Source of the DNA: Caldifarciminota bacterium
Lineage (GTDB): Bacteria; Hydrothermota; Tepidihabitantia; SM23-42
DNA: 37,858 bases
Assembly (NCBI GenBank): GCA_020353055.1
Contig: CP070686.1
Span: forward strand, 1,120,625-1,158,482
Reading direction: 5' to 3'
The position numbers and the translations under genes are program-made. How positions within the stretch are numbered: the first letter of the stretch is position 1; each line of letters starts with the position of its first letter. Under the pieces are notes generated by a model, which had not been told where the DNA came from, made no database searches, and worked only from the letters and a program-made list of their open reading frames with translations. Below, one piece after another: positions 1 to 37,858 of the stretch.

Positions 1-783
1 TATGGAATCAGTTCCACTGAAGGTGTAGTAATCAAGGTACGCATAGAACAAATAATCATCCGTGCCTGCAGCAAGGGCGCCGGCTGAACCATCTTCACTT
101 ATATAGGTCATCGCGATCGTGTCAGTCCAAGTGTAGCCGCCATCATTACATATCCAGCAGTATGCCCAGCCATTGCCGTTGGTGAGGTAACTCCAGGCCG
201 TGAGCACGAGATGTGTGGGGTCGTCCTGCATTACCACAAGGCTCGGCTCCCACGGGTATGTAGCCGGCGTCTGGGCATTGGTTGGAACTACCGGGACGGA
301 GAACGATGGCGCGGAAGGAACATTCTCTTCCGTCATTACATTTATCGTAACGTCATTGTAGCCAAGAGTGCAAAACTGGAAGGCAAACCAGAGTTCGCCT
401 GGGTTAATATGAAAATTGGGTGTATACGCTACATCGTTGTAGATTCTCCGGCCGCCTGCCGAAAACGGACCGTATGTGGTCCATGACAGACCACCATTTG
501 CTGAATAGGCGATCTTCACAAGCATGGTATTGTCCGGATCGCCGCTCGGCGCACCGTAGATCACAGCGATCGCTTCACCACCGCCAGACACCGCAATGCT
601 CTTGCCCTGGCTGCCGAGAATCGCCCTGATATTGCCCACCGAATCGATCATCACGCGATCGGAGAACGACTCTCTGGACCGCAATGCACTCGGTCCTCCA
701 TCATAAACGGCATCATCGATATTGAACGGGGTTTCACCAAAGACGAATGCATAACATATACACACTACAAGTAAGGCTTTCAT
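1..783 (-). CDS. Secreted Asp-box (BNR-like) repeat protein, C-terminus missing
   Basis: The reading frame is open from the ATG at 781-783 to the left edge (261 codons, no stop), so the gene is cut by the window. The N-terminus MKALLVVCICYAFVFG looks like a signal peptide. The mature part contains two Asp-box-like motifs, ANGGLSWTTYG and NDGGYTWTDT, as found in sialidase-type beta-propellers. No catalytic residues of a sialidase can be assigned from this part. A GGGAGG Shine-Dalgarno (complement of 788-793) and a TTGACA-N16-TATAAT promoter precede the start. By analogy with other secreted proteins in the window it may end in a FlgD-like sorting tail, but that part is outside. Function is unknown; a cell-surface or secreted beta-propeller is the best reading. 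Confidence 0.8.
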   Translation of the reverse strand, partial: MKALLVVCICYAFVFGETPFNIDDAVYDGGPSALRSRESFSDRVMIDSVGNIRAILGSQGKSIAVSGGGEAIAVIYGAPSGDPDNTMLVKIAYSANGGLSWTTYGPFSAGGRRIYNDVAYTPNFHINPGELWFAFQFCTLGYNDVTINVMTEENVPSAPSFSVPVVPTNAQTPATYPWEPSLVVMQDDPTHLVLTAWSYLTNGNGWAYCWICNDGGYTWTDTIAMTYISEDGSAGALAAGTDDYLFYAYLDYYTFSGTDSI

Positions 784-802
784 AAAACCTCCCGCTGATG
801 AT

Positions 803-830
803 ATTATAATGTTACAACTATAATTGTCAA
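803..830 (-). promoter_or_regulatory. Promoter of the Asp-box protein gene
   Basis: On the minus strand TTGACA (825-830) and TATAAT (803-808) are separated by 16 nt. The start codon lies 19 nt past the -10 box, with a Shine-Dalgarno GGGAGG between. Confidence 0.75.
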
Positions 831-904
831 GCCAACAAAAGTACACCAACCAACCTGTCGTAAATCCTGCAGAATGAGGGGGTTGGATTTGTCTACTTGT
901 GCCC

Positions 905-948
905 TTCACACTTATATTATTATAAGATAAGCGTGAAATAAGTGTGAA
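905..948. repeat. Three copies of an 11-bp motif (operator-like array)
   Basis: TTCACACTTAT (905-915) is followed by two tandem copies of its complement, ATAAGCGTGAA (927-937) and ATAAGTGTGAA (938-948); one base differs in the middle copy. The outer two copies form an 11-bp inverted repeat, and the tandem pair has an 11-bp period, close to one helical turn. The array lies between two divergent promoters, so a regulator binding site is a reasonable inference. Confidence 0.6.
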
Positions 949-1037
949 ATCGTAAACAAATCCAAATGGAAAAATCTAATATTTTACCAGCTGTCGGACT
1001 AACAGTGATATTCAGATAATCCAGATGTGGCAATCCA

Positions 1038-1065
1038 TTGACTAACGTGTCTAATTCCGTATACT
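1038..1065 (+). promoter_or_regulatory. Promoter of the MFS transporter gene
   Basis: TTGACT (1038-1043) and TATACT (1060-1065) are separated by 16 nt. Transcription would start near 1072, leaving a short leader that carries AAGGAG (1098-1103). Confidence 0.75.
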
Positions 1066-1108
1066 AGCGCCATTGAACGTATTTCATTGAACCAGGAAAG
1101 GAGATACT

Positions 1109-2380
1109 CTGGAAGAAAAAGTGATTCCGACACCAGAAGAAAGCAAGCCCAAACTCTGGAACACAAATTTCTTCCTGCTATGGCAGGGACAGCTCGTTTC
1201 GGCTTTGGGTGATGTAGCATACTCGATCGCCCTCGGTTTTTGGATCCTGAATATCACTGGTTCTACTGCGCTCATGGGTACTCTAATGGCAGCCTCTTCC
1301 CTACCCCGCGTTCTCATTTCTCCTTTTGCCGGTGTAATCGTCGACCGCACCGATCGCAAGTGGCTGCTCGTTATCATGGATGCGATACGGGGTATCTTTG
1401 TAGTATTCATCGGTATCGCTTCATATCTCGGGTTCATCGAGATCTGGATGGTATTCATAGCCGGGATGATAATCGGCGCTTGCGGCGCATTCTTCAACCC
1501 GGCGGTCGGCAGCATAATTCCGGATATAGTTGATAAACGTAAATTGGTACAGGCGAATTCCGTATTTAATATCATACAGACCGCTTCAGGTATCGTCGGC
1601 AGTTCGGCCGGCGGTATTCTCTTCAAGATTCTCGGTGCTTCATTCATGTTCCTTTTCAACGGCCTTTCCTATTTGTTCTCAGCCATAACCGAGGTCTTTA
1701 TCAAGGTACCGAAGATCATCCATGAAAAAGCAAAACTTCATTTCTTCGCCGACATGAAAGACGGACTCAAATTTGTATGGCATTTCCGTGGTTTGAGAAC
1801 GCTAATGACAATCGCCGGCATCATCAACTTCTTTGCGGTCATGGGTATCATGCTCATCCTGCCGCTCTTTCATCAGGAAGAGCATCTCGGTCCGGCGCTC
1901 TATGGTATAATCATGGGATTTTTCACGGGCGGCTTATTCCTAGGTTTTCTTTTCACGTCACTCGTCAATTTCAAACCCGAACAGAGGTTCAAGGTATTCT
2001 CTATATGCTACCTGCTAATGAGTGTGGGGATGATCTTGCTACCCGTAACCCTGTACTTCCCTGTCATGGCAGCGCTCGTCTTCGTGACCGGTTTTGTCAA
2101 TGCAATACTGAATACCTTCATCAGCACTGTTCTGCAGCTGACCACGCCCCAGGACAAACGCGGCAAGGTATTTGGGCTGCTCAGCAGCATTGGGGGCGGA
2201 TTGATGCCGGTCGCCTATGCTGTGGGTGGCGTACTGGCCGAATTTATCTCGATCAGGTTGTTGATCTCAGCCAGTTTTGTAGTTGTCCTGATATGTTACA
2301 TCCCAATGTTCTTGAGCATATCCTTCAGGAAATACGTGAAATTCGATCCGGAACTGCAGTCGCTCGAGGACATAATGTAG
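1109..2380 (+). CDS. MFS transporter (MFS_3-like exporter)
   Basis: A protein of about 420 residues with roughly twelve hydrophobic segments. It has an MFS signature after TM2 (GVIVDRTDRKWLL, an R/K-rich DRxxRK loop) and resembles the MFS_3/EntS-like efflux family. The substrate cannot be told; export of a drug or siderophore-like compound is typical. Start choice: the conventional GTG at 1121 sits 17 nt from the only Shine-Dalgarno (AAGGAG, 1098-1103), which is too far. An in-frame CTG at 1109 is 5 nt from it and gives an N-terminus MEEKVIPTPEESKPK, so CTG is preferred despite being rare. The gene has its own promoter and is followed after 55 nt by the HtrA-like gene on the same strand. Confidence 0.85.
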   Translation: MEEKVIPTPEESKPKLWNTNFFLLWQGQLVSALGDVAYSIALGFWILNITGSTALMGTLMAASSLPRVLISPFAGVIVDRTDRKWLLVIMDAIRGIFVVFIGIASYLGFIEIWMVFIAGMIIGACGAFFNPAVGSIIPDIVDKRKLVQANSVFNIIQTASGIVGSSAGGILFKILGASFMFLFNGLSYLFSAITEVFIKVPKIIHEKAKLHFFADMKDGLKFVWHFRGLRTLMTIAGIINFFAVMGIMLILPLFHQEEHLGPALYGIIMGFFTGGLFLGFLFTSLVNFKPEQRFKVFSICYLLMSVGMILLPVTLYFPVMAALVFVTGFVNAILNTFISTVLQLTTPQDKRGKVFGLLSSIGGGLMPVAYAVGGVLAEFISIRLLISASFVVVLICYIPMFLSISFRKYVKFDPELQSLEDIM

Positions 2381-2435
2381 AACCAGTCCGATAAACATTA
2401 GGGCGGTCTGCACAATCTAAATAACGGAATTCAAA

Positions 2436-3428
2436 ATGCCAACTTTGACCGAGAAAAATCTAGCCTGCACAAATAATCAGACCACAGACGATACCATTGT
2501 TCTCGACGCTTATTCCAGGACGGTGATAGGAGTAGCTGAAACTATAAGCCCGGCTGTTGTCAACATCAGCGTATTTGACTCGCATGGTCGGTCGAGCGGC
2601 GCTGGCTCTGGACTGATAATTACACCGGATGGATATCTACTTACAAACGAACACGTGGTGCATAAGGCGTCTCGCATCGAAGTCCGACTCAATGATGGCA
2701 ATAAATTTGAGGCCAGAACCGTCGGAACTGACCCGGCAACTGATACCGCCGTTTTAAGAATACCGGGCTCGAGCCTACAGTGTGCACCCCTGGGAAATTC
2801 TCAGGCTCTCAAAGTGGGTCAACTGGTCGTTGCTGTTGGCAACCCTTTTGGCTTCCAGTGCACGGTCACTGCTGGCGTTATAAGCGCGCTCGGCCGGACA
2901 CTCCGCTCGACTACTGGTCGTCTCATTGAAAATATAATTCAAACCGACGCTTCACTCAATCCGGGCAGCTCAGGCGGTCCGCTCGTCAACTCACGTGGTG
3001 AAGTAATCGGCATGAATACGGCGATCATCTACCCGGCGCAGGGTCTTTGTTTTGCGATACCTATAAATATGATCAAGCGGGTGGTTCAAATGCTAATATC
3101 AAATGGCAAGGTCAGCCGTGGCTACCTCGGCATCGTTGCGCAACCATCACCACTAACGCGCCGCACGATAAGGGTGCTGAAGATAGAACAGCATAGCGGA
3201 GTTCGCGTCGTTGATGTTGCACCGAAGAGTCCGGCAGATTTCGCCCGGATCCTGCCAAATGATATAATTCTGAGTATCGCGGATGAACAAATTACAGACG
3301 TCGACGACCTGCACCGTTTCCTTGATGAAAACCCAACGGGCACGGATTATGCAGTGACAGTCCTGCGTGGTGGAAGTATGTTGAAACTCAACATCAAACC
3401 TATAGAAATATCCCCCCAAAAAGAGTAG
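2436..3428 (+). CDS. HtrA/DegP-family serine protease with one PDZ domain
   Basis: A 330-residue S1C protease. The catalytic triad can be placed at His73 (TNEHVV), Asp103 (TDTAV) and Ser179 (NPGSSGGPL). A single PDZ domain follows at about residues 215-325, giving the short DegS/HtrA architecture. Unlike DegP or DegS, the N-terminus (MPTLTEKNLACTNNQ) shows neither a signal peptide nor a membrane anchor, so the protein looks cytoplasmic unless the true start lies elsewhere. No good upstream in-frame alternative or strong Shine-Dalgarno was found (only a weak purine stretch before the ATG). It probably cotranscribes with the MFS gene. HtrA proteases degrade or sense misfolded proteins; the target here is unknown. 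Confidence 0.92.
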   Translation: MPTLTEKNLACTNNQTTDDTIVLDAYSRTVIGVAETISPAVVNISVFDSHGRSSGAGSGLIITPDGYLLTNEHVVHKASRIEVRLNDGNKFEARTVGTDPATDTAVLRIPGSSLQCAPLGNSQALKVGQLVVAVGNPFGFQCTVTAGVISALGRTLRSTTGRLIENIIQTDASLNPGSSGGPLVNSRGEVIGMNTAIIYPAQGLCFAIPINMIKRVVQMLISNGKVSRGYLGIVAQPSPLTRRTIRVLKIEQHSGVRVVDVAPKSPADFARILPNDIILSIADEQITDVDDLHRFLDENPTGTDYAVTVLRGGSMLKLNIKPIEISPQKE

Positions 3429-3467
3429 CACGTGGCAACGATCTTCAAACTGTCTCCGGCGATCTGC

Positions 3468-3980
3468 CTACTGCAGTAATTTTCCCAGAATTATTTTTAC
3501 TAACTTATCCCGATTCCCCTCGGTCACCTCAAGTACCTCCACATCTTTACGCGCCCTGATTTTGTCACAAAAAGGTTGCCGCTTGAACAACATCGTACCG
3601 ACGAACGGGTTCTTTGCATCGAGGGCATCGAGCACTGAAAGCCTGAAAGACCGCGATAGTATCTCCATCTTACCGATCTCGTCTATTATGACTATCTTGC
3701 CAGTTTTTATTCCTTTCTTGATAGCCACAACACCTACTTCTTCAACGCATTGTAGGTCAACTCCATACTTGCCAACGTGGGCGTGGCTTCTTATTTCTCT
3801 GTGCGCCAGAGTACAACTATTCTTACTCAAGGTTATGAGCTGGAATCCAACTCTCTCTTCCTGCTCCTTTATTTCCTCGGTATAAAACCCAGTACATTTA
3901 TCTGTTAATTCTGATATAACCGCCTTTACTATTGTTGTCTTGCCGATCCGGGGCGGACCGGTGAGCACTATGTTAGTCAT
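3468..3980 (-). CDS. THEP1-type nucleoside-triphosphatase
   Basis: A 170-residue P-loop protein of the NTPase_1/THEP1 family. The Walker A motif GPPRIGKTT is at residues 8-16 and Walker B IVIIDEIGKME at about 96-106 (Asp100, Glu101). The family's GFYTEEI segment follows Walker A at about 31-37. Family members hydrolyse NTPs, with a poorly defined biological role, and are common in archaea and thermophilic bacteria. The start has a reasonable AGGTG Shine-Dalgarno. It lies 70 nt downstream of recO on the same strand and converges on the HtrA-like gene. Confidence 0.88.
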   Translation of the reverse strand: MTNIVLTGPPRIGKTTIVKAVISELTDKCTGFYTEEIKEQEERVGFQLITLSKNSCTLAHREIRSHAHVGKYGVDLQCVEEVGVVAIKKGIKTGKIVIIDEIGKMEILSRSFRLSVLDALDAKNPFVGTMLFKRQPFCDKIRARKDVEVLEVTEGNRDKLVKIILGKLLQ

Positions 3981-4050
3981 CTTTTCACCTCGTACGAGAA
4001 TTCAAATGATCTCCAGAACTCAAAAGAAATACCTGCCATACCTGCGTCCA

Positions 4051-4788
4051 TCATTTAAAGTGCTTCAGCGAATGCAGGTGCAGATTATTCAAATGAATAT
4101 ACATATAATCGGTGACAAAATTCTCAATTTCCCTTAATGCCACATCATCAATCTCCAACTTTGTTCTCTGAAAAATATTCTTTAGAGCGTCAACGGTGCG
4201 GAGACTCAGCAAGACCACTGTATCATCGTGATGCTTTCTGCAAACTACCCCACCAGCACTGACGCTGAAATTGATTTTACCGTTACTCCCCCCAGTGGGT
4301 TGATGACAACGAACACAGTCATCCAGGTGTGGCATCACCCCAGAGCCGGAGAATGCTCTTATGAGATAACCGATAACCAATGCACGAACCGCCTGCGAAC
4401 CAGCTTTGCGCATACTGTTAAGAAAGTGTAGAAACTCTGAAAAAACCTTTGTGTTGGCTTCCTCCATAGGTAGGGTTTTATCAAAAAACTCGCATAGCAC
4501 CATTGCGCCGCTGACCTTGTAGGGGTCACTCCTTATCTCTGGAAAACTATCCACAACCACGGCATCGCTCAATGTATAGATGTCCTTGAATTCTCTCTTG
4601 TAGAAGATTATCTCATCAAAACTGAATGGTTCCATCGCCCCGCACATTTTACTCTTGGGACGCCGGACGCCTTTGGCAAGCAATCTAACCTTTCCCGCCG
4701 TGTTCGTGAGTACAGACGCTATAAGGCTCGACTCCTTGAATGGCATTGTATTAAGTACAAAACCTCGGCACTTGATGATATTAGCCAT
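4051..4788 (-). CDS. recO: DNA repair protein RecO
   Basis: A 245-residue protein matching RecO. The N-terminal OB-fold segment begins with RGFVLNTMPFKESSLIASVLT and continues KVRLLAKGVRRPKSK, a typical RecO signature. A helical part follows. A zinc-binding element has Cys158, Cys161, Cys183 and a His at 186/187. RecO loads RecA on SSB-coated single-stranded DNA with RecR in the RecFOR pathway. The ATG lies 12 nt past a TTGACA-N17-TATAAT promoter, with no Shine-Dalgarno, so the mRNA is probably almost leaderless. Confidence 0.93.
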   Translation of the reverse strand: MANIIKCRGFVLNTMPFKESSLIASVLTNTAGKVRLLAKGVRRPKSKMCGAMEPFSFDEIIFYKREFKDIYTLSDAVVVDSFPEIRSDPYKVSGAMVLCEFFDKTLPMEEANTKVFSEFLHFLNSMRKAGSQAVRALVIGYLIRAFSGSGVMPHLDDCVRCHQPTGGSNGKINFSVSAGGVVCRKHHDDTVVLLSLRTVDALKNIFQRTKLEIDDVALREIENFVTDYMYIHLNNLHLHSLKHFK

Positions 4789-4800
4789 TAATATTACGCT

Positions 4801-4829
4801 ATTATATTGTTATCGACATTGAATGTCAA
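4801..4829 (-). promoter_or_regulatory. recO promoter, nearly leaderless
   Basis: On the minus strand TTGACA (4824-4829) and TATAAT (4801-4806) are separated by 17 nt. Only 12 nt lie between the -10 box and the recO ATG. Confidence 0.75.
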
Positions 4830-4889
4830 TGAATCACCTTTCCTGAAGAAACCCCGTACATGCTCAGAGATACGCTCTCAAACAACAAT

Positions 4890-5783
4890 TCATGCCTCTG
4901 AACCGCGGATGAGTGAAACCGTGTACAGGATAAGACCGCACCAGACAAGACCAAAGCTTATCAAATGGGCAGTTGTGAATATTTCTCTGTACACGAAAAC
5001 ACCGATCAAAAGCATTAAAGAGGGCGCCAGGTATTGAAGAAAACCAACGCTCGCAAGTCGGATCCGTTTCGCACCCTGAGCAAACCAGTAAAGTGGCATG
5101 GTCGTTACCACACCTGCTCCAATGAGCAGAAAATCATGGCGCAGGGCAAGGCCGAACAGCGCACCTCTCCCCGCGAGTGCCTGGTAGAATATGACAAAGA
5201 GTGCGATGGGCGCAAGGAGCATCGTTTCAACCATTAGTCCGGACATAGGGTCGACATTAGTAGTCTTCTTCAACAATCCATAAAGCCCGAACGCACCCGC
5301 GAGCACTATGGATATCCAGGGGAATCTGCCATAGTCGACGGTCAAATAAAGGACTCCTGCACAGGCGAGTAGAAATGCCAGCACCTGCAGCAAATTCAAC
5401 TTTTCCTTTAGAATGACGACACCAAGGATAACGCTCAATATGGGATTTATGTAGTAACCCATGCTCGCCTCGACGATACGTTCACTATTTACTGCATAGA
5501 CATAGGTGAACCAGTTGAGACCGATCAGACCGCTCATGAGAAAGAGTGATTTGCGAGTACGTTTGTCACTTAGGAGTTCTTTTATAGAAATCCTTTTCTG
5601 AATCGTCAGGACAACGGCAATGAAAACAAAAGACCATACTATTCTGTGGGCAAGAATTTCAATTGCCGGCACTTCCCCAAGTGCCTTCCAGTATATTGGA
5701 AGCACACCCCACGCAAGAAATGCTACGGCCGTGTAAACGATACCGTGACGTTGCCTTGTGTCATTTCCTTTCACTTTCTGCAT
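4890..5783 (-). CDS. rarD: RarD-like EamA/DMT-family permease
   Basis: A 297-residue, very hydrophobic protein with about ten transmembrane segments in two EamA halves. The start of the hydrophobic part, GIVYTAVAFLAWGVLPIYWK, and the following EILAHRIVWS are the RarD signature. The family (RarD, 'chloramphenicol-sensitive protein') transports small metabolites, but the substrate is unestablished. Its start overlaps the end of the upstream isomerase-like gene by 13 nt, so it is the last gene of that operon. The symbol rests on family resemblance only. Confidence 0.88.
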   Translation of the reverse strand: MQKVKGNDTRQRHGIVYTAVAFLAWGVLPIYWKALGEVPAIEILAHRIVWSFVFIAVVLTIQKRISIKELLSDKRTRKSLFLMSGLIGLNWFTYVYAVNSERIVEASMGYYINPILSVILGVVILKEKLNLLQVLAFLLACAGVLYLTVDYGRFPWISIVLAGAFGLYGLLKKTTNVDPMSGLMVETMLLAPIALFVIFYQALAGRGALFGLALRHDFLLIGAGVVTTMPLYWFAQGAKRIRLASVGFLQYLAPSLMLLIGVFVYREIFTTAHLISFGLVWCGLILYTVSLIRGSEA

Positions 5784-6577
5784 GCCTTCCTCAGTTTCTC
5801 TCCCCGTGTGAATGCCTCATGGAGAAATTTCTCCGGCGAACCGAATGCCGACTCTCGCGTTTCCACCTCGAGTAAAAGCACTCCCTCAAACGAAACTCGA
5901 GACATGATCTCACAGAAGCCATCCCAGTCGTACGAACCTTCGAAGGGTAGCATATGGTCGTCCTTCTCACCGTGATTGTCGGAAATATGTGTGGTTAGCA
6001 AACGCTTACCGTATTGTCTAAGGAGCACCAGGGGCTGTTCCACAAGGTTGTCATGGGATGAATCATAACAAAATCCGTACCGAGTGTCCTCAATCTCGTT
6101 TAGGGAATGAACCAAGACATCGTTTGCTGGACTGAAACTGTCATTCTCCACTGCCAATCTAACGTTTGTTACGCCAACATGGTCAAGCAATTTTTTCACA
6201 CTCTTGACTAACGATTCTTTGCGCATTTCAATGTGGTCAGAGCTTAGGTATGCCGTTGGGTGAAATATCACCACATGAGCAGAAAGATCTGCCGCGGCAT
6301 CGATACATCTCTTGTACGTATCGACAGTAGTATCCGAGATATCCCTGCGCGGCGAGGAAATATCGAGGTCTTTGCCAAAGGGGGTATGAACCGAGCACAC
6401 TGAAAGGCCGTTACCCGCGAGGAAACTCCTGATGTTTTTCCTCCCGTTAACCTCCAGGTATCCTGAATGCTCGATTCGCGCACCCAGCGAGATATGGGTA
6501 AAACCAGCTTCCTTTATCATCGGTAATTGATCCTTTAAGGCAATATCGTAATTGAATGTGGTGCCGATCGATATCAT
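5771..6577 (-). CDS. Sugar phosphate isomerase/epimerase-like TIM-barrel protein
   Basis: A 268-residue AP-endonuclease-2/xylose-isomerase-like barrel. Typical metal and active-site strand motifs appear in order: VCSVHTPFG, VIFHPTAY, LAVENDS, YGFCYDSSHDN, LLTTHISDNHGEKDDHMLPF and LLLEVETRE. The conserved Glu/Asp/His set for a divalent metal is present. The family includes sugar isomerases and epimerases and endonuclease IV; the substrate is not predictable. Its ATG (6575-6577) abuts the stop codon of the upstream GNAT gene (6578-6580), and it overlaps the RarD-like gene downstream, so translational coupling is likely. Confidence 0.87.
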   Translation of the reverse strand: MISIGTTFNYDIALKDQLPMIKEAGFTHISLGARIEHSGYLEVNGRKNIRSFLAGNGLSVCSVHTPFGKDLDISSPRRDISDTTVDTYKRCIDAAADLSAHVVIFHPTAYLSSDHIEMRKESLVKSVKKLLDHVGVTNVRLAVENDSFSPANDVLVHSLNEIEDTRYGFCYDSSHDNLVEQPLVLLRQYGKRLLTTHISDNHGEKDDHMLPFEGSYDWDGFCEIMSRVSFEGVLLLEVETRESAFGSPEKFLHEAFTRGEKLRKACRK

Positions 6578-7072
6578 TTACACACAGGGGTGGAACTCAC
6601 TGAGTGGCGAGATCGTTTTTCGCATTAATATCTCAGAATGACCATGTACAATATAGTCCTTCAATTCACCGATCGTTTCATAACCCAACTTCTCATACAA
6701 CCTCTTTGCCTCATGATTGAATGACGATACGCAGATAAACACGTTCGGCTGCTCTGAGAAGATCCGCTGCTCCAGATAAACGATGAATCTCGCTCCTATT
6801 CCTTTCCCTCTATAACGGGGATCAATGACTACGCTCTGGACATAACCGACGAATGCGCCGCGCATCTTAATGATCGCAAATCCAATCATTCTCTTCTGGG
6901 CCTTCACCAGATGAACTTCGCTCGTATCATCCTCGATTATTCCGATTACATCACCGAAAGTACGCTTCAGCGTAACCCATGGTTCGGATGCGGACATCAA
7001 TTTGGCACATTCTTCGACCTCACTCAATTTGTTCTTATCGAGCACAAGAAATTGTGTATCAGTTTCCTGCAT
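6578..7072 (-). CDS. GNAT-family N-acetyltransferase
   Basis: A 164-residue GNAT protein. The acetyl-CoA binding motif A is visible as VQSVVIDPRYRGKGIGARFI (R-x-x-G-x-G/A type), followed by FNHEAKRLYEKLGYETIGEL, the usual C-terminal beta-bulge region. The acceptor substrate is unknown. It follows a second GNAT gene by 5 nt and precedes the isomerase-like gene without a gap, in the probable iorAB operon. Only weak similarity is seen between the two GNAT proteins outside motif A, so recent duplication is not obvious. Confidence 0.88.
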   Translation of the reverse strand: MQETDTQFLVLDKNKLSEVEECAKLMSASEPWVTLKRTFGDVIGIIEDDTSEVHLVKAQKRMIGFAIIKMRGAFVGYVQSVVIDPRYRGKGIGARFIVYLEQRIFSEQPNVFICVSSFNHEAKRLYEKLGYETIGELKDYIVHGHSEILMRKTISPLSEFHPCV

Positions 7073-7077
7073 GTCTT

Positions 7078-7536
7078 TTATACAAAATCAGGGAAATAGG
7101 TGAAAGAAACCTCATCTCCGCTCTCATCCTTAATTCCACCGGTTTGTTCGTACAGCGCCATTGCCGCCAGATTTGATTCATTGGTTAATACCCACATTTT
7201 CATTATATTGTTAGCCCGGCAAATTTTCTTCAATTCACTGATCAATAGTGCGCCCACACCCTTATTTCTATTTTCCTCACTCACGACGATCTCATAGAAT
7301 AACATCATGTCCTGGTCTCTATCCACCCTCATTAAACGATAGGCTAGAACAAAACCCAAAGGCTGCTCATCCAGAAACGCAACCAGGAAGTAATTACTTT
7401 CGTATGATAGGAATTCACGCAGGTATTCGGTGCAGAGTTTTGCGAGCACATCAACAGATGTTTCACTCTTCAAATTCTGAATGGCATCTTTGGCAACTGC
7501 TTCGTCGCCAACCTTCAGCCTCTTGATTGTTATCAT
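7078..7536 (-). CDS. GNAT-family N-acetyltransferase, AAC(3)-I-like
   Basis: A 152-residue GNAT protein. Motif A reads YEIVVSEENRNKGVGALLISEL, and the C-terminal part MWVLTNESNLAAMALYEQTGG resembles AAC(3)-I-type acetyltransferases, which often end in a Phe/Asp-rich strand (here FTYFPDF). That resemblance does not establish aminoglycoside resistance. The gene starts 48 nt after the iorB stop and is 5 nt from the next GNAT gene. No separate promoter was recognised, so it is probably cotranscribed with iorAB. Confidence 0.87.
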   Translation of the reverse strand: MITIKRLKVGDEAVAKDAIQNLKSETSVDVLAKLCTEYLREFLSYESNYFLVAFLDEQPLGFVLAYRLMRVDRDQDMMLFYEIVVSEENRNKGVGALLISELKKICRANNIMKMWVLTNESNLAAMALYEQTGGIKDESGDEVSFTYFPDFV

Positions 7537-7584
7537 CTGATGTCTAATGTATTTGTATTCCGTGCGGCGAATGTTGATCGGGAT

Positions 7585-8181
7585 TCAACCAGAGAGTTCT
7601 CGACCGCGGTTAAAAGCATTTATGTTCAACTCTACGAATCGCTCCTTGACATTCTGCTTTATCGCATCCTGCCAGCATTTTTCATCCAGGTCCAGAAAAT
7701 TGGAAAGAAGACCCAGTAGTATGATATTGACAACACGGAGATTACCCAATTCTACGGCAACTTTCGTGGCATCAGTAGAATGAACCTTGCCGAATTTCTG
7801 CAATTTCTTTTCGATACCGACCGGGTATTTGGTCTCGCCGACCAGAACGCTCATCGGCGCTATCTCTCTGTCGTCTACAATGATGTCGGCGTTTTTCTTC
7901 AGATAATCTGTGTAGCGCAAAGCTTCCAGTTTTTCAAAAGCCACCATATAGTCGCATGTCCCCTTCTCAATCAGAGGCGAGTGCACCTCCTTGCCGAAGC
8001 GTACGTGCGTTATGACACTCCCACCACGCTGCGCCATACCGTGGACTTCGCTCTTTTTTACATCATACTTCGACAGGAAAGCAGCATGGCACAATACATC
8101 CGAGGCCAGAATGATACCCTGCCCACCTACCCCGCAGATAACGGTGTTCGTCATTTTGATCTTTTTGTCGTGCTTAGGCAT
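7585..8181 (-). CDS. iorB: Indolepyruvate:ferredoxin oxidoreductase, beta subunit
   Basis: A 198-residue gamma-domain protein of the 2-oxoacid:ferredoxin oxidoreductase family. It shows the nucleotide-binding motif CGVGGQGIILASDVL (about residues 16-30) and the conserved SEVHGMAQRGGSV segment. With IorA it forms the enzyme that oxidatively decarboxylates aryl pyruvates (from Trp, Phe, Tyr) to aryl-acetyl-CoA, reducing ferredoxin. Start 8181 overlaps the iorA stop by 8 nt and has AAGGAG about 5 nt upstream inside iorA. The alternative ATG at 8154 lacks such a site. Overlap and site together imply coupled synthesis of the two subunits. Confidence 0.95.
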   Translation of the reverse strand: MPKHDKKIKMTNTVICGVGGQGIILASDVLCHAAFLSKYDVKKSEVHGMAQRGGSVITHVRFGKEVHSPLIEKGTCDYMVAFEKLEALRYTDYLKKNADIIVDDREIAPMSVLVGETKYPVGIEKKLQKFGKVHSTDATKVAVELGNLRVVNIILLGLLSNFLDLDEKCWQDAIKQNVKERFVELNINAFNRGRELSG

Positions 8182-9925
8182 CCGGCTCCTTCGTCAATAC
8201 AATTGCATTACGCTGACAGAGCTGCACGCAAAGACCGCATCCAACGCATAAAGACTCATCGACTACTGCCAGAGGTTTGTCGCGCCCTTCTGAAAATGTC
8301 AAACTGATGGCCGGGCATCCGACACGCAGACATAACCGGCATCCATTGCATTGCTCCGCATCAATTCGATAAGGCGGCCTCGGCTTGACCAGCAAAGCAC
8401 AGGGTCTTCTGAAGATCAAAACGGAAACACCGTCGTAATCGAGCGCCTCTCGTAACGCTGCCTCGGTTGCTCTCAAGTCATTTGGATTTATCACCTTGAC
8501 CATCTCCACTCCGCATCCGCGGGCAATATCCTCGGGCGCCACGCGTTTACCTTGCTCACCCCGGGCAAGTCTGCCTGTACCGGGATGAGGTTGATGTCCG
8601 GTCATCGCCGTGGTGAAATTATCCAGTATGACCAAATTGAGATATCCTTTGTTGTACACCGCGTTGACCAAGCCAGTGATGCCAGAATGGAAGAAGGTCG
8701 AATCACCAAGTACCGCTACGGATTTTCTGCTGAAATCCTTACCCAGCGCCTTCTCCATGCCTTGTGCATTTGTCACCGATGCACCCATACAGACGCAGGT
8801 GTCCATGGCGCTCAATGGAGGTAAAGCCCCAAGCGTGTAGCATCCGATATCACCACTCGCCACGATTTTAAGTTTATTGAAAATGTAAAAAACGCCGCGA
8901 TGCGGGCACCCCGGGCACAAAACTGGCGGTCGCGCCGGGATTTCCGCTTTTTTCATAACAGTCTGTCGCTTTTTCGAAAAACTGTTTCTGATAACTTCTG
9001 GGGTCAGTTCGCCGCAAATCGGGATCTTGTCCTTACCAGTGACCCTTATGCCCATCGCCTTTATTTCAGTCTCGAGGATAGGATCCCCCTCTTCGACAAC
9101 GATAATTTTCTTAACCTTGTGGGCGAATTTCTCTATCATCTTTCTGGGTATCGGATGAGTCAATGACAACTTCAGAAAACTCGCATCAGGAAAGACCTCT
9201 TTTGCATATTGATAAGCAACACCAGATGTTATAATACCGATCGTCATTTTTCCCCATTCGATTCTATTATACGGGAAAATCTCGCTATGTGCAGCCAGTT
9301 TCTTCAGCCGTTCTTCAACAACTAAATGCAAGGCACGAGCATGAGCCGGCAGAACAAGTCGCTTCTTGATATCCTTTAAATATCCCTTGACTTCTATTTC
9401 TTTTCTTTCTTCGAGTTCAACCAGACAAGCCGAATGACATATTCTTGTGGTAAGACGAAGTAACACAGGAGTGTCAAATCTCTCGGAGATCTCAAAACCC
9501 AGTTTCGTGAAAATCCTCGCTTCGTCAGAATCCGAGGGTTCCAGAATAGGCACTTTGGCGTGACGGCCGTAGTGACGATTATCCTGTTCGTTCTGGGATG
9601 ACCACATGCCCGGATCATCCGCGGATACCACCACCAGTCCTCCGCTTACACCTGAATAACCCATTGTGAAGAAAGGGTCTGCGGCCACGTTCAGGCCCAC
9701 GTGTTTCATGGCGACCAGTGCCCGGGCTCCCGCGAAGCTGGCTCCGGCAGCAACCTCAAGGGCGACTTTTTCATTGATCGACCACTCGGCATTTATCTCT
9801 TGATATTTCGTGATGTTTTCGATTATTTCGGTTGAAGGCGTACCCGGATACGCGGTGGCTACTTTACATCCCGCTTCCCATGCACCCCGGGCAACGGCTT
9901 CATTACCCGATAGTAGTGATTTCAT
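8174..9925 (-). CDS. iorA: Indolepyruvate:ferredoxin oxidoreductase, alpha subunit
   Basis: A 583-residue IorA of usual length. The pyrimidine-binding part starts at the N-terminus (AYPGTPSTEII). The thiamine-diphosphate domain includes GDIGCYTLGALPP and the GDSTFFHSG motif. A two-cluster ferredoxin domain occupies residues ~526-583: CNGCRLCLRVGCP, the atypical CX2CX2CX4CP of IorA, then CVGCGLCVQLC. It acts with IorB in aromatic amino acid fermentation in the cytoplasm. Promoter TTGACA-N16-TATAAT ends 11 nt before the ATG with no Shine-Dalgarno, so the mRNA is nearly leaderless. It is the first gene of a likely six-gene operon. Confidence 0.96.
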   Translation of the reverse strand: MKSLLSGNEAVARGAWEAGCKVATAYPGTPSTEIIENITKYQEINAEWSINEKVALEVAAGASFAGARALVAMKHVGLNVAADPFFTMGYSGVSGGLVVVSADDPGMWSSQNEQDNRHYGRHAKVPILEPSDSDEARIFTKLGFEISERFDTPVLLRLTTRICHSACLVELEERKEIEVKGYLKDIKKRLVLPAHARALHLVVEERLKKLAAHSEIFPYNRIEWGKMTIGIITSGVAYQYAKEVFPDASFLKLSLTHPIPRKMIEKFAHKVKKIIVVEEGDPILETEIKAMGIRVTGKDKIPICGELTPEVIRNSFSKKRQTVMKKAEIPARPPVLCPGCPHRGVFYIFNKLKIVASGDIGCYTLGALPPLSAMDTCVCMGASVTNAQGMEKALGKDFSRKSVAVLGDSTFFHSGITGLVNAVYNKGYLNLVILDNFTTAMTGHQPHPGTGRLARGEQGKRVAPEDIARGCGVEMVKVINPNDLRATEAALREALDYDGVSVLIFRRPCALLVKPRPPYRIDAEQCNGCRLCLRVGCPAISLTFSEGRDKPLAVVDESLCVGCGLCVQLCQRNAIVLTKEPDA

Positions 9926-9936
9926 GATGTGGCAGT

Positions 9937-9964
9937 ATTATATACAAAGATTCGCGTCTGTCAA
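9937..9964 (-). promoter_or_regulatory. iorA operon promoter, nearly leaderless
   Basis: On the minus strand TTGACA (9959-9964) and TATAAT (9937-9942) are separated by 16 nt; the iorA ATG follows after 11 nt. Confidence 0.78.
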
Positions 9965-10070
9965 CAAACCCGCGGACAGGAATGCATCATTGTCATCATC
10001 CCAGTCCATTCCTTGATCACGGTAATCACTCTGCGAAACAGAAAATGTCAAAATGTTATGCCTGTCCCCA

Positions 10071-11144
10071 TCAGGTGTAGTCTTTTGCCTGTTCTTCTTT
10101 TCGCAAGACCCTTAATACTCCCAGAGCCAGTGCTTCCATCTCCCCTTCGCCCGGATACACGAAGAATTTGGGGCATAGGAACGATATCCAATCTTTCAAC
10201 TGCGATACGAACTTCTCTGAATTGGCGATCCCGCCCGTGATGATCATGGCATCAATATCACCTCTCAGGACAACCGCGTAGGCGCCGACCTCTTTAGCGA
10301 CCTGATAGACCATTGCATTGTATACGGATTCGGCCTCCTTATCACCGTTTGTGATCCTCTTCTCGATTTCCAGGATATCATCCGTGCCCAGATAGGACAA
10401 CAGTCCACCCTCACGGTTCAATTTCTTCTTGAGTGCATCGTACTGACATTCCAAGCCGACACAGAGCTTTAACAGGGGCATCGTTGGCAGCGCACCAGTC
10501 CGCTGAGGCGAAAACGGTCCGTCTTCATTTGCATTGGATGAATCTATCTGCCGTCCCTTTAGATGTGCCGCGACTGTAATACCGGTGCCCAGGTGTATGA
10601 CAATAAAATTACATCCGTCATATGGTTTTTTCAACGCTTTGGCGGTTTTTTTCGCAACCATACGGACATTCAAGGCATGACTCAGGGCCTTTCTCTTTAT
10701 CTCTTTCAAACCGGAAAATCTTGCGAGTTCCCAGAATTCATCAACTGACACCGGGTCGACGAAGTACGCACTAATCTTCAGTGAATCCGCAATTTCCTTA
10801 GCGATCATCGCACCCAGCAATGATGGGTGCTCGGATTGGTAATTGCCTGTTTTAATATCCTGAATCAAAGAACTGTTCACAAGATATGTGCCGCTGGTCA
10901 AAGGCTTGAAAGGACCACCCCGGCCCACAACCGCATGTAATGAATCAAGCGCAACGCCTCTCGATTTTAGACAATCCAATACTCTCACTTTACGAAACTC
11001 GTACTGGTCTATTATCTTAGGAAATTGAAGCAACTCATCGGGATTGTGCCGCAGGTTTTCTTCGAAAGCCGCTTTTTCGTCAACGAATAGAGCAACACGA
11101 GTAGAACCAGCGCCTGGATTTATTACCAGGATGTTAAATGCCAT
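10071..11144 (-). CDS. buk: Butyrate kinase family (acetate kinase superfamily)
   Basis: A 357-residue protein of the usual Buk length. It begins NILVINPGAGSTRVALF (phosphate-binding loop) and has the Buk-specific AVVGRGGPFKPLTSGTYLVN. Further signatures are VIHLGTGITVAAHLKGRQID and a C-terminal MIITGGIANSEKF. Buk converts butyryl (or branched or aryl) phosphate plus ADP to the acid plus ATP. No phosphotransbutyrylase gene is seen next to it. The downstream iorAB operon, oriented the same way, suggests a role with acyl-CoA from amino acid oxidation, though it has its own promoter and a GAGGAGG Shine-Dalgarno. Substrate is inferred, not shown. Confidence 0.93.
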   Translation of the reverse strand: MAFNILVINPGAGSTRVALFVDEKAAFEENLRHNPDELLQFPKIIDQYEFRKVRVLDCLKSRGVALDSLHAVVGRGGPFKPLTSGTYLVNSSLIQDIKTGNYQSEHPSLLGAMIAKEIADSLKISAYFVDPVSVDEFWELARFSGLKEIKRKALSHALNVRMVAKKTAKALKKPYDGCNFIVIHLGTGITVAAHLKGRQIDSSNANEDGPFSPQRTGALPTMPLLKLCVGLECQYDALKKKLNREGGLLSYLGTDDILEIEKRITNGDKEAESVYNAMVYQVAKEVGAYAVVLRGDIDAMIITGGIANSEKFVSQLKDWISFLCPKFFVYPGEGEMEALALGVLRVLRKEEQAKDYT

Positions 11145-11161
11145 TCAATCCTCCTCGGTTC

Positions 11162-11190
11162 ATGATACCACAAAAGACGCATTAAGTCAA
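11162..11190 (-). promoter_or_regulatory. buk promoter
   Basis: On the minus strand TTGACT (11185-11190) and TATCAT (11162-11167) are separated by 17 nt, followed by a leader with GAGGAGG and the ATG at 11142-11144. Confidence 0.68.
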
Positions 11191-11299
11191 TTGATTCGAC
11201 GGTTCATTTCTTTTTTCTGCCTCGATATTAATCACACTATTGATACGTCCTACATGCTACTTGTTATCTTATCCATATTTGACTAATGGCAACATTCCA

Positions 11300-11327
11300 T
11301 TGACTATTTGGTTCAGTTCTGTATACT
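11300..11327 (+). promoter_or_regulatory. Promoter of the TPR-like protein gene, leaderless
   Basis: TTGACT (11300-11305) and TATACT (11322-11327) are separated by 16 nt. The ATG at 11333 is only 5 nt past the -10 box. Confidence 0.75.
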
Positions 11328-11332
11328 GGAAC

Positions 11333-12157
11333 ATGGTGTCTGCTCTTCTCCTCCTGGCAATTTCAATCAATCCAGCAGTGATCATCGTCGACAATGTCTG
11401 GTTCTACGGCGCCGATCACAAAATGCGCATTCTGAGTACGGGTGACATGGTCGATATCCTCGAAGACCTCGGCGAAAGGTGTACGGTCTGGTATGATACT
11501 ACATCCAGTGAATTAGATAAGAACGTGCTCGTAGATTTGAACAGCGAAATAGGCGAACATGAACTATTCGTTTTCGCAAGAGGATATTTCGACGAAGGCG
11601 AGCATGAAAAAGCCGCCCGGTTGCTCGATATTTTCGCCCGCTATTTCGACAATTCAGACTATCTTACCGAAGCACTATATTATCTGGCACAATCATTTGA
11701 AGCACTCATCGCCAGGGGTGATAATGACTCAATACCTGGCATCGCGCACAATACGCGCATAAACCAGAATTACTACAATGGTGATATTTATCGTATGATC
11801 GTGCGAAACTTCCCCGACCATCCATTTTCATCAAAGGCTCAGTACAGGCTAATAAATATCTTCCGTATCGAACACCTGCCCTGGCAGGACTCAATCGAAA
11901 TCATTCAGCAAGAGCTGGATATGTGGGAAGAGTTCTGCATGCAGTATCAGCAGGCGGACGAACAAGCGCTGGGTCTGTCCGAAATTGGATACTTGAATCG
12001 AGTGCTTTATGAGATCACCGATACTATGGACTATTACGATGCAGCGATTCAAACGTTCAACAAGATAGTCCTTGAGTATCCAAATACTATATACGCCGCC
12101 TACGCAACGGTGAATCTCTACGAATTAACATCAGATAGGAAGATCTACAAATATTAA
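11333..12157 (+). CDS. Exported TPR-like repeat protein
   Basis: Read from ATG 11333 this is a 274-residue protein with a short signal-peptide-like N-terminus (MVSALLLLAISINPAVI). The longer frame from 11240 would run through a clear promoter and is rejected. The body is acidic and helical with TPR-like spacing, e.g. ARGYFDEGEHEKAARLLDIF, DYLTEALYYLAQSFEALI and a C-terminal YDAAIQTFNKIVLEYPNTIYAAYA. This resembles YbgF/BamD-type periplasmic TPR proteins but no specific family is recognised. The last codons overlap the end of polX: the two stop codons interlock at 12154-12157. Confidence 0.78.
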   Translation: MVSALLLLAISINPAVIIVDNVWFYGADHKMRILSTGDMVDILEDLGERCTVWYDTTSSELDKNVLVDLNSEIGEHELFVFARGYFDEGEHEKAARLLDIFARYFDNSDYLTEALYYLAQSFEALIARGDNDSIPGIAHNTRINQNYYNGDIYRMIVRNFPDHPFSSKAQYRLINIFRIEHLPWQDSIEIIQQELDMWEEFCMQYQQADEQALGLSEIGYLNRVLYEITDTMDYYDAAIQTFNKIVLEYPNTIYAAYATVNLYELTSDRKIYKY

Positions 12158-13872
12158 AACGCCGGCAATTTTCCGTGTAGTTTTCTCGAAGCGAGCAGCT
12201 TCTTTAAGGAATATGTATTGACAACATCCCGCGGTTCAAGCCACCCGCGGCGCGCGTTCGCAAGCCCGAACTTCATCCATAACAATCCCTTTGTATCATG
12301 TGCGTCCGTACCGATCGATATCATAACACCCATATCCTTTGCCACCCTGAGATTGGCGTCACTCAAATCGAGACGGTCCCAAAAAGCATTCAACTCAAGC
12401 CAGGTCCCGGTCTCGACCGCTTTTTCCATGACCTTCTGTATATCCACAACGTAACCTTCGCGCGATGAAATGAGTCTTCCGGTCGGATGGCCGATGATAT
12501 CGACATACGGGTTGTACATTGCCGCGCACATTCTTTCGGTCACGTTTTTCTTGAAACCCTGATGTATCGACGCAAGAACGAGATCCAATTCCTCGAGTAT
12601 TCTATCCGGGTAATCAAGTTTACCGTCTTTCAGAATGTCCACCTCGATACCCTTCAACACATGAACCTTTGACTTCTTATTGATCTTATCGATCTCCTTC
12701 CACTGCCTTTTTAGACGTTCTATCTCAAGACCGTGGGCATATTTCGCTGATCGCGAATGATCAGTGATCAGTATATATTGATAGCCCAATTGCTCAGCAG
12801 CCTGAGCGAGTTGAGCAATGGTTGCGGACGAGTCTGAATAAGTCGAATGCATCTGGAGGTCGCCATTGATATCGGCCAACTTGATCAGTTTCGGCAACTT
12901 TTTCTTCAATGCGGCTTCTATCTCACCCCGATCCTCGCGTAATTCCGGTGGGATATAGCCAAGCCCGAGTTTCTCATAAACTTCTTCTTCGGTTTTGCCC
13001 GCGACTATCTTCTTGCCCTTGAATAGTCCGTATTCACTCAACTTCAATCCCTTGGTTCTCGCGATGTTACGACATCGGACATTGTGCGCCTTAGAGCCGG
13101 TGAAGTACTGAAGCGCCGCACCGTAAGACTTCGGCTCGACTATTCTGAGATCCACCTGTACGCCTCCCTCGACCATGATCGAGCCCTTGGTATCGCCGGC
13201 TGCCAGCACACGCTCAGTCCTCGGATATTCGGTAAATGTACGAACGATCTTAGCACCATTCTTGCCAGTCACGAGCACATCAACATCACCGATCGTCTCT
13301 TTCCAGCGCCGCAGTGAACCGGCTGGTGAAATATCCTTTATCTTCGCATTTCTCTTAAGGTAATCGATGACCTCGAATGCTACTTTCTCCGCCACGGCGA
13401 TTGAAAGCCGCTCATGCCCTTTCTCGTACTGTTCAATGCCCTTTCTAATATTCTCAACCTTCTTCTCGCCCATCTGCGGCAGTTCGGCGAGTTTACCACT
13501 GGCAATGACTTTTTTCAGATCGGCGATCGTCTTCACCCTTAATTTCCTGTTTGCCAGAGCAAGGGTTTTGGGTCCAAGATTTTGAATATCGAGCATGTTT
13601 AACAACGAATCCGGTATACCTTTGGTCACCTCGGCATATTTCTTCATTTTCCCGGTCTCGAGATACTCCACTATTTTCTTTGCGATCCCGGCGCCGATAC
13701 CGGGCAGTTCATCGAGTTTACCGTCGCGGTGCAGAGCCGCAACGTCCTCGACGAGTTCATCAAGCACGCGCGCTGCCTTACGGTAAGCGAGAACTCGAAA
13801 AACCATCTCGCCCTTGAACTCCAGCGCATCGGCAATGCGGTCAAATATCCTCGCCATTTCCTTGTTCTTCAC
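12154..13872 (-). CDS. polX: Family X DNA polymerase with PHP domain (PolX)
   Basis: A 572-residue bacterial PolX. Order of domains: helix-hairpin-helix (ELPGIGAGIAKKI, residues 55-67; a second near 100 and LPQMGEKKVENI near 131), polymerase X palm with catalytic aspartates Asp196 and Asp198 (GDVDV) and Asp241 (VQVDL), then a C-terminal PHP domain from about 335 (DLQMHSTYSDS, ITDHS). The polymerase fills gaps in base-excision repair; the PHP part has 3'-5' exonuclease or AP-endonuclease activity in known homologues. The start is GTG at 13870-13872, giving the family-typical MKNKEMARIF. It sits 6 nt after a TTGATT-N16-GATAAT promoter, so the mRNA is predicted leaderless. Confidence 0.95.
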   Translation of the reverse strand: MKNKEMARIFDRIADALEFKGEMVFRVLAYRKAARVLDELVEDVAALHRDGKLDELPGIGAGIAKKIVEYLETGKMKKYAEVTKGIPDSLLNMLDIQNLGPKTLALANRKLRVKTIADLKKVIASGKLAELPQMGEKKVENIRKGIEQYEKGHERLSIAVAEKVAFEVIDYLKRNAKIKDISPAGSLRRWKETIGDVDVLVTGKNGAKIVRTFTEYPRTERVLAAGDTKGSIMVEGGVQVDLRIVEPKSYGAALQYFTGSKAHNVRCRNIARTKGLKLSEYGLFKGKKIVAGKTEEEVYEKLGLGYIPPELREDRGEIEAALKKKLPKLIKLADINGDLQMHSTYSDSSATIAQLAQAAEQLGYQYILITDHSRSAKYAHGLEIERLKRQWKEIDKINKKSKVHVLKGIEVDILKDGKLDYPDRILEELDLVLASIHQGFKKNVTERMCAAMYNPYVDIIGHPTGRLISSREGYVVDIQKVMEKAVETGTWLELNAFWDRLDLSDANLRVAKDMGVMISIGTDAHDTKGLLWMKFGLANARRGWLEPRDVVNTYSLKKLLASRKLHGKLPAF

Positions 13873-13878
13873 GTAGAA

Positions 13879-13906
13879 ATTATCCGCAAATCATACCCAA
13901 AATCAA
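13879..13906 (-). promoter_or_regulatory. polX promoter, leaderless
   Basis: On the minus strand TTGATT (13901-13906) and GATAAT (13879-13884) are separated by 16 nt; the GTG start follows after 6 nt. Confidence 0.65.
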
Positions 13907-13987
13907 GAGGCTGACAGGTTCAGTTTCTAAACCGTCTGAAGATAGTGTTGCGGCTAGCGTTAAAGTAAAAGAACATCTTTTTTTCAA

Positions 13988-14015
13988 TTGACAAATGTTA
14001 CGCATTGCGTATATT
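13988..14015 (+). promoter_or_regulatory. Promoter of the beta-helix protein gene
   Basis: TTGACA (13988-13993) and TATATT (14010-14015) are separated by 16 nt. GGAAGGA follows, 4 nt or so before the GTG start at 14033. Confidence 0.75.
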
Positions 14016-14032
14016 TTACAAGGGAAGGAACT

Positions 14033-16339
14033 GTGAAGCCAGTAGTATTTGTGTCTGTACTTATAACGATACAAGCATTCGCCATAACCAACGTCGGCGG
14101 CGTCATCACTACGAACACTGTTTGGGGGCCGACGGGTAATCCACCAGATACGATATACAACTTAATCGACAACATCTTCGTACTTGATACCGTTACTCTA
14201 ACAATACAGCCAGGGGTAAGAATACAAGCATCAAATTTGTATCGCATTCAGGTCAACGGACGCATAGTTGCCAACGGCACTCTTCAGGACAGTATTCTCT
14301 TCACCTCAAACCAGCAGACACCCAACATCGGTGACTGGCACGGGATTTCGTTCATCAATACCAGTATAGACTCAAGCCATCTGGACTACTGCATCATCGA
14401 GTATGCCGAATACGGAATAGAATGGGGAAAACTATTTTCCCTCGAGAATTCATTGATAAGATGCTGCACAGCAGGTCTGTGCCAGATTGAAGGCGGAATG
14501 ATCACCAACAACGAAATAAGCAATAATTCGACAGCGGGAATCAATGTCGGTATGACAGACACCATTCTGCCCGTAATAAGCAATAATGTCATCAACAACA
14601 ATCCATGCGGAGTATACGTCGCTTATGGTCCAATGCCATGTTACATAGTATCGAATCACTTCAGTGGAAACAATATTGGAATAGAGATCTGGGGATGGTG
14701 TGAAATCACCGAAGATATGACTTGGAATCCAGCGGTGGGCGGAGTAGATTGCGCGCTCCACTCAGACCTCATAATAGCGGCATCCGGAAAATTGACGATC
14801 ACACCTGGCAACACTTTCAAGATGTACGGACCTACGATCACAGTAAACGGACAACTGATCGCCTGCGCTAGTGCGGATAGCATGATCACATTCACCTCGT
14901 CCCAATCTGTCCCGAATCCGGGAGATTGGGGTGGTATATGGTTTTTCAACTCGGCTATCGATTCATCTAAGATAGATCACTGCATTATCGAATATGGAAG
15001 GGGTGTCACATCATCATTTGCGACACCGCTTCTAATTTCGCGTTCAATCGTGAGACACAACCAAGGCACGGGTGTTCTCTGTAGCGGAAATATTACTATC
15101 GACAGCTGCCAAATATCCAACAATTCCGTAGGCATAGCCCACGGGGCTTATCACTTGATAGAACCAGATGCTTGTTTTGGCGCCAATACAATATCTGAGA
15201 ACTATATAGGTATAGACATATACGGTAATAAGTTGCCTGTATTCCATACGCCAAACCAGTTCTCAAATAACACGCACGACATCTACATCACGAACCATGT
15301 CTTTATACGAGATGAATATGTATGGAACCCTGCAGTGGATAGTGTTGAATGCTATGTAAACCACGCGGTAACGATTGACACTTCTGGTACTTTTATCATC
15401 GCTCCGGGAAATCGTTTCAAGCTGTATTTACAGGTGTTTGTTCATGGCCGATTGATCGCGCGCGGCACCGAAACATCCAAAATTGCATTCACATCACAGG
15501 CTCCGAATCCAACACCCAGCAGATGGGGCGGGATTACAATTTCCCCATCAAGCGATAGTTGTATCTTCTCCAACTGCATCATCGAATCAGCGTACTTCGG
15601 GATCGATGGACAGGCGCGATTTCATATGGACAGTTGTATCGTAAGGGAATGCAATTGGGGAATTGCTGCGGCTAATGCCATAATCAATGCCTGTCAGATC
15701 TCCAACCACACAAGCTACGGGGTTTTCTGCTCCGGACAAACGGATAGTCTATTAATATCGAACAACAAGATTACAGACAACCTCATCGGAATTAATTGCG
15801 ATTACGGCGCACAGCCGATAATAACGTTCAATGAGATATATGATAACATCGAATATGGAGTCTTTAATAGTGCTTACAACAATTATTGGATATACGCCGA
15901 AGACAACTGGTGGGGCGATTCAACCGGCCCATGTGATACATCAGATATCGACACTCTGTATAACCCTAACGGCCTCGGCGATAGGGTAAGCGACCACGTT
16001 GATTATGATCCTTGGATCGGTTTCGTAGGATGTGTGGAAAAGCCCACTGAAGCACCATTGATCAGTAACCTATTCAATGTCCCATACCCAAATCCGTTTG
16101 CCAATGCAACGACATTCTTCTATGATCTGGCTCGTGATCAGCACGTGAAGTGTGTAGTCTACAACACTCTGGGTCAAGCTGTACGTAATCTATGCGATCA
16201 ACAATATGCCGCGGGAACCCACCGTTTATTTTGGGACGGCCGCGATAACTCGGGCAGAGTACTGCCACCTGGGGTATACTGGTACCGTTTCGAGGCGGAA
16301 TCGTCAAAGACAATCCAGAAAGTTATTAAACTCGAATAG
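14033..16339 (+). CDS. Secreted parallel beta-helix protein, three 200-residue modules, FlgD-like tail
   Basis: A 768-residue secreted protein starting at GTG 14033 behind GGAAGGA; the longer frame from 13988 starts inside the -35 box. A signal peptide (VFVSVLITIQAFA) leads into three modules. Each begins with a W-x-P segment: WGPTG, WNPAVGG, WNPAVDS. Those tryptophan codons are at 14123, 14723 and 15323, exactly 600 nt apart. Each module then carries LTITPG/FIIAPG-N-x-FK, a GxLIA segment, an I-x-FTS strand, a GDWGGI-type turn and a right-handed beta-helix with NosD-like N-x-I repeats. The C-terminus (about 680-768) has PYPNPFANATTF, LFWDGRDNSGR and GVYWYRFEA, ending KVIKLE, a FlgD/T9SS-like sorting tail. 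Surface polysaccharide binding or cleavage is possible, but no active site is visible. Confidence 0.88.
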   Translation: MKPVVFVSVLITIQAFAITNVGGVITTNTVWGPTGNPPDTIYNLIDNIFVLDTVTLTIQPGVRIQASNLYRIQVNGRIVANGTLQDSILFTSNQQTPNIGDWHGISFINTSIDSSHLDYCIIEYAEYGIEWGKLFSLENSLIRCCTAGLCQIEGGMITNNEISNNSTAGINVGMTDTILPVISNNVINNNPCGVYVAYGPMPCYIVSNHFSGNNIGIEIWGWCEITEDMTWNPAVGGVDCALHSDLIIAASGKLTITPGNTFKMYGPTITVNGQLIACASADSMITFTSSQSVPNPGDWGGIWFFNSAIDSSKIDHCIIEYGRGVTSSFATPLLISRSIVRHNQGTGVLCSGNITIDSCQISNNSVGIAHGAYHLIEPDACFGANTISENYIGIDIYGNKLPVFHTPNQFSNNTHDIYITNHVFIRDEYVWNPAVDSVECYVNHAVTIDTSGTFIIAPGNRFKLYLQVFVHGRLIARGTETSKIAFTSQAPNPTPSRWGGITISPSSDSCIFSNCIIESAYFGIDGQARFHMDSCIVRECNWGIAAANAIINACQISNHTSYGVFCSGQTDSLLISNNKITDNLIGINCDYGAQPIITFNEIYDNIEYGVFNSAYNNYWIYAEDNWWGDSTGPCDTSDIDTLYNPNGLGDRVSDHVDYDPWIGFVGCVEKPTEAPLISNLFNVPYPNPFANATTFFYDLARDQHVKCVVYNTLGQAVRNLCDQQYAAGTHRLFWDGRDNSGRVLPPGVYWYRFEAESSKTIQKVIKLE

Positions 16340-16569
16340 TCCCTAAAACCATACATCACAGAGCCGAAAATAGATTGCCGCATTCCCGCTCAAACGAATG
16401 TCGCTGAGTTGACAAACCTCCATATGTCAATTGTCACCTTACTCTACGGTTGTTAAACAGATACCCAAACTTGTATATATTATGAAGGGCGGGTGTATTT
16501 CGGCATTTAGCCAATTGGCAAATACAGAAATGGGAGATATGGAGAGCAGCATATCTGGAGCGATAAATC
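16340..16569. other. Intergenic region upstream of nadE with short inverted repeats
   Basis: No supported gene. A perfect 10-bp palindrome GCCAATTGGC lies at 16510-16519 and a 7-bp hairpin AGATATG/CATATCT at 16535-16556. TTGACA and its complement TGTCAA form another small inverted pair near 16410-16433. None looks like a strong terminator for the beta-helix gene. Confidence 0.45.
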
Positions 16570-16597
16570 TTGATTTCTGCTGTGTTTTTATTATAAT
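16570..16597 (+). promoter_or_regulatory. nadE operon promoter, leaderless
   Basis: TTGATT (16570-16575) and TATAAT (16592-16597) are separated by 16 nt. The nadE ATG at 16607 is 9 nt beyond and there is no Shine-Dalgarno. Confidence 0.75.
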
Positions 16598-16606
16598 CAA
16601 CACAAA

Positions 16607-17326
16607 ATGTGGAAGGATAGCATACAACATATCGTTGATTGGCTAAAAGACCAACTGGAGGAATCCGGCACGAACGGTTTTGTCCTGGGCCTGAGCGGCG
16701 GATTGGATTCGACGGTCTGCGCCGCGCTGGTTAGGAAGGCAACAGAGAATTGTCTGGGGCTGATCCTCCCGATCGAATCTGATGCCAAGGATCTTGATGA
16801 TGCCGCTAATGTTGCCGATTTACTCCATATCAAAACACAATACATCGATCTGACTGCGGTCTACAACAATCTCATGAAAATGCTGCCCGGCGGTGACCGC
16901 GTTTCTCTCGGCAATATCAAGGCCCGGTTGCGCATGCTTGTTCTTTATTACCACGCGAATCTACATAATTACCTCGTCTGCGGAACCGGAAATAAGACCG
17001 AGATCTCGCTCGGTTATTTCACTAAGTACGGTGACGGTGCGTGTGATATTCTCCCGATCGGTGATCTGTATAAAGGTGAAGTCCGGGAACTGGCGAGGGA
17101 ATTGAACATCCCGGAATCCATCATCAAAAAAACACCGAGTGCGGGTCTCTGGTCTGGTCAGACCGATGAGAACGAAATAGGCTTCAGTTATGAACAGATG
17201 GACAATGCGTTGAGAAAGATCGAAGGCGATCATGTCGATGATGAAGCCACCCGCAAATTAAGTGAAGTCATAACAACAACAGCACACAAAAGAGAAAAAC
17301 CAAAAATCTTCCGTATGAGGAGGTAG
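16607..17326 (+). CDS. nadE: NH3-dependent NAD+ synthetase
   Basis: A 239-residue NadE synthetase domain without a glutaminase domain, so ammonia is the predicted nitrogen donor. The ATP-pyrophosphatase P-loop LGLSGGLDSTV is at about residues 28-37. VCGTGNKTEISLGYFTKYGDGACDILPIGDLYK is represented by its parts GTGNKTE and FTKYGDG, typical for binding of deamido-NAD. It makes NAD+ from deamido-NAD+, ATP and NH3, releasing AMP and pyrophosphate. The next gene encodes a membrane pyrophosphatase, starting 2 nt after the stop, so the product PPi could be used there. Its mRNA is predicted leaderless. Confidence 0.95.
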   Translation: MWKDSIQHIVDWLKDQLEESGTNGFVLGLSGGLDSTVCAALVRKATENCLGLILPIESDAKDLDDAANVADLLHIKTQYIDLTAVYNNLMKMLPGGDRVSLGNIKARLRMLVLYYHANLHNYLVCGTGNKTEISLGYFTKYGDGACDILPIGDLYKGEVRELARELNIPESIIKKTPSAGLWSGQTDENEIGFSYEQMDNALRKIEGDHVDDEATRKLSEVITTTAHKREKPKIFRMRR

Positions 17327-17327
17327 A

Positions 17328-19412
17328 ATGTCACCAATATTCATGTTTGCGCCCTTGGGTTCACTTCTTTCCCTGCTATTTGCGTTATATCTGTCACGAA
17401 CAACGAAGCGCCATGACGAAGGTACTGACATGATGCGGCAGATCGCCCAAGCAGTGCGCGAAGGTGCCCGAGCGTATCTGAAAAGACAATACCGTGTCGT
17501 AGCCGTGATATTTGCGATAGTGTTCCTGATACTACTCGTGCTCTCCTTAAGTAAGATGCTTCCCACATTCGTGCCCTTCATGTTTCTTACCGGTGGATTC
17601 TACTCGGCACTCTCCGGGTTCATCGGCATGACCCAGGCGACCAATTCGTCAGCAAGAACCGCTAACGCGGCGCGGACGAGTTTAAACAGCGCGCTTCGCG
17701 TTGCATTCGCATCAGGCGGAGTAATGGGTTTTGTCGTCGTCGGATTGAGCCTTCTTGATCTCAGTTTCTGGTTCATTCTGCTCAACTGGATATATCGTAG
17801 TCTTCCGCTCGATAACCGGTTACTGGTGGTCACCCAGACAATAGTTGCATATGGCATGGGTGCTTCATTCCAGGCCCTTTTCGCACGTGTCGGCGGTGGG
17901 ATTTTCACCAAAGCTGCGGACGTCGGCGCGGATCTCGTTGGCAAGGTCGAAGCAAATATTCCTGAGGATGACCCGCGCAACCCGGCGACCATTGCCGACA
18001 ACGTCGGTGATAATGTCGGAGATGTAGCAGGCATGGGAGCTGATCTGTACGAATCCTACGTCGGCTCCATCGTCGCGGCAATGGCATTAGCCTTTGCTGC
18101 CGGTTTGGGACTGCGCGGTGTGGTCATTCCTTTGATCCTGGCGGCAGCTGGTGTCCTGTCTTCAGTAATCGGAACCTTTCTCGTCCGTACCCGAGAAGAA
18201 GCAAGTCAGCGTGCTTTGCTCTTTGCCATCAGAAAGGGTGTCTGGGCAGCCGGCATCCTGATGGCAATAATATCGGCATTCGTCATACACTATTTCCTGC
18301 CCGGACATTTCAATTTCTACTGGCCAGTGCTCGTCGGCCTGGCATGCGGGATCCTCATCGGGTATTCGACTGAATTCTTCACTTCTGACAACTATAAACC
18401 AACACGAGGCATCGCAGCCGCGGCCACGACCGGCCCGGCAACCGTCATACTCGAAGGTTTGAGTGTTGGAATGCTGTCGATCGTACCGCCGATCATCGTC
18501 GTAGCGATTGCCATAGCCGCTGCATTCTATTTGCCGGGCGGTGCGATGAATCCGGACCACGGCCTGTTCGGCGTAGCGATCGCCGCGGTCGGAATGCTTT
18601 CGACCCTGGGCATCACTCTCGCCACCGATGCCTACGGTCCGGTCGCGGATAATGCCGGCGGTAATGCACAAATGGCAGAATTACCAGAGGATGTGCGCTC
18701 AAAAACCGACGCCCTCGATGCAATCGGCAATACTACCGCGGCGACCGGAAAAGGATTCGCCATCGGTTCTGCAGCCCTCACCGTACTCGCACTCGTGGCC
18801 GCATACCGTAGTCAGATCGCACGCATCTTCCCAGCTCTCGATCTGCGCGTTGCCAACCCTCAGGTGATCATTGGGCTTTTCATCGGCGGCATGATGCCTT
18901 TTCTATTCTGCTCGCGTACGATAAAAGCAGTCGGTGAAACTGCAAGTAAGATCGTGATCGAAGTACGCCGCCAGTTCAAGGAAATAAAGGGTTTGCTGGA
19001 GGGCAAGGCGCGGCCGGATTACGCACAGGCGGTGCATCTCTGCACCGTGGCTGCACAGAAGGAAATGATCGTACCATCCCTGTTGGTTGTTACGGTACCG
19101 ATTGTGACCGGTATCCTCCTGGGGCCAAATGGCGTCATCGGACTGTTGGTGGGTGCACTCATTACCGGTTTCGCGGTCGCACTCATGATGGCAAATTCGG
19201 GCGGTGCGTGGGACAACGCAAAGAAGTTCATCGAGAAAGGTGAGTTGGGAGGCAAAGGTTCGGCAGAACATAAGGCTTCGGTCGTCGGCGACACCGTTGG
19301 TGACCCCTTCAAGGATACTGCCGGGCCCTCTCTCAATATACTAATAAAGCTGATGTCAACCGTATCTATTGTCTTTGCCGGTTTCATACTACGGTTCGCA
19401 ATCTTCAAATAG
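17328..19412 (+). CDS. hppA: K+-dependent membrane ion-translocating pyrophosphatase
   Basis: A 694-residue integral membrane pyrophosphatase with about sixteen hydrophobic segments. The PPi-Mg binding region is EDDPRNPATIADNVGDNVGD at about residues 213-232, and a second acidic cluster, with DAYGPVADNAGG, is near 430. The determinant of K+ dependence reads GNTTAATGKG (residues 467-476) with Ala471 where K+-independent enzymes have Lys. This places it in the K+-dependent group, which includes both H+ and Na+ pumps; the pumped ion cannot be decided by eye. A clear AGGAGG Shine-Dalgarno precedes ATG 17328. Operon: nadE, hppA, radC. It hydrolyses PPi at the cytoplasmic membrane and stores energy as an ion gradient. 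Confidence 0.96.
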   Translation: MSPIFMFAPLGSLLSLLFALYLSRTTKRHDEGTDMMRQIAQAVREGARAYLKRQYRVVAVIFAIVFLILLVLSLSKMLPTFVPFMFLTGGFYSALSGFIGMTQATNSSARTANAARTSLNSALRVAFASGGVMGFVVVGLSLLDLSFWFILLNWIYRSLPLDNRLLVVTQTIVAYGMGASFQALFARVGGGIFTKAADVGADLVGKVEANIPEDDPRNPATIADNVGDNVGDVAGMGADLYESYVGSIVAAMALAFAAGLGLRGVVIPLILAAAGVLSSVIGTFLVRTREEASQRALLFAIRKGVWAAGILMAIISAFVIHYFLPGHFNFYWPVLVGLACGILIGYSTEFFTSDNYKPTRGIAAAATTGPATVILEGLSVGMLSIVPPIIVVAIAIAAAFYLPGGAMNPDHGLFGVAIAAVGMLSTLGITLATDAYGPVADNAGGNAQMAELPEDVRSKTDALDAIGNTTAATGKGFAIGSAALTVLALVAAYRSQIARIFPALDLRVANPQVIIGLFIGGMMPFLFCSRTIKAVGETASKIVIEVRRQFKEIKGLLEGKARPDYAQAVHLCTVAAQKEMIVPSLLVVTVPIVTGILLGPNGVIGLLVGALITGFAVALMMANSGGAWDNAKKFIEKGELGGKGSAEHKASVVGDTVGDPFKDTAGPSLNILIKLMSTVSIVFAGFILRFAIFK

Positions 19413-20093
19413 GTGAAGATCAAGGACTGGCCGGCAAGCGACCGTCCCCGAGAAAAATTCTACGAAAAAGGATGTTACGGATTAACTGACACCGAGCTGC
19501 TGGCCATTGTCATCGGCAAGGGTGCAAGGAATAAAACAGCAGTAGACATAGCCAAGGAAATAATCATGAGAATCGGCAGTCTTAAGAAACTGAGTCAGAT
19601 TTCAGTCGGAGAGATCGAAAAATTGAACATCCCGGGATTAGGTCGCGCAAAGGCGATTTCGATGCTTGCTGCGCTCGAGATGGGGAGACGTTCACTCTCA
19701 AGCAAGAATAACAAGAGGATAAGGTTCAAGAATCCCGAAGATATCTACAATTACTACTACCCGCTCATTGGCGGGCTGAGGTATGAAGTCTTCAAGGTCG
19801 CCACGGTGGATGGACGAAATACATTCACGAGCGACCGCACTATCTCGAAGGGAATACTCGATGCAAGCCTCGTTCATCCACGTGAGGTATTTCAATTCGC
19901 AATAAATGAAAGTGCGAGCGCGATCTTTCTCATACACAACCATCCGAGCGGTATACTGAAGCCATCTGAAGATGATTTGAAAATCACCGAAAGGATCTGC
20001 CGGGCTGGTGAGATCATTGGCGTCAACGTAGTTGACCACGTAATAATATCCGAAGAAGGATACTATTCATTTTCCCAGCATCATTTACTATGA
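19413..20093 (+). CDS. radC: RadC/JAB domain (UPF0758) protein
   Basis: A 226-residue RadC-family protein. An N-terminal helix-hairpin-helix part (KLNIPGLGRAKAISML, about 69-84) is followed by the JAB/MPN+ metalloprotease-like core with HNHPSG (about 171-176) and a downstream Asp (SEDDLKIT). The beginning, WPASDRPREKFYEKG, is the family signature. Despite the name, a role in DNA repair is not firmly established for this family. GTG 19413 begins directly after the hppA stop (TAG 19410-19412) with no evident Shine-Dalgarno, so its translation probably depends on hppA. Confidence 0.93.
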   Translation: MKIKDWPASDRPREKFYEKGCYGLTDTELLAIVIGKGARNKTAVDIAKEIIMRIGSLKKLSQISVGEIEKLNIPGLGRAKAISMLAALEMGRRSLSSKNNKRIRFKNPEDIYNYYYPLIGGLRYEVFKVATVDGRNTFTSDRTISKGILDASLVHPREVFQFAINESASAIFLIHNHPSGILKPSEDDLKITERICRAGEIIGVNVVDHVIISEEGYYSFSQHHLL

Positions 20094-20161
20094 ATTCATC
20101 TCAGGTGAAAGAATCACTGTAATATTCTTAGCAGGAAAAGACCGACCCCTGTAATCCTGAG

Positions 20162-21133
20162 TCAGGTCGCCAGAACCTCTATTATCTTGATGAATGTTGG
20201 GTCGATCTTCTTCTTCTTCTCATAGGTCTCGGCAAACGGGGTATATACAATCTTCTGGTTTATCTCACCCACCATACAGCCGTATATTTCTTTCTTAACC
20301 GCCTCGACCGCGGCAAAACCCAGTTTGGAAGCCAGTATACGGTCATTTGCCGTTGGTGTCCCGCCACGCTGTATATAGCCTAACACTGCCACGCGGTAAT
20401 CCTCGTGAACCAAACACTTGATCTTCTCCGCGATCTCAAACGCATTGCCTGCCTCATCCCCCTCGGATACGATCACGATATTTGACTTCTTGCCCCGTTT
20501 TATGCTTTCGTTGATTTTCTTGGCCAACGCGTTGATGTCGGTCGGCGTCTCCGGGATCATCACATCCTCGGCGCCACCGGCAAGCCCAACCGCCAAACCA
20601 ATGAAACCCGACAGACGCCCCATAACCTCTATGAAGAAAAGCCTTTCAAGGGAAGCGGCGGTGTCTCTTATGCGATCGATCGCTTCGAGTGCATTGTTTA
20701 TCGCCGTATCAAAGCCAATCGTGTAATCAGTGCCGTAGAGGTCATTGTCTATCGTGCCTGGCAGGCCAAGAATATGCACACCGTGTTTCTCAGAGAATTC
20801 TTTTGCACCACGCATCGTTCCGTCTCCACCGATGACGACCAGTACGCTTATGTTGTGTTCATCCAGTACCTTCTTCGCTTTTTCCATGCCTTCATCGGTT
20901 TCAAAATCTTTGGAGCGCGCCGTACCCAATATCGTACCGCCTCGCTGTATTATATTGGCAACCGAACCGCGGTGGAATTTTTCGATTTCGTTCACGACCA
21001 GACCATTGTAGCCATCCCGAATTCCAACTACTCCAAATCCGTTGTGTAGCGCGGTGCGTACTACAGATCTTATTGCGGCATTCATTCCCGGAGCATCACC
21101 TCCGCTTGTAAGAACACCAATTTTAGCAGTCAT
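20162..21133 (-). CDS. pfkA: ATP-dependent 6-phosphofructokinase
   Basis: A 323-residue PfkA. Motifs in order: IGVLTSGGDAPGMNAAIR (1-20 region), VVIGGDGTMRGA with Gly at the position that distinguishes ATP users, and LPGTIDND with Gly rather than the Lys of PPi-dependent enzymes. Further are EVMGRLSGFIGL and LGYIQRGGTPTANDR. It phosphorylates fructose 6-phosphate in glycolysis. The ATG is 7 nt past a TTGACA-N16-TATAAT promoter, with no Shine-Dalgarno, so the transcript is probably leaderless. It converges on radC with a 68-nt gap where no clear terminator was found. Confidence 0.96.
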   Translation of the reverse strand: MTAKIGVLTSGGDAPGMNAAIRSVVRTALHNGFGVVGIRDGYNGLVVNEIEKFHRGSVANIIQRGGTILGTARSKDFETDEGMEKAKKVLDEHNISVLVVIGGDGTMRGAKEFSEKHGVHILGLPGTIDNDLYGTDYTIGFDTAINNALEAIDRIRDTAASLERLFFIEVMGRLSGFIGLAVGLAGGAEDVMIPETPTDINALAKKINESIKRGKKSNIVIVSEGDEAGNAFEIAEKIKCLVHEDYRVAVLGYIQRGGTPTANDRILASKLGFAAVEAVKKEIYGCMVGEINQKIVYTPFAETYEKKKKIDPTFIKIIEVLAT

Positions 21134-21140
21134 TGAAAAT

Positions 21141-21168
21141 ATTATAATAATTAATGCTATCGTGTCAA
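21141..21168 (-). promoter_or_regulatory. pfkA promoter, leaderless
   Basis: On the minus strand TTGACA (21163-21168) and TATAAT (21141-21146) are separated by 16 nt; the ATG follows after 7 nt. Confidence 0.8.
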
Positions 21169-21224
21169 CTTTTTACTTCAAATTATAGTGTCTCGCCAAG
21201 CGTTGAAAATACGTCAATTGGGGC

Positions 21225-21252
21225 TTGACAAACTGACAATTACGTGTAAAAT
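21225..21252 (+). promoter_or_regulatory. HU gene promoter
   Basis: TTGACA (21225-21230) and TAAAAT (21247-21252) are separated by 16 nt. The leader carries a strong Shine-Dalgarno, AAGGAGGTGA (21271-21280), 6 nt before the ATG. Confidence 0.78.
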
Positions 21253-21286
21253 ATTCACAATAATGAACGGAAGGAGGTGAATAATT

Positions 21287-21559
21287 ATGACGAAGGCTGA
21301 ATTGATCGAGAGGATGGCACAAAGAGCGAAGATTTCCAAACGTGCTGCTGGCATTGCTTTGAATACTTTTGTTGAAGCAACGACCAACGCCTTAAGAAGT
21401 GGTGATAAAGTAGCATTGGTGGGTTTTGGAACGTTCTCCGTTTCGAAGAGGAAGGCAAGGACTGCCCGTAATCCTCGTACTGGTGAGCCCATTGAAGTAC
21501 CGGCCAAGAGAGCGCCGAAATTCAAAGCAGGGCGCGACCTCAAAAATGCAGTTAAATAG
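21287..21559 (+). CDS. hup: HU-family DNA-binding protein
   Basis: A 90-residue HU/IHF protein of normal length. It starts MTKAELIERMAQRAKISKR and has the DNA-binding arm RKARTARNPRTGEPIEVPAK with the conserved Arg-Asn-Pro-x-Thr-Gly. It ends in FKAGRDLKNAVK, as HU does. HU bends and compacts DNA as a dimer. It is a single-gene unit with its own promoter, a consensus Shine-Dalgarno and an immediate intrinsic terminator, as expected for an abundant protein. Confidence 0.97.
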   Translation: MTKAELIERMAQRAKISKRAAGIALNTFVEATTNALRSGDKVALVGFGTFSVSKRKARTARNPRTGEPIEVPAKRAPKFKAGRDLKNAVK

Positions 21560-21572
21560 CGAGACAAATGTC

Positions 21573-21603
21573 AAAAAAGGGATGGTTTTGCCATCCCTTT
21601 TTT
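21573..21603 (+). terminator. Rho-independent terminator after HU
   Basis: A perfect 13-bp stem (AAAAAAGGGATGG, 21573-21585, with its complement at 21591-21603), a 5-nt loop and a terminal T tract. The A tract makes it potentially active in both directions, so it may also serve the convergent UbiA gene. Confidence 0.92.
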
Positions 21604-21648
21604 GTTGCGCAAATTACCGTATAAAGCGAGATTAGCCCTGAGTTCTAT

Positions 21649-22581
21649 TCAACCTTGAGCCAATGTTGGATAGGTCATCCCGAAGCGCCTTTTGTAATAA
21701 ATACGCATCGAAAATAGCACCGCTATTAGAATCACAAAATACATAGGATATAATAATGCCGTGATCACGGTGAAAACCAGACCCGGCAATCTGAACGATG
21801 CTATCGTCATCTTTCTGTGTATCCTATCCTTAAAGAGCACGTATGCCGCCGAATAGATAAACAAAGGCCAGGAGACGACGGCCGGAACGAGACAGATATA
21901 GTCATGTTGAATATAGGCGGCGGCAATCGCCCCGCCCATGATAAGTGTGGACACAAGACTTGAAACCTTCGCGCCCAAGAACACCCCGGTTGTCCATTCT
22001 CTGGCTTTTCGATCGCCTTCGATATCGACAACTGTCGTATTGATGAAAACCGCACCGATGCTGAGAAAATACGGCAGGAAGCGAATGAACATCGCCGGCT
22101 CAAACGGACTAAGTAACAACCATCCAATTGCGAAATTTATCATTCCATATCCCATACCATTGGCCAGTGTATCGAGAATCGGCTTGCCCTTCAACTTTAA
22201 TGGAGGTACTGAATACATAATGCCCATCAGGATAGAAAAAACGATGAATAGTAGAAAAAGCCGCCCAAACCACAAAGACACGACGACTGCGATGGTCCAG
22301 AGTATCACCATCTCGGTGTATGCCGCACGCCGGGTGACGAATCCGCCGGTTAGCAGGAAGAGCTTCTTGTTCATTCGGTCGGTTTCTATATCCATTATCT
22401 GATTAAGAATATAGACACCACCCATGACACAAGTGTAGACAAGAAGCCCCATTAGTATATGCGGCGTGAGTCCCCCCTGACGGCTCGCCAGATAGCTTCC
22501 GATCAGAAGGAAATTCCAGGATGGAATGAGAATCAGGGGTCTTAAAATGAAAAAAAAGTCAAAGGGATTGGATTTCGGCAC
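21649..22581 (-). CDS. UbiA-family prenyltransferase
   Basis: A 310-residue membrane protein with about eight to nine hydrophobic segments. The first aspartate-rich motif is NQIMDIETDRMNKK (Asn60, Asp64, Asp68). The second is VVDIEGDRKAREWTTG, and YSVPPLKLKGKPILDTL lies between them; these are UbiA hallmarks. The family transfers prenyl groups to an acceptor (quinone ring, heme, glycerol phosphate, sugar). The acceptor cannot be told here, and no quinone or lipid gene is adjacent. The start is GTG at 22579-22581, 4 nt after the rpmB stop, with no strong Shine-Dalgarno, so it probably reads through from rpmB. Confidence 0.87.
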   Translation of the reverse strand: MPKSNPFDFFFILRPLILIPSWNFLLIGSYLASRQGGLTPHILMGLLVYTCVMGGVYILNQIMDIETDRMNKKLFLLTGGFVTRRAAYTEMVILWTIAVVVSLWFGRLFLLFIVFSILMGIMYSVPPLKLKGKPILDTLANGMGYGMINFAIGWLLLSPFEPAMFIRFLPYFLSIGAVFINTTVVDIEGDRKAREWTTGVFLGAKVSSLVSTLIMGGAIAAAYIQHDYICLVPAVVSWPLFIYSAAYVLFKDRIHRKMTIASFRLPGLVFTVITALLYPMYFVILIAVLFSMRIYYKRRFGMTYPTLAQG

Positions 22582-22585
22582 TTGG

Positions 22586-22777
22586 TTACTTGATCTTTTT
22601 TACTTTGCCAGCATGCAGACATCTCGTGCAAACAAGTATTCTCTTTATCTCTCCGTCCATCTTTACCTTAACCCTCTGAAGGTTGATGCGGAACTTCCTT
22701 TTTGAGACGTTGTCTGCGTGGCTGACTTTTGAACCAACGCGTGCACTTCTTTCACAGATTGCGCATCTCCTCGCCAT
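22586..22777 (-). CDS. rpmB: 50S ribosomal protein L28
   Basis: A 63-residue L28. It begins MARRCAICERSARVGSKVSH and has a second pair near the C-terminus, VCTRCLHAGKV; the two CxxC pairs suggest the zinc-binding form of L28. KRKFRINLQRVKVKMDG is typical. A clear AAAGGAG Shine-Dalgarno and a TTGACT-N16-TATAAT promoter precede it. The UbiA gene follows within 4 nt. Confidence 0.96.
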   Translation of the reverse strand: MARRCAICERSARVGSKVSHADNVSKRKFRINLQRVKVKMDGEIKRILVCTRCLHAGKVKKIK

Positions 22778-22794
22778 ATTTCTCCTTTCGTTCT

Positions 22795-22822
22795 ATTATA
22801 CAAAAAAGGATGCTAAAGTCAA
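22795..22822 (-). promoter_or_regulatory. rpmB promoter
   Basis: On the minus strand TTGACT (22817-22822) and TATAAT (22795-22800) are separated by 16 nt, followed by a 17-nt stretch with AAAGGAG before the ATG. Confidence 0.8.
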
Positions 22823-22844
22823 CTGCTGGCAACAGGGCCGATGA

Positions 22845-22872
22845 TTGACACCATAATCAAATTTCGTATAAT
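22845..22872 (+). promoter_or_regulatory. Promoter of the YggS-like gene, leaderless
   Basis: TTGACA (22845-22850) and TATAAT (22867-22872) are separated by 16 nt. The ATG at 22878 lies 5 nt after the -10 box. It diverges from the rpmB promoter, with 22 nt between the two -35 boxes. Confidence 0.8.
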
Positions 22873-22877
22873 TCCTC

Positions 22878-23555
22878 ATGTCAATCAAGGACAACGTGGA
22901 TAAACTAAGAACGCAAATCGAAAGCGCAGCAACCAGAACAGAACGAAATCCTGACGAGATAACCATCGTTGCAGTCTCCAAGGAATTTCCGGTTGAGAGA
23001 ATTGAAGAAGCAATCGCATGCGGCATCAGGATAATCGGAGAAAACCGGGTTCAGGAGGCGGACCGCAAGTATTCGACAATAGGCGATAGAGTCGACTGGC
23101 ACATGGTTGGCCATTTGCAAACCAATAAAGTGAAAGAGGCGTTGAAAATTTTCGACATGATACAAAGTCTCGATTCTCTTCGGCTTGCTGAAGAGATCGA
23201 GAAACGAGCAGGAAAACCCATTGACTGTCTTATCGAAGTTAATACTTCGAAAGAACCTACCAAATTCGGCATTTCTCCAAACCAGGTCTTTGACTTCTAC
23301 GAGAACATCGCAAAATTCAAGAAGATCGATGTCCAGGGGCTGATGACGATCGGCCCTGGCTGGGCAATTGAAGATCCTGAGGCATCGAGGCCATGTTTCC
23401 GCATGCTGCGGGATCTCCGGGATGAAATGTCCCAAGAATTCGACCGGCCATTTTCCATTCTTTCAATGGGTATGACCGCGGATTTTGAGGTAGCGATCGC
23501 GGAAGGCTCAACAATGATTCGCGTGGGTACCGCGATATTCGGCCCAAGAAAGTAG
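22878..23555 (+). CDS. YggS/PLPBP-family pyridoxal phosphate homeostasis protein
   Basis: A 225-residue single-domain fold III PLP protein. The PLP lysine is Lys35 in IVAVSKEFP. Other family motifs are GENRVQEA, WHMVGHLQTNKVKEAL, LIEVNTSKEPTKFGI, GLMTIGP, and the C-terminal LSMGMTADFEVAIAEGSTMIRVGTAIFG in parts. It handles free PLP and influences amino acid and vitamin B6 balance, without a known catalytic activity. The transcript is predicted leaderless. The stop is 1 nt before the GTG of the next gene, so the pair is an operon. Confidence 0.94.
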   Translation: MSIKDNVDKLRTQIESAATRTERNPDEITIVAVSKEFPVERIEEAIACGIRIIGENRVQEADRKYSTIGDRVDWHMVGHLQTNKVKEALKIFDMIQSLDSLRLAEEIEKRAGKPIDCLIEVNTSKEPTKFGISPNQVFDFYENIAKFKKIDVQGLMTIGPGWAIEDPEASRPCFRMLRDLRDEMSQEFDRPFSILSMGMTADFEVAIAEGSTMIRVGTAIFGPRK

Positions 23556-23556
23556 C

Positions 23557-25044
23557 GTGTCACCCAAGAACACCACTCATCTGGATGATTTACGTAAACT
23601 GAATCTCTGGCGAAGATATCAGTCGACATTATCGTTGATTCTATGCCTGGCGGTCAGGCGAGTATTTCCAAAAGCACGACTGCGCATTGAACACTCAATG
23701 AGCGGTGGATTCTATTGCACGCTCAATCGTGTGTTCAGAACTGAAGGTATAAAGAAGATCGAATTTCAAATGAAGAAACTCATCAGGGAAGATCTACCGA
23801 TCCAACAAGCAGACTTCCCGGTGAAAAAGGCCGCCTATCTCTTTAATAACCTTAATCAACCGGACAAAGTCAGGTTACTACGGAATATTCGCAGACGACA
23901 CGTCACCTTGTTTTCGTTGCTCGACTATTACGACATGTACGCCATACCGCCCTTTGATACAACAAACAGCGCGCCGTTGTTTTTCTTGAAGAACTTTCCG
24001 CCGGGATTCATCATGGTCTTCCCCGCATGGTATGAAATCTCGAATCTACCTGCATTCAAATCGCAACCAAAGCTCGCACGGATATTCAACGAGTATGTGG
24101 AATGGGCGAGGATACTTGGAATTGAAGACCTCGGCCCGCTGAATGACATAATAAAGAACGGAAAAGGGCAAGAATTGATTAAGGTAGTAGAGGCGTTGCA
24201 CGAGAAGAAGATTGCCTATATTGCCGACCGCATAGTGAAAGAGAAGAGCAAGGTAGTCCTCATTGCCGGTCCAAGCAGTGCAGGTAAAACCACTTTCACA
24301 AAACGCCTGGCCATACAGCTCATTGTCAACGGCATGAAACCACTGACTATTTCAACCGACGATTATTTTTATCCTCACAGTAAAACTCCAAAGGACAAAT
24401 GGGGTGGGCTCGATTTCGAAACAATAGCGGCGGTTGACGCACCACTTCTCAATGAACATCTGTTAAAAATCATCAAGGGTAAGGAAATCCAGTCGCCAAA
24501 ATTCAATTTTGTCACAGGAAGACGCATCAAGGGACCGGTGATACGCCCGTCAGACTACAATGTAGTACTGCTGGAAGGCATACACTGCCTTAATGATGCA
24601 CTGACCTGCAAAATTTCAAAAGGGTTGAAATTCAAGATCTACGTTAGCGCGCTCACCCAGCTCAATATAGATGATCATAACCGTATCTCAACGACCGACA
24701 CACGCATGATACGAAGAATAGTACGCGACACCCATTTCCGTGGTTACCGAGTTCAGAATGTGCTGCGGCTCTGGAGCCGTGTACGTAGAGGCGAGGAACT
24801 GAATATCTATCCCTTTCAAGAAGAGGCTGATGAGATGTTCAATTCCGCACTCATATACGAACCCTGCGTGCTCAAGAGATTCTGCTTACCCATAATCATG
24901 CGCGTCAAGAAAGACAGCGCCGAATACGAAGAAGCAAGTCGATTGGCAGATTTCATGAATTTGTTCTATGATCTATCGGAAAGAGATGTACCTTTTAATT
25001 CAATCCTGCGTGAATTCATCGGCGGGAGTTCGTTCGTTTATTGA
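23557..25044 (+). CDS. Uridine kinase-like P-loop kinase with N-terminal ThrRS-like domain
   Basis: A 495-residue protein. The C-terminal half is a uridine kinase/phosphoribulokinase domain with Walker A GPSSAGKTTFTKRL from residue 238, then STDDYFYPHS, VLLEGIHCLND and a conserved RRIVRDTHFRG. The N-terminal ~220 residues look like the ThrRS second additional domain seen in long bacterial nucleoside kinases. The TGS part that such proteins normally have in front (about 60 residues) appears missing. The GTG start lies 1 nt after the upstream stop. The substrate, uridine or another nucleoside or sugar, is not certain. Confidence 0.85.
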   Translation: MSPKNTTHLDDLRKLNLWRRYQSTLSLILCLAVRRVFPKARLRIEHSMSGGFYCTLNRVFRTEGIKKIEFQMKKLIREDLPIQQADFPVKKAAYLFNNLNQPDKVRLLRNIRRRHVTLFSLLDYYDMYAIPPFDTTNSAPLFFLKNFPPGFIMVFPAWYEISNLPAFKSQPKLARIFNEYVEWARILGIEDLGPLNDIIKNGKGQELIKVVEALHEKKIAYIADRIVKEKSKVVLIAGPSSAGKTTFTKRLAIQLIVNGMKPLTISTDDYFYPHSKTPKDKWGGLDFETIAAVDAPLLNEHLLKIIKGKEIQSPKFNFVTGRRIKGPVIRPSDYNVVLLEGIHCLNDALTCKISKGLKFKIYVSALTQLNIDDHNRISTTDTRMIRRIVRDTHFRGYRVQNVLRLWSRVRRGEELNIYPFQEEADEMFNSALIYEPCVLKRFCLPIIMRVKKDSAEYEEASRLADFMNLFYDLSERDVPFNSILREFIGGSSFVY

Positions 25045-25111
25045 TGTGCAAATTGAAAAATATCGATAGATATTTAAGAGGTTACATTACTGTTTTCGGC
25101 TTGCCGCATTG

Positions 25112-25130
25112 GTGCACAATTATTGTGCAC
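25112..25130. repeat. Perfect 19-nt palindrome, operator-like
   Basis: GTGCACAAT and ATTGTGCAC flank a single central T. It lies about 55 nt upstream of a possible -35 box (25184), a position suited to a dimeric regulator; this is inference. Confidence 0.5.
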
Positions 25131-25183
25131 TCAGCACCGTATCAGTGCGTTTTTCCTCAATATATCTCGTAATTTCAAACCTT

Positions 25184-25211
25184 TTTACTGGCACGTATAT
25201 TGCTATATATA
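25184..25211 (+). promoter_or_regulatory. Possible promoter of the outer-membrane protein gene
   Basis: TTTACT (25184-25189) and TATATA (25206-25211) are separated by 16 nt, the spacing used elsewhere in the window. Both boxes deviate from consensus. Confidence 0.4.
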
Positions 25212-25260
25212 AAGACAATAATGTCTTTAGAAGACTTTACTGAGTTTGGTTTGTGAGTTT

Positions 25261-25297
25261 GCCGGTGGCCTGTTCCCATTCCAACCCGGCCACCGGC
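25261..25297 (+). promoter_or_regulatory. GC-rich hairpin in the 5' leader of the outer-membrane protein gene
   Basis: GCCGGTGGCC (25261-25270) pairs perfectly with GGCCACCGGC (25288-25297) across a 17-nt loop. No T tract follows, so it is not an ordinary terminator. AGGAGG (25316-25321) lies 18 nt downstream, so the hairpin could act on mRNA stability or translation. Confidence 0.5.
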
Positions 25298-25325
25298 ACT
25301 AAAAGTGAAATCTCAAGGAGGAATG

Positions 25326-26354
25326 ATGAGTAAGAATCGAATCAAGTACATTGTTGTATGTATGATGTTTCTAGTGCCGTTCACCGCACAGGCAGCGAAG
25401 TATGGAGTTCTGCATTTAAAATCGGTTGGCGTCGCTCATGCGACAACCGAAACCGTAGCAAGCCTGCTGGCCAACGACCTTATTAACCTTGGCCACGATG
25501 TGCTCAATCCTGATGCCATGGATGCCGCGGCTGGTGAAGTACTTCAATGCTACGAGAGCGAATGCGCAGCAGAAGCAGGAATGAAAGCTCAGGTCGAGCA
25601 GGTAATATTCGGCTCGGTATCAACACTTGGAGAAAAACACATCGTCCAAGTCTCTGTTGTGAACGTCTCGACAGGCCAGGTCATATGGGCAGGAAGTCTT
25701 GCGGCAAAATCAGTCGAGGATCTTGATACTGTCGTAAAGAGATTGTCAAAATCTATTTCCGAAGGAAGAAAAGCCGAAGAGTCTGTCGAGGTGGAACTGG
25801 TGACCGAAGAAGAGGAAAAAGAACCACTTCGGCGTCGAGTATTCCATACCGTAGGTTTCACCAGTGGCATGTTTACGCCGCTTGCCGGCTATGGTGAGTC
25901 TGGCTTGATGTATCATTTTGGCGGTCTATACTGGTATGAAACACCACATCTGGTTGCAGAGATTGCCGGTCATTTCGCATTTCCCAGCGATCTCGGCGAT
26001 ACGGAGGGAAGCGCAGGAGAAGCTTCTTTCCCCGAAGTCTCACTACTCTACATGGTGAGCAAGAAAGACATTTCACCCTATTTTGGCGGTGGTTTAGGCT
26101 TTGGTTGGATCATGGTTGACTACGAGGACCCAAACTTGCCTGAGGAATCTAGGTACGGACTAACTCTCAATGCCGGCGGCGGTATTGTCTTCTTCAGGAC
26201 ATACGACATCAGACTAATGCTCGACGCCCGCTACCGAGTAAACTTTGCCAGCGTACCGGGTATTGAAGGACCCCACCAAGGATTCAAATTCTCAATCGGT
26301 TTCACCTATCGTCCCAAATTCAGAGGATGTTGGGGTTGCGGTCCTGGTCTTTGA
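25326..26354 (+). CDS. Outer-membrane-type protein with N-terminal CsgG/DUF2380-like domain
   Basis: A 342-residue protein read from the ATG at 25326, 4 nt after AGGAGG; the ATG at 25323 is also possible and the frame's first start at 25305 is upstream of the Shine-Dalgarno. The signal peptide is MSKNRIKYIVVCMMFLVPF followed by TAQA. Residues ~24-140 resemble a periplasmic domain found in lipoproteins that compute sums of pathway outputs (VASLLANDLINLGHDVLNPDAM, VEQVIFGSVSTLGEKHIVQVSVVNV in parts). An acidic linker (VTEEEEKEP) follows. The rest alternates Gly and aromatic residues like an OmpA/porin-type beta-barrel. The C-terminus is a Cys-rich GCWGCGPGL, not the usual terminal Phe. Function is unknown. 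Confidence 0.82.
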   Translation: MSKNRIKYIVVCMMFLVPFTAQAAKYGVLHLKSVGVAHATTETVASLLANDLINLGHDVLNPDAMDAAAGEVLQCYESECAAEAGMKAQVEQVIFGSVSTLGEKHIVQVSVVNVSTGQVIWAGSLAAKSVEDLDTVVKRLSKSISEGRKAEESVEVELVTEEEEKEPLRRRVFHTVGFTSGMFTPLAGYGESGLMYHFGGLYWYETPHLVAEIAGHFAFPSDLGDTEGSAGEASFPEVSLLYMVSKKDISPYFGGGLGFGWIMVDYEDPNLPEESRYGLTLNAGGGIVFFRTYDIRLMLDARYRVNFASVPGIEGPHQGFKFSIGFTYRPKFRGCWGCGPGL

Positions 26355-26375
26355 TCGAGAGTGAAATAATAAAGC

Positions 26376-26406
26376 AAGGCCCTTGGTCAATGACCGGGGC
26401 CTTTTT
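26376..26406 (+). terminator. Rho-independent terminator after the outer-membrane protein gene
   Basis: AAGGCCC (26376-26382) pairs with GGGCCTT (26397-26403), and the inner GGTC/GACC pair continues the stem across a 3-nt loop. A T tract follows (26402-26406). It ends 2 nt before the stop codon of the convergent gene. Confidence 0.85.
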
Positions 26407-26407
26407 A

Positions 26408-27592
26408 TTACATGAGTTCGATAACCGTTTGAGCACTGACCACCCAATAATCCGGTTTGCGCTCGACGACATCTGTCAACTTTATCACATCACCTTTCTC
26501 TATTTTATCAAACATCGTGTTATGGGCGCTCTTTGATCTATTCAACCGAACCAGTTCTACGCGCCCATTCCCCGTACACAAGAAAACTTTCTTCCTTCCT
26601 TTTTCCATCAATAAATGACTTATCACGCGATAACCATTCGGCCTCACCTTCTGCGTCTTTGACTTATATACCACCAGATAAGCAAACTTCAGAACATTTA
26701 TCTCGCGATTAAGCTCCTCGTTCAGGATCTGGAGAAACTCCGGCGGCGGCCATGCCACAGACTGGTGACACCATTCCTCACGATTATCGATCTGCAATAA
26801 CGAACAATGTCCTTCGTGCAGGCAGGGTAGAATTACCTGTGCAGCTTTATGACCAGCCAGATCATCACGCAATTGCATCAAGCGGCGCGCAAACTTTTTC
26901 AGTGCGGGTTCAACTATCACCAGCAAACCTTCGTTGACAAGATGACCGAACAGTACACCGATGTATTTCTTTGGAATCACATCTTCCCGGAATATTTCGG
27001 CGAAGGAATTACTACAGATAATGATGTCATATTTCTTCCGGGGCGCAAAATTACGAATATCGGACACGTCCTGTCTCACCAGTCTCACCTTCATACTCGC
27101 ATCATATTTTCGGAGATGGGCTGCCATCTGCCGTGCGTGCTCGAGCATTTTCCCGGAATAATCAATCCCCGTGAGTCGATACTTCTGCGCACCATCGGTG
27201 TCCTTTAGCGCATAATATGCACCATACATTCCCGCACCTTCCCCGCACCCAATATCAAGAACCCGGCACTCAGATCGGGGCAGCCTAAAATACTGGTAGC
27301 GGGATGATATTTCCTTAATAACGAACATCGTTTTCATGAAATTCAAGGGGAAGTTATAGAGGAGGTAAGCGTTAGAATACCTCGATTCGGAAGACACGCC
27401 ACCGGCGAAATCAGAAGAGAGCCGTCTCATTTGATCTCTGATTACGCGTAACCGCTTCCTGTGCTGTGATTTTGTTGAATGAGTTAAGCCCTCGATGCCA
27501 GCCCAGGCCATTAGCTTCTCGCCAATGTGCGGTGGCAATGTCATGACGGTACGCCGCGTGTTTATTTTAATACAGTTACCCTTGCCCCGCAT
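26408..27592 (-). CDS. Rsm22/METTL17-like methyltransferase with four-cysteine motif
   Basis: A 394-residue class I methyltransferase-fold protein. The SAM motif VLDIGCGEGAGMYGAYYAL is at ~111-129, with GIDYSGKML following. YSNAYLLYNFP before it and VILPCLHEGHCSLL…EEWCHQSV after it match the Rsm22/METTL17 family. Four cysteines can be placed at 257, 263, 275 and 339, consistent with the Fe-S cluster site known for METTL17. The family assists assembly of the small ribosomal subunit; methylation activity is uncertain. The start is unclear: ATG 27592 overlaps the upstream gene by 31 nt with a weak site, and ATG 27544 (MTLPPHIG) also lacks a Shine-Dalgarno. Confidence 0.82.
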   Translation of the reverse strand: MRGKGNCIKINTRRTVMTLPPHIGEKLMAWAGIEGLTHSTKSQHRKRLRVIRDQMRRLSSDFAGGVSSESRYSNAYLLYNFPLNFMKTMFVIKEISSRYQYFRLPRSECRVLDIGCGEGAGMYGAYYALKDTDGAQKYRLTGIDYSGKMLEHARQMAAHLRKYDASMKVRLVRQDVSDIRNFAPRKKYDIIICSNSFAEIFREDVIPKKYIGVLFGHLVNEGLLVIVEPALKKFARRLMQLRDDLAGHKAAQVILPCLHEGHCSLLQIDNREEWCHQSVAWPPPEFLQILNEELNREINVLKFAYLVVYKSKTQKVRPNGYRVISHLLMEKGRKKVFLCTGNGRVELVRLNRSKSAHNTMFDKIEKGDVIKLTDVVERKPDYWVVSAQTVIELM

Positions 27593-29646
27593 CCGCCGAA
27601 CAGATCACGGGTGTGATCGTCAGAGGTCAGGTAAATTACCTGATTGCCCCTTTCTACAAAATCCCGAACTAAGGCTACAAGTCTCTCCCTCCTCTGCCAA
27701 TCCGCAAAGATGAAGGCATCGTCAAGAATCATAAAAGTACCGTTCGCATAAACTCTTGTCAGCGCCGCCATGCGAAAGCACAGGAGCAGTTGATCCTGAG
27801 CGCCGCTGCTAAGGCTCTCGAAAGTGTACCTCTTGCCAGACCTGTCTTCGACGATGAATTGCTCGTTCTTAACAATCACTCTGGTATAGCGCCCGGTTAC
27901 TGCCTTGTAGTATTCGCTCAAACTATCCTTACCGTGCATGATGCCGTCTATGAACTCATCGAGTTCTCCACTCATGCTTTTAAGGATTTCCCGTGCGGCA
28001 AAAGCCGCATCTTTCTCGAGATCATGATCCCGCAGTTTCTTTTCCAAACGGTCGAATTCAACGAATGCGGAATGGTCATCAGGAACATTAACGCGGGCTT
28101 GTTCCACGTCGCGGAAGAGTTTTATTTCGCGCGCCAGATCATCAATAAGACGCTGCAAATCCTTTTGCTCATCCAACAGGTCTCTATATGGAGTAACATC
28201 GGGCTCATTTGCAGGCTTTTTAACTTTCCGTTCGCTTATCATCCGCTCCCACTTCTTTGGATCATTTTCCTGAAGGAGCCCGGCGAGCCTCGTCCCCACT
28301 TTATTCAACTCACCCTCAATTTTTCTTTTCTCTAAAAGTTTGCCTTCCAGGTCGCTTATCTCGGCAAGCCCTGTCTTGGAACGAATTAGGGCAATTTCTT
28401 TCTCGATCACATCAGCCGAGCGTGCACTCGCCATCCGTACGATGATCCTTTTTTTCTCTTCGACTAACGTTCTTTTCTTTATCAGAGCTTCCTGGTTCTT
28501 TTCAATTCTGCCGGACAATTCGTCAATGCTACCGATTTCAGGAAAAACCATTCTTGCTTTTTCTAACCACTGGTCTCTGCCCGAAAGAAGTTTCTGCGCC
28601 AGACTGCGCATGTACAGTACATATATCAACAGAAAGAGTGAGGCGGTAAAAAGAATAAGAGGTGGCAGCAGCGGTACGAAATTCAAAACGCCAAGTGCGG
28701 TGAAACCCGCCGCCAGCAGCATCACGATAAACGGAATGATAATGGAAGGCGTGCTCGGTTGCCCCATTGATCCTTCGGTGTAATTCTTCAACCCTTCTTT
28801 CGCGATGTATTCTTCAATCTCCTGTAGTGTCCCAACATCTTTTTCAAGCTGCTCAACTTCACTTTCTATTTCCTGTACCTTTACGCCTTCACCCAATCGC
28901 GCATTTCTTTCGAGGTCGAGTTTCTGCCATTCACCCAGGTAGTCGTATTTGTACCGCTCGTAATCTTGAACAGCAGTTTTTATCTCCCCGTATGAATTGT
29001 GCAATTTGACTAAATCTGCATAACTCAAATAATTCTTGTATTGATCGATCTCATTTATTTGTTTTTTGAGTGCATCATTCTTGACGATCATGTTCGCCAA
29101 TCGGGATTCCTTCGTGCCGATCTCGCCGATTTTTTCAATATACCGGCCAAGCTCCTCTTTACGCCGCAACTCATTCTCAATGATGGTCGCCTTCGAGCGT
29201 TTCCAATCTCCCTTTACCGGTTGAAGGTCAATGGCGTCAAAAATATACTCATCGAGTTTCGTAAATGGAACACCCGCACCTACCCTGCTGAGCATCGATT
29301 TTATACCATCCCAGAATCTTGTTTCACCACGCGAACCGAACACGGTTGATTCTGAGGCCTGGACATACATGAGATTGGCCACGTCACCAACCGGTAGTTC
29401 GATGTCAATCTTCTTCTGCGGCAAATTTTCGGTACGGCCGTCCTCTTCGATCTCAATCGACACACTTTCGGGTTTGTCATACCTGAGATTGGCGGCGGTT
29501 CTCTTAAAAAGTATATGTACCAGGACTTCCACCAGTGCTGTCTTGCCCGCTTCATTCAAACCGTAGATGACTTCAAAGTTACCAGTATCCACCGTCAGCT
29601 CATCGATCGGACCATACTTTCTGATATGTATTCGTTTGATTCTCAT
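27562..29646 (-). CDS. SbcC/YhaN-like AAA ATPase with central membrane segments
   Basis: A 694-residue SMC-type ATPase read from ATG 29644-29646, which overlaps the stop of the upstream nuclease gene as ATGA; a longer frame to 29676 is not needed. It begins MRIKRIHIRKYGPIDEL, with Walker A GLNEAGKT at 29-36. Long coiled coils flank a central hydrophobic hairpin (IIIPFIVMLLAAGFTALG and LILFTASLFLLIYVLYM, roughly residues 300-350). The ABC signature LSSGAQDQL and Walker B FMILDDAF lie near the C-terminus. The membrane hairpin points to the YhaN group rather than SbcC proper. It probably acts with the SbcD/YhaO-like nuclease in DNA double-strand-break or end processing. Confidence 0.88.
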   Translation of the reverse strand: MRIKRIHIRKYGPIDELTVDTGNFEVIYGLNEAGKTALVEVLVHILFKRTAANLRYDKPESVSIEIEEDGRTENLPQKKIDIELPVGDVANLMYVQASESTVFGSRGETRFWDGIKSMLSRVGAGVPFTKLDEYIFDAIDLQPVKGDWKRSKATIIENELRRKEELGRYIEKIGEIGTKESRLANMIVKNDALKKQINEIDQYKNYLSYADLVKLHNSYGEIKTAVQDYERYKYDYLGEWQKLDLERNARLGEGVKVQEIESEVEQLEKDVGTLQEIEEYIAKEGLKNYTEGSMGQPSTPSIIIPFIVMLLAAGFTALGVLNFVPLLPPLILFTASLFLLIYVLYMRSLAQKLLSGRDQWLEKARMVFPEIGSIDELSGRIEKNQEALIKKRTLVEEKKRIIVRMASARSADVIEKEIALIRSKTGLAEISDLEGKLLEKRKIEGELNKVGTRLAGLLQENDPKKWERMISERKVKKPANEPDVTPYRDLLDEQKDLQRLIDDLAREIKLFRDVEQARVNVPDDHSAFVEFDRLEKKLRDHDLEKDAAFAAREILKSMSGELDEFIDGIMHGKDSLSEYYKAVTGRYTRVIVKNEQFIVEDRSGKRYTFESLSSGAQDQLLLCFRMAALTRVYANGTFMILDDAFIFADWQRRERLVALVRDFVERGNQVIYLTSDDHTRDLFGGCGARVTVLK

Positions 29647-30683
29647 CTCAGTACTCTGCTGAAGATGGGCAGGCAAATTTCGAAAACCTTCAGACGGACA
29701 TGGTCATCCAGGTCGGCAGTCTTCCCAACAAAACGCTGAATCATTGGGTTGGAGATCACTTTTTCCCAAGATTGAATAGTTGATTCAAAGTCTAGTTTCT
29801 CGAATCTCTTCTCGTACTTCCCTCGCATTGATACCAAAGCATCCAAGTATTCCTTTTCTCTCTCGGCAATGTAACCAATCACCATGACACGCGGCATGAC
29901 CCTGGGGTCCTCAATGCTATCCAGGAATTTTTCGATGCTACCGAGTATCTTTTGCTCTGCCTGAGGATATACGAAGAATTCCTTAGTCATCCAGTAGTGC
30001 GCATTTTCAACGCTGCATTGTTCTATTTCGACACGGTCCTTGTCGACCTCTACCAAACTAAAACAACGCTCGCCTTCGCACTTGGTGTCCAGGGCGACCG
30101 GCGACCCGGGATAAATCACACGTGTCCCGCCGTGTCGTAATTCAACAAAGCGCGAGTGTAAATGACCCATCGCCACGAATCGTGCTACACCCTGAAGATC
30201 GGGCGGAAAAATCGGCATGTATTCCGTCTCAGGATCTTCGAGCTGCGAGAAGATAAAGGAAGGGTCGTACACCGTACCGTGCGCGATCACAATATCGATC
30301 CCGGATGGCAAATCCTTTATGCATTCGCTGAATCTCTTGTTCTCATATGGTACACCACAGATCTTCGTTCCACCGGCATCGATGATCTGAAAAGGTTTGC
30401 CTGTCATTTGTACCACGTTATCGCCATATTCAAAATCGGGACCGAAAGAATGTTCATCATGGTTGCCCGGAATGATAAGAAACTTGTAGCGTACCGAATC
30501 GAACATGTTTCTCAATTTCTGTCTCAAGATTGTAGCATCAGCATCAGAATCAAAAAGATCACCCGCAATAATAAAATAGTCCACTTTCAGATCACCGGCT
30601 TTCTCGAGCAGCCAGGCGAACACCTCGATGCGTTCTTCCTTGCCTTTTTTCAGGTGCAGGTCAGCTGTATGCAGCAGTTTCAT
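29643..30683 (-). CDS. SbcD/YhaO-like metallophosphoesterase (Mre11-type nuclease)
   Basis: A 346-residue calcineurin-like phosphoesterase read from ATG 30681-30683 behind AGAGG; upstream extension to 30833 would run over the Nudix gene. Metal motifs appear in order: HTADLHL (D-x-H), IIAGDLFDS (GDxxD), IIPGNHDEHS (GNHD), VIAHGTVYD and MGHLHSR (GHxH). These are the Mre11/SbcD set. The partner ATPase gene follows with an ATGA overlap, strongly coupling their translation, as in SbcCD and YhaON pairs. It lies 4 nt downstream of the Nudix gene. Confidence 0.92.
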   Translation of the reverse strand: MKLLHTADLHLKKGKEERIEVFAWLLEKAGDLKVDYFIIAGDLFDSDADATILRQKLRNMFDSVRYKFLIIPGNHDEHSFGPDFEYGDNVVQMTGKPFQIIDAGGTKICGVPYENKRFSECIKDLPSGIDIVIAHGTVYDPSFIFSQLEDPETEYMPIFPPDLQGVARFVAMGHLHSRFVELRHGGTRVIYPGSPVALDTKCEGERCFSLVEVDKDRVEIEQCSVENAHYWMTKEFFVYPQAEQKILGSIEKFLDSIEDPRVMPRVMVIGYIAEREKEYLDALVSMRGKYEKRFEKLDFESTIQSWEKVISNPMIQRFVGKTADLDDHVRLKVFEICLPIFSRVLR

Positions 30684-30687
30684 CGCT

Positions 30688-31083
30688 TCAATACCTCTTG
30701 CTGAAAAAGTCTTCCAGGATCTGACGGTGGTCAAAGGCAATCTCTTCGGGCAATGTTTGCTGGTCGAAAAGCGCTGCTTCTGCCGCGTCATCGCTTGCTT
30801 TGGGTTTACCCGCCGACCGAGCCGCGAACACAACTGATATTGTGTGATGTCTTGGGTCCCGCTTAGGATCCGAATAGCAGTGAAATTGCCTCAATTCCTT
30901 GATATCCAACCCGGTTTCTTCTCTGGCTTCACGGCATGCAGCATCCTCGGCTGCTTCTCCGTAATCAATGAAACCGCCTGGCAGCGCCCAACCGTGCGGT
31001 GGATTCTTGCGTTTAATAAGCACTATTTTCCCTTCGATTTCGATGATAATATCTACAGTGGGGATCGGGTTGCGATGCTCCAT
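30688..31083 (-). CDS. Nudix hydrolase (ADP-ribose pyrophosphatase-like)
   Basis: A 131-residue Nudix protein when started at ATG 31081-31083. That start is only 7 nt past a TTGATT-N16-TATAAT promoter, so the longer frame to 31128 would start upstream of transcription. The Nudix box GX5EX7REXXEEXG is complete: Gly37, Glu43, Arg51-Glu52, Glu55-Glu56, Gly58. The N-terminal [20 protein letters not shown] and WALPGGF are typical of bacterial ADP-ribose pyrophosphatase or 8-oxo-dGTPase-like members; the substrate is not certain. It heads a probable operon with the SbcD/SbcC-like pair and the Rsm22-like gene. Confidence 0.9.
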
Positions 31084-31090
31084 TGCCTCA

Positions 31091-31118
31091 ATTATAGACA
31101 GAATATGGGCCAAATCAA
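31091..31118 (-). promoter_or_regulatory. Nudix operon promoter, leaderless
   Basis: On the minus strand TTGATT (31113-31118) and TATAAT (31091-31096) are separated by 16 nt; the ATG follows after 7 nt. Confidence 0.75.
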
Positions 31119-31121
31119 TAG

Positions 31122-31149
31122 TTGACAAGGCAATATTCCTTACTATAAT
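31122..31149 (+). promoter_or_regulatory. Promoter of the first M14 peptidase gene
   Basis: TTGACA (31122-31127) and TATAAT (31144-31149) are separated by 16 nt. The -35 box is only 3 nt from that of the divergent Nudix promoter. The leader to the ATG at 31257 is about 100 nt. Confidence 0.8.
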
Positions 31150-31160
31150 AAAGGAACGGA

Positions 31161-31217
31161 ATGCAAGTTGAGTTGAATACCCTGGACTTTTCCCCGATAT
31201 TCATACCCATCACTTGA
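31161..31217 (+). CDS. Possible 18-codon leader ORF upstream of the M14 gene
   Basis: ATG at 31161 opens an 18-codon frame ([18 protein letters not shown]) that ends at TGA 31215-31217. It lies in the leader of the first M14 gene; AAGGA (31151-31155) is 5 nt before it, but transcription probably starts near 31156, so the reading would be nearly leaderless. No stem-loop attenuator was recognised between it and the M14 start. It may well be chance. Confidence 0.2.
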
Positions 31218-31256
31218 CACCGTTCGCAATCAAAGAAAACCAAACGGGGGTTATTG

Positions 31257-33494
31257 ATGAAACGGCTTATAGCCATTATGTTCTTGATGTCAACGCTCAC
31301 GATGGCCCAGGACATGATCGTCCGGGTCTATGTTTCATCATGGCAAGATCTAAATAGAATTGACGAGAAGGGACTGGATATCGCAGCAGGCAGGTATGGC
31401 GTATGGTATGATTTACTGGTCGATCATGCCATGCTCAACAAAGTCATCGCATCCGGCCTGCCATATGAAATCACGGTACACAGTCTCGAGCATGAAAAGG
31501 ATCTGGTGCGGGGTTCCTACCTGTCTTATGACGAAATAAACGACTCACTGAGGCAGATGGCACTAGATCATCCTTCAATTTGCATGCTTGACTCATTACC
31601 TTTTACAACCTACGAAGGTCGCTGGATTTACGGAGTGAAGATATCGGACAATCCGCAACTCGAGGAAGACGAGCCTGGTTTCACCCTCGATGGTTGCCAT
31701 CATTCGCGCGAATGGGCGACTCCTCAAGCCGTGTTGTTCTTCGCCGACTCGATGATTCGCTCTTACGGCCAGGTCGCCGAAATCACCGGCATCATAGATG
31801 GAACTCAGATCTACTGCTTTCCGTTGATCAATGTCGACGGCTATGTATACGATTACCCTTCGCAACTTTCGTGGCGGAAAAACCGCGAGCCATTCGGCGG
31901 TGCGATCGGCACCGATCTAAATCGCAATTACGGCGGTGCGTGTGACGGTGAAATAGCCGGTTACTGGGGTGCTGCTGACGAAGACCAGCTCACGCATAAC
32001 CCTCCGTATACCACTTTCTGCGGTGCCTTTGCCTACAGCGGCGACGAGATATGGGCTTATACCACTTTTATACGCGAACACAAAATTGCCACCGGGTTTT
32101 CACTACACAGTTACGGCGAGCAGGTGATGTATCCATGGGGATATAAACCACAGGGCACGCCAGATGCTACACTCTACGATGAAAAAGGATATCACATGGC
32201 GAGCATGATGCAGGGCCTCTACGGTGGAACGTACGACCCGGGCCCGTCTTATTACAATCCTTATCCGACTGCCGGTAACACGCGCGACTGGGTATATGGT
32301 TATAATCACTACGTAGCCGGTCTTTCGGCATTGTTCTACGGTTCAGAGATCGGCACAACCTTCTACCAGAATGAAACCCAGCTTGATTTCATCTCGCGCC
32401 AGGTCTTCAAAGCAGCAAAATACCTGGCCGGATTTGCCGATTCGTTGATGATAGTGACCGAAGGCGTTGTCCCGCCACCCGCTATCTATCCGATCGGTCA
32501 GACACCGTCGGATTTCTCCGTTAGCTGGCATGCCAAGAATGTTGAGCATAATAATCCTCTGTACTGGGAATTGCTGGAACTATCAAATTCTTCAATAATA
32601 GAAGACGACCTCGAGACAGGTACAGACCGGTGGCTTCTGCAGGGATTCACATTGTCGACGGCCCAGGCACATTCTGGTACGCACAGCTATTTCTCCGGCA
32701 GTGTGAACGACATGAACAACGCGGTACAGAGTACCTATCCGCTTCTTGTAAGCAGTGAAGATTCGGTCACCTTCTGGTGCTGGTATGACCTCGAAACGAA
32801 TTACGACGTGGCCGTCGTGGAAGTCTCCGAGAATACAAAGGAATGGTTTAATCTTGATACAACACGGTTCAACGGCAATTCAGGCGGGTGGATCCGCAAG
32901 GCTTACTCGCTCGATGGCTGGACTGACCGTTCAGTATATATAAGATTCCGTGCAATGACTGATGGCGCAGTGCTCAATACCGGCTTCTACGTCGATGATA
33001 TTTATCCATCATGTCTGTTCAACGAGATAGACACCGTCTCATCAGATATCGCCGATACCCTCTATGATTTTGTAGGGCACCCGAGCGGTGAGTATTACTA
33101 CTTGGTGCGCGGTTATAACTCCACGTGGGGATGGGGTGATTATTCCTGTCTGGTCTATGCTGAAATCATGACCGGAGTAGTTCAAAATGATATCCTGGAA
33201 CCGGACAAGATAGTCCCATCTATTTACTTAAGGAATAATCCTTTTACTGACCAGCTGCAAATCTCCTACACGCTAAGTGAGTCAGACGCTCAACGTGCCT
33301 ATTTGCGTATCTACGATGCGACAGGGCGTTTGATTAAAGATCTGTCTTCACGCCTGTCTGTCGCTGAGCACCCGCTATCGCTTGTGTGGGATGGTTGCGA
33401 TGAGTCTGGCAGAGCAGTATCAAACGGCATCTACTTTGTGAAACTGGATGGTGCTGGTGAACAAATCATAAAGAAGGTCATACTGCTGCGATGA
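31257..33494 (+). CDS. Secreted M14 zinc carboxypeptidase with FlgD-like tail
   Basis: A 745-residue secreted protein from ATG 31257; the in-frame TTG just before it is not needed. Signal peptide: MKRLIAIMFLMSTLTMAQ. The M14 domain (about 90-400) has the zinc motif HSRE at His149-Glu152, DLNRNYGG for substrate binding, a third ligand at His284 (LHSYGEQ) and a candidate general base Glu364 (YGSEIG). A MAM/immune-inhibitor-A-like beta-sandwich follows (about 440-590: DDLETGTDRW, FYVDDIYPS). The C-terminal ~90 residues (RNNPFTDQLQISY, LVWDGCDESGR, GIYFVKLDGA, ending KVILLR) form a FlgD/T9SS-like sorting tail. It likely removes C-terminal amino acids outside the cell. Confidence 0.93.
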   Translation: MKRLIAIMFLMSTLTMAQDMIVRVYVSSWQDLNRIDEKGLDIAAGRYGVWYDLLVDHAMLNKVIASGLPYEITVHSLEHEKDLVRGSYLSYDEINDSLRQMALDHPSICMLDSLPFTTYEGRWIYGVKISDNPQLEEDEPGFTLDGCHHSREWATPQAVLFFADSMIRSYGQVAEITGIIDGTQIYCFPLINVDGYVYDYPSQLSWRKNREPFGGAIGTDLNRNYGGACDGEIAGYWGAADEDQLTHNPPYTTFCGAFAYSGDEIWAYTTFIREHKIATGFSLHSYGEQVMYPWGYKPQGTPDATLYDEKGYHMASMMQGLYGGTYDPGPSYYNPYPTAGNTRDWVYGYNHYVAGLSALFYGSEIGTTFYQNETQLDFISRQVFKAAKYLAGFADSLMIVTEGVVPPPAIYPIGQTPSDFSVSWHAKNVEHNNPLYWELLELSNSSIIEDDLETGTDRWLLQGFTLSTAQAHSGTHSYFSGSVNDMNNAVQSTYPLLVSSEDSVTFWCWYDLETNYDVAVVEVSENTKEWFNLDTTRFNGNSGGWIRKAYSLDGWTDRSVYIRFRAMTDGAVLNTGFYVDDIYPSCLFNEIDTVSSDIADTLYDFVGHPSGEYYYLVRGYNSTWGWGDYSCLVYAEIMTGVVQNDILEPDKIVPSIYLRNNPFTDQLQISYTLSESDAQRAYLRIYDATGRLIKDLSSRLSVAEHPLSLVWDGCDESGRAVSNGIYFVKLDGAGEQIIKKVILLR

Positions 33495-33554
33495 ACAAAT
33501 TACATGTCGACCAAGAATCACAAGATCCAGATAACGCAAATTGGAGGATAGTCA

Positions 33555-35618
33555 ATGTCATTGCTACATAGGTCAGTAGTATTTTCTTTAGTTTTGTTAA
33601 GTATCGGACTCGCCGGTCGAAATGAAACGATAAGACTCGTCGAAGTAAAACTGCAAGACCACGACATCGTTTACACCCTGAATGATTATCGTCTGACCAT
33701 TGTTGACGCGGGTGAAAATTTCGCCAGGGCACTGGCAAACGACAGAGAGATAGACATACTCCGGGGTGCCGGTTATGATGTTGCAGTCATAATCGAGGAT
33801 TACCAGGCATACAAGGATGACATTTTCCAGCGGGGGTTTTACCACACGTACGACCAGCTATACACGGTGCTCGACTCGTTCGTCACCGATCATTCGGATA
33901 TTTGCCTCCTCGACACGATTGGTTTCAGTGTCCAGGGACGAGCGATCTGGGCAATACGGGTCACGGACAACCCTCAGATCGAAGAGAATGAACCAGAGAT
34001 CAGACTCGCCGGCAATATCCACGGTGATGAGCACATCGGGACTGAAATCACCCTCTATTTCTTGAGGCATCTGCTCGAATACTACACGACGCTGCCAGAA
34101 GTACAAGCTCTAGTCGATAACAGCGAGATCTGGATTGTGCCGACGATCAATCCTGACGGCAAGGTGGCAAATACGCGCCGTAACGCAAACTACGTCGACC
34201 TGAACCGGGACTACGGTTATTTCTGGGACGGCTGGGGCGGCAGCCCTGGGCCATCATCCCAGGTTGAAAGTCAGGTCATGATGCAGCATCTCGAAGCGAA
34301 TAACATCTCGCTCGAGTATAACTACCATTCATCGGCGCAATACGTGAATTATCCCTGGGATTACCACCCGGCTGACCCGGCAGACAGCCTGCATATCATT
34401 GATTTATCCGAAACATATGCTACATTGGCAAACCTGGTGGCGATAAACGGTTATGACTGGTATCAGACACCAGGTTCGTTACAGGATTACACCATCGGCA
34501 CGAATGGTACTCTTGCCTGGACCATCGAAACCTTTGAGCCCTCCTCTTCTTCAGCAATCGACCAGATATGCTTTGCTAACCGTGAAGCGTTGATGGAGGT
34601 CTGCGAGCAAGCTGCCTTAGGTATCACCGGCATCGTCAAAGACTCACTCACTGATTCATTACTTTACGCGAGAATCGAATTCACCGATCCGGAACGCATC
34701 GACATTTATACCGACCCACTGTTTGGCGATTTCCACAAGATGATAGAAGCAGGAACATATGAACTAAGGGTTTCGGTCAATGGCTATGCGTCGAAAGCAA
34801 TTAGCGATGTGAACGTGACTCCTCAGAGTACCGTTTCAATAGATGACATACTTCTCGTGCCCGATTCCACGTACCACCACGCATTCAAAGTCGTTATCAA
34901 CCGTTATGCTGATCATGACGAGCAGGGCAACAAGACGCAGCCAAGACATGCGCTCGGTCCTGCTGACAGCATCTGGTTTTCTCTGGGGCAATCCGGATAC
35001 GTAGTTCTTGATATGGGATCGAATTCATTGATCACCGATGGACCGGGTGACGATTTTACCGTGTTTGAAGGCGATGACGGCATAGACGAAGGCTATCAAG
35101 TTTACGCGAGCAACGATTGGGGTGGTTCTTGGTTGTCGTGCGGCACAGATAACGGAACGGCCAACTTTGATCTCGCCACGGCCGGCATGACTGAAGCACG
35201 GTATCTAAGAATCGTTGACGATGGAGGCGCATCGGGAGGGCAATACGGAGGTTTTGATCTGGATGCAATTCATGTCTCGCATGCCACGGGGATAACGAGT
35301 GGTCATCCGGTCAAGATAACGCCCTCAGTCATAAAGCTCTCTGTATTACCCAATCCATTCCGGCAACGCACAGATATCAGATACCAACTAACGACAGATA
35401 TGGCAGTCTCCGAATTCATAGCTGTTGACATGAGTGTATATGATGCTGCCGGTTGCCTGGTCCGCAATCTAGTGAACGGCTTGACTGAACCTGGTCACTA
35501 CACGGTGACTTGGAACGGACAGGACAATACAGGCAGGGAATTACCCGCCGGTGTCTATTTCGCGCGACTGAGTACCGGTTTTCACGAACAATACGAGAAA
35601 ATTGTCATACTGAGATAG
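33555..35618 (+). CDS. Second secreted M14 zinc carboxypeptidase, different accessory domains, FlgD-like tail
   Basis: A 687-residue secreted protein; GGAGG (33543-33547) precedes ATG 33555. The signal peptide is SLLHRSVVFSLVLLSIGLAG. The M14 domain (about 90-345) has HGDE at His156-Glu159, DLNRDYGYFWDGW, His258 (YNYHSSAQ) and Glu325 or Glu328 (TIETFE). A carboxypeptidase regulatory-like beta domain (about 353-430) follows. Then comes a surface domain with LGPADSIWFSLG, GPGDDFTVFE and ARYLRIVDDGG (about 445-575). The tail has LPNPFRQRTDIRY, VTWNGQDNTGR, GVYFARLSTG and ends KIVILR. It shares the M14 core with the upstream gene but not the accessory domains, so if they arose by duplication they have since diverged by domain exchange. 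Confidence 0.93.
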   Translation: MSLLHRSVVFSLVLLSIGLAGRNETIRLVEVKLQDHDIVYTLNDYRLTIVDAGENFARALANDREIDILRGAGYDVAVIIEDYQAYKDDIFQRGFYHTYDQLYTVLDSFVTDHSDICLLDTIGFSVQGRAIWAIRVTDNPQIEENEPEIRLAGNIHGDEHIGTEITLYFLRHLLEYYTTLPEVQALVDNSEIWIVPTINPDGKVANTRRNANYVDLNRDYGYFWDGWGGSPGPSSQVESQVMMQHLEANNISLEYNYHSSAQYVNYPWDYHPADPADSLHIIDLSETYATLANLVAINGYDWYQTPGSLQDYTIGTNGTLAWTIETFEPSSSSAIDQICFANREALMEVCEQAALGITGIVKDSLTDSLLYARIEFTDPERIDIYTDPLFGDFHKMIEAGTYELRVSVNGYASKAISDVNVTPQSTVSIDDILLVPDSTYHHAFKVVINRYADHDEQGNKTQPRHALGPADSIWFSLGQSGYVVLDMGSNSLITDGPGDDFTVFEGDDGIDEGYQVYASNDWGGSWLSCGTDNGTANFDLATAGMTEARYLRIVDDGGASGGQYGGFDLDAIHVSHATGITSGHPVKITPSVIKLSVLPNPFRQRTDIRYQLTTDMAVSEFIAVDMSVYDAAGCLVRNLVNGLTEPGHYTVTWNGQDNTGRELPAGVYFARLSTGFHEQYEKIVILR

Positions 35619-35880
35619 CGATGACGACGTTATTTTCTGTAGGCCCATTCATAATATCAACGTGGGCAATTCTCGTTTGGGTCATTTGCGTTTCGAAATT
35701 TGGTTATTTACCGTATTCACCCTTTCGGGCATCCCCGACCGCACAGTCAAATCAGGGATTTGAGTATATGCGGAATCGGATTGCGTGCTTGAATATGAAT
35801 CATCAAGCATCCCAACCCTCTATCGATTCTGTATCAAGCATCTCGGATCAAAACAGTAGACTATTTGCCAGGAGGCGTTT
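35619..35880. other. Intergenic region before the M28 peptidase gene
   Basis: 262 nt with no supported gene. A small inverted pair CTTGA/TCAAG occurs near 35789-35808. No convincing -35/-10 pair in the window's usual style was found, so the M28 gene may be transcribed from upstream. Confidence 0.4.
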
Positions 35881-37858
35881 ATGTTGATTAGAAGATGTTT
35901 TATTATTTTTTTTGTGTTGATAAGCGCAGCATTTGCTGCCGACTATCTGGTCAGAATTGACCTCGACGAGCAAAGGCTGGACCCGCTTTTTGAGAACGGT
36001 CTGAGACCCATCGCCGAACTCGACAATACCGCTCTTTTGATCGTTACCGATAATGAACTCGGTAGATTGACTCCTTACTCATTTTCAATAATCGACGAAG
36101 ACCCGGAGGAAGGAAGATATTATCTTGCGCACAGAACCGACGAACATCTTGCTCTGACAGACTATGGAGAAATCCTGATGACAGACGGTTCCGTATATCT
36201 GCTCAAAATCAGACCGGATATGTTGGAAGAACTGATAAAGGAAAAGGTGGACATCCAACGGCTGATGTTCTCACCGATCATCAGGAGCAGCCAGCGAGCA
36301 TCGAAATTTTACTACAATCCGCTTGTACAGACGATCGTCGACCAGGTCGATCCGGACAGCGTTCTCAGCGTCGTCCAGCGTTTACAGGATTTTGTAACTA
36401 GATACTCGACCCATGATTCATGCGATGCCGCCGCCGATTATATCGCGGGTAAATTCACTGATTACGGATGCGACTCTGTCTACTTTCAGTACCACACGAC
36501 GGGGCACGCTCCAAACGTCGTCGGCGTGAAAACCGGAACGCTGTACCCGGACAGTATATACACCGTAGTATGCGGGCATTTTGATGCAACATCCTACCTT
36601 TCGCCGAATATTGCGCCGGGCGCCGATGACAATGCAAGCGGTACCGCGAGTGTGATCGAAGCAATACGTGTCATGCGGAACTACCAGTTCGAATACTCGG
36701 TAAGATACATAGCATTCTCGGGCGAGGAATTCGGGCTGTATGGAAGTTATTATTATGCTTCACTGGCCCGGTCCCAGGGTGACAGCATTCTCGGCGTCCT
36801 CAATGCCGACATGATCGCCTACGTTAACGCCTACCCGGAGAGTGTCGAAGTGCTGGCAAAAATATCAAATCCACCCTGTGAGCCCTTTGCTGATTTCTTT
36901 GTTGCAGCAGCCGATTCTTACACGACGCTGCTCGCAAGAAAACGAATGGTCACTTCTGCTGCGTATTCTGATCATCATCCTTTCTGGCAAAACGGGTACC
37001 TTGCGGTATGTAATATCGAAGATAACCCCTTGGTGAATCCGTATTATCACGAACCAGGTGACACGATCGGCGCTGGTTACAACGACAACGCCTTCTGCAC
37101 CGAAGTGGTGAAAGCTCAGGTGGCGGCTCTCTCACTGATGGCCCGTCCCCTGGCAACCGCATACCTCACGATGCCCGATTACTGGATCGTGGATACCGCG
37201 CCCGGAGGTAACGGCAATGGCATGTGGGAAAGCGGCGAGGAGGTCGATCTGGTGATTCAGATCTATAACATGGGCGTTGACACGGCAAAGAACACCTATG
37301 GTGTGATCAACAATACGAGCCCCTACGTGACCCTTCTCGAAGATAGTTGCTACGTCGGCAACGTTCTGTCACAAGAAACGACCGAGATGTCGTTCAGGAT
37401 ATCTGCAGCGGCGTCAGTACCACTTGGATACGAAACGAATTTTGATCTCAATGTAGTATGTAATACAGGTAACTGGGATTACTCGCTTGAGGTTTTCATC
37501 AATCCACTGCCCAGTCTCTCCTTCTGCGATTATGCCATTATCGATGCAAACGGAATCCTTGAACCCGGAGAGACAGCCGATCTGGTAATTACGCTTGCCA
37601 ATGTGGGCGCCGCATCGGCACAGAATGTCACCACGACCCTAACGAGCAATTCTTCATACCTTACGATCATCGACAACTCAGGTAATTTCGGACAGATCAC
37701 GGTCGGCGATACGATCGACAATGCTTCGGATCCGTTTACGGTGACGGCGAGTGCTTCGGCGCCGTATGGGGTGTTGGTGGCTTGTGAGCTGGTGGTGGTG
37801 GCTGGTTTGTATGTTGATACGTTGGATTTTGATTTAGCGATTGGTGAGCCGGTGCCGT
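35881..37858 (+). CDS. Secreted M28-family zinc aminopeptidase, C-terminus missing
   Basis: The frame is open from ATG 35881, behind CCAGGAGG, to the right edge (659 codons), so the gene is cut. Signal peptide: MLIRRCFIIFFVLISAAFA. The M28 domain (about 165-430) has a complete ligand set: His233 (CGHFDAT), Asp249/Asp250 (GADDNASG), Glu282-Glu283 (FSGEEFGLYGS; catalytic base and ligand), Asp310 (LNADMI) and His365 (SDHHPFW). Two Ig-like repeats follow, each starting near NGMWESGEEVDLVIQI and NGILEPGETADLVITL. They resemble the CARDB/NEW3-like modules common before sorting tails. The last ~45 codons switch to G- or T-ending codons. It would release N-terminal amino acids outside the cell. Confidence 0.93.
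   Translation, partial: MLIRRCFIIFFVLISAAFAADYLVRIDLDEQRLDPLFENGLRPIAELDNTALLIVTDNELGRLTPYSFSIIDEDPEEGRYYLAHRTDEHLALTDYGEILMTDGSVYLLKIRPDMLEELIKEKVDIQRLMFSPIIRSSQRASKFYYNPLVQTIVDQVDPDSVLSVVQRLQDFVTRYSTHDSCDAAADYIAGKFTDYGCDSVYFQYHTTGHAPNVVGVKTGTLYPDSIYTVVCGHFDATSYLSPNIAPGADDNASGTASVIEAIRVMRNYQFEYSVRYIAFSGEEFGLYGSYYYASLARSQGDSILGVLNADMIAYVNAYPESVEVLAKISNPPCEPFADFFVAAADSYTTLLARKRMVTSAAYSDHHPFWQNGYLAVCNIEDNPLVNPYYHEPGDTIGAGYNDNAFCTEVVKAQVAALSLMARPLATAYLTMPDYWIVDTAPGGNGNGMWESGEEVDLVIQIYNMGVDTAKNTYGVINNTSPYVTLLEDSCYVGNVLSQETTEMSFRISAAASVPLGYETNFDLNVVCNTGNWDYSLEVFINPLPSLSFCDYAIIDANGILEPGETADLVITLANVGAASAQNVTTTLTSNSSYLTIIDNSGNFGQITVGDTIDNASDPFTVTASASAPYGVLVACELVVVAGLYVDTLDFDLAIGEPVP

Follow-up and report, generated by a model that had tools for sequence, protein, structure and literature searches.

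The closest known cases to the arrangement described here appear to be the vls cassettes of Borrelia and the gingipain repeats of Porphyromonas gingivalis, of which vls is, by analogy, probably the nearest functional parallel. In Escherichia coli, G/T-rich islands associated with Chi were reportedly described by Biaudet (in 1998) and Colbert (in 1998), and are said to have been tied to the preference of RecA and ascribed to codon usage. Selection of synonymous sites for recombination has been raised for both the Chi islands and vls, where it is hard to test. The vls sequences have a GC skew of ∼0.52 and 27 G runs per kb, such runs being almost absent from the opposite strand (PMC11499132, PMC3585125, PMC3828179). 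For P. gingivalis, the part of the source available describes the adhesin regions of rgpA, kgp and hagA as having identical stretches which recombine and which automated assembly cannot resolve (PMC5266723). RecA filaments are most stable on TGG- or TG-rich strands, the RecA concerned not being that of the phylum considered here (PMC3763553).

Codon usage as a rule differs from one gene, or one genome, to another. Here we describe a secreted peptidase gene in which it flips within about one codon partway along the gene, at or close to the boundary of DNA that other genes share. The gene lies at the right-hand end of the window, by which we mean the whole stretch of DNA analysed (37,858 nucleotides; G000:C1:1120625-1158482, on a 2.69-Mb scaffold). 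We consider it probable that several secreted peptidase genes (M28 and C25) carry at their 3′ end a ∼1-kb cassette, homogenised by gene conversion and with a keto-rich coding strand.

The codon switch in the M28 gene

Three secreted peptidase genes (M14, M14 and M28) stand consecutively between 31254 and 37858, the two M14 genes upstream having FlgD-like C-terminal domains and ordinary codon usage. The M28 gene, at 35881..37858 on the plus strand, is an open frame of which 659 codons are seen, its 3′ end being cut by a scaffold gap; Pfam Peptidase_M28 matches residues 212-397 (E 2e-28). Towards its end comes an Ig-like stretch (37239..37718, plus strand) with ordinary third-position counts, as in the orthologue L086, and this is followed by the start of the shared cassette (37719..37858, plus strand). 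The contig ends at 37858, the next 100 positions of the scaffold being N (L004 3484-3583).

The preliminary description held that the final ∼46 codons end in G or T, with one A and no C, and the count agrees: over the codons at 37720-37857, the third base is G in 26, T in 19, A in one (TTA) and C in none, i.e. 45 of 46 are G/T-ended. The place given there for the switch is also recovered by the change-point optimum, codon 613 of the M28 gene, with a G/T share at third positions (G/T3) of 0.47 upstream and 0.98 downstream, and the frame and the protein homology do continue through it as an Ig-like domain. The usage itself is thus real, but the 46 codons are not a self-contained feature, as the sequence simply stops at a scaffold gap. 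With p = 0.5, at least 45 G/T-ended codons of 46 would be expected with a binomial probability of ∼7e-13. Elsewhere in the window, the G/T share per 46 codons of the other genes averages 0.50 and reaches at most 37/46 over 10,043 sliding positions. A scan of a 796-kb sample of stretches, about one-third of the window's own genome (G000), found no run of 46 codons at 45/46 or more, and all those above 40/46 lay within one family of secreted peptidase genes. Genes of the window have a G/T3 of ∼0.46 on the plus strand and ∼0.54 on the minus strand, a mild skew whose sign is opposite to that of the tract. An antisense open reading frame (108 codons, 37530-37856, minus strand) was rejected as the cause: the antisense frame is open because A is missing at third positions, but it would not remove C, and it is therefore a by-product.

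Shared cassettes and the place of the switch

The tract recurs in other secreted peptidase genes. The 140 bases at 37719-37858 have an exact copy at G000:C1:2120087-2120226 (minus strand), within a C25 (gingipain-type) peptidase gene, and this copy likewise abuts 100 Ns, i.e. another contig end. Past its gap the C25 gene continues into a C-terminal sorting domain, the first 140 bases of which are the end of a third contig. A further copy, at 80% identity, lies at G000:C1:1621725-1621936. The shared contig ends have a fixed length, 140 bp in G000 and 99 bp (exact) in G007, G012 and G023, which we read as the trace of the assembly graph at the edge of a repeat, a length probably tied to k-mer size. 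The window thus ends in an assembly break because of the repeat, and the shared cassettes explain the breaks within these genes. The genomes are metagenome assemblies in which full cassette copies are mostly collapsed.

Although extension of the window to the right meets 100 Ns, paralogues and relatives carry the G/T usage onwards for ∼300 codons, ending near the stop codon. In L006, from the same genome, the module is uninterrupted: usage is ordinary to about 5800 and then ∼90% G/T for ∼300 codons, through the edge of the Ig-like domain, a further domain and a sorting domain, before fading in the final codons. L097 has another G/T module with 58% amino acid identity, and in the next gene the G/T usage starts at the homologous site although the C-terminal domain there (L097 13590-14550) is a different one, matched by no Pfam family. 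As this unlike domain is also G/T-rich, the bias tracks position and is not tied to a single domain family. The switch recurs in CP070802.1 (candidate division WOR-3, now Caldifarciminota), in the orthologues of both the M28 gene (L086) and the C25 gene (L085), each of which is cut off by a gap.

The predicted product of the cassette runs from the edge of an Ig-like domain through a further domain to a C-terminal sorting domain resembling those of type IX secretion. TIGR04183 scores 34.5 bits with the L006 module and 36.6 and 31.4 bits with the L097 proteins (cut-off 23); among Pfam families, Por_Secre_tail falls just under its cut-off in three cases and FlgD_ig passes. The C-terminal sorting module is matched ∼110 times between about 1.0 and 2.69 Mb of G000:C1, mostly through its last 70–90 residues, and a very large set of secreted proteins is accordingly predicted.

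The relation between the switch and the start of identity can be followed in several genomes. In G015, contigs C16 and C3 carry C25 genes with unlike catalytic parts, which thereafter match at 97.8% for 807 bp, as far as the contig end; contig C9 opens with 448 bp at 98.4%, the identity being lost ∼30 bp past the stop codon. G/T3 in G015 rises from ∼0.6 to 0.93 at the start of identity. The change point lies 0.3 codon from the start of identity in both G000 genes and 1.3 codons in both G015 genes; that is, in two genomes two different peptidase genes become 98–100% identical no more than 1.3 codons from the switch. Elsewhere the switch is ahead of the start of identity, by 10 codons in L099 (a 5′ cassette), by 13 and 18 in G023, and by 48 and 32 in G007. 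At comparable edges, then, alignment shows the codon switch at, or shortly before, the point where identity begins.

A 5′ G/T cassette is found just past the signal peptide at L097 15298-15531, L126 6756-7136 (minus strand) and L099 4691-4843. It occurs in further peptidase-type genes, where it also stops at scaffold gaps, and three genes have 89 bp of it at 100% identity. In two genes an identity of 96.7% sets in already upstream of the start codon, and the cassette begins later in a third; here the signal peptide falls inside the identical stretch, yet has ordinary codon usage. This signal peptide, and the offset of 32–48 codons in G007, mean that the extents of identity and of G/T usage do not match exactly.

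Between G000 and G007 the cassettes are ∼90% identical in amino acids and 68% identical at 4-fold sites, whereas copies within a genome share identical stretches. At the level of sequence, a cassette that is common to genes whose catalytic parts are unlike, and whose copies are almost the same in any one genome but differ from species to species, shows concerted evolution, and the suggestion of a recombining surface-repeat module in the preliminary description is in this respect well supported. Gene conversion probably keeps the cassettes alike, a well-supported reading of these patterns.

The 52 modules compared, from the window's genome and related ones, separate by G/T3 into two groups, 0.75–0.93 (n = 13) and 0.38–0.65 (n = 39), the G/T modules being found in nine genomes, two families and one order. 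The sister genes L025-L030 of the window's genome have homologous modules with ordinary usage, and on the protein tree the G/T state shifts at least four times (forced by well-supported branches) and probably seven. The idea that the module was recently acquired is thus unsupported. The nearest ordinary relative, in G005, has 71% amino acid identity, a G/T3 of 0.55 and no near-identical second copy (best other match 67%). Three modules with ordinary G/T3 (L130 and L161 in G005, L137 in G025) have few A-ended codons (0.09) and high C, which is a different shift in composition within the same family. Over 65 genomes of the class, runs of NNK codons proved an unspecific search pattern, matching also the antisense of Lys/Glu/Ala-rich linkers; redundant within the own genome, this pattern was not used for spread beyond the order.

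Nature and possible causes of the G/T bias

In 11 cassettes (3267 codons), 88% of third positions are G or T, with the G+C content nearly unchanged. The GC and AT skews are 0.36 and −0.27, compared with −0.02 and −0.01 in ordinary homologues, and there are 22.5 G runs per kb against 1.2 on the other strand. From ordinary modules to cassettes, the G/T share rises from 0.54 to 0.65 at codon position 1 and from 0.42 to 0.46 at position 2; Leu is written as TTR in 86% of cases against 30%, Val is up and Ile is down. This keto excess at positions 1 and 2, together with the use of TTR for Leu, indicates a pressure on the strand and not on decoding alone. TTA is the sole A-ended codon still common in the 11 cassettes (35% of Leu), the others being nearly absent. 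At 4-fold sites in close pairs (at least 80% amino acid identity), transitions amount to ∼5–7% in G/T pairs against 19–28% in ordinary pairs, whereas transversions are alike in both, G–T exchanges being the most frequent. With few transitions and frequent G–T exchanges, it is the G-or-T state which is kept, and which of the two matters less.

The reading we favour would account for this as follows. Homologous recombination, in the form of gene conversion, would repeatedly copy the cassette between genes, and G/T-rich single strands which pair weakly with themselves would be good substrates for RecA-type pairing. The coding strand would be held G/T-rich through the free wobble positions and partly through the choice of amino acids, such that codon choice tunes recombination and not translation. 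That G/T-richness is maintained for proficiency in RecA-type pairing is the best fit for the bias, in line with the stability of RecA filaments on TGG- or TG-rich strands, but more speculative than gene conversion itself, and we advance it tentatively. More doubtful still, though possible, is the broader proposal that the phylum writes a synonymous 'recombination code' (a keto-rich strand with no short motif) into segments of its secreted peptidase genes, gained and lost repeatedly and enabling domain exchange. As discrete signals, G runs, TGG words and Chi octamers showed no enrichment beyond composition in the cassettes, exact Chi octamers numbering two in 12 kb. Both single DNA strands are predicted to fold less than recoded versions, but any strand skew would produce this, and it does not count as separate proof.

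A serious rival for the cause of the bias keeps concerted evolution by gene conversion, and makes G/T-richness a by-product of a strand asymmetry in mutation, with C-to-T and A-to-G changes on the coding strand, arising in repeated single-stranded exposure during conversion or transcription. The bias has the same direction at all three codon positions, and the shift from Ile to Val fits, as does the partial conservation of the purine/pyrimidine state between G/T cassettes and their nearest ordinary homologue (0.68–0.73, where 0.50 is expected); the two G015 copies, moreover, differ mostly by transitions. C-to-T mutation, however, predicts many GCT, CCT, ACT and TCT codons, whereas GCG (0.77), CCG (0.80), ACG (0.61) and TCG (0.43) lead the T-ended forms; G–T exchanges are many among the synonymous differences, and a sharp edge would be required within a transcription unit. 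We hold this cause to be rather unlikely. A strand-biased mutation tract, as the preliminary description proposed, may be a partial cause, although plain deamination is unlikely given the preference for G-ended codons, the unchanged transversions and the match with the edges of shared DNA. The differences between the G015 copies, mostly ordinary G/A and C/T transitions and not adenine-specific, also speak against the cassettes as targets of a diversity-generating retroelement.

Selection for translation, by which these domains need a special (e.g. slow) set of codons, would suit the strong preferences per amino acid, but we regard it as very unlikely. Homologous domains of sister genes in the same genome use ordinary codons, the choice of amino acids is shifted too, and the different domain at the same place is likewise G/T-biased. 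Slow wobble decoding was rejected, the tRNA set, with CNN anticodons for most G-ended codons, not fitting it, and so was an unstructured mRNA as the reason for the bias, the predicted folding of the mRNA being unchanged relative to recoded versions.

Marginally less probable again is that the module came by horizontal transfer from a replicon with a strong skew. This would explain the abrupt difference in composition from the host gene, but on the protein tree G/T modules are mixed in with ordinary ones, the window's own cassette family includes the ordinary close relative in G005, and the G/T state and the conversion edge coincide in several genomes. Finally, an assembly chimera or sequencing artefact, including the chimeric join first considered, has almost no probability left: the window does break off at a scaffold gap, and its 140 repeated bases resemble an assembly-graph overlap, but the same switch lies inside contigs (L006, L157, L162, L165 and L167), including uninterrupted copies, and recurs in separate assemblies, at the homologous place in the M28 orthologue, with frame and protein homology unbroken.

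Comparison with known recombining genes

The codon switch marks, from the letters of the genome alone, where peptidase genes probably exchange parts, and five boundary cases in four genomes offer a natural, replicated test of whether selection for recombination can act at synonymous sites. Among the open-access papers searched, none was found to describe a codon-usage switch with sharp bounds at edges of this kind. As in P. gingivalis, the C25 peptidase genes here carry type IX sorting domains and have identical stretches in common, to go by the accessible part of that source, which mentions no switch of codon usage at the edges (PMC5266723). Unlike there, the phylum is another and an M28 gene also takes part. 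The Chi islands of E. coli are a widespread trend over coding DNA, in contrast to the sharply bounded, near-saturated tract of one gene family seen here.

The vls system differs in having one expressed gene and a silent array, whereas here several intact genes share the cassette; in the loci read, no silent cassette array was seen, each cassette being the 3′ or 5′ portion of a long open gene of its own. In vls the G+C content is raised and the AT skew is near 0.05, whereas here G+C is unchanged and T and G are both raised (AT skew −0.27), and G runs do not exceed what composition gives. In common with vls, these are cassettes of surface proteins, apparently recombining, homogenised within a strain, and with a skewed coding strand unlike the rest of the genome.
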